From NCBI RefSeq assembly GCF_031583145.1, contig NZ_CP134050.1, forward strand, positions 4,763,501 through 4,827,500: a stretch of 64,000 nt of DNA. Direction: 5' to 3'. The first letter of the stretch is position 1, and the number at the start of each line of letters is the position of its first letter. This document shows, piece by piece, positions 1 through 64,000 of this stretch. A program made the translations under genes and the position numbers. The stretch comes from Brevibacillus brevis. GTDB taxonomy: Bacteria; Bacillota; Bacilli; Brevibacillales; Brevibacillaceae. Under the pieces are notes generated by a model, which ran no database searches, was not told where the DNA came from, and saw only the letters and a program-made list of their open reading frames with translations.

Positions 1-203
1 CTCCGCATGGCGGCGAACACGTCCCGGTACTCCGTCAGGGGGCCAAAGCCGTTACCGCTTGCCCGGTGGTAGACATTCATGTGCACCTTCAGCCCGTCCG
101 CTCCTCCTTCCAGGGCGGCTCCCGCCAGCTCCTCGTCATTTCGCGGCAGGCTCACCAGGAGCAGAAAAGGCTTTTGCGCCAATGCTTGCTGAAAACGGTT
201 CAT
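1..203 (-). CDS. Probable TIM-barrel-type protein, N-terminal part (runs off window)
   Basis: The first 67 residues of a protein whose remainder lies beyond position 1. The start is the ATG at 201-203, with AGGTC shortly upstream and a better AGGAGG twelve bases away. The visible peptide begins MNRFQQALAQKPFLLLVSLP and contains ELAGAALEGGADGLKVHM. This resembles the first strands of a beta/alpha barrel in which a hydrophobic strand is followed by an 'ALEGGADGLKVH' strand, as in small-molecule aldolases and phosphate-binding barrels. The family cannot be named from this fragment. It follows the solute-binding protein gene on the same strand and probably shares its transcript, which suggests a role in handling the imported sugar. 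That role is inference. Confidence 0.5.
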   Translation of the reverse strand, partial: MNRFQQALAQKPFLLLVSLPRNDEELAGAALEGGADGLKVHMNVYHRASGNGFGPLTEYRDVFAAMR

Positions 204-226
204 CGTGACCTGCGGCCTCCTATCAC

Positions 227-259
227 GCCGCGGCGGCCTGCTGGGCAGACCGCCGCGGC
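227..259 (-). other. GC-rich intercistronic stem-loop
   Basis: A perfect 10-bp inverted repeat, GCCGCGGCGG (227-236) and CCGCCGCGGC (250-259), lies between the binding-protein stop codon and the next gene. It has no T-run on the minus strand, so it is not a standard terminator. Stem-loops at this place commonly protect the 3' end of the abundant binding-protein message and lower expression of the genes after it. That function is inferred from position. Confidence 0.6.
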
Positions 260-263
260 TCCG

Positions 264-1568
264 CTATTTTTTCAAAATCGGGTTGATCTTCTCTTCCAGC
301 GACTTCATGATGTCAGCCGGCTGGGCGGTTTGCCCGAACAGCTGGTCGAAACCGGCGAGAATGGTATTGTCGATTTTTTGCCATTCCACATGGCCCGGCT
401 GGAAGTGCGCTTTCGGCATCTCCTCGATGACGGCTTGCTTGATGTGCGCCGGGTCCGGATTGTCCGGCTGGTTCAGGAACAGGTCGGAGTTCAGCACGGA
501 AGTACGCGGCGGCACGAAATACGCGGAAGTCGCCTGCACGCCTTCTTCGCTGGCGATGAACTTGAGAAACTCCTTCGTCTCCTCCAGGTGCTTGGTGCCT
601 TTGAAAATGGAATAGCCCGCTTGCCCCAGCATCGGTGCGGATCCCTGGGAGCCGGACGGCATCGGCGCGATGTCCCACTTGAAGTCCTTGATCGCCCGCG
701 CCTTGGACACGTAGCTGTAGACGTCGAAAAACATCCCGATCTTGCCTGTTTCAAAGCTGACCTGCTCCCCTGCCTTCGGATGCGATCCGTCCGCAAACAT
801 CATGCGCTGGAGCATGCTCAGCGTCTCGACGCCGTACTGGTCGTTCCACGTAAACTGGTTCATGTCCTTGCTGAACGGCCCGCTGCCATTCGACCACGAG
901 TACGAAGACAGGATGATCCACGTCTTCCAGTCGCGGAAGAAGTTGGCCCCGTAGATCTTGCTTGCGCCCGTGCCGCTCGTGATGGCCTTCGCAGATTTTT
1001 CAAATTCTTCCCACGTCCACTTGCCTTCCTTCGCCAGGTCGTTCGGCGATTTCAGACCGGCCTTGTCAAACAGGTCTTTGTTGTAAAACATCACGGTAGG
1101 CGGTGTGGAAAAAGGAATCCCGTACAGCTTTTCATCCTTCTTGAACAGCTCCAGGGTCGAGGGGATGAAGTCATCCATTTTGAAGGAAGCATCCTGTTTC
1201 AAATCCGAAACATCCTCCAATATTCCGTTGGCCATGAACTGCGGAACCATCCGCTCGGATACCCAGCCTATGTCCGGCAGCTCCTGTCCGGCCGCCAAGA
1301 CCGTCACCTTTTGCTGGTAATCGGGAAACGGGACCGATTCGAGCTTGACCTTGATGTTCGGGTGGGTTTGCGTGAATGTATCGATCAGCTTTTGGTACAG
1401 ATCGAGATGAGCCTGATTGCCCCATGTCAAGAAGGAAAGCTCGACGGGTTTGTTTTTGTCTGCCGTCGAATCGCCGGACGACTGCGGCGACTGCGTGCTG
1501 CCGCTACAGCCCGCAAAAGTAAACGCTGCCAAAAGGATCGACAATGCCAAAACGATCGCCTTTTTCAT
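264..1568 (-). CDS. ABC transporter sugar-binding lipoprotein
   Basis: Extracellular solute-binding protein of family 1, 434 residues, expected to capture a sugar or oligosaccharide and hand it to a membrane permease. The N-terminus MKKAIVLALSILLAAFTFAGC is a lipoprotein signal with lipobox FAGC and Cys21 as the lipidated residue, followed by a Ser/Gln-rich linker. The mature part starts with VELSFLTWG and has the usual mixture of ATHP, NxDLF and WxWEEF motifs of this family (for example WTWEEFEKSA). AAAGGGGG precedes the ATG. It sits downstream of a YesN/YesM two-component pair, the standard control for such uptake genes. No permease genes are visible, so they must lie past the left edge or elsewhere. 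The sugar is not predictable. Confidence 0.9.
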   Translation of the reverse strand: MKKAIVLALSILLAAFTFAGCSGSTQSPQSSGDSTADKNKPVELSFLTWGNQAHLDLYQKLIDTFTQTHPNIKVKLESVPFPDYQQKVTVLAAGQELPDIGWVSERMVPQFMANGILEDVSDLKQDASFKMDDFIPSTLELFKKDEKLYGIPFSTPPTVMFYNKDLFDKAGLKSPNDLAKEGKWTWEEFEKSAKAITSGTGASKIYGANFFRDWKTWIILSSYSWSNGSGPFSKDMNQFTWNDQYGVETLSMLQRMMFADGSHPKAGEQVSFETGKIGMFFDVYSYVSKARAIKDFKWDIAPMPSGSQGSAPMLGQAGYSIFKGTKHLEETKEFLKFIASEEGVQATSAYFVPPRTSVLNSDLFLNQPDNPDPAHIKQAVIEEMPKAHFQPGHVEWQKIDNTILAGFDQLFGQTAQPADIMKSLEEKINPILKK

Positions 1569-1667
1569 GGAGTACCCCCTTTTCTCACTGAAATCATGAA
1601 CTGCTTTCAGTATAAATTTGCGGGAATATTACGATAAATCATCCAATTTACAGATTTGGTATGGGAT

Positions 1668-2420
1668 TTAAAGATCTTCTCCTTCCTCTCCCCCTTCCCG
1701 ATAGCTGCCGGGGGTCATTCCTACCTCTTTTTTGAAGACGATCATGAAATGCTTGGGGCTTTGGTACCCGACCAAGCGGGATATGTCGTATACCTTCAGG
1801 CTCGTTTGACGCAACAGCTGCTTCGCCCGGTTCATACGCATTCTCGTGACGTAGTCGGAGATGTTTTCACCTGTCTCGGTCTTGAACAGCTGGCTGAGGT
1901 AGATCGGATGGAGATGGACGACTTCAGCCACTGTCTGCAAGCGCAGGTCGCCGTCCGTATGGTCCTGGATGTACGCCTTAACTTTGCGGATGATCTGCCT
2001 CTCCTCTCCTCCGCCGGACGGCGCGGGATCGCGCGGCTGCTTTTTGCGCTCCAGCGACTGGCGTATTTTTTCCAGCGTACCGGCCAGCTCGATCCGGTCG
2101 ATCGGCTTGAGCAGGTAATCCGTCACTTTGTGCTTCAACGCCTTCTGCGCGTATTGGAAGTCCCCGTAACCGCTGATGATCACGATCGGCAGGTCTTCGT
2201 ACATCTCCCGGACTTTGGCGATCATCGCCAGACCGTCGACCTCGCGCATGCGAATATCTGTGACGATCAGATCCGGCATTTCCGTGCGCAAATAGTGCAG
2301 CGCTTCATTGCCGTCCGCCGCTTCCGCCGCGACCGTGAAGCCTCCGATCACCTTCTCGATCAAGGTCTTGAGCCCCTCGCGAATCACCTGTTCATCTTCC
2401 ACCAGCAACACTTTGTACAT
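1668..2420 (-). CDS. YesN-type response regulator with AraC DNA-binding domain
   Basis: Response regulator of about 250 residues. The receiver domain (about residues 1-120) starts MYKVLLVEDE and carries the acidic pair E8/D9, the phosphoacceptor D55 in LIVTDIRM and the switch lysine in DYLLKPIDR. The C-terminal third (about 150-245) is an AraC double helix-turn-helix ending in the conserved YQSPKHFMIVFKKEVGMTPG signature. The ATG at 2418-2420 is chosen because AGGGGGGAG lies just upstream; a longer reading would add eight residues without a ribosome site. The gene overlaps the end of the sensor kinase gene by 29 bases, implying coupled translation. It probably activates the binding-protein gene that follows it. 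Confidence 0.9.
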   Translation of the reverse strand: MYKVLLVEDEQVIREGLKTLIEKVIGGFTVAAEAADGNEALHYLRTEMPDLIVTDIRMREVDGLAMIAKVREMYEDLPIVIISGYGDFQYAQKALKHKVTDYLLKPIDRIELAGTLEKIRQSLERKKQPRDPAPSGGGEERQIIRKVKAYIQDHTDGDLRLQTVAEVVHLHPIYLSQLFKTETGENISDYVTRMRMNRAKQLLRQTSLKVYDISRLVGYQSPKHFMIVFKKEVGMTPGSYREGGEEGEDL

Positions 2421-4263
2421 GCTTCTCCCCCCTATGTCCGCCATCCAGCGGGATTCTCATCGAAAAAACCGCTCCCTGGCCCGGCTCGCCGTCAATCGAC
2501 AGGCTGTATTTCGGGCCGTACAACAGCGAGATCCGCTGATGGATATTGCGCAGGGCCGTTCCGGTGCGTTGTCCGCCTTTTGCCTCATTCAGGTGGAAAG
2601 GAAGGCTCACCATCGCCTGCAGACGGCTTAGCTCCTCCCGGGACATCCCCTTCCCGTTGTCACGCACGCTGATCACCACATCCGCATCCTCCTGCACCAC
2701 TGCCAGTCGAATCGTCCCGCCGTTTTCCTGGCGCTCGATCCCGTGATAGATGGCGTTTTCCACCAGTGGCTGCAAAAGCAGCTTGGGGATCGGCACATCC
2801 AGCAGCGCTTCGTCTACATCCTGCTCCACCCGCAGGCGATCCCCCAGCCGCACCTGCTGGATGCGGACGTACGACGCCAGCGAATCCAGCTCCTGCCGAA
2901 GCGTCACGAACCCATCCCCGCGCCACGCGGTGTAGCGCATCAGCTTGCCAAGCGATGACACCATGTCCGACACATCGTAATTTCCCGCCCGGATCGCCAT
3001 CATATTGATCGCCTCCAGCGTGTTGTAGATAAAATGGGGATGAATCTGGCTTTGCAAGGCTGCCAGCTCCGCCTCCCGCTCCCGCAGGCTGATGACGTAC
3101 ACTTCATTCACGAGGCGGTTGATCTCTTCGACCATGTGGTTAAACTGCTCGCTCAGCTTGCCGATCTCATCCGACGAGACGACCGGGACCCTTTCGTGGA
3201 AATGCCCCTGCTCCACTTGCAGCATTTTCTCCTTCAGGCGGACGAGCGGTTTGCTGAGCGAGTAGGCAAAGTAGCTGGCCAGTCCTCCCGCGACGACCAA
3301 AAAGAGGGCGGCGATCACCATCGTAAAGCTGCGCAGTTCCCTGGAGTCCTTGAGCAGGCTGTCCACCGGGACGATGCTGATGACGCCAAGGCCTGTCTCG
3401 GCCGACTGGCTTTCGATCAGCAAGTAGCGCTCCCCTTCCAGACTGATGGTTCGCGCTGCCTGGGACGACGATCGCAGATTTCCTGTCTGTCTCAGCAGCG
3501 CGAGGAAATCCGGCGCCTGGTCGTCCTCCCGCTTTTCATAGAACAGCTCGTTTTGCTGATTGGCGATAAACAGACTGCCCTCCTTGGTAAACGGCATGTT
3601 GGCCAGGAGCTGGTCGATCATCTCCATCTTCAGGTCGATCTTCATGACCCCGAGCGGCAGATTGGTGTTGGGCTCCCGAAGCAGGCGAGCCACGGAGAAA
3701 TACGTCTCCCCCGACCGATCCACATAATAGCCCGGCCGGTGCAGCGGAATGATCACCGACGCTCCGTTTCCTTCCAGCACCCGGCGGTACCACGGTTCTT
3801 CGCTCCACTTGATCGACGACGTCAGCAGCGACGGATCGAGATCGGAGAACACCATGCCGTTCATGGACAGGATCTGGATGCCTTTCACCTCCGGACGGCT
3901 GTACGCCAGGCTGGAGATGTACAAGGTCATTTTTTGCCGTTTTTCCGTGGACAGGTAAGGAGGAGCCGAAGTTCCGTCGCGCAGCTCCCGCAAGATGGCG
4001 AGAATGCTGTTGTCGTAGAGGGGATTTAAGGAGAGGCGCTTCAGCTCTTCCATGTTCCGGTCCAGATTGCGGTTGATCTGATGGACGATTTGCGCCGTGT
4101 ACTCCGACGTTTTCTCTTCGGTGGAGGCAGAAAACCTGCTGTACGTGATCATGCCTTGCAAGCTGAGAGGAATCGCGATGAGACAAAGAAACAGCGCGAG
4201 CATCTTGGCGCGCAGCGTTCCCCGGAAGGGCAAGGTCGATCGTATGCTTCGAAATGGGTTCAA
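2392..4263 (-). CDS. YesM-type sensor histidine kinase
   Basis: Membrane sensor kinase of the HPK8/YesM type, about 623 residues. It has a first membrane segment near residues 18-40, a large extracellular sensing domain, a second segment near 303-325, a HAMP domain, the His-kinase motif IHPHFIYNTLEAI near residue 410 and a GHKL ATPase with QPLVENAIYHG near residue 500. The start is taken as TTG at 4263 because AGGAG sits nine bases upstream; a TTG ten codons earlier has no such site. Kinases of this type sense extracellular sugars and phosphorylate an AraC-type partner, here the next gene, which overlaps its 3' end. Confidence 0.9.
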   Translation of the reverse strand: MNPFRSIRSTLPFRGTLRAKMLALFLCLIAIPLSLQGMITYSRFSASTEEKTSEYTAQIVHQINRNLDRNMEELKRLSLNPLYDNSILAILRELRDGTSAPPYLSTEKRQKMTLYISSLAYSRPEVKGIQILSMNGMVFSDLDPSLLTSSIKWSEEPWYRRVLEGNGASVIIPLHRPGYYVDRSGETYFSVARLLREPNTNLPLGVMKIDLKMEMIDQLLANMPFTKEGSLFIANQQNELFYEKREDDQAPDFLALLRQTGNLRSSSQAARTISLEGERYLLIESQSAETGLGVISIVPVDSLLKDSRELRSFTMVIAALFLVVAGGLASYFAYSLSKPLVRLKEKMLQVEQGHFHERVPVVSSDEIGKLSEQFNHMVEEINRLVNEVYVISLREREAELAALQSQIHPHFIYNTLEAINMMAIRAGNYDVSDMVSSLGKLMRYTAWRGDGFVTLRQELDSLASYVRIQQVRLGDRLRVEQDVDEALLDVPIPKLLLQPLVENAIYHGIERQENGGTIRLAVVQEDADVVISVRDNGKGMSREELSRLQAMVSLPFHLNEAKGGQRTGTALRNIHQRISLLYGPKYSLSIDGEPGQGAVFSMRIPLDGGHRGEKHVQSVAGGR

Positions 4264-4591
4264 CGGAAGACACTCCTCACGTAATTCCGACAATTTTGAC
4301 TATTTTCTCTGTCGGATTGCCGATCCCTGTCTGGGCCACTCAGGCAGCTCTCCGTGCAGGCTTGGCAAAACTCGTCTTCTTCGTTTTTGATTCTGGAATC
4401 GTCGATGCATGCAAAGTTATAATAAAAATAGCGTAAAAGACTGGCTTTGCGCGATCCATGAATGGTAAACTGATGCGGCTCAGGTTACATCCTGCAGCCG
4501 TTTCTTTGTCGCAAATTCCCTGAATTTGTCATGCAGCCTTTTGATCCGGAATGTTTCTACCACGATAATCGAACGAAGGAGTCAGGCTACT
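4264..4591. other. Divergent intergenic region between sensor kinase and 7TM-DISM gene
   Basis: This 328-bp gap separates the minus-strand kinase from the plus-strand decayed kinase. A perfect TATAAT is present at 4418-4423 on the plus strand, but no convincing -35 box lies 16-18 bases upstream. AAGGAG at 4576-4581 serves the next gene. I see no RNA gene or operator. Confidence 0.4.
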
Positions 4592-6567
4592 TTGTCGGAC
4601 ATGACAAACAAGATCGTCAAATGGAAGACCGTTCTTGTCGTAAGCCTGTTTCTGCTTGTTCTGACAGGCTCCCGCATACTCTGGATCACCATCTTTCAAA
4701 GTACGGAGCAGCCGTATGCCAAAGACGGACTCCTGGATTTGCGAAACTGGAATGCAGCCGAAGGTCAAACCATCGAGCTGGACGGCCAGTGGGAATTTTA
4801 TCCCCACGTATGGCTGATCGACCCGGAATCTTCGCAGACAACGGAAAAATCCAGCCCCCAACTGATTCAAGTTCCGGGAGACTGGAATTCTCTCATGCAG
4901 CCGGGGGAGGACACGCCGTACGGTTACGGTTCGTACCGCTTGCGAATCCTCGTCGATCCGAAGCAAGATTTGACCTACAGCATTCGCATCCCCAGCGTCC
5001 GCAGTTCGTCTGCGCTCTATGTAAACGGCAGACTTCTGGCCAAAGCGGGGGAGCCGGGAGTGAACAAGAAGGAGTACAAGGTGGGGAATGTTCCCTACAC
5101 CTCCTCCTTCGCAGCGAACGGCAGCAGTGAAATTGAGGTTGTCATCCAGGCGGCCAATTACGACGACCCTGGCAAAAGCGGCATCGTTCGTTCGATCAAG
5201 TTTGGAACCGAAGAAGCGATTGCCCGCCAGACCCAGCTTTCGATGACCATGCAGCTGTTGGTCGCGATCGTCTCCCTGCTGCATGCTGTTTACGCATTGA
5301 TTTTGTATCTGCTTGGGAAAAGGGACCGTAGATTGCTCTTTTTCTCCCTGTTGCTTGCCAGCGCCACTTTCATGTATCTTCTTGCAACCGATGAGAAATT
5401 GATTCCTTACTGGTTCCCGATCGATTACGAGACGGGCATCAAGCTGGTTTCCTATGCCATCATCGCCCTTTCTTGCTCTCTTCTGCTGTGCGTCAAGCAG
5501 CAGTGGCCTGCATTCTGAAAAAAAGCATTTCCGGCGTATGGCATGGTGTGCGGAGCCTATGCGTTGTCGGCATTGTTTTTGCCTGCCAAGCATCTCATGA
5601 AGCTTCTGCCTCTGGATCTCTCGATTATGGGGACTTCCTTGCTCATCACCATCGTGTCTCTGCTTCGCACATCCACCATAAAGGATATCAAGGGCAATAC
5701 CTTGTTGCTGCTGGCGCTTGTCGCTTTTGTGAACAACATCGTCTGGTGGGGCTTGACGGATGCGATGGGAATCAAGGTCTTGTCCTACCCGTTTGATCTC
5801 ATCATCGCGCTTGCCTGCTTTGCGTCCAGCCCGAGGATATCGAAAACGGATTTCGAGCAGGCGCCAACGATTATGTATCGAAGCCGGTAGATTCGTGGGA
5901 AGTGCGGTCTCGTGTCAAAGCGCTTACCGAGGTGAAACGTTCTGTCCGGGAGCGGCTGCGAATGGAAGCAGCTTGGCTTCAGGCGCAAATCCAGCCTCAC
6001 TTCCTGTTTAATACCTTGACTGCCGTTTCGGCTTTAAGCGAAATCGATCCGGACCGGATGCGCAATCTCCTGGGAGTTTTCAGCGACTTTTTACGCGATA
6101 GGTACAGGCTGCAAAATATGGACGAGCTTGCCCCCGTAGAAGACGAGCTGAGCATCGTCCGCTCTTACCTCTTCATCGAAAAAGAGCGCTTTGCGGAAAG
6201 ACTGCAGGTCGTGTGGGAGATAGACGATTGCCAGGAGTTGAGGATCCCCCTGTTTACGATCCAGCCGCTCGTGGAGAATTCCGTAAGACATGGCATCATG
6301 AAGCGTTCCCGAGGCGGGACGATTGTCATCCGGATCGTCAACCACGAGACGTATGCCGAAATTTCCGTCGAGGACGACGGCGTTGGGATGGAGGAATCCG
6401 TCTTGCAGCAAATCCTTGATAAACGGATGGACGACGAGTCTGGAGTCGGCCTGCTGAATACCGACCTTCGCCTCAAACGCCATTATCGCGAGGGTCTTCG
6501 CATCAAAAGCCAACCGGGAGTAGGGACGTCGGTATCGTTTGTCGTACGAAAGCACCAGAAAGGGTAA
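4592..6567 (+). pseudogene. Decayed 7TM-DISM hybrid histidine kinase
   Basis: Three pieces of one multidomain sensor kinase. The TTG start at 4592 follows AAGGAG by ten bases. The first piece has a membrane anchor, a 7TMR-DISM extracellular domain (LDGQWEFYPHVW, VPGDWN, LYVNGRLLAKAGEPG) and the first membrane helices. It ends at an in-frame TGA (5516-5518); reading through the TGA restores the remaining helices in the same frame to about 5830. There the frame changes and the text resumes with EDIENGFRAGANDYVSKPVD, the tail of a receiver domain, followed by a second kinase module with IQPHFLFNTL and QPLVENSVRHGI up to 6567. The HisKA, first ATPase and most of the receiver are missing. The last piece could still be translated from an internal start, but the full signalling protein cannot be made. 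Confidence 0.85.
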
Positions 6568-6598
6568 GCCGCTGCGTGCATCCATCGGGCAGAAAAGA

Positions 6599-6635
6599 AA
6601 AAAGTCCCTCGGGATTTCCCCCGAGCGGACTTTGC
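6599..6635. terminator. Bidirectional rho-independent terminator
   Basis: AAAGTCC (6601-6607) pairs with GGACTTT (6627-6633), with an inner CGGG/CCCG stem. The minus strand has a T-run after the stem, so it ends the C39-like gene; it also lies just past the plus-strand kinase remnant. Confidence 0.75.
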
Positions 6636-6687
6636 TTGTCTAGCGGTTTTCTTGCTGAAAAAGCCTTTGTCCACGAGCTGCACATTC

Positions 6688-7317
6688 TCAAGCCTGGGGC
6701 TCCCCCGTCGGCTTGATCAATATCCCGCGCTTGGCGTAGAACCGTGCAAAGGTCTCCAGACTAAGGTGGACATGCTCCTGCGTCTCGGGCGTATGGCCGG
6801 ACGGATTGTGAAAGATGACCTCGCGAGACTCCTGTTTCCTGCCAAACACGTACACCAAATGTCCCCCTTGCTTCGGCGGCGCCACTTCGGGCGTGCGGAT
6901 GCCGGGATGGACGGAAGCGATGTACACATAGCCCTCGCCCAGCAAATCGTAAATGTCCTCGATGGGCGTGTGCTCCTTCAGCTGCGCTTGCATGCCGAAC
7001 TTTTCCTCGAGAAACGAGACAAAGGGACGGTAGATCAGGCCCTTGATGGAACCATCCTCCTGGACGACGTAGCCGCCGTATGCCCGGCATTCCCGCATGA
7101 GGTGCATCGTCGGAATCACCCGGTTCTGCCAATGGGCGAGCAGCATTTTCAGGCAGGCCATGCCGCAAATATGGGAGCTCCACTCCGCATACTCAGCCGG
7201 GTCTGTCGCGCCGGACTGCTGCCAGAGCGGGTCGTCGGCCGGATCCATCCTCCCGCTTACCAGATCGAGCACGCGATCGCGCGACTCGAATTGGGCAAAA
7301 TACGGCACTCTCTCCAT
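6688..7317 (-). CDS. C39-like cysteine peptidase family protein
   Basis: A 209-residue protein of the peptidase C39-like (papain-fold) family. Catalytic candidates are the Cys in HICGMACLKML near residue 51, the His in GGHLVYVFGR near residue 152 and the Asn in VIFHNPSGH near residue 169, in the order expected for the family. There is no signal peptide or membrane segment and no ABC transporter domain, so it is not a bacteriocin exporter. Stand-alone family members of this size are common in Bacillales and their substrates are mostly unknown. The ATG at 7317 is preceded by GAGAGGGG. It appears to be a single-gene transcript ending at the terminator near 6600. Confidence 0.75.
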   Translation of the reverse strand: MERVPYFAQFESRDRVLDLVSGRMDPADDPLWQQSGATDPAEYAEWSSHICGMACLKMLLAHWQNRVIPTMHLMRECRAYGGYVVQEDGSIKGLIYRPFVSFLEEKFGMQAQLKEHTPIEDIYDLLGEGYVYIASVHPGIRTPEVAPPKQGGHLVYVFGRKQESREVIFHNPSGHTPETQEHVHLSLETFARFYAKRGILIKPTGEPQA

Positions 7318-7386
7318 GTTTGATCCCCTCTCCCCGAACTGGTATCCCTCTTCCTTTTCAGAGTACCTCTCCTTGTCCGATTCCCA

Positions 7387-8379
7387 TTAGAATCTCACGA
7401 TGACCCTGCCGCGCATCTGCGCCGCCACTATTTTCGACAAGGCGGCGGGCAGCTCTTCCAATCCGATTTCTTCATCGATAGAATCTTCGAGTCCATCCGG
7501 TTTCAGATCGTTCCCCAACCGCTCCCAGATGACCTTTCGCAATTCCATCGGGCAGTAGACCGAGTCAATGCCCAGCAAATTGACCCCGCGCAGAATAAAC
7601 GGAAAGACCGTAGCCGGCACATCGGTACCGCCGGTCAAGCCGCTGACGGCGACAGAGCCGCCGTAGCTGATCTTGCTCAGGACGGACGCGAGCGATTTGC
7701 CCCCTACAGGATCGACCGCAGCTTGCCAGAGCTGTTTGTCCAACGCATTGATTTTGTCGCCGGCGACTTCCCCGCGGGGGATGACCTCTTTCGCTCCGAG
7801 CTTGTACAAGTAATCATGCTCGGACTCTTTGCCCGTACTGGCGACGACGTGGTAGCCCCGCTTGGCCAGGATGGAAACCGCGATGCTGCCTACGCCTCCT
7901 GTCGCTCCGGTCACCAATACCTTTCCTTTTTCCGGTGACACGCCATTTTCCTCCAAGCGATGGACGGACAGCGCTGCCGTGAATCCGGCCGTACCGAAGA
8001 CCATTGCTTCTCGCAAGGTCAGCCCTTTTGGCAAAGGAACGATCCAGTCTCCAGGGATTTGCGCAAACTCGCTGTACCCGCCGAAATGGGAAACGCCGAT
8101 CTCGTAGCTGGTCGCAATCACTTCGTCTCCCTCGCGAAAACGCGGATCCTCCGATGACACGACGATACCCGCCAGATCAATTCCGGGGACGAAGGGGTAG
8201 TTTTTGACGATCTTTCCATTCGGGATGCTCGCCAAGCCGTCCTTGTAATTCACGCTCGAATAGTGGACCTTGATGCGTACATCCGCTTTGGGCAAGTCGC
8301 CGAGCGCAATGGTCTTCACGTCTGCTGAAAAACCGTGCTCGTCCTTGTTCACCACGAAAGCTCGAATCGGTTTTTGCAT
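7387..8379 (-). CDS. YhdH/YhfP-family quinone or acryloyl-CoA reductase
   Basis: Zinc-free medium-chain dehydrogenase/reductase of 330 residues. It has an N-terminal GroES-like fold (VHYSSVNYKDGLAS, VPGIDLAGIVVSS) and a Rossmann domain with the NADPH-binding VTGATGGVGSIAVSIL near residue 155. The family includes E. coli AcuI (acryloyl-CoA reductase) and B. subtilis YhfP, a putative NADPH:quinone oxidoreductase, so a 2-enoyl substrate reduction is likely. The zinc-binding cysteines of alcohol dehydrogenases are absent, consistent with the family. GAAGGAGGCGG precedes the ATG. It is a single-gene unit with no informative neighbours. Confidence 0.88.
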   Translation of the reverse strand: MQKPIRAFVVNKDEHGFSADVKTIALGDLPKADVRIKVHYSSVNYKDGLASIPNGKIVKNYPFVPGIDLAGIVVSSEDPRFREGDEVIATSYEIGVSHFGGYSEFAQIPGDWIVPLPKGLTLREAMVFGTAGFTAALSVHRLEENGVSPEKGKVLVTGATGGVGSIAVSILAKRGYHVVASTGKESEHDYLYKLGAKEVIPRGEVAGDKINALDKQLWQAAVDPVGGKSLASVLSKISYGGSVAVSGLTGGTDVPATVFPFILRGVNLLGIDSVYCPMELRKVIWERLGNDLKPDGLEDSIDEEIGLEELPAALSKIVAAQMRGRVIVRF

Positions 8380-8635
8380 GGTTATCCGCCTCCTTCAATT
8401 GAAAAGGTCACCGTTCATTCCTGTTCATTTTACCATCGAAACTCCCCCTCCGTCCGATGCAAACTGTCGCAGGGCAGACACATCGGGAACAGAGGGCGGA
8501 CAACGGATACGACCACAAACGCAAGTCGACCTAATCCCTCGGCTGGTTTTTTCAAAATCCCGTAAACGGTAAGCTTTTGGGTGTCAGGCATTGCGTTTAT
8601 TTTCCAATTCCTCTTTCCGAAAGAAGGTCGAGACA

Positions 8636-10093
8636 TTGAAACGTCCTTTGGCTTCCCAGCGCTTTTTTCGATTCGCAGCCTATTTTGTTGCCCTTCTCCT
8701 GTTCTTTTTCAACTCGCCGCAGATTCCCACAGCAGATGCAGCCTCGTCCCGCTTCCACGAGGAGCCTGTATCCATCCAAAGCCAGGATCTGAAGCTGGCC
8801 GGAACTCTCCTCGTGCCGGACACGCCGGGACAGCACCCTGCGGTTGTCATGGTGCACGGCTCCAGCTCGTCCGATCGCGAGAAGTATCGGGGAGAAGCGG
8901 AAATGTTTGCAAAGTCCGGAATCGCCGCCCTGATCTACGACAAACGCCCCGACGGCTTCTCGAAATCCCGGGGCGGTGACCGATCCTATCAAATACTGTC
9001 GGAAGATGTGGTCGCAGCCGTCCAAGCGCTGCGCTCCCGTGCGGATATTGCTCCAAGTGCAGTCGGTCTGTGGGGAATCTCCGAGGGAGCGTGGGTCGCT
9101 TCGCTCGCTGCCTCCGAGCCAAACAGCCACGTCGCTTTTCTCATCACCGTCGGCGCCGCCGGAGTCCAGCCCGTACAACAGCAGTCCTGGCAGCTCGTGA
9201 ACCGCCTGCATGACCAGGGCGTCACCTCCGCCTCGATGATTCGTTCCGTCACCAGACACGGTCTGCAGCTTGCCGTCTCCGCTGGACTTTTCGCGGAGGC
9301 TACCTACGATCCCCTCCCTGCCTTTTCATCCTTGCAGCAGCCCGTACTCGCGATCTGGGGAGACAAGGATCGCGTAGAGCCCGCCTTGGAGAGCTCTCGG
9401 AACATCCAGCATGCGTTGGAACAAGCGGGCAACAAACACGCCGTCATCCGCTTCTTTCCGGATGCGGGTCATCTGCTGCGGCTGTCTTTGGACGGAACGA
9501 CGCAAACGGACGAATTTGCCCCCGGCTACTCCGAGGCGATGACATCCTGGGTCCACCAGGTCGTGCAGGGCAACGCTCCTCGCTCTTCCGTCATTGGGGC
9601 TGCACCGCAGCAAGAGCATCTCTCGCCTGCCGGAATCGGTCAGCTGTCCTGGTATCACTCAGCCTGGGTGCAATTGGGAGCGGCACTCCTTCTCCTTGCC
9701 ATCTTCGGGACGTTTCTGCTCGGTTCCTTGGTCCGCGCCCTGCGGAAGCGCGGTTCGAAGCAACCGAATGATCGGCGGTCCGGATATTCCCTCCTGCTGG
9801 CAGGCAGTACGACCGTGGCGACTTTCGGGTTCTTGGCTTACTTCGGCTTTTTGATGAGCTCGGGAGCCAAGCATCTGGACCCTCTTCTGTTTGACCGGAC
9901 GCTCATCTGGGGCCTGCTCCAGCTGTCTTCCTTCATCGCGCTGGCCGCTGCCGTCCTCCTTGGCTGCTCCTTGTGGCGTTCCCTGGTCACGGATCGTTCT
10001 CCTGTGGGGAGGGAAAAGGAGCGGATTTGGCTCATGATCGGCGGCATCCTGTTTGTGCCGTGGGCGCTTTATTGGCAGCTCTTGATTCCATAA
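8636..10093 (+). CDS. Membrane-anchored alpha/beta hydrolase with C-terminal helices
   Basis: About 485 residues. The TTG at 8636 is preferred to the TTG at 8591 because AGAAGG lies eight bases upstream. A signal or anchor helix (FFRFAAYFVALLLFFFN) precedes an alpha/beta hydrolase domain with oxyanion region MVHGSSSSD, nucleophile elbow GLWGISEGAW, the acid residue in IWGDKDRVEP and the histidine in FPDAGHLLRL. The hydrolase part resembles the dienelactone hydrolase/acyl-peptidase group. The last third carries about four hydrophobic segments, so the enzyme domain is probably held outside the membrane. The fusion of hydrolase and polytopic tail is known in Firmicutes; the substrate is unknown. 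Confidence 0.8.
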   Translation: MKRPLASQRFFRFAAYFVALLLFFFNSPQIPTADAASSRFHEEPVSIQSQDLKLAGTLLVPDTPGQHPAVVMVHGSSSSDREKYRGEAEMFAKSGIAALIYDKRPDGFSKSRGGDRSYQILSEDVVAAVQALRSRADIAPSAVGLWGISEGAWVASLAASEPNSHVAFLITVGAAGVQPVQQQSWQLVNRLHDQGVTSASMIRSVTRHGLQLAVSAGLFAEATYDPLPAFSSLQQPVLAIWGDKDRVEPALESSRNIQHALEQAGNKHAVIRFFPDAGHLLRLSLDGTTQTDEFAPGYSEAMTSWVHQVVQGNAPRSSVIGAAPQQEHLSPAGIGQLSWYHSAWVQLGAALLLLAIFGTFLLGSLVRALRKRGSKQPNDRRSGYSLLLAGSTTVATFGFLAYFGFLMSSGAKHLDPLLFDRTLIWGLLQLSSFIALAAAVLLGCSLWRSLVTDRSPVGREKERIWLMIGGILFVPWALYWQLLIP

Positions 10094-10111
10094 TGAAGGG
10101 CGGAAGCACGC

Positions 10112-10978
10112 CTAGCTCAGCTTGATGATGACGACCCCCGCCAAGATCATGCAAATGGATACCCATTTTACGAAGCTCACCTGCTCCTTCAGCCAGACGA
10201 TCCCGATGATCGTGGCGAAGACGATGCTGATTTCCCGAACGGAGGCTACGTACGTGACAGGCGTGGTCTGCATGGCGTATACCGCCAGCGAGTTGGATAC
10301 GAAGACGAACAGCCCGCCCGCCAGCGTATGCCACGGATAGCGCCTTGCCAGCGACCGATAGGAAACGTGGGAATGCGCCCTGCGGTCGATGATCCACTTG
10401 CCCGCGAACATTCCGATAAACACGACGTATTTGAACAGCAATCCCGACATCATGGAAGCGCCCATGCCGTCCATCACGCTGCTGAGGGCCGAACAGCTTC
10501 CGGCCAGGAAGACCCACTTCATGTTGTGCCAATCTTTCAGCAAATGACTGAGCTCGCGAAGCGAAAAGGAGCGCTGGTTCATGAACACGACTCCCGCGAC
10601 GATGATCAGGATCCCCAGAAACCCGGTCCAGGCAATCGCCGCTCCGACGAAGACGGTACTGATGATGGTCGTCACGATGGGGGCTGTTCCCCGCAGGATG
10701 GGGTAGGCGTAGCTCAGCTGGTTGGTTTTGTACGCTTTGCCCAGGGCGACGAAGTACAAAACCTCCGAGCAGGTGCTGAGCAGCAGCCATTTGATGGCGG
10801 ACGGCGGAAACGGCGAGGTTCGCCACAGGTAGAAGGCCAGTGGAAAGTACAGGATGACGGAGACGCCCAGAATCAGGGTGAAAAAGGCGTCCCTTTCTTC
10901 GATTCGCTTGGAGAGGGCGTTCCAGACGGCGTGGCAGATGGCGGCGAACAACAGGATCAACAAAATGGTGGTGGACAT
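10112..10978 (-). CDS. EamA/DMT-family transporter
   Basis: Integral membrane protein of 288 residues with ten predicted helices arranged as two EamA repeats, the usual size for this drug/metabolite transporter family. The first helix is TTILLILLFAAICHAVWNAL and the repeat signature YAYPILRGTAPIVTTIIS occurs near residue 90. Family members move amino acids, sugars or small metabolites, often outward; nothing here fixes the substrate. The ribosome site before the ATG is weak. It converges with the hydrolase gene, leaving only 18 bp between the stops, and its 5' side abuts the repeat array. Confidence 0.85.
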   Translation of the reverse strand: MSTTILLILLFAAICHAVWNALSKRIEERDAFFTLILGVSVILYFPLAFYLWRTSPFPPSAIKWLLLSTCSEVLYFVALGKAYKTNQLSYAYPILRGTAPIVTTIISTVFVGAAIAWTGFLGILIIVAGVVFMNQRSFSLRELSHLLKDWHNMKWVFLAGSCSALSSVMDGMGASMMSGLLFKYVVFIGMFAGKWIIDRRAHSHVSYRSLARRYPWHTLAGGLFVFVSNSLAVYAMQTTPVTYVASVREISIVFATIIGIVWLKEQVSFVKWVSICMILAGVVIIKLS

Positions 10979-11030
10979 GGTTTTCCCAGCTTTCTGATTT
11001 GTTCTCTGCTTGTAAGGGTGAAGCTTCTAT

Positions 11031-12851
11031 GCTCTCTTTGCGTCTGCCCGTTCGGGCTTCGGTGCTGGGGCGGAAAAAGGCGAAAACGCTCCAGGTTCGT
11101 AGGGACACTTGCATGGAAGGCATCCCTGTCCGGCTCCGCTCCAAAAGAGGAACGGCGGCCAAAGTAGTCGTCTCGAAGAAGCTTCTCATGGGTGGCCGCT
11201 CAGGCGTGTTTCCCTTTTTCCGCTTCGCCTGGGCGGCGTCCCTAATACCTTCGCTTTTTTCGCCTTTTTCCTGGACAGCTGTTGGGGACAGGCGGGCTTC
11301 TCTAAGGCATTTGCAAGCTTCTTCTTCGCGGTCTCGGGGAACTGCTAGTGAATGCAGAGCAGCTTGCGGGTTTCGCTTCGAAGCTCTCTTTGCGTCTGCC
11401 CGTTCGGGCCTCGGTGCTGGGGCGGAAAAAGGCGAAAGCGCTCCAGGTGGGTAGGGACACTTGCATGGAGGCATCCCTGTCCGGCTCCGCTCCCAAAGGG
11501 GAACGGCGGCCAAAGCTGTCCTCTCGATGAAGCTTCTCATGGGTGGCCGCTCAGGCGTGTTCCCCTTTTTCCGCTTCGCCTGGGCGGTGTCCCTAATACC
11601 TTCGCTTTTTTCGCCTTTTTCCTGGACAGCTGTTGGGGACGGGCGGGCTTCTCTAAGGCATTTGCAAGCTTCTTCTTCGCAGTCTTGGGGAACTGCTTGT
11701 GAATGCAGAGCAGCTTGTGGGTTTCGCTTCGAAGCTCTCTTTGCGTCTGCCTGTTCGGCCCTCTGTGTTGGGGCGGAAAAAGGCGAAAACGCTCCAGGTT
11801 CGTAGGGACACTTGCATGGAAGGCATCCCTGTCCGGCTCCGCTCCAAAAGAGGAACGGCGGCCAAAGTAGTCGTCTCGAAGAAGCTTCTCATGGGTGGCC
11901 GCTCAGGCGTGTTTCCCTTTTTCCGCTTCGCCTGGGCGGCGTCCCTAATACCTTCGCTTTTTTCGCCTTTTTCCTGGACAGCTGTTGGGGACAGGCGGGC
12001 TTCTCTAAGGCATTTGCAAGCTTCTTCTTCGCGGTCTCGGGGAACTGCTAGTGAATGCAGAGCAGCTTGCGGGTTTCGCTTCGAAGCTCTCTTTGCGTCT
12101 GCCCGTTCGGGCCTCGGTGCTGGGGCGGAAAAAGGCGAAAGCGCTCCAGGTGGGTAGGGACACTTGCATGGAGGCATCCCTGTCCGGCTCCGCTCCCAAA
12201 GGGGAACGGCGGCCAAAGCTGTCCTCTCGATGAAGCTTCTCATGGGTGGCCGCTCAGGCGTGTTCCCCTTTTTCCGCTTCGCCTGGGCGGTGTCCCTAAT
12301 ACCTTCGCTTTTTTCGCCTTTTTCCTGGACAGCTGTTGGGGACGGGCGGGCTTCTCTAAGGCATTTGCAAGCTTCTTCTTCGCAGTCTTGGGGAACTGCT
12401 TGTGAATGCAGAGCAGCTTGTGGGTTTCGCTTCGAAGCTCTCTTTGCGTCTGCCTGTTCGGCCCTCTGTGTTGGGGCGGAAAAAGGCGAAAACGCTCCAG
12501 GTTCGTAGGGACACTTGCATGGAAGGCATCCCTGTCCGGCTCCGCTCCAAAAGAGGAACGGCGGCCAAAGTAGTCGTCTCGAAGAAGCTTCTCATGGGTG
12601 GCCGCTCAGGCGTGTTTCCCTTTTTCCGCTTCGCCTGGGCGGCGTCCCTAATACCTTCGCTTTTTTCGCCTTTTTCCTGGACAGCTGTTGGGGACAGGCG
12701 GGCTTCTCTAAGGCATTTGCAAGCTTCTTCTTCGCGGTCTCGGGGAACTGCTAGTGAATGCAGAGCAGCTTGCGGGTTTCGCTTCGAAGCTCTCTTTGCG
12801 TCTGCCCGTTCGGGCCTCGGTGCTGGGGCGGAAAAAGGCGAAAGCGCTCCG
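11031..12851. repeat. Tandem array of alternating 352/351-bp repeat units
   Basis: Six copies of a related unit start with GCTCTCTTTG at 11031, 11383, 11734, 12086, 12437 and 12789. They alternate between two types, A (352 bp) and B (351 bp), giving a 703-bp higher-order unit repeated almost without change (A1 B1 A2 B2 A3 and a 63-bp stub of B3). Type A and B differ at many positions, while copies of the same type are nearly identical, which points to recent duplication of an older pair. The first 40 bases of A1 look more like type B, suggesting recombination. Each unit holds a 15-bp inverted repeat (GGAAAAAGGCGAAAA and its complement about 170 bp later), a GCGGCCA/TGGCCGC pair and, at junctions, the palindrome GCTTCGAAGC. 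All six frames are partly open but none has a ribosome site or a recognisable protein, so I treat it as non-coding. Confidence 0.9.
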
Positions 12852-12934
12852 AACAAAAAAATGCTTGTGCTTTTCCGGAAGCAAATGGATAAATAACAGT
12901 ATACATGCCTTGCCAAAAAAAGGAGGGAAGACTT

Positions 12935-13315
12935 ATGAATCGAACACGTGTATTTACAGGATCGCCTTGGGAGCCGGTGGTCGGTTACTGTCGGGCGATA
13001 CGGATCGGCGACAGGATCGAAGTGGCCGGGACTACCGCGATGAAGGACGGCGAGGTCGTCGGCGAAGGGAATCCGTACGAGCAAGCCCGGTTCATCCTGC
13101 AGACGATTGAAAAGGCGCTGCAGGAGTTGGGGGCGGATATGTCCCATGTGGTGCGGACGAGGATGTTCGTCACGGACATTTCCCAATGGGAAGAAATCGG
13201 AAAAGCGCACGGCGAATTTTTCCGGGACGTTAAGCCGGTTGCGACGATGGTCGAGGTAAAGGGGCTCATCGACCCGCGGCTGCTGGTGGAAATCGAGGCG
13301 GAAGCGGTCGTTTGA
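12935..13315 (+). CDS. RidA-family enamine/imine deaminase
   Basis: A 126-residue member of the RidA/YjgF/YER057c family. The ATG at 12935 has AGGAGG eight bases upstream; a longer frame would add ten residues without support. The body has the family core VVRTRMFVTDISQWEEIG with the conserved arginine that binds the carboxylate of the imine intermediate, and the closing motif LLVEIEAEAVV. RidA proteins hydrolyse reactive enamines and imines released by PLP enzymes. It lies next to, but is transcribed toward, the microcompartment operon, which contains the PLP enzyme PhnW; a link is possible but unproven. The repeat array ends about 80 bp upstream. Confidence 0.88.
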   Translation: MNRTRVFTGSPWEPVVGYCRAIRIGDRIEVAGTTAMKDGEVVGEGNPYEQARFILQTIEKALQELGADMSHVVRTRMFVTDISQWEEIGKAHGEFFRDVKPVATMVEVKGLIDPRLLVEIEAEAVV

Positions 13316-13359
13316 GCGGCCAGGCTTCAGCAGGCGGTAAAGCGCAAGGAAACGACAAA

Positions 13360-13389
13360 AGGTGTAGTCTTCCCAGGAAGACTACACCT
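13360..13389. terminator. Bidirectional terminator between ridA-like gene and microcompartment operon
   Basis: A 14-bp perfect inverted repeat, AGGTGTAGTCTTCC (13360-13373) and its complement (13376-13389), with T-rich sequence after it on both strands. It separates two convergent units and ends the long microcompartment transcript. Confidence 0.9.
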
Positions 13390-13399
13390 GCTTTTCTTT

Positions 13400-13675
13400 T
13401 CACTTCTCCTGGGTCACCTCGTATGAGTCGACGATTCCGACAATGACCGCATCGATGGGGACCGTCCTGCCTGGAAAAAGGATCCGTGCGGATGATCCGG
13501 ACGAAACAATGACTTTTTCGCCGACACCGGCCCCGATGCGATCCGCTGCGATCACCGTTCGTCCGCCCTCCTTGTCGTTCCAGTCAACGGGCTGGACAAC
13601 CAAGAGCTTCAAATTTTCCATGCCCTCTTCTTTTTGTGTGGACCAGACGCTGCCGATCACTTTTCCCAAAAACAT
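13400..13675 (-). CDS. eutN: EutN/CcmL-family microcompartment vertex protein (BMC-P)
   Basis: A 91-residue pentameric shell protein of the EutN/CcmL family, which caps the corners of icosahedral bacterial microcompartments. The start MFLGKVIGSVWSTQKEE is typical, with the strand-forming LLVVQPVDW and the loop AADRIGAGVGEKVIVSSGSS, and the C-terminal VDAVIVGIVD-like segment. It is the last gene of the microcompartment unit, immediately before the terminator, and the only vertex protein visible here. Size and motifs agree fully with the family. The presence of a vertex protein supports formation of a closed shell rather than an open scaffold. Confidence 0.93.
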   Translation of the reverse strand: MFLGKVIGSVWSTQKEEGMENLKLLVVQPVDWNDKEGGRTVIAADRIGAGVGEKVIVSSGSSARILFPGRTVPIDAVIVGIVDSYEVTQEK

Positions 13676-13688
13676 GGCGCTCCCCCCT

Positions 13689-14489
13689 TCAGCGGACGTA
13701 ACGGACTACAATCCCTTTCTCTTTCAGCACATCCATCGCAAGCGGAGAGACGATCGCTCCGTGGCGCAGGATCAGCATCTGATCCGGGAAATCCGCTTGT
13801 GATTGTACCCAGTCCGCGGTCACGAGCTTGGCCGCGACCGGCTGCCGGCTTTGCGGCGCGTGCTCGCCTGATCCGGCGAGGACCACCTCCCGCTGAACGT
13901 CTTCCTGCTTGCGGATAATCGCGTCCGCCATGCCGTTTTGGGCCGCAAATTCTACGCCGAGCTCCCTCATGCCGTCCAGATGCCGCAGAAACAGTGTCCG
14001 ATACGGTCCGGGCAAAGACAGCGTGCGAAGACAGCGGCGGTCGGCGCGTTTGATTCCCGGCACGTCTTCTCCCACCAGAACCGGCTTGCCCAGCACGAGC
14101 GCGGAGAAGATGATCTCCGCTTTAATCGTCCCTTTCAATCCCGTTGCCACCCTGGCGGCATTGTCCAGATCGATTTCCGGGATGGCGATGCCGTCGTACT
14201 CTTTCGGCAATTCCAGCGGGGCGGGAGCGTATTCGTCCGTCGCGATGATTTTGCCCGCTCCGCCGCACTCGATCCGGTGCATGCCCAGCCACGAGGACGT
14301 CTCCCCGTCGAGAAACAAGATGTCGTGACAGATGCCGTGATTTTGCAAGGCGATGAACTGGTCGGCGAACGGCTCATGCGCCGTGCTGTCGCAAAAGATG
14401 AACAGCCATTTGGGCCTCTTTTCCTGGGAACCATTCATGGACTGCAATAGCTCGCGCGTGATGGACTCGATCATCTGACGGACATCCAC
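13689..14489 (-). CDS. Microcompartment-associated flavoprotein-like protein
   Basis: About 266 residues, function not established. GTG at 14489 is chosen because GGGAGG lies eight bases upstream and the PduL stop is two bases before it; an upstream start would overlap pduL. Residues 27-160 look like a flavoprotein-type Rossmann fold: a strand (KWLFIFCDS), a glycine-rich loop (IECGGAGKIIATDE) and a strand ending LVLGKPVLVGED. Residues 248-260 read SPLAMDVLKEKGI, closely like residues 30-42 of the PduL next door, so both may share a docking element. Sitting between pduL and eutN, it probably works in or on the shell. It could take part in electron or cofactor recycling; that is speculation. 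Confidence 0.6.
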   Translation of the reverse strand: MDVRQMIESITRELLQSMNGSQEKRPKWLFIFCDSTAHEPFADQFIALQNHGICHDILFLDGETSSWLGMHRIECGGAGKIIATDEYAPAPLELPKEYDGIAIPEIDLDNAARVATGLKGTIKAEIIFSALVLGKPVLVGEDVPGIKRADRRCLRTLSLPGPYRTLFLRHLDGMRELGVEFAAQNGMADAIIRKQEDVQREVVLAGSGEHAPQSRQPVAAKLVTADWVQSQADFPDQMLILRHGAIVSPLAMDVLKEKGIVVRYVR

Positions 14490-14491
14490 GC

Positions 14492-15280
14492 CTACCACCT
14501 CCCTTGTGTGGAAAACAGTTTGCCATTGATCCCGATCAGGCACGCCTGGTCACCCGTGGACAGGTTGGCCGCATTCGCTTCGTCCAGGTCGATGTGAAAA
14601 TCGAGCGCATAGCGCGGGCTCACCCGCACCGTCACATCCGGAAAGATGAGGGCTCGCTCGCCCGCCATCCGCAGGATCAGGCTGTCCCCGTCTTTCACCT
14701 TGGCTGCGCGGGCATCCTCCTCGGACATGTGCACATGGCATTTCGCCACGATCACGCCGCTCGGGAGCACGATGCAGCCGCTCGGGCCGATGATGGTGAC
14801 ACCGGGCGTCCCTTCCAGCGCGCCGGACACCCGGATCGGGGGATGAATGCCGAGCTGGAACCCGTCCGTTTTGGAAATTTCCACTTGGGTCGCGCCTCTC
14901 GCCGGCCCGAGGATTCGTACTCCATGGATGATTCCCTTCGGCCCCAGCAGCGTCACCGTTTCCTTGGCGGCAAACTGCCCGGGCTGAGAAAGTGGCCGCA
15001 GCGCTGTCAGCTGATAGCCTGGACCGAACAGCTTTTCCACATCCTCCGGCGACAGATGCACATGCCGGTTGGATACTCCCACCGGAATGCAAAGCTCCTG
15101 GATGCTTTCGCTATCCGAAGAAAGCCCGCAGGTCGATTGGTACGCTTCCACTTTGATACCTCTCCCCTTCAAAAAATCGATGGCTGCCGGAGTGAATTTG
15201 TCTTCGGCGCGTACGAGATAAGGATTGGGAATCCCGGATGGCAGCATGGCCCGCAGCGTCGTCTCCGTAATCAGAGCCAT
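14492..15280 (-). CDS. pduL: PduL-type phosphotransacylase
   Basis: Converts acetyl-CoA (or propanoyl-CoA) and phosphate to acyl phosphate and CoA, thereby regenerating CoA inside the shell. It has 262 residues and the two PduL half-domains. Zinc-ligand histidines appear in GVSNRHVHLS (near 68-77) and AKCHVHMSEEDA (near 179-190), and a third in LDFHIDLDEANA near 229. Residues 1-45 (start MALITETTLRAMLPSG) are an extra N-terminal region containing TPAAIDFLKGRGI, as found on several cargo proteins, and are the likely encapsulation element. It follows the BMC-H gene at 15291 and is nearly fused to the flavoprotein-like gene. Acetyl phosphate made here could drive ATP synthesis by an acetate kinase encoded elsewhere. 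Confidence 0.93.
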   Translation of the reverse strand: MALITETTLRAMLPSGIPNPYLVRAEDKFTPAAIDFLKGRGIKVEAYQSTCGLSSDSESIQELCIPVGVSNRHVHLSPEDVEKLFGPGYQLTALRPLSQPGQFAAKETVTLLGPKGIIHGVRILGPARGATQVEISKTDGFQLGIHPPIRVSGALEGTPGVTIIGPSGCIVLPSGVIVAKCHVHMSEEDARAAKVKDGDSLILRMAGERALIFPDVTVRVSPRYALDFHIDLDEANAANLSTGDQACLIGINGKLFSTQGRW

Positions 15281-15290
15281 GGGCTATGCA

Positions 15291-15578
15291 TTATCCTTCC
15301 AGCTTGGGCAGGATGAGCTCGATGTCCGAGTGCGGACGCGGGATGACATGCACGGATTTCAATTCGCCCACTTTTTCCGCCGCTGCCGCGCCCGCATCGG
15401 TCGACGCCTTCACCGCTCCCACATCGCCTCGCACCATGACGGTCACCAGACCGCCGCCGACGTGTACCTTTCCGATCAGCTTGACGTTGGCTGCTTTGAC
15501 CATGGCGTCAGCCGCCTCGACCGCACCGACCAATCCTTTCGTTTCTACCATTCCCAGTGCTCCTGTTTCTCCTGCCAT
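15291..15578 (-). CDS. BMC-H hexameric shell protein, copy 1
   Basis: A 95-residue single BMC domain protein of the EutM/PduA/CsoS1 type; six copies form a shell hexamer. It has [19 protein letters not shown], the pore loop region [17 protein letters not shown] and the ending [17 protein letters not shown]. The central GGG faces the pore in this family and suits passage of small polar metabolites. It is nearly identical to the copy at 17133-17417 in protein sequence, although the DNA differs at many third codon positions, so the pair is old and strongly conserved. It lies between the aldehyde dehydrogenase and pduL. Confidence 0.95.
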
Positions 15579-15591
15579 TGTTTATGCCTCC

Positions 15592-17073
15592 TTACCGATT
15601 GGTAGACTGTAGTTCCAGCAGTACGCTCTTGATGATTTCCGCGATTTCATCCCGGCTGATCGCTGGACCGGCTGCAGCCGCCGCGGCTGTCGCCTGTACG
15701 GAGGCCTGCGGGCCCTCCAGCTTCATCTCGCGGAGCCCAAAGGCCACGCGCTTGATGTTGAAAAGGTGCTCCGGTCCGATATTGTCCGAAGTCACATTGT
15801 TGCCAAACGAGCCGCAGCCCAGCGTCAGCGAAGGCGCGATGCCCGTCGTAGCGCCGATCCCGCCGAAGGTCGTGCCTGCATTCACCACGATCCGGGATGC
15901 CGGCTTATCCAGCACGAACGACTCGATCACATGCGAGTCCTGGCAGTGCAGACCGATCGTATGGCCCAGTCCGCCGAGCTCCAGCAGCCTTGTGCACAGG
16001 CGGCTGGCCTCGGCAGTATCGCTCACTGTGTACAGCGTGAGAATCGGGGCGAGCTTTTCGATCGAATACGGATGGTTCATACCGACCTCCGTCTCCTCTG
16101 CGATCAGGAGCGTAGCGTCTTCCGGCACCAGGATGCCTGCCAGCTCGGCAATCGCTTGCGGCGATTTGCCCACGATCGCAGGATTGAGTCCTCCTGCTCT
16201 CATGATGATCGCGGCTACCCGCTTGTGCTCGTGATCGTCGAGGAAATAGGCCCCCTGGCGCTTCAGTTCTTCCACGACCTTGCGCTTGATCGATTTGTCT
16301 ACGACCAAGGCCTGCTCCGAAGCGCAGATCGTTCCGTAATCGAACGTCTTGCTCTGGACGGTTTGGCGCACAGCGGCAGCGATATCGGCGCTGGCGTGAA
16401 TGTACACCGGCACGTTGCCCGGCCCTACGCCAAAGGCGGGTTTGCCGGAGCTGTATGCCGCTTTTACCATCGCGGTGCCACCGGTAGCGAGGATCACGTC
16501 CGTATCGCTGTGCCGCATCAACTCCTGCGAGGCTGCCAGCGTGGGGTGTGCAATGCAGCTGATCAATCCTGCCGGGGCACCTGCCCGTTCTGCAGCCGCC
16601 TGCATGACAGCAGCCGCTTCCTTCTTGCATTTGGCCGCGTGGGGATGCGGGCTGAATACGATCGCGTTGCCTGCCTTTACGGAAATGAGCGCCTTGAAAA
16701 TGACGGTTGAAGTCGGATTGGTCGAAGGCACGATCCCTGCGACCACCCCCACCGGCTGGGCGATCTCCCACACCCGTTTTTGCTCATCGCGCCGGATGAT
16801 CCCGACGGTTTTCTTGTCTTTGATGGATTCATACACATCCACAGCGGCGAACAAATTTTTCACGGTTTTGTCCGCCACGCGGCCGTAGCCTGTTTCTTCC
16901 ACGGCCATGCCTGCCAGGCGTCCTGCCTCGGCACGGGCCGCCTCTGCCATGCGCTGCACGATCTGGTCGATCTGCCCCTGCGACATTCCCGCCAGTCTCT
17001 TCTGGGCTTCCCTGGCTCCTTGCAAACAATGGCGCACTTCCTGTACGGATTGCAAATCTGCATCTAGCATCAC
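15592..17073 (-). CDS. CoA-acylating aldehyde dehydrogenase (EutE/PduP type)
   Basis: Oxidises acetaldehyde (or propanal) with CoA and NAD+ to acyl-CoA, the core enzyme of catabolic microcompartments. It is 493 residues, in the EutE/PduP size range. The NAD fold is marked by GIVPSTNPTSTVIFKALI near 113-130 and the catalytic Cys250 by DYGTICASEQA. After residue 458 an alanine-rich linker leads to a short amphipathic helix, RDEIAEIIKSVLLELQ (474-489), a typical C-terminal encapsulation peptide. GTG at 17073 is used, with an ATG as the next codon; GAGGTG is upstream. It is flanked on both sides by twin BMC-H genes. Given PhnX upstream, acetaldehyde is the probable substrate. Confidence 0.95.
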   Translation of the reverse strand: MMLDADLQSVQEVRHCLQGAREAQKRLAGMSQGQIDQIVQRMAEAARAEAGRLAGMAVEETGYGRVADKTVKNLFAAVDVYESIKDKKTVGIIRRDEQKRVWEIAQPVGVVAGIVPSTNPTSTVIFKALISVKAGNAIVFSPHPHAAKCKKEAAAVMQAAAERAGAPAGLISCIAHPTLAASQELMRHSDTDVILATGGTAMVKAAYSSGKPAFGVGPGNVPVYIHASADIAAAVRQTVQSKTFDYGTICASEQALVVDKSIKRKVVEELKRQGAYFLDDHEHKRVAAIIMRAGGLNPAIVGKSPQAIAELAGILVPEDATLLIAEETEVGMNHPYSIEKLAPILTLYTVSDTAEASRLCTRLLELGGLGHTIGLHCQDSHVIESFVLDKPASRIVVNAGTTFGGIGATTGIAPSLTLGCGSFGNNVTSDNIGPEHLFNIKRVAFGLREMKLEGPQASVQATAAAAAAGPAISRDEIAEIIKSVLLELQSTNR

Positions 17074-17132
17074 GATATACCGTCACCTCTTCTCAGCCGT
17101 TTGCGAGTCTTGCGAAAGGACCTCAGCAGACA

Positions 17133-17417
17133 TCATTGCGATTGCTCGAGTTTGGGCAAAATCAGCTCAATATCCGTATGTGGCCGCGGGATGACATGGA
17201 CAGAGACCAGTTCGCCTACCTTTTCCGCCGCGGCAGCCCCGGCATCCGTCGATGCCTTGACCGCTCCCACATCGCCCCGCACCATGACGGTGACCAGCCC
17301 GCCGCCGACGTGCACCTTGCCGATCAGTTTGACGTTTGCCGCCTTGACCATCGCGTCAGCGGCCTCCACCGCTCCGATCAGCCCCTTCGTTTCCACCATG
17401 CCCAGTGCATCTCCCAT
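17133..17417 (-). CDS. BMC-H hexameric shell protein, copy 2
   Basis: A 94-residue shell hexamer protein, differing from the copy at 15291-15578 mainly at the two ends and at a few interior positions (for example [12 protein letters not shown] instead of [12 protein letters not shown]). It keeps the same pore sequence, HVGGGLVTV. It starts three bases after the stop of the third BMC-H gene, so translation is probably coupled. Two almost equal major shell proteins around the dehydrogenase may allow mixed hexagonal sheets or a higher dose of the main tile. Confidence 0.95.
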
Positions 17418-17419
17418 GA

Positions 17420-17791
17420 CTATTCCTCCTTGCTTGTTTGCGTAGTCGTCGCCTGCTGGCTGTTTTTCGGTTTGCTCGGCTTCACAGGCTGCTTGCCTTT
17501 TTCTTTCTCCAGCTGCTGCAGCACCATCTGCATGACGCTTTGTTCTGGCCTCGGGATGACGCGGGAGTGGCGCAGCTCTCCTACCCGTCTCGCCTCCGCT
17601 TCTCCTGCGGCGACGGCCGCCGTTACGGATGCGACGTCTCCAACCACGTAGATCGTGACAATTCCCGCATCCGCCCCTTGGTAGGTGACACAGCGGACAT
17701 CAGCGGCTTTTGCGGCTGCGTCGGTCGCCGCCACCAGAGCGGGAAAGCCCACCGTCTCGATCATCCCCAAGGCGTAGCCGTTTTCGAACAT
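17420..17791 (-). CDS. BMC-H shell protein with charged C-terminal tail
   Basis: A 123-residue protein with one BMC domain (residues 1-92: [39 protein letters not shown]) followed by a 30-residue Lys/Pro/Ser/Thr/Gln-rich tail. Its pore region, [12 protein letters not shown], differs from the GGG pore of the two major shell proteins and carries an acidic residue, so it probably admits a different metabolite. Tails of this type on minor shell proteins, as in PduK or EutK, are thought to bind cargo or other cell components. The ATG at 17791 has AGGAGG seven bases upstream. It is the first shell gene after the regulator. Confidence 0.92.
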
Positions 17792-17923
17792 GTCGGATCC
17801 TCCTTTGCTGCCGTTTCTCTTTTTTCAAATGAATACCACGTTTATTTTTTGACTCTTTGTTTCTTTCCTTGATTTTCGTTGGGACTATGGGCCAAAAATG
17901 AAGGGCTTCCCGCTCGCCCCGCT

Positions 17924-18709
17924 TCACTCGGCCACTATCCAGTTCACGCCTGTTGCTTCCAGTTTGTTCGCCCACTCCTCCGGCGGATGCACGTCGCTGA
18001 CGACGATCTCCGTTTCCCGCAGGTCCGCTACCTTGTAAAACGTGCTGACGCCGATTTTGGAGTGATCCGACAGAACGATCGTCTCCTTTGCGTTCTCGAT
18101 GAAACGTCTGGCCAGCAGCGCCTTTTCCGCGTCGTACGAGGAGATGCCGTACTCCAATTGGACTCCGTCTATCGCAAGAAAGGACTTGTCGATGAAAAAG
18201 TCAGTCATCATTCTTTCGGCGTGCATGCCTACGGAGCGAAAGTGCCTGGCTTGCACCTTGCCCCCGAGAAAGTAGACGTCCCCCGACCACAGTCCCTGGT
18301 TTTGGTACTCTAAGAGAAGGTTCAGGGCCGGTACAGAGATGGTGATGAGGCAGAGGTTCTTGCGGCTCCTCAGGTACGGCAGCATGTGCATCGTTGTCGT
18401 CCCGTCATCGATCAGGAGCACGTCGTTGTCCTGCACGAGATTCGCAGCGGTGCGCGCGATGCGCTTCTTTTCGTCCGCATGGGCGACTTCCCGCGTGAGG
18501 TGGGAAGGCTCTTCCTGGTCATACCCGGTTTTGATCGCCCCGCCGTACACCCGCTTGAGCCGATTGTCCCGCTCCAGCTCTTCCAGATATCGCCGGATCG
18601 TCTCCGAGGATACCTGCAAGGTCTCCACCAGCTCGCTGGTTTTCACTTTCCCATTGCCGTTCAGCCGATCCAGGATGATTTTTTTGCGCTCTTCGCCGGC
18701 CAGAGACAT
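17924..18709 (-). CDS. DeoR-family transcriptional regulator
   Basis: A 261-residue repressor-type protein. The N-terminal DeoR helix-turn-helix is clear (ERKKIILDRLNGNGKVKTSE, SSETIRRYLEELERD), and the effector domain has the sugar-phosphate-isomerase-like DGTTTMHMLPYL and DKSFLAIDGVQ motifs. DeoR proteins usually sense phosphorylated sugars; here a phosphorylated pathway intermediate such as phosphonoacetaldehyde would be the matching ligand (inference). It starts seven bases after the phnW stop, between the phosphonate genes and the shell genes, so it most likely controls both. Candidate operators are the A/T-rich direct repeats next to the phnS promoter at 24602-24668. Confidence 0.9.
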   Translation of the reverse strand: MSLAGEERKKIILDRLNGNGKVKTSELVETLQVSSETIRRYLEELERDNRLKRVYGGAIKTGYDQEEPSHLTREVAHADEKKRIARTAANLVQDNDVLLIDDGTTTMHMLPYLRSRKNLCLITISVPALNLLLEYQNQGLWSGDVYFLGGKVQARHFRSVGMHAERMMTDFFIDKSFLAIDGVQLEYGISSYDAEKALLARRFIENAKETIVLSDHSKIGVSTFYKVADLRETEIVVSDVHPPEEWANKLEATGVNWIVAE

Positions 18710-18715
18710 AGGCCG

Positions 18716-19828
18716 CTACCAGAACAGGTTTTGCTCGACCGCCTGTACCAGCCGCTTCATGTCGTGCGGATATACCTCACCGATATTGCCGATGCGGAAT
18801 GTGTCCGCCACGGAGATTTTTCCCGGATAGATCACGAAGCCTTCCTTTTTCAAGCGTTCGTAAAACGCCGCAAACGTGAACGCCGGACTGTCCGGATAGT
18901 AAAAGGAAGTGATGATCGGCGACTGCAGCTCTTTGGGCAGCAGCGTGACGAAGCCGAGCTTCTCCATGCCTTCTACCAGTGTGCGTTGGTTTTCCCGGTA
19001 CCGGACGCAGCGCTTTTCCACGCCGCCCTCCTCCTCCAGCTCCGCCAGCGCCTGGTAAAACGCGCGAACGACGTGGGTAGGCGAAGTGTAGCGCCACTTG
19101 CCGTTATGCTTTTCCATCGTGTCCCACTGGTCGTACAGATCAAGCGAGAGGGACCGCGCCTGGCCACTGCATTTTTTCAGTTCGTCGATCTTTGCCACAA
19201 CGAACCCAAAGCCGGGCACTCCCTGGATGCACTTGTTGGCGCTGCTGATCAGAAAGTCGATTCCCAGGCCGGGCACATCGATCGGGACGCCGCCGAAGCT
19301 GCTCATCGCGTCGACGATCAGCACTTTTCCATGCGCTTTCGCCACCTTCGCGACCTCTGCGATCGGATTGAGCATGCCGGTCGTCGTCTCGCAATGCACC
19401 ACCGCCACGTGAGTGATCTTCGGATCCTGCTCCAACGCCTTCTGCAAAGCATCCGCCTCGGCAGCGGCCACTTCGCCAAAGTCGATGACCTGCGTCTCGA
19501 TTTTCAGCACCTGAGCCATCTGGGCCAGCCGATTGCCGTAGGCTCCGTTGGTCATTACGACCAGCTTGCCGTCCGCCGGCACGGCCGAGCCGACTACCGC
19601 TTCTACGGAAAAGCTGCCGCTGCCTTGCATGAGAACGGCGGTGTAATCGTCCTGGCTTGCTTCGGCCAAACCGACCAGCTTGCGCCGAATCACCTGGACC
19701 AGATCGTTGTACTCGCTGTCCCACGTGCACCAGTCTCGCAGCATGGCCGCCTTTACACCCTTTGAGGTCGACAGCGGACCCGGGGTCAACAAGAGGTACG
19801 GATTGTCGGGCAATTGCGTGAGTTTCAT
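18716..19828 (-). CDS. phnW: 2-aminoethylphosphonate--pyruvate transaminase
   Basis: PLP enzyme that converts 2-aminoethylphosphonate and pyruvate to phosphonoacetaldehyde and L-alanine. It is 370 residues from the ATG at 19828, chosen because GGAG lies eight bases upstream; an ATG two codons earlier has no spacing. It begins [13 protein letters not shown], has the PLP aspartate in [11 protein letters not shown] near 173 and the Schiff-base lysine in [15 protein letters not shown] near 199. No extra N- or C-terminal extension is seen, so it lacks an obvious encapsulation signal. It starts two bases after the phnX stop. PhnX and PhnW together form the standard phosphonatase route. Confidence 0.96.
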
Positions 19829-19830
19829 CG

Positions 19831-20625
19831 TCATCTCTCCTTTTGCGCCAGGCGCAGGTTGATTTTCGGGATGAGCGTATCCAGCTCGCCGATGGATTCA
19901 ATCACATAGTCGGCTCCGACCGCCTTGAAGCGCTTGGCCACCGCCTCCATTCTGTCGTACAGAACATCGGGGTCGCATTCCTGCACTTCCCGTTCGGTCA
20001 TGCCCAGCTCGCTGCTCCCCTTGATCACTCCGACGGCCCATGCCCCGGCTGCCACCGCTTCTTTAATATCGCTGGTGGTGTCTCCCACCTTGATGATGTG
20101 CTTCATGGGGTGGACGTCCAGGTTGATCGCGTTTTGATAGCACATCCAGGGCAAGGGCCGTCCAGCCGGCATCTCGCTGGGCGTGACCATCGAGTCGGGA
20201 GCGTATCCCTTCTTCTTGGCTTCCGGCGCCACGACGGCCATCATCTCCGCCGTGTATCCCGTAGTCGATCCGATTTTGATGCCGGCGGCCCGCAGCCGCG
20301 CCACCAGCTCCAGCACTCCCGGTATCGGAGTGGTGTAGTTTTTCAAAATGGAAAACAGCATCGGCTCGAAATCGGCATACAGCATGTCGACGTCTTTCTT
20401 CTCCGGAAGCCTGCCGTATTTCGCTTTCCACAGATTTGCAATCCTGTCCATTTTCAGCATCGTGTCGATGTGATCCCACTTGAGCATCCCCATCGGCTCT
20501 CGCGCTTCCTCGTGCGTGACTTCGATGCCCCGCTTTTTGAACACCTCCAAAAAGACGTCGAGGGGCGCGAAGCATCCATAGTCAACGGTTGTTCCGGCCC
20601 AGTCAAAGATCACTGCTTGAATCAT
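19831..20625 (-). CDS. phnX: Phosphonoacetaldehyde hydrolase (phosphonatase)
   Basis: HAD-superfamily enzyme that splits phosphonoacetaldehyde into phosphate and acetaldehyde. It is 264 residues, the usual length. The nucleophile is Asp8 in [11 protein letters not shown], the Schiff-base lysine is Lys49 in [10 protein letters not shown], and the C-terminal acidic motif is [13 protein letters not shown]. It has no added tail that would suggest packing into a shell. The acetaldehyde it makes is the substrate of the acylating dehydrogenase downstream, which gives the microcompartment its likely purpose. GGGGAG precedes the ATG. Confidence 0.96.
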
Positions 20626-20640
20626 CTCTTCTCCCCACCT

Positions 20641-22341
20641 TTATCTTTTTTGCCATGCCCCTGTCTTCTCTCTCCATTTTTTCGTGCCGACCTCGTAGAC
20701 GACCCGCACCACTACATTGGTCAGGACGATCAGCACGGACATCGCGGCTGCGGGAGCCACATCCCCGGCGTCGTCCATATTGACGATGGAGACGGAGGCG
20801 AGTTTGAAATCGGCCGAGTACAGAAAGACGACGGCTGAGATGGTCACCATGGAGTTGATGAAGTAGTAGACGGCGTTTTCCAGGATGGCTGGCAGCGACA
20901 TCGGCACCGTCACCCGCCAAAACGTGACATAGAATGGAACGCCCATCGACTCGGAGGCGAGCTCGAATTCCTTGTCCAGTTTTTTCAGCGCGGTCGTTGC
21001 CGAGATGAACGGTACGGCGTAAAAGTGAATGAGATTGGCCAGCACCAGGATCATGATCGAGCCGTACATCCAGTTCAGCGGATTGTCCGGATGGTTAAAG
21101 AAGTAAATGTAAGCCAGACCGATCACCAGACCCGGCAGGGCGAGCGGCAGGATGGAAAGGAAGTATCCGACCTGGCGCAGCCCTTTCAGAAAGCGTGTCT
21201 TTTCTATCAGGTACGCATTGATGAAGGTAATGATTGTGCCGGCCACTGCGCTGTAAAAGGAGACGAGCAGGCTGTTCCAGAACGGCTGCATTCCTTCTCC
21301 TGCCACCTTGGAAAAGTCGTAATGCGTAAGCGACAGGCTCAGGTCGTACGGCCAGACCTTGATCAGCGAGGCGAAGATCACCGTCCCCAGCATCAGGAAG
21401 ATCGAGGCCGTGATCAGCGAGCAGTAGACGAAGAAGGCTGTGTCCCGTCCCCGCTGTTTCGTGATCTTGTACGGTGTGGACTTGGCCGAGACGGAGGAGT
21501 TTTGCTTGCGCTCCACGATCCGGTCTACGATGAAGGCGAGAATGGCCGGCAGGATCAAAATAATTCCTACGGTCGCGCCCATTGTCGTGTTTTGCTGCCC
21601 GATCACTTGCTTGTAAATGTCCGTCGCGAGCACGTTGTACTGCCCGCCGACTACCTTGGGGGCTCCGAAATCCGTAAAGCTCAAGGTAAAGCAGACGAAG
21701 ACGGCGCTGATCAAGCCGTATTTGACGTTGGGCAGTGTCACGGTGAGAAACTTGCGCAGCTTGCCCGCCCCCATCGTCTCCGCCGCTTCGTACAGGTTGT
21801 AGTCCGCAAAGGAAAGCGATACCGCCATGATCAGGTACGCCTGCGGAAAGGTGTAGATCACCTCCGACAGGATGATTCCCAGCGGCCCGTACAGCTCCAG
21901 GTCGAAGCCGGGCAAGACTCCGAAAAAGCCGGTCGTAATGATTCCCTGGTTGCCGAACAGGTAGGTCAGCGCGATCCCGTGCATCATGGTAGGCGCAAAG
22001 AGCGGCAGCAAGGCGACGTAGCGGAAAAACGCCTTTCCTCTCATATCGGTCCGGGTCAGGGCGAAAGCGTACAGAAACGCGAGCGCAACCGATAACACCG
22101 TGGTGACCCCGGAGACGTACATCGTGTTGCCGAAGGACTGGACGAGCGCCGGAGTCGCAAAGTACTTGACGAAGTTGGCCAGCCCGATGAACTCGCCGCG
22201 CTCGCTCAGGAACGCTTTGCTGAACAAATCCCCGAGCGGCAGCAGCACGCTGACAAGCAGGGTGACGACGATGCCGGCGATCAAAATCTTTTGCAGCCAT
22301 TCATCCCGGCCCATCTTTTGCCGAACAGTGCGGGTGCTCAT
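20641..22341 (-). CDS. Putative 2-AEP ABC transporter permease, two permease domains fused
   Basis: A 566-residue membrane protein made of two binding-protein-dependent permease domains in one chain (about 1-290 and 300-566), like the FbpB-type permeases. Each half has the EAA loop that contacts the ATPase: YEAAETMGAGKLRKFLTVTL in the first half and ELASESMGVPFYVTFWRVTV in the second. With about twelve helices it can form the whole channel. This fused architecture is typical of the 2-AEP uptake systems named PhnU2. It lies three bases from the ATPase gene and just before phnX, so 2-AEP import is the natural role. Confidence 0.9.
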   Translation of the reverse strand: MSTRTVRQKMGRDEWLQKILIAGIVVTLLVSVLLPLGDLFSKAFLSERGEFIGLANFVKYFATPALVQSFGNTMYVSGVTTVLSVALAFLYAFALTRTDMRGKAFFRYVALLPLFAPTMMHGIALTYLFGNQGIITTGFFGVLPGFDLELYGPLGIILSEVIYTFPQAYLIMAVSLSFADYNLYEAAETMGAGKLRKFLTVTLPNVKYGLISAVFVCFTLSFTDFGAPKVVGGQYNVLATDIYKQVIGQQNTTMGATVGIILILPAILAFIVDRIVERKQNSSVSAKSTPYKITKQRGRDTAFFVYCSLITASIFLMLGTVIFASLIKVWPYDLSLSLTHYDFSKVAGEGMQPFWNSLLVSFYSAVAGTIITFINAYLIEKTRFLKGLRQVGYFLSILPLALPGLVIGLAYIYFFNHPDNPLNWMYGSIMILVLANLIHFYAVPFISATTALKKLDKEFELASESMGVPFYVTFWRVTVPMSLPAILENAVYYFINSMVTISAVVFLYSADFKLASVSIVNMDDAGDVAPAAAMSVLIVLTNVVVRVVYEVGTKKWREKTGAWQKR

Positions 22342-22344
22342 CGC

Positions 22345-23403
22345 TCAACCACTCCCCGTCTTCTTCGTCACGGCTGCCTGGTCGAACGCGATCAGGTTTT
22401 CCATCGGCAGCTCGAAAGCGACCTGTTTGTCGCGCGCAAGTCCCATCCGATGCGTCTGCTTGACCGGCAAGTCGATCGTGACCAGTTGCGGGAGCAGCCC
22501 GTTCTGGCGGTTGACCAGCTGCAGCGTGACGCGGTAGAACGAACCGCGAAACTCCAAGTCTTGCACGATCGCCTGGAGACTGTACTCGGCAGCGTGCTCG
22601 GTCAGGTGGATGTTTTCCGGCCGGATCGCAAACAGCCGGTCCTGGCTCACGCCTCCGCTGCCCAGCACGGATTCCTCCAGGAAGTTGATCGCCCCTACGA
22701 AGTCGGCGACGAACGGGCTGTTCGGCCGCTCGTACACCTCCTGCGGGGATCCGACCTGGACGACCTCCGCATTGTTCATCACCACGATACGGTCGGCCAT
22801 CGTCAAGGCTTCATCCTGGTCGTGCGTCACCATGATCGTGGTGATCCCGATCTTCTCGTGCAGGCTTCTCAGCTCCCGGCGCAGCTTGAGGCGGACTTTG
22901 GCGTCCAGCGCAGACAGCGGCTCATCCAGGAGCAGGAAGTCGGGGGACAGCGCGATGGCCCTCGCCAAAGCGACTCGCTGCTGCTGTCCGCCGGAAAGCT
23001 GCGACGGATACTTGTCGCGGATGTGCTCCAGATCGATCAGTCCCAGCACTTCCCGCACCTTTTCCACGATCTCTTTTTTCGACCATTTCTTGGCTGAAAG
23101 CCCGTAGGCGATATTTTGTGCGGCCGTCAGATTGGGAAAGAGCGCGTACGACTGGAACATCATCCCGAAGTTTCGTTTGGCTGGCGGGAGAGCCGTGATG
23201 TCTCGGCCGCCTACGAAGATGCGTCCGCTCGTGGGCTGCTCCAGCCCCGCCAGGATGCGGAGCAATGTCGTCTTGCCGCAGCCGCTGGGACCGAGCAGGC
23301 AAATGAACTCATTCTTTTCGATTTCGATGTCGATTGACGCAAGTGCTACAAACTTGCCAAACGTTTTTCGGATTCCTTGAATGTGGAGATAGGGCTGTGT
23401 CAT
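22345..23403 (-). CDS. Putative 2-AEP ABC transporter ATP-binding protein
   Basis: ATPase of about 352 residues that powers phosphonate import. The ATG at 23403 follows GGAGG; a longer frame to 23466 overlaps the previous gene and lacks a ribosome site. It has Walker A GPSGCGKTTLL, the Q-loop, signature LSGGQQQRVALARA, Walker B DFLLLDEPLSALD and the switch histidine in MVTHDQDEA. A C-terminal TOBE-type region follows after residue 250, as in MalK/PotA-like importers. It belongs to the PhnT2 group by context: upstream is the binding protein, downstream the fused permease. Confidence 0.92.
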   Translation of the reverse strand: MTQPYLHIQGIRKTFGKFVALASIDIEIEKNEFICLLGPSGCGKTTLLRILAGLEQPTSGRIFVGGRDITALPPAKRNFGMMFQSYALFPNLTAAQNIAYGLSAKKWSKKEIVEKVREVLGLIDLEHIRDKYPSQLSGGQQQRVALARAIALSPDFLLLDEPLSALDAKVRLKLRRELRSLHEKIGITTIMVTHDQDEALTMADRIVVMNNAEVVQVGSPQEVYERPNSPFVADFVGAINFLEESVLGSGGVSQDRLFAIRPENIHLTEHAAEYSLQAIVQDLEFRGSFYRVTLQLVNRQNGLLPQLVTIDLPVKQTHRMGLARDKQVAFELPMENLIAFDQAAVTKKTGSG

Positions 23404-23462
23404 ACGCTCCTCCTTTCCTCCTTTTGTGCGACTGGCGAGAGGATTCATGCCTGGGCGAAAGC

Positions 23463-24521
23463 TCATTGCTTCGGCTCGCTCTTCGTGCTGTAACGCTTAT
23501 CCCACTCCGCCAGAATGCCGGCCCGGTCTGCCGCCGCTTTGTTCAGGTCGTTTTTGACCAGCTGCGATTTCGGATCTTTCGTATAGCCTTCGGGGATGCC
23601 GCCGCCTGCGTCCTTCAGCGTGATGATGGCGAAGTTTTTGTTGTACTCCTTCATCGCGTCGTCGGTAATCGCCCAGTCGAGGAAGGTTTTGGCCTCGGGC
23701 TTGATTTGCGGCTTTTTCACAAGCGCGTTGGCCTCCACGTCCCAGCCTGCTCCCTCCTGGGGAAACACGATCTCGAGCGGCGCTCCTTTCTTCTTCTCCG
23801 TGATCCCCCGATAGCCGAAGGAAATGCCGATCGGGTATTCCCCGGAGGCTGCCATTTTGGCCGGCTTGGATCCGGAGTGTGTGTACACGGCGATGTTTTC
23901 GTGCAGCTTATCCATGTAGCTCCACGCCTCTCCGTCACCCTGCAGCTCCAGCCAGGCCAGAACGGTGAAGAATCCGGTTCCCGAGGAGGAAGGGTTGGGC
24001 ATGACGATCATGCCTTTGTACTCGGGCTTGATCAGGTCGGCGTAGCTTTTCGGGATCGGCAGGCTGCGCTTTTCCAGCTCCTTGGTGTTGACGACGAAGG
24101 CCGTCTCAAACGCGTCGATGCCTACCCAGTGCGCCGGCTCTCTGGAATCCTTGAACTCGGGGTCGATCCTCTCGATTCCTTTGGGAGAGTACGGCTCGAG
24201 CGCGCCCTGCAAATCCGCACCGAGCAGTTCGGTCGCTGCTGTTCCCCAGACGACGTCCGCTTGCGGGTTGTCCTTTTCGGCAATCAGCTTGGCGACGATG
24301 ACGCCTGTCGAGTCCCGGACAATATTCAGCTTGATCTCTGGATGCGCCTTGTTGAACGCCTCGACGTACGCCTTGATCTGATCGTCCTCGAGAGCCGTGT
24401 ACACCGTCAGCTCCGAAGAGCCCGATTTGCCGCCGGAAGCCGGGCTGGAAGACTGACCGCACCCTGTCAGTGCCGCCACAAGCATTACACCTGCGAAGAA
24501 AGAGCTGTACCATTTTTTCAT
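23463..24521 (-). CDS. Putative 2-AEP-binding lipoprotein
   Basis: Solute-binding protein of 352 residues. The signal [20 protein letters not shown] ends in a lipobox LTGC, so it is anchored to the outer face of the membrane. The mature part has the family-1 fold typical of Fe3+/phosphonate binding proteins ([46 protein letters not shown]). As first gene of the operon, right after the promoter at 24641-24668, it presumably delivers 2-aminoethylphosphonate to the fused permease. GGGGAGG lies nine bases before the ATG. Specificity is assigned from the adjacent phnX and phnW genes, not from residues. Confidence 0.88.
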
Positions 24522-24601
24522 TCATGACCCTCCCCTTTTTCCTGCACGAGTCTCCCACTCCACCTGGGCTTCCGGTTAAGACAACACTAATCCCACAGTA
24601 A

Positions 24602-24668
24602 TTAGTTTGTTTTACCGTTTTTTAGTTGTTTTTTGTTTTTATTATACCTATTTGTCTAAACATTTCAA
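24602..24668 (-). promoter_or_regulatory. SigA promoter of the phosphonate/microcompartment operon with direct repeats
   Basis: On the minus strand a -35 TTGAAA (24663-24668) and a perfect -10 TATAAT (24641-24646) are separated by 16 bp. Just downstream are two related elements, AAACAACTAA (24622-24631) and AAACAAACTAA (24602-24612), in the same orientation about 20 bp apart. DeoR-family repressors commonly bind A/T-rich direct repeats at such positions, so these are candidate operators for the regulator at 17924-18709. The rest of the 24522-24873 gap holds only this promoter and the terminator below. Confidence 0.65.
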
Positions 24669-24763
24669 ATCTTTTTTGGAAAAACAAAAAAGCAAGTCCA
24701 AGGCGGATATGGCTCGCTTCGGAAACCGCTTGCGAATCGAGTATCCGCGCGCATGGTTGCAAG

Positions 24764-24804
24764 TAAAAAAAGATCGGGACCTCACATGCTACACGGTCCC
24801 GATC
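24764..24804 (-). terminator. Rho-independent terminator after glnL
   Basis: GATCGGGACC (24772-24781) and its perfect complement (24795-24804) enclose a 13-base loop; on the minus strand the stem is followed by a run of seven T. It ends the glnK-glnL transcript and insulates the phosphonate promoter. Confidence 0.92.
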
Positions 24805-24873
24805 ACGTATGTGGTTTCTGTGACGATCACCGACTTTCAGCGCATCGGGACCCATCAGAAGGTAAAGCCGTCT

Positions 24874-25806
24874 TTACCCTTCCGTCTGCATTCGTTTTGC
24901 TTCCGTATAAAGGGCTTGAATGAATTTTTTCATGTTGATCCGGATGGACGAGCCTGACCCGGACGCGTTGTCTTTCAGCTCCCCCATCCGCTTCCACACG
25001 CTGGTGAAGTCGAAAAATTGGGACGCGTATTTTTCAAATTTCCAGTTGGACACATCCGCAAGGCCAAGCGAAGCCAAATGATTCAAGGACTGATAAATGG
25101 CCCGCCTCACCCGCTGCTCGGAGGCTTTGACTACCTTCCCCAATTGCTGCTCATCTGCGGGCTCGTCCAGCCTGGCTTGCGCGACCTCCCAAAAAATTTC
25201 CTTCAGGGCTGGAAATCCGCTTCTGAACGTATGCTTTTGTTCAAACTGATGGAGATACTCCACGATGTCCAAAAGGTCATGACTCCCGATGTCCCCCGAG
25301 ATGCCCAATTCCCCCAAGAGATAGTGGCCTGTCTCCCGGATCTGTTTGCCTTCGGAGGCCGCTTGCTGACCGGCGGGGGACGGATCTTTCTGAAAAACGG
25401 CGTTCAAGGTTTTGTGGATATCCTGGATGGACTTCTCCAGGCGAATTTTCTCCATTACCTTGGAGATGATGGTCACCACCTCGATTCGGTTGACCGGTTT
25501 GATGATGTAGTATTCGCTGCCCAGCGAGTATGCCTTCGCGATCAGCTCCTTCGATTCCACTTGCGAGATCATGATGATCTTCCCCTTGAAGGCCGGCCTG
25601 ATCTTGCGAATGGTCTCGATTCCGTCCTGGGTCGGCATCAGCAAATCGATCAGCAAAATGTCCACATTCCGCATGGCCAGCATGTGCCCGTCGAGGAGCG
25701 ACCCGTCCTCCGCCTCCCCCACGACCTCTCCCAAATCCTCGTCTTCGATGATTTCCGTCAACATCAGCCGGACAGCCTCATCATCATCCACGATGTAAAA
25801 CCGCAT
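24874..25806 (-). CDS. glnL: Response regulator GlnL
   Basis: A 310-residue response regulator of the YcbB/GlnL type. The receiver (1-120) has acidic residues in YIVDDDEAV, phosphoacceptor Asp54 in LLIDLLMPT and the switch lysine in YYIIKPVNR. The C-terminal half is the GlnL/YcbB effector domain containing a helix-turn-helix (KVVKASEQRVRRAIYQSLNHLA). In B. subtilis GlnK-GlnL activates glsA-glnT in response to glutamine; the same four genes occur here in a divergent arrangement, which supports the name strongly. It starts six bases after glnK. Confidence 0.92.
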   Translation of the reverse strand: MRFYIVDDDEAVRLMLTEIIEDEDLGEVVGEAEDGSLLDGHMLAMRNVDILLIDLLMPTQDGIETIRKIRPAFKGKIIMISQVESKELIAKAYSLGSEYYIIKPVNRIEVVTIISKVMEKIRLEKSIQDIHKTLNAVFQKDPSPAGQQAASEGKQIRETGHYLLGELGISGDIGSHDLLDIVEYLHQFEQKHTFRSGFPALKEIFWEVAQARLDEPADEQQLGKVVKASEQRVRRAIYQSLNHLASLGLADVSNWKFEKYASQFFDFTSVWKRMGELKDNASGSGSSIRINMKKFIQALYTEAKRMQTEG

Positions 25807-25812
25807 GTCTCC

Positions 25813-27117
25813 TCACTCTTTCTGCATGAAATGTTCGACTCGCAAGCGAATTTGGAAAGTCGTCCCCTCACCCGCTTCCCCATCCTGAACAGAAATGTCG
25901 CCACGAAGCTGCTCCACCATTTCCTTCACGTAGGACAGCCCGATTCCCGTGGAGGGATTTCCCAGGCGATCGTACTTCGTGGTAAAGCCAGGCTTGAAGA
26001 TCAGCCGTTTACGTCTGGGCGAAACGCCGGGGCCGTTGTCGCTGACCCTGATGGTCACCCAGTCCCCTTCCCTCTCCACCTTGATCGAGATCGCACCTTG
26101 TCCTGAAATCGCCTCGACCGCGTTGGCCACCATGTTGTTGATGAGCGACAGCACGGTGAACACGTGATACGGGGGATGGCTGCCTGCGATCACGCTGTTG
26201 AATTGGATGTCCTTCTCCAGCAGTCCCGCATACTTCCGGTTCGAGCGGATGATGATTTCCACGAGCTGATGGATGTCCATATAATCCGCCAGGCTCTCTT
26301 CGGAAATGAGCTTGGACAGCCCGGCAAAAATGCGCTGGTTGTCTTTTTTGATTTCATGAACTTCGCCGGAAATGATGAGCGCCTGCCTTACCCACTCATC
26401 GGATATGGCTTGGGAGGATTGGCGCAGCTCCTGCAACCCCTGGTATAAATCAAAGGATTTGACCGTGATGTTTTCCGCGTTTTGCAATGTTTTTTTGAGG
26501 TGAATCGATTCTTCGTACAAATTGGAGACGAGCAGCAGCATGTGCTCATTTTGCATCCTGGTCTGCTTTTCCCGCGATTGCGCTTCGTAGAGCTTCATCA
26601 TGTTCAAAAAGCTCAGGACAATAAAGCTGTGGGAAAGCGCGATCGTCATCATCTCCTGGAGCCCCGCCCATGTGATGATCGTATGGAAGACCCAGCGCTG
26701 GACGAACAGCTCCATCAGGTCTGCCAGCACTTCGATAATCATCCCGATACCGGCGACGAGCAATGTCCGGTCGTGAAACCGTTCCATCCTGACCAACTGA
26801 AACAGGGCGGCGTACGTGAAGTAAAAGAAAAAGGCGGAGTAATGGGCCTCTATGGAAGCGGAGAAGGCAAACGGCGCATTGCCCGCCAGGTCCAGGAGGA
26901 TGCGGAACGCCACCACGACTGCCCCGGTCAGAAAACCCGGCACTATAGCCGGCGTGTTTTGAAACAACAGCAGGAAAAAGAAAAAGGTAGGAGCTCCAAA
27001 GCTGATCCGAAAGGTTTCGTTGACGGGATAGAACTTTAATTCCCCTGCGAGAGGAACCGTCACCAGCATGAGAGCAAGGATATACCTGTCCTTTTTGGCG
27101 ATGGAACCGAATGTCAA
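25813..27117 (-). CDS. glnK: Sensor histidine kinase GlnK
   Basis: Membrane histidine kinase of about 435 residues. The first part holds six or so hydrophobic segments (ILALMLVTVPLAGELKFY, FFFFLLLF, AFFFYFTYAALFQLV), then a coiled-coil linker, a phosphoacceptor region with GEVHEIKKDNQRI and a GHKL ATPase with LINNMVANAVEAIS and the G-box STGIGLSYVKEMVEQL. The start is uncertain: the frame is open to 27198, but TTG at 27117, preceded by GGAAGTG, fits the family N-terminus best. It senses glutamine or a linked signal in B. subtilis. It is divergent from glsA. Confidence 0.88.
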   Translation of the reverse strand: MTFGSIAKKDRYILALMLVTVPLAGELKFYPVNETFRISFGAPTFFFFLLLFQNTPAIVPGFLTGAVVVAFRILLDLAGNAPFAFSASIEAHYSAFFFYFTYAALFQLVRMERFHDRTLLVAGIGMIIEVLADLMELFVQRWVFHTIITWAGLQEMMTIALSHSFIVLSFLNMMKLYEAQSREKQTRMQNEHMLLLVSNLYEESIHLKKTLQNAENITVKSFDLYQGLQELRQSSQAISDEWVRQALIISGEVHEIKKDNQRIFAGLSKLISEESLADYMDIHQLVEIIIRSNRKYAGLLEKDIQFNSVIAGSHPPYHVFTVLSLINNMVANAVEAISGQGAISIKVEREGDWVTIRVSDNGPGVSPRRKRLIFKPGFTTKYDRLGNPSTGIGLSYVKEMVEQLRGDISVQDGEAGEGTTFQIRLRVEHFMQKE

Positions 27118-27361
27118 TCCTTCCACTTCCCCGTTTCTTTCTGTAAATGGATAACCTCTCACCCTCCTATTCTTATCGAAAGGATAGAAGAAGAACAAGC
27201 ATAGAAAAAAAATTTATATAGCTGCCCGGGATAAGCTGTGACTTTTCGTTTGATTCTGTAGGTTGGGTGATACGCTGTAGGCATGTGCGCTAAAGAAAGA
27301 GTGGAAGCGCTTTCGCTTCTCTTGTCTCCAGGCATAGGCGAGAGTTTTGGGGGGTTCAAAC

Positions 27362-28351
27362 ATGGTTCAAACAGGTACGGTAGAGGACAGGAAGCAGGGT
27401 GTGCAACGATGGGAGAGTTTGGACAAATGGGTGGCAGAATGCCGTTCGATGTCCAAAAACGGAGCATGCGCGAGCTACATCCCCGCATTGAAACGGGTAG
27501 ATCCCGGACAACTGGGCATCTGCATCATCGAGCCTGACGGAAACATGACCGTCTCAGGCGATTGGGAAGCCTCTTTTACAATGCAAAGCATTTCAAAGGT
27601 GATCAGCTTGATTGCCGCGTGCTGCCATCACGGCATTCCTTATGTGCTGGAGCGCGTAGATGTAGAGCCGACGGGAGACGCGTTCAACTCGATCATTCGC
27701 TTGGAAATGCACAAGCCGGGCAAACCCTTCAACCCGATGATCAATGCGGGAGCGATCACGGTCGCTTCGCTTCTCCCGGGGAAGACTTTTGACCAAAAGC
27801 TGACGTACGCAAACAGAATTTTCCAAAACCTTACAGGCGCTCAGCCCACGGTGAACGAGGAAGTCTATCGTTCGGAATGGGAAACCTCTCATCGGAACAG
27901 AGCCCTTTCCCACTATTTGAAGGATACGGGCTATCTGGAGTGCGAGGTAGAGGAAGCACTGGAGGTCTATCTGAAGCTCTGCTCGATCGAAGTGGATACC
28001 CGGCAAATCGCTCTGATCGGACTGATCTTGGCCCTGGACGGCTTCCATCCGCTCCGCCATGAGCAAGTCCTCCCGAAACAGGTCGTCAAGCTGGCCAAGG
28101 CCCTGATGCTCACCTGTGGAATGTACGACGCTTCCGGCAAGTTCGCCGCCCATGTCGGACTGCCCGCCAAAAGCGGTGTCTCGGGCGGGATCATGACAAT
28201 GGCTCCTCCCAAATCGAATGCCGCCTCCCCTTTCCCCAACGGGTGTGGAATCGGGCTGTTCGGACCCGCCATCGACGAATGCGGAAACAGCGTGGCCGGA
28301 GTCCAGTTGCTTCAACGTCTCGCGAGTGAATGGGATCTGAGCATTTTTTAA
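27362..28351 (+). CDS. glsA: Glutaminase
   Basis: Hydrolyses L-glutamine to glutamate and ammonia. It is 329 residues from the ATG at 27362, with GGGG upstream. The serine-dependent, beta-lactamase-like fold shows the Ser-x-x-Lys pair in MQSISKVISLI (Ser76, Lys79), NPMINAGAI, and AHVGLPAKSGVSGGIM near the C-terminus. It is followed 27 bp later by a glutamine/alanine symporter and preceded divergently by GlnK-GlnL, forming a glutamine use module. A possible CcpA-like site, TGGAAGCGCTTTCG, occurs at 27302-27315 but departs from consensus at two positions. Confidence 0.95.
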   Translation: MVQTGTVEDRKQGVQRWESLDKWVAECRSMSKNGACASYIPALKRVDPGQLGICIIEPDGNMTVSGDWEASFTMQSISKVISLIAACCHHGIPYVLERVDVEPTGDAFNSIIRLEMHKPGKPFNPMINAGAITVASLLPGKTFDQKLTYANRIFQNLTGAQPTVNEEVYRSEWETSHRNRALSHYLKDTGYLECEVEEALEVYLKLCSIEVDTRQIALIGLILALDGFHPLRHEQVLPKQVVKLAKALMLTCGMYDASGKFAAHVGLPAKSGVSGGIMTMAPPKSNAASPFPNGCGIGLFGPAIDECGNSVAGVQLLQRLASEWDLSIF

Positions 28352-28378
28352 CCAACATTACGGATACGAGGTGACCTC

Positions 28379-29809
28379 ATGCAGCAAATTGTTCAAGATT
28401 TGATCAGCTCCATCAACGACTTTTTGTGGTCCAATGTCCTCATTATCATGCTTGTCATTGTCGGCCTGGTTTTCACTTATAAAGGCAAATTCCTGCAAGT
28501 GCGCATGCTCAAAGATATGGTGGGGGCGATCAAGGAAGGGAAAACCGGTCCAAAAGACGGAATCTCCCCCTTCCAGGCGTTCTGTATCAGCATGGCGGCA
28601 CGGGTGGGTACCGGAAATATTACCGGGATCGCGATTGCCGTCGCTTTGGGAGGACCCGGCTCCGTCTTCTGGATGTGGGTGATGGCGATCATCGGCTCGG
28701 CGTCCAGCTTCGTGGAGAGCACACTCGCCCAGATCTACAAGGTGAAGGATCAAGACGGCTTCCGCGGCGGCCCCGCCTATTACATGGAAAAAGGACTGAA
28801 CAAGCGCTGGATGGGTGCGTTGTTCGCCGTTTTGATCACCCTGTCCTTCGGGCTCGTCTTCAACGCTGTTCAGTCCAATACGATTACCGTCGCTTTTGAA
28901 AACTCGTTTGGAACGAATCGTCTCACACTCGGCATCATCATGGCTGTTGTTTTTGCCCTCATTATTTTTGGCGGAGTGAAGCGGATCGCAAAATGGTCCG
29001 AATATATCGTGATCGTTTTGGCCGTCTTGTACATTGGCATGGCGCTGTTCATCATCCTGATGAATCTGGGGAAAATGCCGGCAGTGCTCTCCCTGATCGT
29101 GAAAAATGCCTTCGGGTTTGACCAGATCGCGGGTGGAACGCTCGGTGCCGCCGTCCTGCACGGGGTCAAACGCGGCCTCTTCTCCAATGAAGCAGGGATG
29201 GGGAGCGCGCCAAACGCCGCCGCTACGGCAACGACCAGCCATCCTGTGAAGCAAGGGCTGATCCAGGCTTTTGGCGTATTGACCGACACCTTGATCATCT
29301 GCACCAGCACGGCCTTCATCATCCTGCTGTCGGATGCGTACAAGCAGCCGGAGCTGAGCGGTATCGAGCTTTCCCAAGCCGCCCTCAGCGCCCATATCGG
29401 CTCGTGGGCATCGGCCTTCCTCGCCATCATGGTGTTCCTGTTTGCGTTCAGTACCTTGATCGGAAACTACTACTACGGGGAAACCAATATCGAGTTTTTG
29501 AAGACCAACAAAGCATGGCTCATGCTGTACCGAATCAGCGTGCTCGCCATGGTCCTGTTCGGCGCCGTAGCAAAAGTCCAGCTCGTGTGGGACATGGCGG
29601 ACTTGTTCATGGGCTTCATGGTCATCGTCAACCTGATCGCCATCTTCCTTTTGTCCAAAGTCGCCTTTGCTGCCCTGCGTGATTACACGACGCAGAAAAA
29701 AGCAGGGAAAGATCCCGTGTTTTATCGCGACAGCATCGACGGCATCGAAAACGCGGAAGCGTGGGACTTCTCCCCAGGGTCTGACGTTTCGGCAAGAAAG
29801 AGCTCCTAA
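28379..29809 (+). CDS. glnT: Sodium:alanine/glutamine symporter (AGCS family)
   Basis: A 476-residue transporter with about eleven helices, the AGCS family size. Diagnostic motifs are FQAFCISMAARVGTGNITGI near 65-85, GGPGSVFWMWVMAIIGSASSF and SNEAGMGSAPNAAATA near 270-290. Family members import alanine, glycine or glutamine with sodium. Position after glsA and control by GlnK-GlnL point to glutamine, as for B. subtilis GlnT. The GAGGTG before the ATG is a good ribosome site. A terminator follows at 29865. Confidence 0.93.
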   Translation: MQQIVQDLISSINDFLWSNVLIIMLVIVGLVFTYKGKFLQVRMLKDMVGAIKEGKTGPKDGISPFQAFCISMAARVGTGNITGIAIAVALGGPGSVFWMWVMAIIGSASSFVESTLAQIYKVKDQDGFRGGPAYYMEKGLNKRWMGALFAVLITLSFGLVFNAVQSNTITVAFENSFGTNRLTLGIIMAVVFALIIFGGVKRIAKWSEYIVIVLAVLYIGMALFIILMNLGKMPAVLSLIVKNAFGFDQIAGGTLGAAVLHGVKRGLFSNEAGMGSAPNAAATATTSHPVKQGLIQAFGVLTDTLIICTSTAFIILLSDAYKQPELSGIELSQAALSAHIGSWASAFLAIMVFLFAFSTLIGNYYYGETNIEFLKTNKAWLMLYRISVLAMVLFGAVAKVQLVWDMADLFMGFMVIVNLIAIFLLSKVAFAALRDYTTQKKAGKDPVFYRDSIDGIENAEAWDFSPGSDVSARKSS

Positions 29810-29864
29810 TTCCATCTGCTAGATCCAAAGCCGGCCCCTCTGTCGGCATGTCCGTAAAACAACG

Positions 29865-29920
29865 AAAGACGTGACTGGTCGGTACGCATGAACATGCTCC
29901 GCCGGCTCACGTCTTTTGTC
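29865..29920 (+). terminator. Terminator after glnT
   Basis: AAAGACGTGA (29865-29874) pairs with TCACGTCTTT (29907-29916) around a loop with further pairing, followed by a short T-rich tract. It lies 56 bp after the glnT stop codon. Confidence 0.8.
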
Positions 29921-30056
29921 ATTCACGGGCAGCATGTTCCTCCCCCGCGCTTCAAATACTTCGCTTCTGCACTCTTTTGTTAAATAATTCCCTATTTCCC
30001 AGTTGCAAGAGATATAATTGATTTTATGTTGGACTTGTTTCGGAGGTGTAACTGAT

Positions 30057-30236
30057 ATGGAAAACCAATTTGGAATAGGCTGGGGAACCTTGGCACTTAT
30101 CAATGCCGGACTTGCCCAGGCTAAAAATCGCAGCGGAGCGAACTGGTTCTTGCTTTCCCTGCTTTTAGGACCCATTGCAACCCTGATCATTGTGGTATGG
30201 GATAAACTCCCCGAGCAAAAAAACCTGTCTCAGTAA
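30057..30236 (+). CDS. Small membrane protein, 59 residues
   Basis: A short protein, MENQFGIGWGTLALINAGLA at its start, with one clear hydrophobic helix (WFLLSLLLGPIATLIIVVW) preceded by NRSGANW, a pattern seen in small phage- or stress-associated membrane proteins with an 'R-xx-xW-FxxxLLLGPiAt' helix. GGAGGTG lies nine bases upstream of the ATG at 30057, and a perfect TATAAT stands at 30013-30018, though without a good -35 box. The function is unknown. It is separate from the glnT transcript. Confidence 0.7.
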   Translation: MENQFGIGWGTLALINAGLAQAKNRSGANWFLLSLLLGPIATLIIVVWDKLPEQKNLSQ

Positions 30237-30285
30237 GCATCGTGATCTTTCGCCAAGCAGTCTTACAGGAAATGAGGTGCTCTAT

Positions 30286-30592
30286 TTGCGATGGTTCTTC
30301 TCGCCTGAGGAGAAAATGTACAAGTATGTGGTAAAAGCCGTAGTCTTCTCCTCTCTGGTCCATCTGGTATTTTTCGTCATTGTCCCAGTGTTGTCGGGAT
30401 TACTTCTTACCTGCTTCTATGTGCCTGATGTCATCGACGCGTATAACAACGTGGAACATTTGCAAAACGAAGTAAGATTTGGCTTCGTCCAAAGATCAGG
30501 AAATGCGGCTAGCATATTCGTTCCGTTTTTTCCTCTGCTTTGTCGCTTATTTTTTTATTCTTTTTGTGATGAAAAAGAGGAAAAGAAAATGA
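30286..30592 (+). pseudogene. Frameshifted small two-helix membrane protein
   Basis: From TTG at 30286 (AGGTG six bases upstream) the frame codes for a membrane helix (VFSSLVHLVFFVIVPVLSGL), a loop (YVPDVIDAYNNVEHLQNEVR) and then loses membrane character at about 30480. Shifting the frame by one base there gives LASSKDQEMRLAYSFRFFLC and a second helix ending in a lysine/arginine-rich tail and a stop at 30590-30592, a natural end for such a protein. The original frame instead runs on for 100 residues without features. A single-base indel near 30480 is the simplest reading. The function is unknown. Confidence 0.5.
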
Positions 30593-30924
30593 AAACGATA
30601 AACCTCCCACGTAATGATAACCAACATAGGGGAAACAAAAATCCATACAGGGAGGAACACAATGGGGAAACGAGGAAAAATACAACTTTTACCGTGATTG
30701 CATCCACCATTCTTGCAAGACCAACGACGAAATATACCGATTTGAGAAAAGGCAGCCGATCACTTGTCGGCTGCCTGCTTGTCATGATTCAACGAACTAT
30801 ATTGCTAATCTTAAAACTCCAGCCCAACCTCCATCGCCTCTCACTTCGTTTCGTACTTTGGATATGCCGAGTGTTTCTTTGCAAATAATAAGATTGTTAC
30901 ACAGTAAAATGGAGGAGGATTCGC
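30593..30924. other. Intergenic region with one hairpin and no clear gene
   Basis: I see no convincing gene here. GGCAGCCGA (30751-30759) and TCGGCTGCC (30767-30775) form a 9-bp stem with four A before it, so it could act as a terminator on the minus strand. A GGAGG-led ATG at 30663 opens only an 11-codon frame. GGAGGAGG at 30911-30918 belongs to the next gene. Confidence 0.4.
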
Positions 30925-31083
30925 ATGCAACAGGATCAGCAGGCTGATGAGAATCTGGGTATGATCATGAACCCGGAATTTGCCGGAACAGATGCCCAAA
31001 AAGTGAAACAAGAGATCGAAAAAGATATCCGCGAAGGACAAGGCGCCATGACTGCACGCGAGGCAGGAGCGATGCGCGATTAA
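30925..31083 (+). CDS. Gamma-type small acid-soluble spore protein-like peptide
   Basis: A 52-residue protein starting MQQDQQADENLGMIMNPEFA. The stretch PEFAGTDAQKVKQEIEKD resembles the 'EFAxxTDAQxVKxE' repeat of gamma-type SASPs (SspE), which includes the site cut by the germination protease, and the composition (Gln, Ala, Glu rich; no Cys or Trp) agrees. It has only one such repeat, so it is shorter than classical SspE. A strong GGAGGAGG lies six bases upstream and a terminator follows directly, so it is an independent gene. Expression in the forespore is expected but no sporulation promoter was identified. The assignment is moderate. Confidence 0.55.
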   Translation: MQQDQQADENLGMIMNPEFAGTDAQKVKQEIEKDIREGQGAMTAREAGAMRD

Positions 31084-31112
31084 AAAACCACTCTGCGTGG
31101 TTTTTTATTTTT
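31083..31112. terminator. Bidirectional terminator after the SASP-like gene
   Basis: AAAAAACCAC and GTGGTTTTTT form a compact hairpin with a five-base loop directly after the stop codon and flank it with A- and T-runs, so it serves both this gene and the convergent PHP gene. Confidence 0.9.
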
Positions 31113-31155
31113 CCTTTCCGCTCGACGGTAATCTCTATCCGCCAAATGACGCCCC

Positions 31156-32157
31156 TCATTCATCCAACGAAACCATTTTGCGCTCCCTCCGCTCGAACGT
31201 GGCGATTTCCCGATAACCGGCCATTCGCAAAAGCTCCCGCGCCCCCTCCAGATGACTGCCCAGATGATCCGGAAAATGGGAATCCGAGGACGTCGTGATC
31301 GGCACCTCGTGCTCGTGCAGGACTTGCAAAAAGTGGCGACTCGGACACATTTCCCGTACCGGATAGCGATAGTACAGCCCGGTGTTGATCTCCGTCGCGA
31401 TCCGATGCTCGCGGAGGGCGCGGGCAATCCGCTGATAGAGCGGAAGCAGCTCTTCCTCCGGAGGGCGATGGCCGAATACTTTCAAATTGTCCAGGTGCGC
31501 GACGATATCGAACAACCCGCTCCGGATGGCCCTTTCCACCACCCCAAAGGTCTTTTCGTAGAGAGCTGGGAGGTCCGTTTGGCCGAAACGCTCCTGGGCA
31601 TCCGGATTGTCGAAGCCCCAGCCATCTGAAAAATGAATGGACCCAATGACATGATCCCATGGATAGGAAGCAACCATCGGGGCGAGGACCGCTTCCCCTC
31701 CCACGAAGTAATCCGCTTCGATTCCGAGGCGCAAGGCGATTCCCTCTGCCTCCCAAACCGGCTGCTGAGACCTTATGAACGACACGAATTCATCGATAGA
31801 AGCCGTGCACACCTGATCCAGCCACGTACGCTGCAGCCTCCCCAGCTGGTCGTTCCCGAGGTGAATGTGTTGCTCAAAATACGGCTTGAACTCGCGAAAT
31901 CGATAGAGATGGTCCACAATCCCTACTTCGCGCAGCCCGAGCTGCTTGGCTCGCTTCCGGTAAAGGTCAAGCCATTCTGGGGAAAATGCTCCTCGATTGA
32001 GCCGCTGAGCCATCCAAGCCGCCACCTGCTCCATCCACTCCAAGGTATGCCGATCGTATGGCGACTGTCGAAAGGCGAGGAGCGCCTCCGCTGTACGATT
32101 CCACCAGCGAAGCGAGTACGGCCCTTCTTCCAAATGAACATGATAGTCGACTTTCAT
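31156..32157 (-). CDS. PHP-domain phosphoesterase, histidinol-phosphatase-like
   Basis: A 333-residue PHP-family metal hydrolase related to HisJ histidinol phosphatases. Metal ligands are seen in DYHVHLEEG at the start, in GIVDHLYR, in HVIGSIHFSDGW, in DIVAHLDNLKVFG and in TTSSDSHFPDHLG near the C-terminus, the order found in HisJ. It is slightly longer than HisJ because of an insert near residues 20-60. No histidine biosynthesis genes are nearby, so the true substrate could be another phosphomonoester. It ends at the bidirectional terminator at 31083-31112. Confidence 0.85.
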   Translation of the reverse strand: MKVDYHVHLEEGPYSLRWWNRTAEALLAFRQSPYDRHTLEWMEQVAAWMAQRLNRGAFSPEWLDLYRKRAKQLGLREVGIVDHLYRFREFKPYFEQHIHLGNDQLGRLQRTWLDQVCTASIDEFVSFIRSQQPVWEAEGIALRLGIEADYFVGGEAVLAPMVASYPWDHVIGSIHFSDGWGFDNPDAQERFGQTDLPALYEKTFGVVERAIRSGLFDIVAHLDNLKVFGHRPPEEELLPLYQRIARALREHRIATEINTGLYYRYPVREMCPSRHFLQVLHEHEVPITTSSDSHFPDHLGSHLEGARELLRMAGYREIATFERRERKMVSLDE

Positions 32158-32280
32158 ATTCTCCCTCCTCGTGTTTTTCTGTGCATTTCCGTTGTTTTTC
32201 TGGGTTTATCTTTCCATTATAGGAAATCGAATGTATGAGTCACAATGATTTTTATATAAACAAACCTGTTCCTCTCCCAA

Positions 32281-32310
32281 TAAAAAACGGAGCCGCTTTG
32301 ACTGGCTCCG
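32281..32310 (-). terminator. Terminator after the VOC-family gene
   Basis: CGGAGCC (32288-32294) and GGCTCCG (32304-32310) form a stem followed on the minus strand by six T. It lies about 120 bp past the stop codon of the gene at 32432. Confidence 0.8.
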
Positions 32311-32431
32311 GTCTCTCATATCTGCTTCCCCGCTGTCACGATACTGCATCAGCAGTGGGCCCCTAGCTCACCCGCCGCTTTTTTCCCCCATGTATCACAG
32401 GGAGTGGAGTGGAGCCGTTGACAGCCACATC

Positions 32432-33073
32432 CTACGGACAGGTGATCCGATACGGATATCCGGGCAGCTGCAGGATTTCTCCCGTGGCGCCTTCCACCTC
32501 GATCTCAACGGGATGGACCGTTGCTCCGCGATCGGTCGGGTACCATGGCCGATGCTTACTCACCAGTACGAGTACCCCTTGCGGATCGCCGTAAAAGGTG
32601 AAAGACTCAGACTCCTGCTCGTATTCGTTTGGCAGGGGAGCCAAACGAGTCAACGCGTCTGAAACGTTCTCGACCGGGAGTCCGATCTCCTGAACCGATA
32701 GCCACCGGGTGCCGGGGGCTCCGGAAAAAGCGAGGACTTCTCCGATGTTTCCCTCTGGATCTTCGAAATACACTTGTTTTCCCTTCCACATGTAAGAGAT
32801 GTCTATCTCCACACCTGTTTGGTTTGCGAGGAGGCACGAATGCTCCTTCAGCCTTCGATAGCAAGAATCAAAAGCGTGCTCGCTGATTCCAAACGCAAAG
32901 TGGTAAAAGGGTTTTTCCTCCGATTTCTTTTGAAACGTCAGCAGCGTGGAGCCGGCGGCCATAGTGATGGAGTCTGCCCCCTCCTCGGTCATTGGAAACT
33001 GCAGGACGTTCCCGTAAAAGCATTTCATCTCCTCCAGCATGCTCGTCTGCAATGTGAGCCTTCGAATGTTCAT
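32432..33073 (-). CDS. VOC-family (glyoxalase-like) protein with two domains
   Basis: A 213-residue protein with two vicinal-oxygen-chelate modules. The first begins NIRRLTLQTSMLEEMKCFYG and ends KQVYFEDPEGNIGEVLAF; the second starts LSVQEIGLPVENVSDALTRL and ends with DPQGVLVLVSKHRPWYP. Metal ligands of a glyoxalase are only partly present, so it may be a binding or resistance protein rather than glyoxalase I. No signal peptide. It is a single gene with no pathway context. Confidence 0.8.
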   Translation of the reverse strand: MNIRRLTLQTSMLEEMKCFYGNVLQFPMTEEGADSITMAAGSTLLTFQKKSEEKPFYHFAFGISEHAFDSCYRRLKEHSCLLANQTGVEIDISYMWKGKQVYFEDPEGNIGEVLAFSGAPGTRWLSVQEIGLPVENVSDALTRLAPLPNEYEQESESFTFYGDPQGVLVLVSKHRPWYPTDRGATVHPVEIEVEGATGEILQLPGYPYRITCP

Positions 33074-33275
33074 GGCGCCCTCCCTGACTGGTTCATTCTT
33101 CCTCCTGCTTCAAGAATACTCAGAAACCGAACTTTCGCCAAGCTGCTCCGCCGCACCTCATCCGCTAAGCTGCCCCCACATATCCATCCGCGCGTCGGAG
33201 GGCTGTTGCCGATGCCGTCTGCTTTCCCCGCTGCTCATGCCAAAAAGCCGCCTGGTTTGCCCAGACGGCTCTTTG

Positions 33276-33968
33276 CTACATATGCTTGGTTCGGTTGAAC
33301 TTCTTTTGGTAGTAAACCGAGAAGCCGACGATGACCGGGACGAGCAAAATCGTCGGGAGAAACCAGATGAACGGGTGGACCGAGCTGACTCCCAGGAGGC
33401 GGGGAGCACCGAATACGGTAAAAGCCGTGATCGTCGCGATGCAGCAGCCCAGCATGCCGCCGAGGTGCTCCATCCACCAGTGCATGTTTCGAGTGGGCGG
33501 GCGGAGCCAGTACGCCAGCTGCGAGATCCCCAGTGCGATGCCGATGATCGGGAACCACGTGATCAAAGGAAACCCGATGATGGCGCCGTAGATGGAAATC
33601 CCGATCCCCGAGAGGAGCATCAGTGCGGGAAACAGCAGGTCGAGCCATTCGCGGTGGCCGGTCCGGCGATTTTTGAAGCGCAGTACCCGGAGGCCATACC
33701 AGGCGGTTGCCGAGCTGAGAATGCCGACGAAGATCAGGAACCAGGCAAAGGCGACCGACTCGACAGTTTTTGCGGGGTCAAACCCGATCCGCCAAATCCC
33801 CATGAGCAGGGCGGAGACCGCCACCACTCCCATTGCTGCCACGTATATCCACCCTACGCGGACGTGCGCTTTGCCGCCTTTCCTGGTCACGATCGGGATC
33901 CAGAAGACGCCAAGCGCCGTAAAGCCGGCGATGATGTGCAAAATCTTGAAGAGAGAAAAAAAGAACAT
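33276..33968 (-). CDS. DUF2306-like polytopic membrane protein
   Basis: About 230 residues with seven hydrophobic segments. The N-terminal LFKILHIIAGFTALGVFWIP followed by RKGGKAHVRVGWIYVAAMGV, with conserved histidines in helix one and in the loop, is typical of the DUF2306 family. Helix seven reads FIWFLPTILLVPVIVGFSVY. The ATG at 33968 is preferred since GGGTG lies nine bases upstream; a GTG four codons earlier is possible. It lies downstream of the TetR gene with a 22-bp gap, so the two are probably cotranscribed and this protein may be the regulator's target, perhaps in response to a toxic compound. Confidence 0.75.
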   Translation of the reverse strand: MFFFSLFKILHIIAGFTALGVFWIPIVTRKGGKAHVRVGWIYVAAMGVVAVSALLMGIWRIGFDPAKTVESVAFAWFLIFVGILSSATAWYGLRVLRFKNRRTGHREWLDLLFPALMLLSGIGISIYGAIIGFPLITWFPIIGIALGISQLAYWLRPPTRNMHWWMEHLGGMLGCCIATITAFTVFGAPRLLGVSSVHPFIWFLPTILLVPVIVGFSVYYQKKFNRTKHM

Positions 33969-33990
33969 GCACGTGCTCACCCTTTCTCTT

Positions 33991-34581
33991 TCATCCCTGT
34001 GACAGCTTCTGATACATCATCTGGTGCAGGTCATCCATGGAAAACGATTTCGCGTTGGGCGACATCACCGACTGGACGCGAATGCCGTACGTCAGCACGG
34101 TGAACAACGTCGCCGTCTTTTCCGCGTCGAGGCTTTCCGGGATCACGCCTCCTTTTTGCCCCAGCTCGATCCATTCCCTGGAATTCTCCACGCTTTGATT
34201 GTAAATATCGGTCAGCATCTCCCCGATTGTCGGGTCGTCCTTTTTGCTCAGCAAATAGAGTATGATCTGATTGGTGACGTCTTGCGGGTCCTGGATGTGG
34301 CGCAGGCCCTCCATGATTGCCTCCAGCGGGCCTTCCAGTTCATTTTTGCCCAGGTGCACCTTTTCGTAAAAATAGGCGCCGATCTGATCCAGCCGCTTGC
34401 GCAAGAGCAGTCCCAGCAGTTCATCCTTGCTTCGGACGTAATGGTAGATCGCTCCCTTCGACATCCCGGATCGCTTGATAATGTCCTGCAGCGTCGTCTG
34501 ATGGCAGCCTTTTTCCTCGATCAATTCCTCGGTGATGGACAATAGCATCTGGAACGTCGGATTTTGATGGATGGATTGCAT
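33991..34581 (-). CDS. TetR-family transcriptional regulator
   Basis: A 196-residue repressor. The N-terminal helix-turn-helix reads TTLQDIIKRSGMSKGAIYHY followed by VRSKDELLGLLL, the standard TetR pattern, and the rest is an all-helical ligand-binding domain. The ATG at 34581 follows GAAGGAGG by five bases; the frame is open further upstream but that would run into the promoter. A perfect operator-like palindrome sits inside its own promoter (34621-34649), so it is probably autoregulated and controls the membrane protein that follows. The ligand is unknown. Confidence 0.92.
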   Translation of the reverse strand: MQSIHQNPTFQMLLSITEELIEEKGCHQTTLQDIIKRSGMSKGAIYHYVRSKDELLGLLLRKRLDQIGAYFYEKVHLGKNELEGPLEAIMEGLRHIQDPQDVTNQIILYLLSKKDDPTIGEMLTDIYNQSVENSREWIELGQKGGVIPESLDAEKTATLFTVLTYGIRVQSVMSPNAKSFSMDDLHQMMYQKLSQG

Positions 34582-34620
34582 GGTTCCTCCTTCGGGTGAG
34601 TCATCATCTTTCCTATCCCT

Positions 34621-34649
34621 ATAATACAAACCGTCGGTCGGTTTGTCAA
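34621..34649 (-). promoter_or_regulatory. TetR gene promoter with internal operator palindrome
   Basis: On the minus strand TTGACA (34644-34649) and TATTAT (34621-34626) are separated by exactly 17 bp. The spacer and its edges hold the palindrome ACAAACCG-TCGGT-CGGTTTGT (34626-34646), an ideal binding site for a TetR dimer that would block RNA polymerase. Nothing else is evident in 34650-34910 apart from the hairpin at 34739-34792. Confidence 0.85.
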
Positions 34650-34738
34650 TTCCAACCAGGAGCCTATTGCGTGATCACCAGTAAATTACTTATGGAGATA
34701 TGCGAGTATCGCTCGCGAACCGGATCTTTTGCCAAGCA

Positions 34739-34792
34739 AAACAGCGGCAAGTCCGAGAGCTTATTTTTTCCCTCTCAGGCCGCCGCTGTTTC
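34739..34792. terminator. Stem-loop after exuT-like gene
   Basis: AAACAGCGGC (34739-34748) pairs with GCCGCTGTTT (34783-34792), with an inner GAGAG/CTCTC stem. It lies 120 bp past the MFS transporter stop and has short T tracts on both sides. Confidence 0.6.
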
Positions 34793-34910
34793 GATTTTAT
34801 CATTCAATATCCCGCAGAGCCGGCGGACTGCCTTCCCCCCATCGACCCCTCATGCGGAGCACAGAGCGAGAGGCAGACTATGTTCCCCACCATCAGTCTC
34901 TGCTTCAGAA

Positions 34911-36155
34911 TTAATACGTTTGCGACACTTTTTTAACAATAGGGCGAACAAAGCGGATGACGGTGAGCGATGCGACGATGGCAAGTCCTCCCGCGAGCAA
35001 AAATGCCGAGGCGAACGAACCTGAAGTATCCACCAAATATCCGGTCAGCGTCGGACCGATGATCCCTGCCGTATTCGCCAGGAAGTGCATGAACCCGCCC
35101 ACGGAGCCTACGTTGTTTTGATCGACGACGTCCTGGACGATCGCCCAGTAAATCGCCCCTGTCAAATAGAGGAAGAATACGGACAATGCGACGAGTGCAA
35201 CAGCGCTGACCGTAGTGGAGACGATTCCCGCCACCCCGATGCACACCGCCGATACAAACAGGCAGGAAACCAGGACGACTTTCCGCGAGAACAGCGTTCC
35301 TTTTGCGGCAAATTTCTTCCGCACGTAATCGGAGACGAATCCGCCAGCTGCAAGTCCGATAAAGCCGAGGACCCAAGGAATCACCGTGATGATGCTCATA
35401 TCCTTGACACTGACGCCGTGCGCCTTCACCAGGTAGCTCGGGAACCATGTCAGGAAGAAGAACAGGATGTAGTTGTACGCGAAGAAGGCGAATGCGGTAA
35501 ACAACACGGTTTTTTGCTTCAGGTAAAACGTAAGCGGAATTTTTTCTTTCGGCTGCTCCTGTTGAACGGCTGTGCTTGCAGCCGCTGTCCCTTCCGGCTT
35601 TTCTTTGACGAATTTCCACCACAGCACGGCCCAGATCAGACCGATGATCATAATCAAAATAAACGAAACCTTCCAACTGTAAGCGATTGCAATAAATCCA
35701 ACGATCGGACCGGAGATGGCTCCCCCGAGAGGTGTGCCGCTATTGGTCAATCCGATGGCGGATGCGCGCTGGTCTGCAGGGAACCAGTTGTTGACCATTT
35801 TGTTGATGGTGGCGGACAACGGTCCTTCTCCCATCCCGAACAGGATGCGGATGACGATCAGGCTGACAAAGCCGACGGCCAGAGCGACGGCGCCGCTAAA
35901 CAGCGACCAGACAATCATGGCGACGAACAGGGTAAGCTTGGCCCCGTACCTGTCCGAAGCCACGCCGCCCAAAAAGTTGAATACGGCGTAGCCGACGGAG
36001 AAGCTGCTGAAAATAATCCCCATTTGCGTAGCGGAGAGCGTCAGATCGTCCTGGATGAACGGGGCCGCGATGGACAGCGCGGAACGGTCCAAGTAGTTGA
36101 TCACGCCAGCTAAAAAAAGCAGGATAATGACGGAAAGCTTGCCTTTTGCAAACAC
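34911..36155 (-). CDS. exuT: Hexuronate MFS transporter (ACS family), ExuT-like
   Basis: A 414-residue twelve-helix major facilitator of the anion:cation symporter group. GTG at 36155 is used because GGAGGAG is seven bases upstream; the longer frame has no ribosome site. Family motifs are VINYLDRSALSIAAPFIQDD near residue 20, DRYGAKLTLFVAMIVWSLFS after helix two and GMGEGPLSATINKMVNNWFP near 110. The ACS group includes glucarate, galactonate and hexuronate carriers. Position beside the exuR-like repressor and the uxu genes, plus a shared operator, points to glucuronate or galacturonate. Confidence 0.85.
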   Translation of the reverse strand: MFAKGKLSVIILLFLAGVINYLDRSALSIAAPFIQDDLTLSATQMGIIFSSFSVGYAVFNFLGGVASDRYGAKLTLFVAMIVWSLFSGAVALAVGFVSLIVIRILFGMGEGPLSATINKMVNNWFPADQRASAIGLTNSGTPLGGAISGPIVGFIAIAYSWKVSFILIMIIGLIWAVLWWKFVKEKPEGTAAASTAVQQEQPKEKIPLTFYLKQKTVLFTAFAFFAYNYILFFFLTWFPSYLVKAHGVSVKDMSIITVIPWVLGFIGLAAGGFVSDYVRKKFAAKGTLFSRKVVLVSCLFVSAVCIGVAGIVSTTVSAVALVALSVFFLYLTGAIYWAIVQDVVDQNNVGSVGGFMHFLANTAGIIGPTLTGYLVDTSGSFASAFLLAGGLAIVASLTVIRFVRPIVKKVSQTY

Positions 36156-36236
36156 AAAATCTCCTCCTTTGTATCTATGGATTTGCGTATCACCGAATTC
36201 GGAAAACGCATTCATTTTTTTATCTACCAGCAGGGG

Positions 36237-36250
36237 TAAATCGGTTTAGT
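36237..36250 (-). promoter_or_regulatory. Candidate ExuR operator upstream of exuT
   Basis: TAAATCGGTTTAGT matches half for half the sites in front of exuR and kdgK, with the central CG typical of LacI-family operators. It lies about 80 bp before the exuT start codon. Confidence 0.65.
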
Positions 36251-36256
36251 ATTCGA

Positions 36257-36284
36257 GATGAAAAAGGGAGGCCCCTTCTTCATC
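36257..36284 (-). other. Stem-loop between exuR and exuT
   Basis: A near-perfect 12-bp inverted repeat, GATGAAAAAGGG and CCCTTCTTCATC, overlaps the exuR stop codon. There is no strong T-run, so it more likely attenuates or stabilises the message than fully terminates it. Confidence 0.5.
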
Positions 36285-37296
36285 CCTGCAAGCATGAACT
36301 TCTTACGATGATTGCCGGTGCAAACCGCTGGATCATGGGGCTGAGCTCCTCGTGTTCCTCTTTTTTGATCCGTTGAAGCAACCGCTCGACAGCACTCTTG
36401 GCCATCTCCCTCGTCGGCTGGGCAATCGTGGTGATAGACGGGGTATAAAAGCTGGCAAACGGCACTTCGTCGATTCCGATGACCGCTGCATCGCCCGGTA
36501 TTTGCAGGTTGTTTTCTTTCATGTACTTCAACACTTCAATCAGCACAATGTCATTCCCCGCCAAAATCGCCAGCGGAGGCAAAGGCTGCGCAAACAGCTC
36601 GTCAAGCGCTCCCGCGATCTGATGGGCGTCCACGGTTTTGATGTACGACTCCCGCACCTCGATCCCGTGCGATTGCAGGGCGCTGCGGTACCCTCTGATC
36701 CGCTCGACGCGCGGACTGATATTGCGAATGATGGAGGTCGTCACGATAGCGATTCGGCTGTACCCGTTTTTCACAAATTCGTCGATAGCCAGTTTGGAAG
36801 CGAGCTCGTTATCCAGCATGACAGTGTCGATTCCCAGATGCTCGATCGTGCGGTCCATGAAGACGATCGGGAATTGGTCTTCTTTCATCTGTTCGTACAG
36901 GTCGAGGTTGCCCCCTGTAGGAAAGATAATAATGCCATCGACTTGCTTCGCACGCAGCATTTCAATGTACTTCTTTTCCTTTTCCGGCTGGTCGTCCGCA
37001 TTGCAGACAATGATCTGGAAATCGTGCTCGTGGAAAAAGTCTTCGACTGCCCGTATGATATGGGTGGAAAACGTGTGCAAAATATTCGCCACGACTACCC
37101 CGACCGTGAACGTCGACTTTTGCTTCAGACTTCTGGCGACGATGTTTGGCTGAAAGTTCAGTTCTTTGATCGTCTCTTCAATTTTCTTTCTGGTCTTTTC
37201 GCTCATGTAATCGTATCGTTTGTTCAGAAATTGGGAGACGGTGCTTTTGGATACATTCGCGTGCTTTGCCACATCGGCAATGGTAATGTTTTTCAT
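36280..37296 (-). CDS. exuR: LacI-family hexuronate repressor, ExuR-like
   Basis: A 338-residue LacI/GalR-type repressor. The DNA-binding head reads NITIADVAKHANVSKSTVSQ, the hinge is NFQPNIVARSLKQKSTFTVG, and the effector domain ends with GIDEVPFASFYTPSITTIAQ. The ATG at 37296 is used, four codons inside the open frame, in line with the family start. It is surrounded by hexuronate genes in the same order as in the B. subtilis exu region, and operators of one type precede exuR itself, exuT and kdgK. It should release DNA on binding a hexuronate or pathway intermediate. Confidence 0.88.
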   Translation of the reverse strand: MKNITIADVAKHANVSKSTVSQFLNKRYDYMSEKTRKKIEETIKELNFQPNIVARSLKQKSTFTVGVVVANILHTFSTHIIRAVEDFFHEHDFQIIVCNADDQPEKEKKYIEMLRAKQVDGIIIFPTGGNLDLYEQMKEDQFPIVFMDRTIEHLGIDTVMLDNELASKLAIDEFVKNGYSRIAIVTTSIIRNISPRVERIRGYRSALQSHGIEVRESYIKTVDAHQIAGALDELFAQPLPPLAILAGNDIVLIEVLKYMKENNLQIPGDAAVIGIDEVPFASFYTPSITTIAQPTREMAKSAVERLLQRIKKEEHEELSPMIQRFAPAIIVRSSCLQG

Positions 37297-37372
37297 GAAC
37301 TCACCCATCTTTTGCTACTCATATTCTGTAACCCTTCTACTAAAGCAGATCTCGTCTGGCTTCGTCAAGGAA

Positions 37373-37401
37373 TATAAAACGTTTTAGTAAAACGGTTTAT
37401 C
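37373..37401 (-). promoter_or_regulatory. Double LacI-type operator upstream of exuR
   Basis: Two overlapping pseudo-palindromes, TATAAAACGTTTTAGT (37373-37388) and AGTAAAACGGTTTATC (37386-37401), both centred on CG. They match the sites at 36237 and 43372 and imply autoregulation. Confidence 0.7.
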
Positions 37402-37427
37402 TTATCATAGCAAAATGATAGTGTGGA

Positions 37428-37441
37428 TGAAAGCGCTTCTT
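37428..37441. promoter_or_regulatory. Candidate CcpA (cre) site upstream of exuR
   Basis: TGAAAGCGCTTCTT has the full TGAAAGCGCT core of catabolite-responsive elements; the last bases deviate. Carbon catabolite control of hexuronate genes would be expected. The rest of 37442-37593 shows no clear terminator or gene. Confidence 0.5.
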
Positions 37442-37593
37442 TCACAACCCGACCAGCCGGCTACTGGAGGATCGCCGAGCAACGATGCTGCCAAAGGGAC
37501 GGGAAGGCCCACCGCTTCTCGCGGAAAATGGCCATCCCGCATGGCAGTAGAGTGCCGCTGCCGAATCGAGGACTTCCGGCTGCGTCCCGATCG

Positions 37594-38430
37594 TCAGACG
37601 CCGGAGTAGGCCATGAATCCCCCGTCTACCGGTACGGTAACACCGGTGACGAACCCGGAATATTCGTCGTCTACCAGCCAGAGCAGCGTGCCGAGCAGAT
37701 CGCTTGGCTGGCCGAATCGCTTCATGGGCGTTCCAGTCAAAATCTTTTGCGAGCGGGCGGTGTAGTTGCCTGCTTCGTCCAGCAGGAGATTGCGGTTTTG
37801 CGTCGTCAGAAAGAAGCCTGGAGCGATCGCATTCACCCGCAGCCCGGCTTCGGCAAAGTGAACCGCCATCCACATCGTAAAGTTGTTGATGGCCGCCTTT
37901 GCCGCGCTGTAAGCAGGCACCTTGGTCATCGGCGCGTAGGCGCTCATGGACGAGATGTTCAGAATGACCGGGGCTGGCGCGCTCAGCATCTCGGAAGCGA
38001 ATACCTGGCTGGTCAGGAAGGCTCCGGTGAAATTGCTTTGAAACACGTGCGTGAACCCTTGCTCGTCCAGATCGAAGAACGACTTGCCGGGAGCGTCTTG
38101 CTCATACACTTCCGAGTCGGTAATCGCGGACGGGTGGTTTCCTCCCGCCCCATTGATCAGGATGTCGATCCTTCCGTACGCGGACAAGATTTCTTCCTTC
38201 GCCGACTCCAGCGAAGCCCGGCTCAGCACGTCTGCGGAAATGGACAGGGCGCTGCCGCCGTTTCCCTCGATTTCCTCGGCGATCTGCCGGCCGTTTTCCG
38301 CATTCCGATTCAGGATCGCGACCTTGACTCCATGTCTGGCCAGTTCCTTTGCCATTTGCGAGCAGAGCACTCCGCTGCCTCCTGTGATGACCGCCACTCT
38401 GTCTTTCAGATTTTCATGAATCGGTTTCAT
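37594..38430 (-). CDS. uxuB: D-mannonate oxidoreductase, SDR type (fructuronate reductase)
   Basis: Short-chain dehydrogenase of 278 residues that interconverts D-fructuronate and D-mannonate with NAD(P)H. The cofactor loop is AVITGGSGVLCSQMAKELA, the structural motif ILINGAGGNHPSA, and the catalytic residues are in ILNISSMSAYAPM and PAYSAAKAAINN (Tyr-x-x-x-Lys). Size and the insert after NGAGGNHPSA match B. subtilis UxuB/YjmF. Its ATG overlaps the uxuA stop by four bases, indicating coupling with the next enzyme in the pathway. Confidence 0.9.
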   Translation of the reverse strand: MKPIHENLKDRVAVITGGSGVLCSQMAKELARHGVKVAILNRNAENGRQIAEEIEGNGGSALSISADVLSRASLESAKEEILSAYGRIDILINGAGGNHPSAITDSEVYEQDAPGKSFFDLDEQGFTHVFQSNFTGAFLTSQVFASEMLSAPAPVILNISSMSAYAPMTKVPAYSAAKAAINNFTMWMAVHFAEAGLRVNAIAPGFFLTTQNRNLLLDEAGNYTARSQKILTGTPMKRFGQPSDLLGTLLWLVDDEYSGFVTGVTVPVDGGFMAYSGV

Positions 38431-39503
38431 AGGGCCTGACCCTTCTTTTTCGTTTCATAGGCGTCCCACAGACCGAGCAGGTACATGATGCCGAGCGCCC
38501 TGTCGTACAAGCCGTATCCGGGACGGCATACTTCACCCCAAATATGGCGGCCGTGGTCCGGTCTGACGTATCCGGTGTAGTTTTGTTTGCTCAGCGCTTC
38601 GACGACTCCACTGACGTCGATGGACCCGTCCTGCGTGTAGTGCGACGTCTCGACGAAGTCACCGTTTTCGTAAATTTTCACGTTTCGGATGTGCGAGAAC
38701 GGTGCGCGAGAGGCGTATTTTTCAGCGATTTTCACCATGTCGTTCTGCGGGTTTGCGCCCATGGACCCCGTGCACATCGTGATGCAGTTCGACGGGGAGT
38801 CGGAAATCGCAAAGAGTCTTTCATAGCTCGCCGCCCCTGTAATAATGCGCGGCAGGCCGAAAATGGACCACGGCGGATCGTCCGGGTGAATGGCCATCTT
38901 TACGCCGCATTCCTCGGCGACAGGCAAAATTTCGCGCAGGAAGAAGCCCAGATTGGTCCACAGCTGTTCCTCGTCCACACCTTTGTACGCCTCGAAGAGC
39001 TCGGAGATGCGGGCCAGCTTTTCCGGCTCCCAGCCCGGCAGCGTCAGATCGGAGGCCTCCGAAACCGTGCGGATCAGCTCGTGCGGGTCGAGATTGTCCA
39101 CCTTTGCTTTTTCATAGAACAAAGCGGTCGAGCCATCCTCCAGCGGGTGAAACATCTCGGTGCGCGTCCAGTCGAAGATCGGCATGAAGTTGTAGCAGAT
39201 GACTTTGACGCCAGCTTCCGCCAGATTGCGGATCGTCTGCTTGTAATTGTCGATGTATTTCATGCGCTCTTCGTTGCCCAGCTTGATAGACTCGTGGACA
39301 TTCACGCTCTCCACGACATCCGTATGGAAGCCGAACGACTGGATGTACTTCACTTCTTCCTCGATTTCGGCCTTCTCCCATACCTCTCCGACAGGCTTCT
39401 GATGCAGAGCCCAGACGATTCCCCTCGTCCCGGGAATTTGCTTCACCTGATCGAGCGACACGGTGTCATTCCCTCGGCCGTACCAGCGAAACGTGATATT
39501 CAT
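38427..39503 (-). CDS. uxuA: Mannonate dehydratase
   Basis: Dehydrates D-mannonate to 2-keto-3-deoxy-D-gluconate. It is 358 residues with a TIM-barrel fold. Diagnostic stretches include TFRWYGRGNDTVSLDQVKQI at the start, VICYNFMPIFDWTRT near residue 100, KMAIHPDDPPWSIFGLPRII near 195 and GYVRPDHGRHIWGE near 310, with the metal-binding Asp, Cys and His residues of the family. It lies between kdgA and uxuB with a 12-bp gap and a 4-bp overlap respectively. Confidence 0.96.
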   Translation of the reverse strand: MNITFRWYGRGNDTVSLDQVKQIPGTRGIVWALHQKPVGEVWEKAEIEEEVKYIQSFGFHTDVVESVNVHESIKLGNEERMKYIDNYKQTIRNLAEAGVKVICYNFMPIFDWTRTEMFHPLEDGSTALFYEKAKVDNLDPHELIRTVSEASDLTLPGWEPEKLARISELFEAYKGVDEEQLWTNLGFFLREILPVAEECGVKMAIHPDDPPWSIFGLPRIITGAASYERLFAISDSPSNCITMCTGSMGANPQNDMVKIAEKYASRAPFSHIRNVKIYENGDFVETSHYTQDGSIDVSGVVEALSKQNYTGYVRPDHGRHIWGEVCRPGYGLYDRALGIMYLLGLWDAYETKKKGQAL

Positions 39504-39515
39504 AGTGCCCCCTCC

Positions 39516-40139
39516 TTACTCCACGCTCTTGCGCGTATAGTTTTGGCTCAGCGCGACGACGGCTGCATGTCCGCCACTCCGATAGGCCTTGTTCAAGTCC
39601 GAGCCGATCCCGACGGCTACCGCACCGGCGTCCAGCCAGTCTTTCATGTTGCCCAGATGGATGCCCCCGGTCGGCATGACTTTCACATGCGGCAGGGGAC
39701 CGTTGACGGAGCGGATAAACGACGGTTCAAAGCTGTTTGCAGGGAACAGCTTCAGCACGTCACAACCTGCCTCGAGTGCCCGCACCATCTCCCGGATCGT
39801 CATGCAGCCCGGCAGATAAGGCACGCCGTAGCGATTGCACAGAACCGCGACCTCCTCTTGAAAATACGGACTGACGATAAACCGGGCTCCGGCGAGCAGC
39901 GCATGTCTGGCCGTCTCCGCATCCAGCACCGAGCCGGCTCCCAGCAGCACGTTCTCCGACTCCAATGCCCGAAATACGTCTGCGACATGCGGGGTCGTGT
40001 AGGTAAGCTCAATGGCACGGATTCCGCCCTCGATCGCAGCCCTGGACAGCGCGGTCGCTTCCTCGGCGCTCTCCCCGCGGATGACCGCGACGACCTTCGA
40101 TTCAGCTAGTGCTTGCAACACCTGGTATTTCTGATTCAC
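39516..40139 (-). CDS. kdgA: KDPG/KHG aldolase
   Basis: Class I aldolase of about 207 residues that splits 2-keto-3-deoxy-6-phosphogluconate to pyruvate and glyceraldehyde 3-phosphate. GTG at 40139 is chosen because AGGAGG lies eight bases upstream. The barrel shows KVVAVIRGESAEEA with the catalytic Glu, GAGSVLDAETARHAL, the Schiff-base lysine in CDVLKLFPANSFEPSFI and MPTGGIHLGNMKDWLDAGA. It takes the product of KdgK, encoded five genes upstream in the same operon. Confidence 0.94.
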   Translation of the reverse strand: MNQKYQVLQALAESKVVAVIRGESAEEATALSRAAIEGGIRAIELTYTTPHVADVFRALESENVLLGAGSVLDAETARHALLAGARFIVSPYFQEEVAVLCNRYGVPYLPGCMTIREMVRALEAGCDVLKLFPANSFEPSFIRSVNGPLPHVKVMPTGGIHLGNMKDWLDAGAVAVGIGSDLNKAYRSGGHAAVVALSQNYTRKSVE

Positions 40140-40152
40140 CTTCTCCACCTCC

Positions 40153-41172
40153 TTATTCGAAGACAATCAGCGCTTTGCGGACTTTGTCCGGATTTTTCTC
40201 CACGTAGTCGAACGCTTCCTGGACACGCTCAAGCGGGAACGTATGCGTAACCAGTCCGTTATGTCTGAGCTTGCCTTCGTTCAGGAGGCGGACCACCTGG
40301 CTGAACTGGCTGGTCTGCAGGCGGGAGCCGACGATGGTCACTTCCTTTTTCGTGATCGGAAGCTGCGGAATCGCGGACGGACGCTCGTCAAAGCCGAGTA
40401 CCACTACGGTTCCCGCCGGGGAGACGACATCGACCGAAAGCTCGAAGGTCATCGGCAGGCAGACAGCATCGATGGCGACATTCACTCCTTCGCCGCCGGT
40501 CCACCGCGCCACAGCTTCGCGTACGTCTTCGCGGGAGGCGTTGACTGTGACATCCGCCCCGTTTTCTTTCGCGAAATCCAGTCGCTCGTCGCTCAAGTCC
40601 GTGATCATGACCCGGGCGCCTTGCAGTTTGGCCATTTTCAGAATGCAAATGCCGATCGGACCCGCTCCCTGAATGAGCACTGTCTCCCCCTGCTCCACCT
40701 GGCCTCTCCAAACCGCCTGGGCGCCAATCGTATACGGCTCGGCCAGCACGATCTCCTCCCAGGGCAAGCCCGCATCTACCACGTGAAGCTGCTTTTCGGG
40801 AAGGACAAACCATTCGCGCATCCCTCCGTCTTCATGCACGCCGAAAACAGACAGGGAGGCACAGACATTCGGACGCCCTTTGCGGCAGGCGTAGCACTCG
40901 CCGCAGTAGCGAATCGGCTCCACTACCACGTGATCGCCCACTTTTACGTTTTTCACTTCCGGGCCCACCTCGACGACTTCTCCCGCTACTTCATGCCCGA
41001 CGACCCGTGGCAAGGTCGCAAGCGGATTCGTGCCGTGGTAAATATGCATGTCGGAGCCGCAGATCCCGACTCTCCGCACTTTGACCAGGACGTCTGTCGG
41101 CTGCCCGATCCCGGGCTTTTCCACTTCGCTTGCAACCAGCTCATGTGCTTTTCTCACTTGAACCGCTTTCAT
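40153..41172 (-). CDS. Zinc-dependent alcohol dehydrogenase, YjmD-like
   Basis: A 339-residue medium-chain zinc dehydrogenase. The catalytic zinc ligand is in [28 protein letters not shown] follows, the structural zinc site is [15 protein letters not shown] and the NAD fold starts [17 protein letters not shown]. It corresponds to YjmD of the B. subtilis exu operon, whose exact substrate is not settled; a sugar acid such as galactonate, idonate or a related hydroxyacid is likely. It overlaps the YjmC-like gene by four bases. Confidence 0.88.
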
Positions 41173-42191
41173 TTTTCCACCTGCTTTGTCAAAAAGTCGT
41201 ACACGCTTTTTGCGATGGCAATGCCGTTTTCGCGATTGCGCTCCTCATGCAGCTGCTCGATCTCTCCCGGCACATAGACGCGGTCAAATCCGGGGGCCGG
41301 TTCGACAGCTCGCAGCTCATCCATCATCCGATCCATCTGCTCGAGGAACACATCCGCATCCGTAAAGAAAGCGGGGTTGACCGCGCAGAAGTAATGACCG
41401 AGCTTACGCTTCTGATCGAGGTCGCCGTACATTTTGCTGATGTGCGGACCAAAGGCGGCTCCGGCCAGCAAGCCCGAGAAAATATCGACGACAACCGCCA
41501 GTCCATAGCCTTTTGGACCGCCGAACGGCGTCAAGGAAACGACCTTGTGCGGGTCGGTCACGGAAGCTCCCGTCTCGTCGACGCCCCAGCCTTCCGGGAT
41601 GGATTTTCCCTCTTCCCGCGCCTGCAGAATTTTGCCGAGGGCCACGTTGGAAGTCGCCATGTCGAGAATAAAAGGCTTGCTCGTTTTCGCCGGTACGCCG
41701 TACGCGATCGGGTTCGTTCCCAAAAAGGACGTTTTGCCGCCGAACGGCACGACGATTTGATCCGTATGGGACATCGCGATGCCGATCACCTTTTCATGGG
41801 CGGCTTTTTCGACGAAGTAGCTGAGCGCCCCGCAATGGCTGCTGTTGATGGCGGTAACCATCCCGACACCGTTTGCTTTCGCCATCTCGATTGCATGCGT
41901 CATAGCCAGATCCGCGATGACATGACCGAAGCCGTCGTCACCATCTACTACGCCGGTAACCGGACCTGTCTGGTTGAACGAGGGGCGGGCATTCGGATTG
42001 ATTCCACCAGCTTTGAGACGATTGACGTAATGCTCCGTCCGCAGCACCCCGTGAGAATTCACATGGCGCAAATCGGCGTGCACCAGAACGTCTGCGACCT
42101 TTTCCGCATCATCGGTATGTAGGCCGGCTTCCGTCAGTTTCCTGACCACCAGTTTTTTTGCTTCTTCCGCCTGAATCACGACCGTTGACAT
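41169..42191 (-). CDS. Ldh-family NAD(P)-dependent oxidoreductase, YjmC-like
   Basis: A 340-residue member of the malate/L-lactate/ureidoglycolate dehydrogenase family, unrelated to classical Rossmann lactate dehydrogenases. It shows [18 protein letters not shown] with the conserved His, [16 protein letters not shown] and [23 protein letters not shown] at 42191 is used since AGGGGG lies seven bases upstream; an ATG two codons earlier is too close. It is the counterpart of B. subtilis YjmC. A 2-hydroxy sugar acid or 2-keto acid is the probable substrate. Confidence 0.88.
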
Positions 42192-42340
42192 TCGCATTCC
42201 CCCTGCTTCAAGTTGGCCTGTCTTGCCTTTGCGCGAATCGTTTGTCTGTCAGCAAGCTGTCAAATCATCGCTGCGTCTGTGCGAAAAGGAACCGCCCGAT
42301 CGAATGGTTGCCGAGCGGCTGACCTTCGCCGCCCCTCCCC

Positions 42341-43297
42341 TTATCGCTCGATTACCGCTTCCTGACGAATAAAAGGGAGCACCTCTTCCAGATAAGGAAG
42401 TCCCTCGTTGTCGCCGGAGACAGTGGTGACCAGAGCCCCAATGCCATTGGCGAAGACGAGACGCTCTTCGCAGGAATAGCCGTGGAGATAACCGTAAACA
42501 TAACCGGCATCGAATCCGTCGCCTGCCCCTACCGTGTCCACTGCATTCACCGGAAAGGCTGCCTTTTCGTGCCATTTGCCTTTCGTGAACAGCTTCGATC
42601 CGTTTGCTCCATCCTTGATCACCAGCTGATCGATGGCGTACTGCTCGGCGAAAGCGGCGAGCGCCTCATCGCTGTCCTCTGCCAGAATCAGCCGGATTTC
42701 GTCTCTTCCTGTCAGCAAGATGTCTACGGATGGGAAAAGATCAAAGTACGCTTTTCTCGCTTCTTCTATACTCCAGAGCTTCAGGCGAATATTCGGGTCA
42801 AACGACACCGTGATGCCCCGCTCTTTCGCAACCTGGATGACGCGCTTCGCAATCGCGATGTTTTGCGGATCGATCGCCAGGTACACGCCCGTGAGATGCA
42901 CCAGGTCAATCCCGTCAAACATCGCTGGCTGAATATCCTCTGGCTTCAACGTCAGGATCGGGGACTGGTACCGGTAATAAAACGTCTTTCCAGAACCATC
43001 CTCACGAATCTCCTTGAAATTCAGCGACGTCGGGTACCCTTCCATCAGCTGCACATCGCTCATGTCGAGCCCCTCTCCGCGTGCAAAGGAAGCGATGACG
43101 CGCCCGAACTCGTCTCCCCCCAAGCGGCTTACCCATTTCGTCCTCAGCCCCAGCCGCGCGCAGCCGATCGCAAAGTTCAATTCGGCGCCTCCCACCTTCC
43201 TCTCGAAGCTGGAAACATATCGCAGCGGCCCCTTCACGGACGGGTTAAAGGTAATCATTGCGTCACCGATCGTAAATACACCAAAATTCGATGCCAT
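42341..43297 (-). CDS. kdgK: 2-keto-3-deoxygluconate kinase
   Basis: PfkB-family sugar kinase of 318 residues that phosphorylates 2-keto-3-deoxygluconate. Start MASNFGVFTIGDAMITFNP follows AGGAGG by seven bases. It has the first signature VGGAELNFAIGCARLG and the second NAVDTVGAGDGFDAGYVYG with the catalytic Asp. As first gene behind the operator-bearing promoter, it leads the kdgK-yjmC-yjmD-kdgA-uxuA-uxuB operon. A 150-bp gap before the YjmC-like gene shows no obvious terminator. Confidence 0.93.
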   Translation of the reverse strand: MASNFGVFTIGDAMITFNPSVKGPLRYVSSFERKVGGAELNFAIGCARLGLRTKWVSRLGGDEFGRVIASFARGEGLDMSDVQLMEGYPTSLNFKEIREDGSGKTFYYRYQSPILTLKPEDIQPAMFDGIDLVHLTGVYLAIDPQNIAIAKRVIQVAKERGITVSFDPNIRLKLWSIEEARKAYFDLFPSVDILLTGRDEIRLILAEDSDEALAAFAEQYAIDQLVIKDGANGSKLFTKGKWHEKAAFPVNAVDTVGAGDGFDAGYVYGYLHGYSCEERLVFANGIGALVTTVSGDNEGLPYLEEVLPFIRQEAVIER

Positions 43298-43371
43298 CTT
43301 CCTTCCTCCTAAGATCCTCTACCACCATTCCGAACTCAATATTTGAAGTTTTTCGCAACAGTTTTGTGAAT

Positions 43372-43433
43372 ACTAAATCGGTTTACAAAACCGGTTTAGT
43401 GCGATTATACTTGAAACCCTTTTCATCGGTCAA
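43372..43433 (-). promoter_or_regulatory. kdgK operon promoter with ExuR operator pair and cre-like site
   Basis: On the minus strand TTGACC (43428-43433) and TATAAT (43404-43409) are 18 bp apart. Immediately downstream lies a large inverted repeat, ACTAAATCGGTTTA (43372-43385) and AAAACCGGTTTAGT (43387-43400), the best ExuR-type operator in the window. The spacer contains TGAAACCCTTTTCA (43412-43425), one base off the cre consensus centre. Repression plus catabolite control is thus readable from the sequence. Confidence 0.8.
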
Positions 43434-43494
43434 CAGAAAAATCAAACTATTGCGTCCTTCCATCTCTCGCTGCGAGGCTTCCCGGCCCTCTGAA

Positions 43495-43530
43495 CAAAAA
43501 AAGCCGCCTGCCGGATAGACAGGTGGCTTT
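43495..43530 (-). terminator. Terminator after the YfmJ-like gene
   Basis: AAGCCGCCTG (43501-43510) pairs with CAGGTGGCTT (43520-43529), with one G-T pair; the minus strand continues with seven T. It lies directly after the reductase stop. Confidence 0.9.
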
Positions 43531-43541
43531 GGACCATTTCC

Positions 43542-44549
43542 TTATGCGAGACGAACCAGCTGTTTGCCCACGTTTTCCCCGCTAAACAGCCCAAGAAACG
43601 CCGGGACGATATTCTCGAAGCCTTCCACGATATTTTCGGAGTAGGTCAGCCGTCCTTCTTTAAACCATTGGGCCAATTGAGCGACTCCCTCGTCCAATCG
43701 CCCTGCGTAGTCCCCGAGCGTAAAGCCCTTCATCATCGAGCTGGTGATGAGCAGCTGGCTCTGCATGCGCGGGCCTACGTCCGGCTTCTCCAGGTTGTAC
43801 AGGGCAATTTGCCCGCAGACGACGACTCTCGCCTGCCGATTCAAAAGAGCAAGGACTTCGTCCGATATTTCTCCGCCCACATTGTCGAAGTACACATCGA
43901 CTCCGTTCGGGCAAGCCGCCTTCAATTGGGCCTTCCGATCAGCTTCCTTGTAATTGATGGCAGCGTCGAATCCGAGCTCCTCCACCAAATAACGAACCTT
44001 GTCCTTCGATCCGGCGATGCCGACCACGCGGCAGCCTTTGATCTTGGCGATCTGCCCGACGACGGTGCCGACTGCCCCCGCAGCCCCCGACACGACAACA
44101 GTCTCTCCTTCTTTCGGCTGCCCGATGTCAAGCAGCCCGAAGTACGCAGTCAGCCCGGTCATGCCGAGGATCCCGAGCGCAGTAGACACGGGAGCCACCG
44201 TTGGGTCGATTTTTTTCAACTGATTCCCCGCTACGACCGCGTGCGTGCGCCAGCCGTAATGCCCCAGCACGATGTCCCCTGCCTGCAGCTCAGCCGTATT
44301 CGATTCGACCACTTCGCCGACGACGCCGCCTGTGATGACCTCGCCTACCGTATAGGGGGCCACATAAGACTTGCGGTCATTCATTCGGCCGCGCATGTAC
44401 GGATCGACGGATACGTACATGCTGCGCACGAGCACTTCTCCTTCGCCCGGCTGTGGAATCGGCGCTTCCACCATTTTCAGGTCCTCTTCCGTCGGCATCC
44501 CGACCGGTCGTTTGGCCAGGATGATTTGCTTGCAGGTGTTTGCTGTCAT
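43542..44549 (-). CDS. NADP-dependent 2-alkenal/quinone reductase, YfmJ/CurA-like
   Basis: Medium-chain reductase of 335 residues without zinc sites. The N-terminal part has MYVSVDPYMRGRMNDRKSY, the leukotriene B4 dehydrogenase/CurA signature, and the nucleotide-binding part has VVVSGAAGAVGTVVGQIAK. Such enzymes reduce reactive 2-alkenals and curcumin-like enones with NADPH. The gene is divergent from an OhrR-type peroxide sensor and has an OhrR-like palindrome just after its promoter, so induction by organic peroxides or their aldehyde breakdown products is likely. Confidence 0.9.
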   Translation of the reverse strand: MTANTCKQIILAKRPVGMPTEEDLKMVEAPIPQPGEGEVLVRSMYVSVDPYMRGRMNDRKSYVAPYTVGEVITGGVVGEVVESNTAELQAGDIVLGHYGWRTHAVVAGNQLKKIDPTVAPVSTALGILGMTGLTAYFGLLDIGQPKEGETVVVSGAAGAVGTVVGQIAKIKGCRVVGIAGSKDKVRYLVEELGFDAAINYKEADRKAQLKAACPNGVDVYFDNVGGEISDEVLALLNRQARVVVCGQIALYNLEKPDVGPRMQSQLLITSSMMKGFTLGDYAGRLDEGVAQLAQWFKEGRLTYSENIVEGFENIVPAFLGLFSGENVGKQLVRLA

Positions 44550-44577
44550 GCATGTTTCCTCCTTGTTATCACGTTAA

Positions 44578-44639
44578 TTAAATTGTGCACAATTTAATAT
44601 TACACAATTAAACATAACTACATTTCTGCTTGTTGTCAA
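44578..44639 (-). promoter_or_regulatory. Promoter and OhrR-type palindrome of the YfmJ-like gene
   Basis: Minus-strand TTGACA (44634-44639) and TATGTT (44611-44616) are 17 bp apart. An 18-bp perfect palindrome, TAAATTGTGCACAATTTA, lies downstream at 44578-44595. Its AATTGT/ACAATT halves match OhrR-family sites. Confidence 0.75.
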
Positions 44640-44652
44640 CGAGCTTCGGTTT

Positions 44653-44695
44653 TTGACAGTCACCTTGAATCGATGTAAATTGTATTGTACACAAT
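44653..44695 (+). promoter_or_regulatory. Promoter and palindrome of the ohrR-like gene
   Basis: TTGACA (44653-44658) and TAAATT (44676-44681) are 17 bp apart on the plus strand. ATTGTACACAAT (44684-44695) directly after the -10 box is a second OhrR-like palindrome, consistent with autoregulation. Confidence 0.65.
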
Positions 44696-44764
44696 GAATC
44701 AGCAGCTTTCGATCCCTCCAAATCAGGGATTCGCAGCCTGCCGGAAAACGGAGGAACCGATCCT

Positions 44765-45214
44765 GTGGAACCGAACGATCCGATGAAATTGGATAATCAA
44801 TTGTGCTTTGCCATTTACGCCTGCTCCAAGGAAATGACCCGATTGTATCGTCCCCTGCTGGATGAGCTCGGGATCACGTATCCGCAATATCTCGTCCTGC
44901 TGTTGCTATGGGAAACCGACGGCCTGTCCGTCAAAGAGCTCGGGGAGAAGCTGTATCTGGATTCCGGGACCTTGACCCCTTTGCTGAAGCGGCTGGAGGC
45001 AGCCCAGCTGGTAGAGCGAAAGCGATCGCGCGAAGACGAACGGAAAGTCCTCATTCACCTGACGGAACAAGGGAAGGCCTTGAGCGCGCGGGCCGCTTCC
45101 ATTCCTGGGGAGATCGTAAGCCGCAGCGGCTTGTCTGCGGAGGAAGTCCCCTTATTGCTGCATACGTTCAAAGAGCTTTTGTCCTGTATCCTGTCCAAGC
45201 AGGAGAAGCCCTGA
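44765..45214 (+). CDS. ohrR: OhrR-type MarR family organic peroxide sensor
   Basis: A 149-residue MarR-family repressor. GTG at 44765 has GGAGG ten bases upstream. The N-terminal MKLDNQLCFAIYACSKEMTR closely follows B. subtilis OhrR, with Cys14 as the peroxide-reactive residue and the tyrosines of the sensing pocket (ITYPQYLVLLLLWE) in place. The winged helix is YLDSGTLTPLLKRLEAAQLV. Extra cysteines at 20 and near the C-terminus raise the chance of a disulfide mechanism. It should repress the divergent reductase and itself through the two palindromes between them. No ohrA gene lies beside it. Confidence 0.88.
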   Translation: MEPNDPMKLDNQLCFAIYACSKEMTRLYRPLLDELGITYPQYLVLLLLWETDGLSVKELGEKLYLDSGTLTPLLKRLEAAQLVERKRSREDERKVLIHLTEQGKALSARAASIPGEIVSRSGLSAEEVPLLLHTFKELLSCILSKQEKP

Positions 45215-45236
45215 TCAATAGCGGACGATTCCTGCA

Positions 45237-45266
45237 TTGACGCTGGAGGAAATCGTTTGGTAAAAT
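45237..45266 (+). promoter_or_regulatory. Promoter upstream of GNAT gene
   Basis: TTGACG (45237-45242) and TAAAAT (45261-45266) with an 18-bp spacer lie about 130 bp before the acetyltransferase start. The untranslated leader between them shows no clear structure. Confidence 0.5.
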
Positions 45267-45398
45267 AAACCTGGTAACCATCAATTTCGTCTTGATTAGT
45301 TACATCGTTCTTTTTTTGAAGGAAACATGTGCTAAGCGGAAAGGGGGGTACTGTGATGCTGATTGCAGGACGAAACCAACTAAAGGAGAGGTTTGCCC

Positions 45399-46352
45399 AT
45401 GATTACCGTACGCCCCATCCACGCCGATGAAATAGAGGCCTTTGCCGCCATCGGCAGCGATTCTGAGGAAATTCGCAGCTCCGTCCGGACGTATGTAAAA
45501 GACATGCTGGAAAGAGGCGCTATGCGGCTCGACTGGTGCTTTGTCCTCGAAGAAAACGGAAACAGGTGCGGGCGCGCTGCCTACTGGACGCTTCCCGGTC
45601 ACGACAAGCCGCTGGATGTCGTATTGTGGGAACTGCCGTGGCACAGGGAGGACTGCCTGACACTGGCGAAAAGCCTGTTTGAAGACATGTTCGTACGCTT
45701 GCTCGAACACAACTGCACCCAAGTCGGCTATATCCTGGATTCTCCATCCATGGCTCCACAATGGCAATCCTTTCCGGAAAGCCGACAGAAAATTTTGGCT
45801 GCTCTCGGTTTCCAGCTCCAGCGCGAGACATGTCGCTTTGAGCGGCATATCGGAATCGAGGATACGGCTTCAAAAGGGAATCTGACTTACCGCACCTTGC
45901 CTGAAGTGGGGGAAGAAGCATTCGTGGAGGCGATTTTGCAGGTATCGCAGTCGACAGGCGACCGCTACATCAGCCGCGAACGGGAGACCAAGGGAGCGAA
46001 GACCCAGGCTTGGGAAATGTTTCGGGAGCTGCAGCGCATGGACTATGATCAAGACTGGTGGCAGCTTGCCTATGACGTCGACGGCCAGCTGGTCGGATTC
46101 GTCATGCCGACCAAGGCTCCTGCCTTCGCTACGATCGGCTACATCGGGGTGGTTCCCGAGCAGCGCGGCCGCGGACACATCGATTCGCTGCTGCATCGGG
46201 TTTCTGTCATACTTGGCGCTGCCAACGAAACCTATCTCCGAGCGGATACGGATATCGGAAATACGCCGATGGCCAAAGCCTTTGAACGGGCCGGTTACCG
46301 CCATTTTGCCAACCGGCAGGAGTATTCCCTGTCGCTTCGTCATCCCGGATAA
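45399..46352 (+). CDS. GNAT family N-acetyltransferase, 317 residues
   Basis: The ATG at 45399 follows AAAGGAGAG. The C-terminal part (about 160-300) is a GNAT domain with the acetyl-CoA loop VVPEQRGRGHIDSLLHR; the N-terminal half looks like a second, degenerate GNAT-like module with LDVVLWELPWHREDCLTLA. Length is twice that of a single-domain GNAT. It is a stand-alone gene ending at a terminator, with unknown acceptor. Confidence 0.82.
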   Translation: MITVRPIHADEIEAFAAIGSDSEEIRSSVRTYVKDMLERGAMRLDWCFVLEENGNRCGRAAYWTLPGHDKPLDVVLWELPWHREDCLTLAKSLFEDMFVRLLEHNCTQVGYILDSPSMAPQWQSFPESRQKILAALGFQLQRETCRFERHIGIEDTASKGNLTYRTLPEVGEEAFVEAILQVSQSTGDRYISRERETKGAKTQAWEMFRELQRMDYDQDWWQLAYDVDGQLVGFVMPTKAPAFATIGYIGVVPEQRGRGHIDSLLHRVSVILGAANETYLRADTDIGNTPMAKAFERAGYRHFANRQEYSLSLRHPG

Positions 46353-46429
46353 AAACGGTGCCTGCTATTATTCTTTCCACCAGCCACGATCCTTTCATGC
46401 ACCGGCTGGCGAAATAGGAAGCAACAACA

Positions 46430-46467
46430 AACTCCCTGGCTGCCATTTCAACCAGGGAGTTTTGCTT
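46430..46467. terminator. Bidirectional terminator between GNAT and nuclease genes
   Basis: AACTCCCTGG (46430-46439) pairs perfectly with CCAGGGAGTT (46452-46461) around a 12-base loop, with T-rich sequence on both sides. It serves two convergent genes. Confidence 0.9.
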
Positions 46468-46508
46468 TGGGAATGAAGCCAGTCGTACAGAACCAGCAGC
46501 TCGGCCTT

Positions 46509-49500
46509 TTATTTGGTGGTTACCGTCACCTTTACCTGGGCCGTCTTGCCGGCATACCGGACCGTAATGGTGGCCTTGCTGCGAGCCTCCGCATCGTCCG
46601 CTACTCGGACCAGTCCTTCGCCGTCCACGGACACCACGTCCGGATCGCTGGACTCGTAAGCGATTCCCTCCGCTTCCGTCACGTCTTCCTTGCTTCCGTC
46701 AGCAAGAGTGGCCGTCACTTTCAACCGGCTTTCTTCCCCCTGCGCAAGCTTCAGGCTGCTCTCCTTCACCGCGATAGACTTGATCGAGATTTCACCGATC
46801 ACGTATGAAGCCGCCTTCTCGGCTGTAAAGACTGCCAGATCCCCTTCCACGGTCAGATCTTCCGCTTTCCCCTTCCCTTTTGTTACCGGTGTCCACGACT
46901 TGCCTTGGTACATAAAAGCCTGAAGCTCGCCGCCCGCTTCGTCAGAGACGGGCAAACCGAGCAGCACCTTCACATTTCCAAAGCTGTTCAGTTCCTTGCC
47001 GTTCGTCCAGACGTGCACGGCGTACGGATCACCGGGATGAAGCACATTTTCCACCTGCTCTTTCGCTGGCAGAAGAGCGAGGCCGATTTCCTTTCCGCGG
47101 TACTTGTTCAGGAAAGACGCTGGCGCCTGAACCCACGCGTCTGACGGAACGGTCATCCGGACACTCACCCCGTATGTTCGCAAAAGCTCGCCAAGCTTCT
47201 CTTCCAGGACAAGCATCGGTTCCGCCTTCTCTTTCTTCTTGCCGGAAGCCGCATCCGCTTCTTTTTCCCCGCTCACCCGGATGAACAGGGTCGGTTCAAA
47301 TCCGATCCGGTCCTGATGCTTGGCGATTGCCTTCATAAAGCTTGCGATCAGGTCGACAATCTCTTTTGCCTCAGGATCCTCTGCCCGGATCTCCTCTCCC
47401 TGCTCCACCTGCAGGGTCCCCGCTTTTTCAAGCAGGGCCTCAGCCAACGACCGCAGCTGCTTTGCCAGCTCGTCAGATACCGATTTCTTGGCCAGCGGCT
47501 CCAGCGCTGTTTGCGCCAAAGAAGTCAATGCCTGGAAGCCTTGGCGAGCCAGCTGTTCATCCTCTTCTCCGCCTGCCTCGCGCATCGATTCGAACGCCTT
47601 CTCGAGGAAGTCGCCCGTTACATCGGCGAATGCCTGCTCGCGGATGGTTCCGCGGTCTGCATGTTTTGCGGCAGCCTCCAGCACCGTGTCGATGGTATGC
47701 TGAACCGTCTCCCACTTGTCGGCCGCTTCTACCTTCTCGGAGCGGAGCACGTTTTCGAGGCTGTCCAACACCCGTGCCACTTGCCGAATGATTTCTTCTT
47801 CGCCCTTGGCTGCCCGGATCAAATCTGCCGCCTGCTCATTCAGCTCACGCTGGCTGTCCGGGGTAGGGTCGATGGGCTCCGTCACCGTCTTGGCCGGCAC
47901 ACGGACCCTGATAGGACTGGTTGCCGCGACGGATTGGTCGGACTCCTTCTTTACCTCGAAGACCAGCTCCACATCCGTCTGGCTTGCAGGCGGTACGATG
48001 GTGCCATCCAGCGCGATGACCTGCGGCTCGCTGGAGGATTGGATCCGGATGGAGAAGCCTTCCGGAACCTCGGGGAGAGCCAGGCGGGTCGCATCGGCAG
48101 CTGGCTGCGCAACCTCTGTAATTTTCGCCGCTACCTCCTGGGCAGTCGGTTCCGCGTCCCCGTGACTGCGCACTTTGATTTGAGCCAGGACCGGATCGTG
48201 GTCGCTGACACGGCCCTCTTTTTCCGTAAAGCCGGCATTGACGTGAACGATGTCAAAGTCGGCATCATCCGCGAGGTGATTGCTGACCAGGATTTGGTCC
48301 AGCACCTGCGAGTTGCCCTGATAGACATACGTGTATTGCTTGCCCTTCGGCAGCTCCTCCACCAGATTCGTCAAGACGCCATCTTTCAGGGCCTGGACGG
48401 GACGGGAGAAAGGAAAATCGTTCAAGTCGCCCAGTACGACCACGTTGGCTTTCGGATCGGCGGCGTGAATCTCTTTTACAAAATCATTGAGCACATGGGC
48501 GATTTTCATCCGCTGCGCTTCGCTCACCAGCTCGGGAGGCTGTTGTTTGCCGTACAGCCCGCCGTCTCCTCCCTTGGAGTTGAAATGGTTGGCGATGACG
48601 ATGACCGGCTTGCCCTGGAAGACAAATTCGGCTGCCAGCGGCTTGCGGCTGTTGTCGAACGCTTCATTCGCCGGATCGACCCGGCCCGGATTCAGGGACA
48701 GGTGGGCGATTCCGTCCTGAGACACTACCTGCACGGCGGTGACGGCATCCCCTGCAGTCCCCTCCGCCAGCTGCACTCGCTCTGGATTGTAGAAAAATCC
48801 GACGCGGATGTTGCCGCCCGGCTGGCCGCCGTCCTGGTTGTTCTGCGGAGCGATGTCCACGTACCGGTACAGAGGCCCGCCTTCCGCCTCCACAGCATCG
48901 ATCAAGGTTTGCGCAGACTCCCGCGCTTCGGTAACGCCTGTGTCAGTCGGTCCGTTGTTGTCCTGCATTTCCACCACGCCGATGACATCCGGCTGTTTCA
49001 GGTTGTGAACGATGGTTTCCGCGAGTCTCGCCACTTTGGCCGGATCATCTTTGGCGGAAAAATTCTCGATGTTGTAGGAGGCGATCGTCAACTCGTCCTC
49101 CTTGGGATCGATTTTCGTCACAGTCGGCTGGTAATCGCTCGGCGTGACTTCGAACGTCTCGGTATGGTACAGCTTGTAGTTTGTAAAGCTGTAGTCGATG
49201 ATCCCGACAAGCGGCCCAGTCAGCCTGTCTCCCACTTTGGGCTCGGACGTGATCGGGAGCAGCTTGTCCGCCACGGTAATCCGCTCCGGGTGACTGTCGT
49301 CTGCCTGCAGCAGCACGCCTCCCGCCGGAGTGCGCGGCTGATCGGGATGCGCCTCGTCGTCGATGATTACGAATTCCACGCTGGCCGGATTGGCGAAGGT
49401 CTTGGTTTCTCCCACGACAATCGGATGGTTGATTTGCACCAGCATCCCCTCTACGCTCTCCCAGAAGTCGATGCCGTCTTCTTCGGGGTCGAATGCCGCC

Positions 49501-51410
49501 ATGCTGTCGTTGTCGATCACGCCTTTCGGATACGCGTAGCTGCCTTCGCCCAAGACCACCGGCTGGGGAATCGGCTGCTCCCGGCTGACAATCGTGTACC
49601 CGCTGGCGTCGATCTGGGTCTGGGTCAAGTCGGTAGCTGCCCTGCTGGAGCTGACGTACTCCTTCACCACGCCATTCACCCGCACCAGATCGCCCGAGGC
49701 AACCGTTGCTCTCGGTTCATACACGTAGATGCCCTCGGATGTCCGCGGATCGCTGTCGGGCTGGGAATCCTGCATATAAAATCCTTGGACGGTGCTTCCG
49801 ATTTTGACCACCGCGGTGACGATTCCTTCCACGCCGTTTACGGTCGCGTTGTCGTACTCAGACGTATGGGAGTGCCCTTGGATGTCGTGAATGCGGACGG
49901 CATCCTTCTGAATGGCGTAGGTGTAGGTGGTAATGTCGCTGTCCTTGTACCCGTCCTTTACGGCGAACGCCTTGATGGTCATCGCTGCGTCCACCTGGAT
50001 CGGTCCGGTATACGTATGGCTATCGCGCGTGGGCGCAGAACCGTCCGTCGTATAGTAGATGACAGCGTCCGCCAATGCCGTTGCGAGTGTGACCTTGGTC
50101 CCTGCCGCCACCAACGGGCCGGCCGGATCTGCAGTGACCACCGGCACTTTGCTCGCGTCGGTCACCAGATCAGCCGCCGAACGGGGCACCAGCTTGAAGA
50201 CGTTGAAGTCGTAGGTAACCACGCCCGTGATGCTCTCGTAGGTCGTGCCGATCGCCAAAGGCAGCGACGGCCCGGGACGTGAAACAAATGTCCCCTCGGC
50301 ATCCCGCAGCGTATAGTTGCCACTTTCATTTTTTTCGACGGTGACATTGTGGAGGGTAACGAGCTGCGCTTCCACGCTTTCGCCTTTCCCTGCGGAAAAG
50401 TCGGCCGATGTGACCTGCCTCGGCACCGGTACGCCTGCTTCCGGCTGAAGCACGGTGACGTCGCCGGCGCTCGCCTCGAGCTGAGCAAGACCGTAGTACT
50501 GGTTGGTTTTCCCTTTGGCACGGATCTTGTCTCCCATGCCGACCTCGCTGGCCAAATCAGCCGCCCGCAGCACGATACCAGCCGTTTCGTCCTGCATGTA
50601 CACATTGTTTTGACCGCCGGCCTCAAAGATAGCCGTCACCGTTCCCTCCACGGCAACAACGGTTCCATTGGCCTTTATCCTCGCCTCGGAAATCGGGATC
50701 GGCCTCACATCGCCGGGATTCTCTCCCGGAGGCCCCTGTGTCCCGGAAGAATTGAGCGGGCTTGGCTCAGCTGCGAGAAAATCCGCACCATTGCTATCGG
50801 TGTCCCAGCCGTTCCCTTCTCCCGGGACGATGCTGCTATCATTGGTTTTGCGGGAGATTCCCACAGTTGCCGACGGTGCTGGGGCAGGGGCGCCTCCTTC
50901 CGCGGCATTGGCCGTCGAGCCGTACCCGACGAAATCGATCACGCCGGCTTGACCCGCCGGATTGGCTCCGCTCAAAGCAGTGGCACGGTTGACCAATGCC
51001 ACCTTGCCCGCAGCCGCTCCCATCGCGATGCTGCCCTGTGCGTCAGGAACAGGCAGGCTCTGTGTTCCACCCGAGCCCGCAGCCTCCTGGACCAAATAGT
51101 ATCCACGGGGGGGAATGCTGCCCGAAAGTTCGGTCTTTTGCCAGGTCGCCCCAGCAGCAGAGGCGTACTGAATCGTCCAGCCGGAAAGCGAAACGGCTTG
51201 TCCCGTAGGATTGTACAGCTCGATAAAGTCATGGGTGTAGAAAGCTCCGCTGTTCCCTCCGCCCCCGTACACTTCGCTGATGACCACATGATCGGCTGTC
51301 TGTGCCTTCACCTGCGGCAGCCAACCAGACGGAGCCATCGCCCCGTACAGTACCGCTGCCGTGAGCGCCAGCTTTCGGAAGCGACTGACATTGCTCCTCT
51401 TTTTCACCAT
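46509..51410 (-). CDS. Large secreted multidomain nuclease (LTD, OB folds, endonuclease/exonuclease/phosphatase, Ig-like)
   Basis: A 1,633-residue exported protein. After a signal peptide (KLALTAAVLYGAMAPSGWLP, cut near PQVKA) come a lamin-tail domain (about 37-157), an OB-fold region (about 243-410), a chitobiase-C-like domain (about 427-500, VIYYTTDGSAPTRDSHTYTG), a second OB region, and the catalytic endonuclease/exonuclease/phosphatase domain (about 770-1075). That domain keeps ASYNIENFSAKD, IGVVEMQDN, VIANHFNSKGGDG, VVVLGDLNDFPF and VSDHDPV, so it should be active. A long helical region and a bacterial Ig-like domain (about 1545-1633) end the protein. Architecture resembles B. subtilis YhcR and ExeM-type DNases. 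No LPXTG or S-layer anchor is visible. It probably scavenges extracellular nucleic acid. Confidence 0.92.
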   Translation of the reverse strand: MVKKRSNVSRFRKLALTAAVLYGAMAPSGWLPQVKAQTADHVVISEVYGGGGNSGAFYTHDFIELYNPTGQAVSLSGWTIQYASAAGATWQKTELSGSIPPRGYYLVQEAAGSGGTQSLPVPDAQGSIAMGAAAGKVALVNRATALSGANPAGQAGVIDFVGYGSTANAAEGGAPAPAPSATVGISRKTNDSSIVPGEGNGWDTDSNGADFLAAEPSPLNSSGTQGPPGENPGDVRPIPISEARIKANGTVVAVEGTVTAIFEAGGQNNVYMQDETAGIVLRAADLASEVGMGDKIRAKGKTNQYYGLAQLEASAGDVTVLQPEAGVPVPRQVTSADFSAGKGESVEAQLVTLHNVTVEKNESGNYTLRDAEGTFVSRPGPSLPLAIGTTYESITGVVTYDFNVFKLVPRSAADLVTDASKVPVVTADPAGPLVAAGTKVTLATALADAVIYYTTDGSAPTRDSHTYTGPIQVDAAMTIKAFAVKDGYKDSDITTYTYAIQKDAVRIHDIQGHSHTSEYDNATVNGVEGIVTAVVKIGSTVQGFYMQDSQPDSDPRTSEGIYVYEPRATVASGDLVRVNGVVKEYVSSSRAATDLTQTQIDASGYTIVSREQPIPQPVVLGEGSYAYPKGVIDNDSMAAFDPEEDGIDFWESVEGMLVQINHPIVVGETKTFANPASVEFVIIDDEAHPDQPRTPAGGVLLQADDSHPERITVADKLLPITSEPKVGDRLTGPLVGIIDYSFTNYKLYHTETFEVTPSDYQPTVTKIDPKEDELTIASYNIENFSAKDDPAKVARLAETIVHNLKQPDVIGVVEMQDNNGPTDTGVTEARESAQTLIDAVEAEGGPLYRYVDIAPQNNQDGGQPGGNIRVGFFYNPERVQLAEGTAGDAVTAVQVVSQDGIAHLSLNPGRVDPANEAFDNSRKPLAAEFVFQGKPVIVIANHFNSKGGDGGLYGKQQPPELVSEAQRMKIAHVLNDFVKEIHAADPKANVVVLGDLNDFPFSRPVQALKDGVLTNLVEELPKGKQYTYVYQGNSQVLDQILVSNHLADDADFDIVHVNAGFTEKEGRVSDHDPVLAQIKVRSHGDAEPTAQEVAAKITEVAQPAADATRLALPEVPEGFSIRIQSSSEPQVIALDGTIVPPASQTDVELVFEVKKESDQSVAATSPIRVRVPAKTVTEPIDPTPDSQRELNEQAADLIRAAKGEEEIIRQVARVLDSLENVLRSEKVEAADKWETVQHTIDTVLEAAAKHADRGTIREQAFADVTGDFLEKAFESMREAGGEEDEQLARQGFQALTSLAQTALEPLAKKSVSDELAKQLRSLAEALLEKAGTLQVEQGEEIRAEDPEAKEIVDLIASFMKAIAKHQDRIGFEPTLFIRVSGEKEADAASGKKKEKAEPMLVLEEKLGELLRTYGVSVRMTVPSDAWVQAPASFLNKYRGKEIGLALLPAKEQVENVLHPGDPYAVHVWTNGKELNSFGNVKVLLGLPVSDEAGGELQAFMYQGKSWTPVTKGKGKAEDLTVEGDLAVFTAEKAASYVIGEISIKSIAVKESSLKLAQGEESRLKVTATLADGSKEDVTEAEGIAYESSDPDVVSVDGEGLVRVADDAEARSKATITVRYAGKTAQVKVTVTTK

Positions 51411-51528
51411 ACTCTCTCTGTTCCTCCTCTATCCCGATTTGGACCTGCTTGTCTCCAAGCGTATACAAGCTGTCTAAATTTTACGTAAATAAATGGTTAA
51501 TAATACAGCATAACCTTCCATTTCCATG

Positions 51529-51565
51529 AAAAAACCGCCGAAAGGCATAGGCTCCTTTGGCGGTT
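51529..51565 (-). terminator. Terminator after GNAT gene at 51579
   Basis: AACCGCC (51533-51539) pairs with GGCGGTT (51559-51565), with additional AAAGG/CCTTT pairing, then six T on the minus strand. Confidence 0.85.
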
Positions 51566-51578
51566 CGTAGGTCTTTTT

Positions 51579-52097
51579 TCATTCACCCGAGAGTCGCTTG
51601 AAGTAAAAGACGGAGGCATCCAGCTTTCCATCGGCCGATTCCGCATAATCGGGGATCTTCCCGGCCTCGGTGTAACCCAGGGAAGCGTACAAGCCGTTGG
51701 ATGGATCTCCTTCGCGCGTATCCAGCACCAGCAGGCTGCGCTTTTCCTCTCTTGCCCTTGCTTCGGCCGCATGCATCAGCGAACGGCCGATTCCTTTCCG
51801 CTGGGAAGAGGGATGCACCATCAGCTTGGCGATCTCCGCCCGGTGCCGTCCGTTTTGCTTGGCGACGAGATGCAACTGGACGCTCCCGACGATGTCCCCG
51901 TTCAAGCGAGCGACCCACAGGCGGACGTGGTCTCCCAGCACCATCGACCAGTACACCCGCGCCACGTGCGGATCCAGCGGGGGCAGAAACCCGATGGAGG
52001 CTCCGTCCTCCACGACATCGACCAAGAGCTTGGTAAGTCGGTTCGCGTCTTCCGTGTTCAATTCCGTCAGTTCCTCGATGATCCAACCAGTCGTCAT
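51579..52097 (-). CDS. GNAT family N-acetyltransferase
   Basis: A 172-residue single-domain acetyltransferase. The acetyl-CoA-binding loop is VHPSSQRKGIGRSLMHAAEA and the last strand is GLYASLGYTEAGKIPDYA, which resembles the group acting on small amines or antibiotics. The ATG is preceded by GGGGGAG. It is divergent from another GNAT gene; the acceptor is unknown. Confidence 0.88.
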   Translation of the reverse strand: MTTGWIIEELTELNTEDANRLTKLLVDVVEDGASIGFLPPLDPHVARVYWSMVLGDHVRLWVARLNGDIVGSVQLHLVAKQNGRHRAEIAKLMVHPSSQRKGIGRSLMHAAEARAREEKRSLLVLDTREGDPSNGLYASLGYTEAGKIPDYAESADGKLDASVFYFKRLSGE

Positions 52098-52291
52098 TGT
52101 ATACTCCCCCTTGTATTGGAAAAAGAATGGAGCCCTTTCCTCTTACTATAGAGAAGGGGCTCCAAAAAGCAACCAAAAATGTTAGTTTTTCTGACATAAC
52201 AACCAGTGACTCAGAGATCTCTTGTGCAGATGAACATGCCTGCGATTTAATGGGAGAAGGAAGACACTATTTTCGACAGGAGGATCGAACC

Positions 52292-52702
52292 TTGATCATC
52301 AAACGAATCCCGAAAGAAGCGACGTGGGAGCTTCGGCATACCGTCCTTTGGCCAAACGAAGACTTTTCTTACGTTCAGATGAAAGAGGATGAGGACGGCC
52401 TTCACTTCGGGCTGTATGCCGAACAACGACTCGTCAGTGTCCTCTCTCTGTTTGTCCGCGACGGGGAGGCGCAATTCCGCAAGTTCGCCACCTTGCCAAC
52501 CGAGCAAGGAAAAGGGTACGGGAGCATGCTGCTGCGCCACGTCATCCGGGAAGCCGCCGAGCTGGGAGCGACCCGCATCTGGTGCAACGCCAGAGCCGCC
52601 AAATCGGGCTTTTACGAGAGGTTCGGCCTGCGTGCGAAGCCGGGAGAATCGTTTGAAAAAAACGGCGTGGCCTTCTGTGTGATGGAAAGGCCGCTTCCCT
52701 GA
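52292..52702 (+). CDS. GNAT family N-acetyltransferase, short
   Basis: A 136-residue acetyltransferase. TTG at 52292 is chosen because AGGAGG lies eight bases upstream; the frame stays open for 65 codons before it but with no ribosome site and no family similarity. Motif A reads FATLPTEQGKGYGSMLLRHV, and the end is AAKSGFYERFGLRAKPG. Such short GNATs of the ElaA/YybD type often modify small molecules. It converges with the next gene, with adjacent stops. Confidence 0.85.
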   Translation: MIIKRIPKEATWELRHTVLWPNEDFSYVQMKEDEDGLHFGLYAEQRLVSVLSLFVRDGEAQFRKFATLPTEQGKGYGSMLLRHVIREAAELGATRIWCNARAAKSGFYERFGLRAKPGESFEKNGVAFCVMERPLP

Positions 52703-53095
52703 TCATGGCCGGTATCCGTACATGCCGAAAATCACCATCAAACCAAAGAAAACAATGCCTGCCGGAACCATGGTGAATGCGACTCCTACCTTTTTTGCGG
52801 TCCCTCTCGTTTGCCGAAGCCAGCGGTAGTAGTTGAACAAGAGGATCAGCAAAAAGGGCAGAAAATAAAAGCCCATGGAAATCGAAACCCATTGGCTCTT
52901 TGCGTCCCAGTACGCCGTCGGTACGGGCAGTGCATAGAACTGTCGGCGGATTTCTTTCAGCTGCGTAATAAACACATACGAAAAAGCGCAATAATAAAGC
53001 GTGATGACGGCTTTGTGCCAAAAACAAAATCCATTGGTCGTCCACGTGATCAGCAAAATAATGACGAGCACAAACCACAGCGCCATGTATTCCAC
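52703..53095 (-). CDS. Four-helix membrane protein of unknown function
   Basis: A 130-residue protein with about four hydrophobic segments: ALWFVLVIILLITWTTNGF, AVITLYYCAFSYVFI, ISMGFYFLPFLLILLFNYY and FTMVPAGIVFFGLMVIFGMY. GTG at 53095 has GAGGAGGG six bases upstream. I do not recognise the family. It stands alone between a GNAT gene and tagO. Confidence 0.7.
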   Translation of the reverse strand: MEYMALWFVLVIILLITWTTNGFCFWHKAVITLYYCAFSYVFITQLKEIRRQFYALPVPTAYWDAKSQWVSISMGFYFLPFLLILLFNYYRWLRQTRGTAKKVGVAFTMVPAGIVFFGLMVIFGMYGYRP

Positions 53096-53184
53096 GGGTA
53101 TCCCTCCTCAAAATGGGATTATAGTTGGATCCCGGTTGGCTCATAAGTACCAACTTTTTCTGGTACCCCCCCTCGTGCCATGAG

Positions 53185-53213
53185 TCGACAAATTTTGGAA
53201 TAGTCCCTATAAT
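53185..53213 (+). promoter_or_regulatory. SigA promoter of tagO-like gene
   Basis: TCGACA (53185-53190) and a perfect TATAAT (53208-53213) are exactly 17 bp apart, about 40 bp before the start codon. Confidence 0.8.
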
Positions 53214-53251
53214 AGACATGTAGAAAAACAGCTCTCTATTACTTATAGGAG

Positions 53252-54220
53252 ATGGTTACGATTACATACGCTCTCTCGTTTGTGCTGTCGTTTTGTATCG
53301 TGCTAGTGTTGATTCCCCCTCTGGGCAAGCTTGCCTTTCGTCTCGATTTCGTGGACAAGCCCCGGAAGGACGTGGAACGTAAAATACATCGCGAGCCGAT
53401 CCCGTTGACCGCCAGCTACGCGATCTTCGCCGGATTTGCCGCTTCTTACCTGCTTTTTTCCAAGGAGTCTGCCGTACAGACGACGGCTGTCCTGATCGGC
53501 TCCATGATGCTGCTCGTAATCGGGACCATTGACGACTGGTACAAGACTCAAGGAAAAGACTTCTCGGCCTTGCCGAAAATGATCGTCCAGGTGTCGGCCG
53601 CTGTCGTTGTATACTTGTCGGGGATCACGTTCTCCGGCTTTTACAACCCGTTTAGCGGCGAATACATCCTGCTTCCGGTTTGGCTGCAGTTCATTCTCAC
53701 TATCCTGTGGATTTTTGGCGTCACGACCGTCATCAACTTTTCCGACGGAATGGATGGACTCGCGGGAGGGCTGTCTGCGATCTCTGCCGGAACACTGTTC
53801 GTCGTAGCGTTGACCAAAGGGCAGAGCACCTCCGCCGTCATGGCGATCAGCCTGATCGGTGTATCGCTGGCCTACCTGCGCTACAACAAACCGCCCGCGA
53901 AAATCTTTATGGGAGACGCCGGAGCGACGTTCCTCGGCTTCATTCTCGCCGTGATCGCACTGGATGGAGCTTTCAAGCAGGCTACGCTGCTGTCGCTGTT
54001 CATTCCGATTTTGGCCCTCGGCGTCCCGATTTTCGACAACCTGTTTGTCGTCACCAAGCGATTTCTGCAAGGCAAGCCGATCTACCAGGCCGACGCCAGC
54101 CAGGTGCACTACCGCTTGCTGCGCACGGGACTCAATCCCAAGCAGGTCGTGGCCTTCCTGTGCCTGATCAGCGTTTGCTTCAGCCTGACCTCGATCATCT
54201 TGCTGCTGCTCGGGGTGTAA
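53252..54220 (+). CDS. tagO: Undecaprenyl-phosphate GlcNAc-1-phosphate transferase (TagO/WecA type)
   Basis: A 322-residue membrane enzyme that links UDP-GlcNAc to undecaprenyl phosphate, the first step of wall teichoic acid or other wall polymers. It has about ten helices. Conserved residues are seen in FVDKPRKDVERKIHREPIP, in GTIDDWYKT (the Asp pair), in NFSDGMDGLAGGLSAISAG and in IFMGDAGATFLGF, with the polyprenyl-binding loop after helix eight (FDNLFVVTKRFLQGKPIY). The start is odd: AGGAG directly abuts the ATG at 53252, leaving no spacer, so a slightly later start such as ATT at 53261 is conceivable. A strong terminator follows. Confidence 0.94.
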   Translation: MVTITYALSFVLSFCIVLVLIPPLGKLAFRLDFVDKPRKDVERKIHREPIPLTASYAIFAGFAASYLLFSKESAVQTTAVLIGSMMLLVIGTIDDWYKTQGKDFSALPKMIVQVSAAVVVYLSGITFSGFYNPFSGEYILLPVWLQFILTILWIFGVTTVINFSDGMDGLAGGLSAISAGTLFVVALTKGQSTSAVMAISLIGVSLAYLRYNKPPAKIFMGDAGATFLGFILAVIALDGAFKQATLLSLFIPILALGVPIFDNLFVVTKRFLQGKPIYQADASQVHYRLLRTGLNPKQVVAFLCLISVCFSLTSIILLLLGV

Positions 54221-54251
54221 AATGTTTGAAACTAGACCTGAATCAAATTAC

Positions 54252-54305
54252 AACAGCGGCGACCTAAGACCTGGAAAGAAAGTCTTAGACTCGCCGCTGT
54301 TTTAT
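54252..54305 (+). terminator. Terminator after tagO-like gene
   Basis: AACAGCGGCGA (54252-54262) pairs with TCGCCGCTGTT (54291-54301), with an inner CTAAGAC/GTCTTAG stem, then TTTT. Confidence 0.92.
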
Positions 54306-54328
54306 TACGGGTTCCATTCATTATGGTG

Positions 54329-55081
54329 TTAGTTTTTTTCCATATACCACTTATGGGCATTTGAATACAGAACTTTCTTTGTGCCTGTTTCTCCAAGCGC
54401 TTCAGCGATAAGCTCTATGTCTTCTGCTGCGAATGGGCGTTTTGCTCTTGTCGAAGGAAGGTCCGTGCCAAACAGAAGCGCTTCTGGGTTTTCGGTATAA
54501 ATCCGTTGCAGGGCTTTTTTGACATCAAAATCCACCCTTCCAAACCCTGAAGCTTTGACTTTTACACCTTGGCTGACAAGTCTAAGCAAACCGGGAAACC
54601 CTTCCTCTACCAAACCCAAGTGATCGATGGATACGGCAGGAAGACGTTCAATGATGGGTGACAATTCCTCCAGGTCAGACGAGGCAACGTGTAGTTCTAC
54701 ATGCCATCTCGCCAATTCATAAACTCGTTTTGCCATGGATGCCAACTGATCATGGGAAAGCGAGAGTCCATTAAAGATGTTGAACCGTAACGCTCTAACC
54801 CCTGCTTCCGCTAACTCGATTATTTCTTCATCGGTTGTTTCGTAGGGAAGCTGAACCACCCCAACGAAACCCGCCCCAAGTTGCTTGAGAGCTTCCCTTA
54901 GATAAGATTGGTCGTAGCCTTGATAAGAGGCGGAAACAACCGCTCCACCTACAATATTGAGCGTCTTGGCTCGTTTTGCATATTCATCAAAAGGGAAATA
55001 TTCCGGTAGAAATCCTCGATTGGGTATCAAGGGAAACTTCGGATCAATAATATGAAAATGAGAGTCAAATACCTTTTGCAT
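54329..55081 (-). CDS. Amidohydrolase-family metal-dependent hydrolase
   Basis: A 250-residue TIM-barrel hydrolase of the amidohydrolase-2 group. It starts MQKVFDSHFHIIDPKFPLIP with the HxH metal motif, has AGVRALRFNIFNG, the histidine of ELHVASSD, the histidine of SIDHLGL and the aspartate in LLFGTDLPSTRAKRPF. The nearest well-known enzymes are 2-pyrone-4,6-dicarboxylate lactonase-like hydrolases, so a lactone or acid substrate is plausible. It follows the permease gene with a 9-bp gap. The base composition is clearly more AT-rich than in the flanking genes. Confidence 0.85.
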   Translation of the reverse strand: MQKVFDSHFHIIDPKFPLIPNRGFLPEYFPFDEYAKRAKTLNIVGGAVVSASYQGYDQSYLREALKQLGAGFVGVVQLPYETTDEEIIELAEAGVRALRFNIFNGLSLSHDQLASMAKRVYELARWHVELHVASSDLEELSPIIERLPAVSIDHLGLVEEGFPGLLRLVSQGVKVKASGFGRVDFDVKKALQRIYTENPEALLFGTDLPSTRAKRPFAAEDIELIAEALGETGTKKVLYSNAHKWYMEKN

Positions 55082-55090
55082 AACTACCCC

Positions 55091-56391
55091 CTACAATATA
55101 AACATCAAAATCAGTGTTGCAACAATAGCGAATCCCAATCCTAAAGGCGTCGCTTTATAAAGCAGGTCATTATAGAATTTCCTGGAAACTTCCTCGCTTA
55201 AACCACTGTTGCCCAGTATCAAACTACCGCCTGTAGAAAACGGCGCTAAAGCGGTTGATTGGGCGCCCACAATAATAGCAACTGCTATCAGCGAAGCACT
55301 GTAGCCTGTAGGACCTACGATCCCGGCAATCATAGGGAACATAAGCGGTGCTACAACACCCAAAGTACTACTGAAGATGGACATAATGCCGGCAATGATT
55401 GTCACAGCAATCGGAACAAGAATGGACGGCATATTATTGATCAAAGAAGCTAATAAATCGATTGTACCTGCTTTAACGGCAACATCAATTAACATACCTA
55501 CCCCTGAAACAAGCCATAGTGTATTCCAAGGTACTCTTGCCAATACTTCTTTTGGTTTGTCCTCCGCCAATTTCAATAAGTAAGCCGCGATTGCGAATAC
55601 CACTGCCAGCAAGGTAATGTCCGTACGTGAGTTGATAAAATGAATCGCTTTATTTTCTGGCAGGAAAGTAGCGAGCATCGGTACTCCCAGTACAAATATC
55701 ATCAGAAGGATAATTAAAAAAATATTTACTTTTTGTTTTTTGGAAAAGCCTTCTGGTTTTTAATATTCAATGCAGCAATTTGACTGTTTTTTCTATCAAA
55801 AAACATCAGAATCAACATGATAAAGATAGGATAGATAAAGGAAACAACAAAGATATCCCTTGTCAGAACACTCGCCTGATCAGCCACAGCTGTTTTGCTT
55901 AGCAAAGAGTGAAAGAGCACCCCATGCGCACTGTACATGAAATTCGCACCAGAAAGGGAGCCTAATGAAACAGCGAATGAAGCATGCAATTTATTCATTC
56001 CTGATGATTTGCACAATGCCATTGCAATCGCACCCATGACTGCCACAGAGGTAAAGAAACCGGCACCCATTCCTGAAACCAGCGCTGTAATAAAGTAAAA
56101 AATGAGAGGCAGCCATTTTGTGTGTTTTTGAAATCGATACAGTAAAAAATGAGCGATTTTTTCCAAAGTACCATTCACGACTGCAAAATTAAAGAAGAGC
56201 GCTAAGGTGAAAATAACCAGGAATAATTTTGTTGGGAATGTATCCAATAAATCATTGACTGACATTCCCAAAACAAAGCAGCCGATCAAATAAGCAAAGG
56301 CTAAAGCAACCAAACCCGTATTAATGTTAAGCTTTTCCCCCAGATAGATCGAGATAATAATAGCCAGTATGATTAAAATAGAATATAACAT
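55091..56391 (-). pseudogene. MatC-like dicarboxylate permease split by a -1 frame change
   Basis: Two adjacent frames together encode one permease of about 430 residues. The first part (56391 to 55726) starts MLYSILIILAIIISIYLGEK and resembles the MatC N-terminal region with six helices; the second part (55702 to 55091) begins before MIFVLGVPMLATFLPENKAI and supplies the other half, including STLGVVAPLMFPMIAGIVGP and APFSTGGSLILGNSGL. Reading back, the second frame continues to the A-run at 55735-55741, where a shift of one base joins the two parts. It is either an indel in a homopolymer, a sequencing error, or a -1 programmed frameshift. It lies between a GntR regulator and an amidohydrolase, so the three probably import and process one acid. 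Confidence 0.8.
55735..55741 (-). other. Slippery heptamer A-AAA-AAC at the permease frame junction
   Basis: On the minus strand the zero-frame codons are CCA AAA AAC, so the heptamer has the exact phase of a -1 slippery site. Slipping back one base continues as CAA AAA GTA into the second permease frame; without slippage the ribosome stops at TAA three codons later (55726-55728). No strong downstream hairpin is evident. Confidence 0.6.
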
Positions 56392-56493
56392 AGCTCCTCC
56401 TCCATATCTCTACCGCTTGTATCATAGGCATTGTGTTCTTTACTGAGAGTAATCCGTATTTCTAGAACCCCGATCTTCCTAACATATTTTTTC

Positions 56494-57219
56494 TTATTCT
56501 AAACGTAATACGGATTTGTATTTGTACATGTCTCCACGATAGGAAGAAGTCCCTGTGAGGACGCAACATTTTTTTGCTCGTAAGTCAACACTTCTATACA
56601 AAATGGGGGAACCTGCGGAAATCCCAAGAATTTCCGAAACCTCTTCACTAGCCAGAACTGCTTCTATTTCAATTTCTCCTTCTGTAAGCGACATGTTGAA
56701 TTTATTGAAAAATAGATGTGAGAAAGAATAATGAACATATTCTTCATCCGTAATTTGTTCCCCATACTTTTTTAAAAGATAACGGTTATCGATAACAACC
56801 GGGATCCCCTCTGAAAGACGTAAACGCTTTACCTGATAAACCTCTTCTCCAGGTTCTACCCCCAATTTTGCATCTACCCCTTCTGGACATGGTACGGGTC
56901 CCCGAGATAGCAGCTTAACATGAAAGCTTTTTTCCAAATACCACCCTTGAAAGAAAGTATCCAACTTGGCAATATCGGTTTGTAATTTGTCTTTTCGAAC
57001 GATAAATGTGCCTTTTCCTTGGATCCGTTTTAAAAGCCCTTCTTTTACAAGCAATTGAACTGCCTGACGAATAGTCATTCTAGAGACTTCAAACATTTTT
57101 ATCAGTTCATCATCGCTTAGGAATTTGTCTTTTCCCTCTTTGGTTAATTCTTCTACTTTTGCCCTTAAATGTTCTGCAATCTGAGCATATTTCGGAATAG
57201 GCAACTCGTCATTAATCAT
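56494..57219 (-). CDS. GntR/HutC-family transcriptional regulator
   Basis: A 241-residue regulator. The winged helix is in PKYAQIAEHLRAKVEELTK and MFEVSRMTIRQAVQLLVKEG, followed by QGKGTFIVRKDK and a UTRA ligand domain (YQVKRLRLSEGIPVVIDNRY, FNMSLTEGEIEIEAVLASEE). It is encoded upstream of the permease and hydrolase on the same strand, so it likely represses them until the transported acid is present. The 102-bp gap before the permease gene could hold the target site. Base composition is AT-rich like the two genes it precedes. Confidence 0.92.
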   Translation of the reverse strand: MINDELPIPKYAQIAEHLRAKVEELTKEGKDKFLSDDELIKMFEVSRMTIRQAVQLLVKEGLLKRIQGKGTFIVRKDKLQTDIAKLDTFFQGWYLEKSFHVKLLSRGPVPCPEGVDAKLGVEPGEEVYQVKRLRLSEGIPVVIDNRYLLKKYGEQITDEEYVHYSFSHLFFNKFNMSLTEGEIEIEAVLASEEVSEILGISAGSPILYRSVDLRAKKCCVLTGTSSYRGDMYKYKSVLRLE

Positions 57220-57276
57220 AGGTTTCCTCCCATTTATAGGCCTAGATAACGTTTACAAAAGCAACCGCTTTCATCT

Positions 57277-57292
57277 AGTCATCTAGATGACT
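57277..57292. promoter_or_regulatory. Candidate GntR operator
   Basis: AGTCATCTAGATGACT is a perfect 16-bp palindrome, with another TCATCTAG overlapping it upstream. It lies about 60 bp before the GntR start and is a likely autoregulatory site. The rest of the gap 57293-57493 holds no recognisable gene. Confidence 0.65.
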
Positions 57293-57493
57293 TTAGTTAT
57301 CTTACAACTTTGTTTAATTCGTGTCAATCTTCAGTTTAGTCCTTATAAACTATATCATTCCCCGAGCCCATGGGTTCTATTCCCTTTCATCCATTCCAAC
57401 CAAAGGAGAATAACGCCCTCCTTTTTCATTCACTCGCATTTATGGCGCATCGGCAGTCTCATATTTTTGTTTTCAACGAACAAAAGCAGCCAT

Positions 57494-57534
57494 AAAAAAA
57501 TGCCGCTCGGCTCTGTAGCCTGCGGCATTTTTGC
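57494..57534 (-). terminator. Terminator after KapD-like gene
   Basis: AAATGCCGC (57498-57506) pairs with GCGGCATTT (57522-57530); the minus strand continues with seven T. Confidence 0.9.
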
Positions 57535-57554
57535 TGTTTTTGCGTCCTCCGTAC

Positions 57555-58277
57555 TCAGGGCTGCTCCACCACTGCTTTTTCCGCCGCCTGCTCGAGCTGC
57601 TTTTTGTGCTGCTGGAGGCATGCTTGGCACTTTCGGCTCTTGCGGCCAAACTCGGTGTAATACTTGCTTTTTTTGCAAGACCGGCACGTGATGTACAGCG
57701 AACTGGACAGGTTGTAGTTTTCCACCGGCGTATTTTTCACCAGATGCACGTCCTTGTTGAATTTGACCAAAAGATGGGCCGTATGTATCGCATCGACAAG
57801 AGCGGAGTGAAGCCTGCCCTCCTGCACGATTCCCGCGGCGTCGATGGCGTCCTTCAGACTCATTTGCTTGCGGTCGGCCAGCATCATGCTGATGGGCGGC
57901 TGGATGTCGTTGTAGTTGCGCAGCCAGCCAAACTCGATCCCGAACCGAGCGCAGTGCTCAATCATCAAGCGCTTGTCGTCCATCCCCCACGAGCACAAGT
58001 AAAAATCCTCATCCTCCCCGATCCACTCAAGAAAAGCGGAAAAGGCCCTGCGGAACGGAATGAACGTCGGCATGTTGTCCTTGTCCAAACCGACAAATTT
58101 GCGAGTCCGCTCGGTAATCCTGCGCTCGATCGCAGGAAACGTGTATCGCTGAAACGTATCCACCTCGACCCCGTTTTTGCCAGGCACGATCTTGGCCGCC
58201 CCGATCTCGATGATTTCCGGTATCTTATCGCGTTGATGAGTCAAAGTCGTTTCCAGGTCAAATACGATGATTTGCAT
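57555..58277 (-). CDS. DEDDh 3'-5' exonuclease, KapD-like, with C-terminal zinc ribbon
   Basis: A 240-residue exonuclease. The ATG at 58277 is used, giving MQIIVFDLETTLTHQRDKIP; the frame extends 63 codons upstream but that part is not family-like and overlaps a repeat fragment. Exo I is VFDLETT (Asp7, Glu9), Exo II lies around YLCSWGMDDKRLM, and Exo III is LHSALVDAIHTAHLL with the DEDDh His and Asp. The last 50 residues have two Cys pairs (ITCRSCKKS and RKCQACLQQ), a zinc ribbon. B. subtilis KapD, an inhibitor of the KinA sporulation route, has the same exonuclease fold but is shorter. Confidence 0.85.
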   Translation of the reverse strand: MQIIVFDLETTLTHQRDKIPEIIEIGAAKIVPGKNGVEVDTFQRYTFPAIERRITERTRKFVGLDKDNMPTFIPFRRAFSAFLEWIGEDEDFYLCSWGMDDKRLMIEHCARFGIEFGWLRNYNDIQPPISMMLADRKQMSLKDAIDAAGIVQEGRLHSALVDAIHTAHLLVKFNKDVHLVKNTPVENYNLSSSLYITCRSCKKSKYYTEFGRKSRKCQACLQQHKKQLEQAAEKAVVEQP

Positions 58278-58431
58278 GAACGGTTCACATCCTAAGAGTA
58301 TTCCTGCTCTCTCTATTATGACAGGGAAGTGGGAGGAAAAGCAAAGAAAGGAAGCGAACCGCTCCCCCCTCCATTTTGATATTCTGAGCGCCCCTCTCCT
58401 TTTTCCGCCCCCGCTGCGCCCCAAGAGCCAC

Positions 58432-58455
58432 AGCGTTTTCTCCTTTTTCCGCCCC
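58432..58455. repeat. Dispersed fragment of the 351-bp repeat
   Basis: AGCGTTTTCTCCTTTTTCCG and the four following C match the complement of the start of the repeat units (near 11064-11087) in 23 of 24 positions. A second, weaker copy of the CTCCTTTTTCCGCCCC part lies at 58395-58411. It sits between the exonuclease and the CocE-type gene. Confidence 0.6.
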
Positions 58456-58472
58456 TGAGGCAGCATTTTCGA

Positions 58473-60623
58473 TTAAAGAGGGCTTTTCAGCACTGGCAGT
58501 CTGATCTGGCTCGGATACCTCCCATCATGGTAAACCGTCTGCTCCGCGACGATCGACTCCGTCTCCGTCGCCAGATCCCTTCCCGTATTCGGATTTGGAA
58601 ACGAGAAGTTTTCGGCCCCCGAAGTGACCGAGACCCGAATCCGATGGCCCTTTTGAAAGACGTTGGCGATTTTGGTCATCCGGATCTCGTAGCGCTCGAT
58701 TTGTCTCGGCTCCAGCAGCTCCGGCTTCTCGAACGAATGGCGATAGCGCGCGCAGATGATTCCGTCCGAGAGGCGGATGGAATTGCCCTGTTCGTCCACA
58801 TCGCACAGCCGTACCAGCCAGTCCGTGTCTCGAGCGGACGAGGAAGCGTACAGGACCGCCGAAATTTCACCGGCGATGGCCAGATCTTCCTCCAGCGGCT
58901 CCGAGGTGTACACGAGCACGTCCGACCGCTTTTCCACTTCCCGATAGTTTTCCGGAACGCTGTTCTCGTTTTCCGACAAATCCAGCAGGTACGGGGCCGC
59001 ATCCTCAGGATCGTACGAGTAGGTATCTGCAGGATCATCCTCCGGTACGGAGAATGACAAGGTCCCGTCTCCTCCGCTCGTATTGGCCCGTCCGCCGCTG
59101 CTGAGGTACAAACTGACGTTTTGGGCCTCCGCAGGCGGCCAGCTTTCCGATGTCTTCCACTCGTTTTCGCCGACCATGTAGTACTCGACCCGCGGCTCTC
59201 TGTCTACACCGTTATCTATCCCCTTCAAATAACGGTCAAACCAGCGCAGCTGCGTGACGTCCAGATCGTAGCGGATCGCGTTGTTGCCAAACGGCACGTC
59301 GTGAATTTCCCGCGTCGTATTCGCCTTGTGGTACCACGGTCCGAGGATGAGGCGAGCATGCTCGGGCACATTGCGGGAGACGATTTCCCACGATTCGCTC
59401 GTTCCCATGCCATTGTCGTCATACCAGCCGGAAACGAGCAGCGCTGGCACCTTCACCCGATCGGCAAACCGCTTCCAGTCGGACTGCGCCCAGAAGTCAT
59501 CCCCATCCGGATGCTCCATCCACTTCGTCCAAAACGGGATTTCCTTGCCCAGCACTTTTTGGGGAATTTCCTTGATGGGACGCACCTTGATGACCTCGTT
59601 CCAGTCGTCGCGGAAAAGCGCGGCGACGTTTCGCCGCTTTTCCGCCATCATGAAAATCCACGAGAGACCGCCCAGGATCGTTCCGCCTTTGCGGGGAATG
59701 TCCACGTACGGCGTCCCTACGGTCACGTAGCTCAGGATCGCTTTCAGGTGCGGGTTGCCGCTGGCTGCAGCCGCCCATTGCACATAGCCGACATACGAGC
59801 CGCCCAGCATCCCGACATTCCCGTCTGACCAATCCTGGCGGGCGATCCAGTCGAGCGTGTCGTCGCCGTCCTCTCGCTCATGGACGAGCGGAATCCATTC
59901 TCCCTCGGAGTCTTCCCGTCCCCGCGTGTCCTGCACGACCAGGGCATAGCCGCGGGCTACGAACGGTAAGCGGCGGAAAATACCATCCAGCCGACCGTAC
60001 GGAGTGCGCATCAAAATGGTCGGGACGCGCTCGCCCTCCCGCAAGCCTGCCGGCAGCCACACCTCTGTCGCGAGGCGAACGCCATCTCTCATCGGGACGT
60101 CGTGTCTTCCCAAATGCAGGACGCCGTGGCTCGGCGGGGACAAAAGCGGATCCTGCCACAGCTTGAGCGGAGTCACGTCCTCCCAGCCCGCTTTTGCCAG
60201 GACGACGCTGTCACCGCGCCCGGTCAGGACGAATGCGATCACTTCGTTGCCCGAGATGATCAGGTCGATGGGCTGTTTGGCTTCCCGGACTGCCCATATC
60301 CAGGCCTGCTTTCTCTCTCCGAAGGCGACGCCCTCGATCTGCTCATGACGACGGTAATGGCCGCCGCCAGTGGAATAGACGACCTCCTCCTTGTCCCAGT
60401 CGATCCGCTTCCATTCCGCGAGCTTTTGTCCCAGCTCGGTAAGCGGGAGCTCATAGCCGGCATTCCCTTCGTCCATCTGGACAAACGGGCCAACTGCCGC
60501 CTGCGGGGCGTCCCATCCCGTGCGCCTGTGCCAGACTCCTGCCTCGTCATAGCGGATCTCGGCCGTCAGGATGCCGGATTGATAGTAGCCAAAGACTGCT
60601 TCTTCCAGTGGATGGTGCTGCAT
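58473..60623 (-). CDS. CocE/NonD-family hydrolase (X-Pro dipeptidyl-peptidase type)
   Basis: A 716-residue serine hydrolase. After a 170-residue N-terminal region come the alpha/beta hydrolase domain, with DVPMRDGVRLATEVWLP, the nucleophile serine in GMLGGSYVGYVQW, the aspartate in LLVSGWYDDNGMG and the histidine in LILGPWYHKANT, and a C-terminal jelly-roll (PEDAAPYLLDLSE, HRIRVSVTSGAENFSFPNPN). The catalytic and C-terminal order matches cocaine esterase and PepX-like peptidases. No signal peptide is seen. It is last in an operon with a dipeptidase, regulator and RidA protein, so a peptide-like or acylated substrate is probable. Confidence 0.9.
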   Translation of the reverse strand: MQHHPLEEAVFGYYQSGILTAEIRYDEAGVWHRRTGWDAPQAAVGPFVQMDEGNAGYELPLTELGQKLAEWKRIDWDKEEVVYSTGGGHYRRHEQIEGVAFGERKQAWIWAVREAKQPIDLIISGNEVIAFVLTGRGDSVVLAKAGWEDVTPLKLWQDPLLSPPSHGVLHLGRHDVPMRDGVRLATEVWLPAGLREGERVPTILMRTPYGRLDGIFRRLPFVARGYALVVQDTRGREDSEGEWIPLVHEREDGDDTLDWIARQDWSDGNVGMLGGSYVGYVQWAAAASGNPHLKAILSYVTVGTPYVDIPRKGGTILGGLSWIFMMAEKRRNVAALFRDDWNEVIKVRPIKEIPQKVLGKEIPFWTKWMEHPDGDDFWAQSDWKRFADRVKVPALLVSGWYDDNGMGTSESWEIVSRNVPEHARLILGPWYHKANTTREIHDVPFGNNAIRYDLDVTQLRWFDRYLKGIDNGVDREPRVEYYMVGENEWKTSESWPPAEAQNVSLYLSSGGRANTSGGDGTLSFSVPEDDPADTYSYDPEDAAPYLLDLSENENSVPENYREVEKRSDVLVYTSEPLEEDLAIAGEISAVLYASSSARDTDWLVRLCDVDEQGNSIRLSDGIICARYRHSFEKPELLEPRQIERYEIRMTKIANVFQKGHRIRVSVTSGAENFSFPNPNTGRDLATETESIVAEQTVYHDGRYPSQIRLPVLKSPL

Positions 60624-60648
60624 GCCGATTTCCCCCTGTTCGCTCTCC

Positions 60649-61692
60649 CTACTTCCACACTTCCTCGTAAATCCTCAGGAAATTGCCGCCAAGGATTCCT
60701 TCGATTTCTTCGTCCTTGTAGCCGCGCTTCATCAGTTCCCGGGTAAGATCCGGCATGGCCGCATGCGTCTTGACGACATCAAACGGCATCTCTTTCACCT
60801 TGGCGATTTTGTCCAAGGGCAAATATTTGGTCAGATCGTCGCACAAATCAAGCCCAAGTCCGATATGCTTCGCACCGACCAGCTTTTTCATATGGTCCAC
60901 GTGGTCGACCAGCGCTTCGATCGTCGCCCTGGCACTTTCGCTTGCGGTAAACATGCTGCTTGCATTTACTCCGATCAGCCCGTCCTTGAGAGCGATCGCC
61001 TTGATCTGGTCGTCCGTCAAATTCCGCATCGTCGGGACAAGGCTGCGGCAGTTGGAATGCGAAGCGATCACAGGCTTCTCGGAAAACTCCATGACGTCCC
61101 AGAAGCCTTCGTCGTTCAGATGACTTACGTCGATGACCATCCCCAGCTTCTCCGCTTCCGCGATCAGGCTGACGCCAAAATCGGTGAGGCCGCCCTTCTT
61201 CCCCTCCCGCACCGGTGCGAAAAAGCTGCCGTCTCCGGCAAAATTGCGCCTGCTCCAGACCAGTCCCAGCTTGCGGACGCCCAGCTCGTAAAAGACGCGC
61301 AGCAGACTAAGATCGTTGTAAAGCGGATCCGCCCCTTCCAGCGACAGGATGAAGGATACCTTTTGCTCCGCTCGTGCCCGGCGCAAATCGCTGACGTTCC
61401 TGGCGATGACGATGCGCTCCGGCGACTCCGCCGCCTCTGCGTGCAGGGCGCTGACCTGGTTCAGCGCTTTGCGCAAAGCCATCTCCGGCACGTAAGCATC
61501 CTCTACGTACACCGCCGCAACGATGGTGTGAACACCGCCAGCCGCAAAGCGCGGCAAGTAATCCGTCTCGATCATTTTCGTGCGTCCGTAACCGCGCTGG
61601 ATTTCCACATCCATCAACAGGTCAAAATGTCCGTCCAGCACATGGACACGATCATGAAACTGCCGCGCCTGCTCTCGGGTTGCTTCTGACAT
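60649..61692 (-). CDS. Membrane-dipeptidase-like metallopeptidase (M19)
   Basis: A 347-residue peptidase of the renal dipeptidase family, which cleaves dipeptides including D-amino acid ones. ATG at 61692 has GGGAG nine bases upstream; an ATG three codons earlier has no spacer. The metal motif is in VLDGHFDLLMDVEI, others in FILSLEGADPLYNDL, VIDVSHLNDEGFWDV and VIASHSNCRSL. It lacks a signal peptide, so it acts in the cytoplasm. It lies between a regulator and the CocE-type hydrolase. Confidence 0.93.
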   Translation of the reverse strand: MSEATREQARQFHDRVHVLDGHFDLLMDVEIQRGYGRTKMIETDYLPRFAAGGVHTIVAAVYVEDAYVPEMALRKALNQVSALHAEAAESPERIVIARNVSDLRRARAEQKVSFILSLEGADPLYNDLSLLRVFYELGVRKLGLVWSRRNFAGDGSFFAPVREGKKGGLTDFGVSLIAEAEKLGMVIDVSHLNDEGFWDVMEFSEKPVIASHSNCRSLVPTMRNLTDDQIKAIALKDGLIGVNASSMFTASESARATIEALVDHVDHMKKLVGAKHIGLGLDLCDDLTKYLPLDKIAKVKEMPFDVVKTHAAMPDLTRELMKRGYKDEEIEGILGGNFLRIYEEVWK

Positions 61693-61697
61693 CGAGC

Positions 61698-62408
61698 TCA
61701 TCTCCCGTCTTTTTTATCCAAATAGCTATAGACCGTGAACTTGGATACATCCAACAAATCGGCGACGTGCTGCACCGCTCCCTTGATCAGGAAGAGACCT
61801 GCCTCATCAAGCAAACGGATAAACTGGATCTTGTCCTCCTTTTGCATCAGGGCGATCGGTTTTCCTGTCCGTTTGAGACAGTCGTCGATCATCTGTTCCA
61901 TGAGAACGGCGACAGTGGGAGCGAAGTTCTCGTCCTCTTTTCTCTCATCCTGCTTGTCTTCGATCTCCATCATGGAGCCCAGCACGGCGTGCGCCATAGC
62001 CAGGTGAGTCACGTCGATATTGATGCATAGGCTCCCGATCACTACTCCAGCCTCATCCTTGATGTAGATGGAGCTCGATTTGATCTGTTTGCCTTTGATG
62101 GTCTCGTTGCGATAGTTCAAGTCGTACGGCTCCTCGCTGACTTTGGCGCTGCGCAGCGCTTGCAGGGCCAGGTTGGTAACCGGTGAACCGACCTGCCTGC
62201 CGCTGACGTGGCCGTTGTGGATCGCGATAATGGACGAGGCAAGATCGTCCGTCAAATCGTGTAGAACGACCTCGCAATGGTTGCCGAACGTCTTGGCCAG
62301 CCCCTCGACCACCGGAATGTAGCTCGCCAAGATCGGATGGGTTTTCTTCATGGCTGCCTCGCTTTTCCCTGACTTCTTGGATTCCTGCGGATTCAGTTCC
62401 GGATTCAT
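61698..62408 (-). CDS. YheO-like PAS/HTH transcriptional regulator
   Basis: A 236-residue regulator with an N-terminal YheO-like PAS domain (LASYIPVVEGLAKTFGNHCE, SPVTNLALQALRSAKVS, SIYIKDEAGVVIGSLCINID) and a C-terminal helix-turn-helix (LIKGAVQHVADLLDVSKFTV). Its ATG overlaps the stop of the upstream RidA gene as ATGA, so translation is coupled. Family members regulate amino-acid or D-amino-acid related genes; here the dipeptidase and hydrolase of the same operon are the likely targets. Confidence 0.9.
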   Translation of the reverse strand: MNPELNPQESKKSGKSEAAMKKTHPILASYIPVVEGLAKTFGNHCEVVLHDLTDDLASSIIAIHNGHVSGRQVGSPVTNLALQALRSAKVSEEPYDLNYRNETIKGKQIKSSSIYIKDEAGVVIGSLCINIDVTHLAMAHAVLGSMMEIEDKQDERKEDENFAPTVAVLMEQMIDDCLKRTGKPIALMQKEDKIQFIRLLDEAGLFLIKGAVQHVADLLDVSKFTVYSYLDKKDGR

Positions 62409-62878
62409 GCCGGGCTAACTTCCACAATCATCTCGATTTCAATCGGATTGTTGAAGGGCAGCACGGACGTACCCGCAGCCGAACGCGCATGCTTGCCCGC
62501 TTCGCCGAAAATCCCGATGAAAAAGTCGGATGCCCCGTTGATGACCTGCGGCTGCTCGTAAAAGTCGGGAGCGCTGGAGACAAGGGCAAACAGCTTCACG
62601 ATCCGCGTGATCCGATCCAGATCGCCAAGCTCGTCCTTGAGAATCGCCAGCAAATTCAAGGCTGTGACCTTCGCCGCCTCGTAGCCTTGCTCGATCGTCA
62701 CGTCTTCCCCCAGCCTGCCGTGATACATGGGGCTGCCGTTCACGTAGCAGCCGGCTCCGGACGTATAGACGACATGGCCCGTTTGCACGCACGAGACGTA
62801 ATTGGCCATTTTCGGGGGGACCGGGGGCAGTTCATACCCCAGCTCCTTCAAACGCTGCTCCACTTTGGACACAAGCAT
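62405..62878 (-). CDS. RidA-family protein, longer form
   Basis: A 157-residue member of the RidA/YjgF family, longer than the one at 12935. It begins MLVSKVEQRLKELGYELPPV and has VVYTSGAGCYVNGSPMYHGR and ALVSSAPDFYEQPQVINGAS, features of the YjgH/TdcF-like 'LPPVPPKMANY' subgroup. The conserved catalytic arginine of true RidA near residue 105 is not obvious, so deaminase activity is uncertain. It is the first gene of the regulator-dipeptidase-hydrolase operon. Confidence 0.88.
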   Translation of the reverse strand: MLVSKVEQRLKELGYELPPVPPKMANYVSCVQTGHVVYTSGAGCYVNGSPMYHGRLGEDVTIEQGYEAAKVTALNLLAILKDELGDLDRITRIVKLFALVSSAPDFYEQPQVINGASDFFIGIFGEAGKHARSAAGTSVLPFNNPIEIEMIVEVSPA

Positions 62879-62963
62879 CACCTTTCGCTTCCTTTTCTCC
62901 TAACCATACTATTCTGAAGATTCCTGATCAACAACTTTTTGTATAGCGTAAAATTTCTTTTAA

Positions 62964-63016
62964 GCCAAAACAAAAAGCTGTAAAAGAGTACGCCGCGATG
63001 CGTACTTTTTTACAGC
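62964..63016 (-). terminator. Terminator overlapping the end of the kinase remnant
   Basis: GCTGTAAAA-GAGTACGC (from 62976) and its near-complement ending at 63016 form a long stem; the minus strand continues TTTTTGTTTT. It shows that a full kinase gene once ended here. Confidence 0.85.
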
Positions 63017-63292
63017 CTGGTTGGCAGGAAAACCTCGACGCGCGTTCCGGCGCCTAGGGTCGAATGAACGCAGATGCGCCCGCCCATCTCCACGGCCAGT
63101 TGCTTGCAGATCGCAAGCCCCATCCCTGTCCCTTCTTTCTTTGTCGTGAAAAAGGGGGTAAACAGTTGTTTGATCTGCGACTACGTAATGCCTCGCCAGA
63201 TGGTGCACCCGCTCGCACACCGCACGAAGCTCCACCAGACTTGTGTGACGTTCAGCGCTTTCGTTTTTCCGGGCGAGATTCAAAAACCCGTC
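63010..63292 (-). pseudogene. Sensor histidine kinase remnant
   Basis: Two out-of-frame fragments of a kinase. One reads DGFLNLARKNESAERHTSLV and continues as a dimerisation helix to about residue 45; then the frame changes and the text becomes QIKQLFTPFFTTKKEGTGMG, LAICKQLAVEMGG and STLGAGTRVEVFLPTRL before a stop, the C-terminal half of a GHKL ATPase. The N-terminal sensing part and the ATP-binding N box are missing. It cannot be functional. Confidence 0.75.
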
Positions 63293-63351
63293 ACCTAAGC
63301 GTACGGACTATTCGAAAACCGTGCAGGCAGTTCCCCCTCGCCTTGCAAACA

Positions 63352-63380
63352 AAAGAACAATTCGTTGGAAAACCGAATTG
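63352..63380 (-). terminator. Probable terminator after the serine hydrolase gene
   Basis: CAATTCG (63358-63364) and CGAATTG (63374-63380) form a 7-bp stem with a nine-base loop, followed on the minus strand by TTCTTTTG. Confidence 0.55.
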
Positions 63381-63395
63381 CCCTTTGCACGATTT

Positions 63396-64000
63396 TTACT
63401 TTTCTTTGTTCTTCTCCTTCAGCAGTTGACGCAGCGCGTAGCTCATCCGTACGATCTCCCCTGCTGGCGATCGAAAGAAGTCGATCCAGACAACGTAGTT
63501 CCCCCGCTTGAACACGAAGCCGTCCTTTTCCACGGGAATCAGCGGATAAGAAAGCCCGTCGCTCTCCACGATGCGCAGACAGCCGTCCTTTTGCTCGATC
63601 GTCGCGGAAAGCCATTCCTCCGATACGTAGCGGCCCGTGTACTCCACCTGGTTTGCAATCGGCAGTTCGATGGGGACAATGGGATAAAGCTGTGCCTCCG
63701 CCGGCCTGCCCGCGATTGTATGGAGCAATCCCAAAGCCAGTTGGCGCACGGAAACGCCGTCGAGATTGCACAGGATCACCCCCGTCAGTCCCTTTTCGGG
63801 AAGGGCAAAAATATGGGAGCTGATCCCCTTGAGCGATCCCCCGTGCTCGATCATGAGCCCGTCGGGAAAACCTTGTGCCACCATCAGCCCGTACCCGTAG
63901 GAGCGATGCCCGTCGCATCTGGCGTAGGCTTCCTTCATCTGCCGGATGCTCTCTTGCGACAAGACTCCCTTCGCATCCGCCTCGGGTCCGATGCAAAAGA
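63396..64000 (-). CDS. Serine hydrolase (beta-lactamase-like), C-terminal part (runs off window)
   Basis: The frame is open to the right edge, so the start lies outside. The visible 200 residues include GVLSQESIRQMKEAYARCDG, SYGYGLMVAQGF and LMIEHGGSLKGISSHIFALP. The 'EHGG' with the following Ser/Gly is the third (KTG-like) motif of class C beta-lactamase/D-alanyl-D-alanine-carboxypeptidase-type serine hydrolases. A C-terminal extra domain of about 100 residues (VEYTGRYVSEEWLSATIEQK) follows, as in many Bacillales members. The catalytic Ser-x-x-Lys would be in the missing part. Role unknown; esterase or peptidase. Confidence 0.8.
   Translation of the reverse strand, partial: FCIGPEADAKGVLSQESIRQMKEAYARCDGHRSYGYGLMVAQGFPDGLMIEHGGSLKGISSHIFALPEKGLTGVILCNLDGVSVRQLALGLLHTIAGRPAEAQLYPIVPIELPIANQVEYTGRYVSEEWLSATIEQKDGCLRIVESDGLSYPLIPVEKDGFVFKRGNYVVWIDFFRSPAGEIVRMSYALRQLLKEKNKEK

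Follow-up and report, generated by a model that had tools for sequence, protein, structure and literature searches.

What a tandem array of roughly 350-bp units represents, and whether it has anything to do with the genes around it, is the question raised by a 64,000-nucleotide window of the Brevibacillus brevis chromosome (the whole stretch of DNA analysed here). An earlier note, made from the letters alone, had described five full units and a stub that alternate between 352 and 351 bp, and had offered a mobile non-coding element, a structured RNA or a recombination site as explanations.

Anatomy and surroundings of the array

The whole array occupies 11032..12851 on the plus strand, which is the strand that the covariance model R1 (see below) reads. 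The strand called "sense" below reads away from terminators in other species, and is the minus strand at the window array. The exact units measure 352, 351, 352, 351 and 352 bp and are followed by a 62-bp stub, while TRF reports a period of 352 with 5.2 copies and 94% matches at 11023-12850; both confirm the alternation described earlier. Units 1, 3 and 5 (11032..11383, 11735..12086 and 12438..12789) are of type A and 352 bp long, and units 2 and 4 (11384..11734 and 12087..12437) are of type B and 351 bp long; the stub of the sixth unit (12790..12851) is also of type B, and all are on the plus strand. Each unit contains one hairpin core, likewise on the plus strand, located at 11072..11270, 11775..11973 and 12478..12676 in the type A units (216.1 bits each) and at 11424..11621 and 12127..12324 in the type B units (213.9 bits each).

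Unit 2 is identical to unit 4 and unit 3 to unit 5 (100% in both cases), and unit 1 shares 98.6% identity with unit 3, whereas type A and type B units are 94-95% identical, with one 1-bp gap. The 703-bp pair at 11384-12086 recurs at 12087-12789 with zero differences, so that a repetition previously called nearly unchanged is in fact exact, and 1082 bp (11066..12147, plus strand) recur exactly 703 bp further on, as the mark of a recent amplification. Since types A and B differ by 5-6% while the copies of the pair are identical, the two types go back to an old duplication, and the doubling of the A/B pair is very recent. The unit identities thus support the history proposed in the earlier note, in which an old duplication diverged before the pair was amplified.

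The units had been said to lack convincing genes, and this statement holds. Five long ORFs of the array have no Pfam match, the lengths of the core fall in all three classes modulo 3, and between 71 and 127 of 135 copies have an interruption in any given reading frame. A protein-coding array was rejected, as there is no conserved open frame or domain. The Rfam 15 covariance models gave no match to the element at E values up to 1, and the sole hit at the gathering threshold was the neighbouring group II intron.

The array sits in the divergent gap between an EamA-type transporter gene (10112..10978, minus strand; TIGR03340 below the cut-off), the upstream side of which faces the array, and a Rid-family (YjgF/RidA) gene (12935..13315, plus strand). 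No promoter-like site was found at the array, and on the side of the stub a scan found no terminator, a T7 tract beside the stub being the only related feature. In the related genome G009, the EamA and Rid genes are adjacent without any element between them, and the gap orthologous to the window site contains no precise pre-insertion allele. The window array is a presence/absence difference between species and, with one empty neighbour (G009) compared, may reflect either gain or loss.

The array does abut the microcompartment region, as was pointed out before, but the significance attached to this position did not survive comparison. In B. reuszeri, B. parabrevis and B. borstelensis, about 70 bp separate EamA from the gene for the microcompartment vertex protein, with no array there, and EamA and Rid adjoin each other without an array in G009; the adjacency therefore looks incidental. 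A functional link between the array and the microcompartment genes was rejected on this array-free gene order. As a separate observation, the microcompartment locus (13400-20625, minus strand) encodes shell and vertex proteins, a PduL/EutD-like acyltransferase and an acylating acetaldehyde dehydrogenase, together with PhnW (TIGR02326, 601 bits) and PhnX phosphonatase (TIGR01422, 369 bits). From its gene content, it looks like a compartment for the breakdown of 2-aminoethylphosphonate via acetaldehyde, and a search of open-access literature found no paper combining a microcompartment with PhnW/PhnX-type genes.

An interspersed family of long DNA hairpins

A search of the genome and its relatives with one unit, as the earlier note had recommended, revealed a genus-wide interspersed family. 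By BLAST, the array unit matches 36 places in its own genome and is found in 19 of the 26 genomes of the genus, and the part common to the loci is a core of about 198 nt with a nearly constant length. R1, a covariance model built on 33 copies, has matches in 24 of the 26 Brevibacillus genomes (the other two have none), in 32 of the 39 genomes of the order and in five of the seven genera of the family. The number of R1 matches is 45 in the own genome (G000) and 98 in G007, the richest scored (150 candidates scored); these counts include weak rows in which the same palindrome is read on the other strand, so that distinct copies are somewhat fewer. Within the family the copy number ranges from 0 to 98. 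The window array thus arose when a single member of this family of interspersed, non-coding long-hairpin DNA elements of the Brevibacillaceae was amplified in tandem. The element was previously uncatalogued, and a search of open-access papers found no Brevibacillus repeat of this kind.

In a class-wide R1 search of 398 genomes, 27 of the 30 positives belong to the Brevibacillus family. Outside it, related hairpins of 58-73 bits occur in G087 and G127, and one further genome has a single weak hit. The hairpins of G087 and G127 (loci L222-L227), which come from another family of Bacilli, have the same unpaired motifs. Phage and plasmid collections contain no R1 match, and a phage or plasmid origin was rejected on this result.

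The full element in related species is about 490 bp long and consists of two homologous hairpins in inverted orientation. Dispersed copies in G007 share about 495 bp of homology with sharp ends, and in these copies both the core hairpin and a second one lie inside a short and variable outer pairing, GCTGTAGTGG...CCACTACAGC; for the window units, the ends are not set by this pairing. On the opposite strand, the second hairpin fits R1 over the full length of the model (37.5 and 35.3 bits; E 6e-12 for the former), so that the composite consists of two homologous hairpins in opposite orientation. The inverted partners in G001, G014, G017 and G019 resemble R1 closely enough to be scored in full.

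G007 also has hits of 58-75 bits that make up another subfamily, one that resembles only the second hairpin and is mostly opposite to the model orientation, as is the second hairpin in the composite. At one of its loci (L169, 1700-4400), metalloprotease-like and lipoprotein-like ORFs lie between element copies, along with an extra copy of the second hairpin, and tandem copies may thus host gene insertions. In G002 (L129, 302-1671), the element at site A is split by two transposase-like ORFs that are probably pieces of a single broken gene.

The inverted repeats previously seen in the units are real, and proved far stronger than could be told from the letters of the window. The core forms one long hairpin, composed of an outer helix of about 14-16 pairs, a second helix of about 10-15 pairs, an AU-rich inner helix and an apical helix, which are separated by conserved unpaired motifs. 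The helices were named by hand, and the copies were then realigned with the covariance model. In the sequence-only alignment A1, pairing holds in 93.4% of cells over the 53 named pairs, 30 of which have two-sided changes, and falls to 45-62% when partners are slid. In A2 (128 distinct copies), an alignment fitted to the covariance model and hence leaning to it, 94.5% of cells are paired as compared to 42-56% in the slid controls, and two-sided changes occur in 37 of the 53 pairs, with 557 double-change cells against 143 after shuffling; A1 gives the same picture. RNAalifold on a plain MAFFT alignment gave a weak signal, with misalignment the probable cause. The covariation of the conserved fold, a check that the earlier note had suggested, is thus strong.

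Whether this covariation reflects RNA can be judged from wobble pairs. In a functional RNA, G.U is expected to exceed A.C on the functional strand. One-sided departures in the element are rare and comprise 56 G.U against 73 A.C cells when the near-constant U.G pair 28-207 is set aside (155 against 73 with this pair included), whereas SAM riboswitches of the same genus, used as a control, have 49 G.U and 0 A.C. The contrast between element and riboswitch gives a Fisher P of 1e-14, which is indicative, as the cells are not independent. Because G.U and A.C are about equal, the complementarity appears to be kept at the DNA level, and the aligned sequences suggest that the hairpin is a DNA-level palindrome rather than an RNA. 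When the count is restricted to pairs in which 85% or more of the cells are Watson-Crick, it tilts 69:34 towards wobble on the other (sense) strand, which leaves room for a minor RNA role. Of the earlier proposal of a structured RNA, the structure is strongly supported by the covariation, while the lack of wobble asymmetry favours a DNA palindrome over an RNA; the recombination site found no support. The fold persists in the subfamilies of G007 and of other genera, as does, by eye, the motif around GGAG.CGG.CAGTC. This conservation of unpaired motifs across diverged subfamilies suggests a recognised function beyond mere palindromy.

Chromosomal placement, inheritance and origin

Orientation was counted for loci above about 100 bits in four genomes, with a few weaker G000 loci included and neighbouring copies merged by hand; dnaA lies at the contig start, and the terminus was taken as half the contig. 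Relative to the replication fork, 29 of 29 loci in G007, 26 of 27 in G005, 12 of 13 in G009 and 15 of 19 in G000 are oriented alike, giving 82 of 88 in total. Gene co-directionality in G007 is 98 of 149 (66%; ten sampled 20-kb stretches), and the fork polarity exceeds what gene bias alone would give (P 1e-9). The terminus third is depleted, holding five of 87 loci (P 8e-10). In G007, the one species in which terminator adjacency was measured, a terminator-like hairpin with a T-run lies within 105 nt upstream in 15 of 21 cases and downstream in none of the 21, as compared to 21 of 128 control windows, so that the element is placed after the terminator, not before it. By simple ORF calls, the sense strand at most G007 loci reads away from the upstream gene.

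Searches with the joined flanks of six G007 sites located the corresponding gaps in eight other genomes, and almost all of these gaps contain the element or have room for it; some sites, split between contigs, were left unjudged. All six sites are common to most related species, and thus give no sign of recent movement. The one absence (site E in G022) shows neither a clean excision nor a precise pre-insertion allele. Copy number at a site does vary: the psd-gat site has three tandem copies here, one core at the same place in G008 and G004, and one core plus an inverted partner in G014. Cores at the same site in different genomes are 92.2% identical, those at different sites within one genome 91.2%, and all others 90.4%. 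In the tree of cores the sites are intermingled, as expected if copies exchange sequence. Target-site duplications and clean empty sites were sought by the joined-flank searches, in which sites were shared or imprecisely empty; no transposase, autonomous copy or clean target duplication was found.

In our best explanation, which we hold with about even confidence, the family is a non-autonomous palindromic repeat derived from a mobile element, now mostly vertically inherited and here amplified by unequal recombination. Copies would have been placed in trans by a putative enzyme acting on single-stranded DNA, probably the lagging-strand template, with a preferred target just 3' of intrinsic terminators of fork-co-directional genes. 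We propose that this preference arises because a hairpin can form there, and that single-strand insertion at such terminators would fix the polarity relative to the fork. Strict arm complementarity would be kept by DNA hairpin formation together with conversion between arms and between copies, the arms being homogenised by template switching or conversion, and the conserved unpaired motifs would be the parts recognised by protein. Most copies would now be immobile and passed on vertically, while runs of direct neighbours would grow and shrink through unequal recombination or slippage during replication. For the window array, a first duplication would have produced the pair, the units would have diverged by about 5-6%, and the 703-bp pair would have been duplicated very recently. 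Counting against this explanation, neither the G009 gap nor site E of G022 is a precise empty allele, and the window array itself has no clear terminator upstream. The mobile non-coding element of the earlier note is therefore the best-supported reading of the family; its non-coding nature holds, while its mobility is something that we infer.

The leading rival is a host-functional polar DNA hairpin on one template strand, bound by a replication, recombination or nucleoid protein and selected at fixed intergenic sites and in fixed orientation. The locking of orientation to the fork, the depletion of the terminus third and the retention at orthologous sites across species fit it likewise, as do the strict Watson-Crick covariation and the conserved unpaired motifs. 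However, the copy number varies from 0 to 98 within the family, two Brevibacillus genomes lack copies, the polarity in the own genome is imperfect (15/19), and shared conserved neighbours alone could explain why old copies survive near the origin; we consider this rival a tentative possibility. Its broader form, a family-wide system of polar hairpins of about 200 nt, often in inverted pairs, that are exposed on one template strand in each replication round, scarce in the terminus third, recognised by a host protein and selected at fixed sites, is unlikely. A structured RNA, acting as a 3'-UTR or small-RNA element through read-through of leaky terminators, for mRNA stability or as a dispersed sRNA, would account for the co-orientation of most G007 loci with the upstream gene and for the very stable predicted fold, and partial transcription within UTRs is described for the bcr repeats of B. 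cereus (PMC3446304). Nevertheless, we judge it quite improbable, given that wobble asymmetry is absent on either strand, the element follows the terminator, Rfam has no match and the array has no promoter-like site.

Recognition of terminator stem-loops has been reported for group IIC introns (PMC7923331), and in G007 a group II intron with a 420-aa reverse transcriptase immediately precedes one copy of the element in the same orientation. That the element is a non-coding retroelement moved by such reverse transcriptases, inserting downstream of terminator hairpins, is nonetheless very doubtful: G000, G002 and G006 lack the RF01998 intron and yet have 45, 86 and 74 copies, G003 has 10 introns and zero copies, and the element lacks domain V and is an inverted pair, unlike a spliced RNA. 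A relative or dependant of group II introns was rejected on this uncorrelated abundance and because no intron model matches within the element. Separately, RF01998-class introns reach 19 copies among the genomes surveyed (G010, G021, G016 and G007), and those of G010 and G021 are almost all co-oriented, plus on one arm and minus on the other. An ordinary local satellite or an assembly artefact has a negligible probability. Near-identical tandem units can be mis-assembled, but the unit belongs to a genus-wide family, whose interspersed relatives refute the local satellite. Collapse or inflation of the array is unlikely as judged from the assembly rather than from reads (three contigs, of which one of 6.147 Mb encloses the array), since several further loci, and other species too, have the same element in tandem.

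Relation to known repeats and significance

The palindromic repeat described here presents an unusual combination, with at most about 100 large hairpins per chromosome that are almost all fork-aligned, terminus-depleted, retained between species and almost free of G.U. It offers a natural test of three possibilities for long bacterial palindromes: selfishness, correction through template switching at the fork, and a role in replication or in the organisation of the chromosome. A further lesson is that extended covariation of an "RNA-like" kind can arise in DNA, and that the wobble-asymmetry test tells the two apart. R1 allows annotators to recognise the family.

Among known repeats, bcr1 is about 155 bp long with TTTAT direct repeats, which were not found in the Brevibacillus element. 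The latter also differs from bcr1, as described, in its hairpin core of about 200 nt, its inverted pair of about 490 bp in several species, its fork polarity and its adjacency to terminators. The bcr1-bcr18 repeats of the Bacillus cereus group include families that are MITE-like and others with conserved secondary structure (PMC3446304), and the element resembles them in being chromosomal, intergenic, non-coding, multi-copy and specific to a genus group. MITEs, Correia/NEMIS, RUP, BOX, ERIC/IRU, RU-1/2/3 and SPRITE are short, dispersed, intergenic stable stem-loops (reviewed in PMC10969869). Like MITEs, the element is short and non-coding, with many dispersed copies, but a target-site duplication with a precise empty site was found neither at site E of G022 nor at the G009 orthologue of the window site. 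In contrast to MITEs and the other palindromic repeats, no target-site duplication or parental insertion sequence was found for it, and it has nested helices with conserved asymmetric loops and is locked to the replication direction. REP/BIME sequences are intergenic palindromes often clustered after genes, but REPs measure about 20-40 nt, as compared to a core of 198 nt in the element.

Two further systems share its placement or shape. The element resembles group IIC introns in its position immediately after terminator hairpins and in sharing the direction of gene and fork, but it has no ribozyme domains or ORF, and its abundance is uncorrelated with theirs. Like integron attC sites, it forms long imperfect single-strand hairpins, and genes lie between its copies at one site (L169), but it is much longer than attC is generally known to be. 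As the target duplication and the parental transposon are missing, we claim no membership in a named family. In the broad sense, the element is one of the interspersed palindromic repeats of bacteria, together with bcr1, MITEs, BOX and ERIC, and stands out from these by its size, inverted-pair anatomy, strict complementarity and fork polarity.
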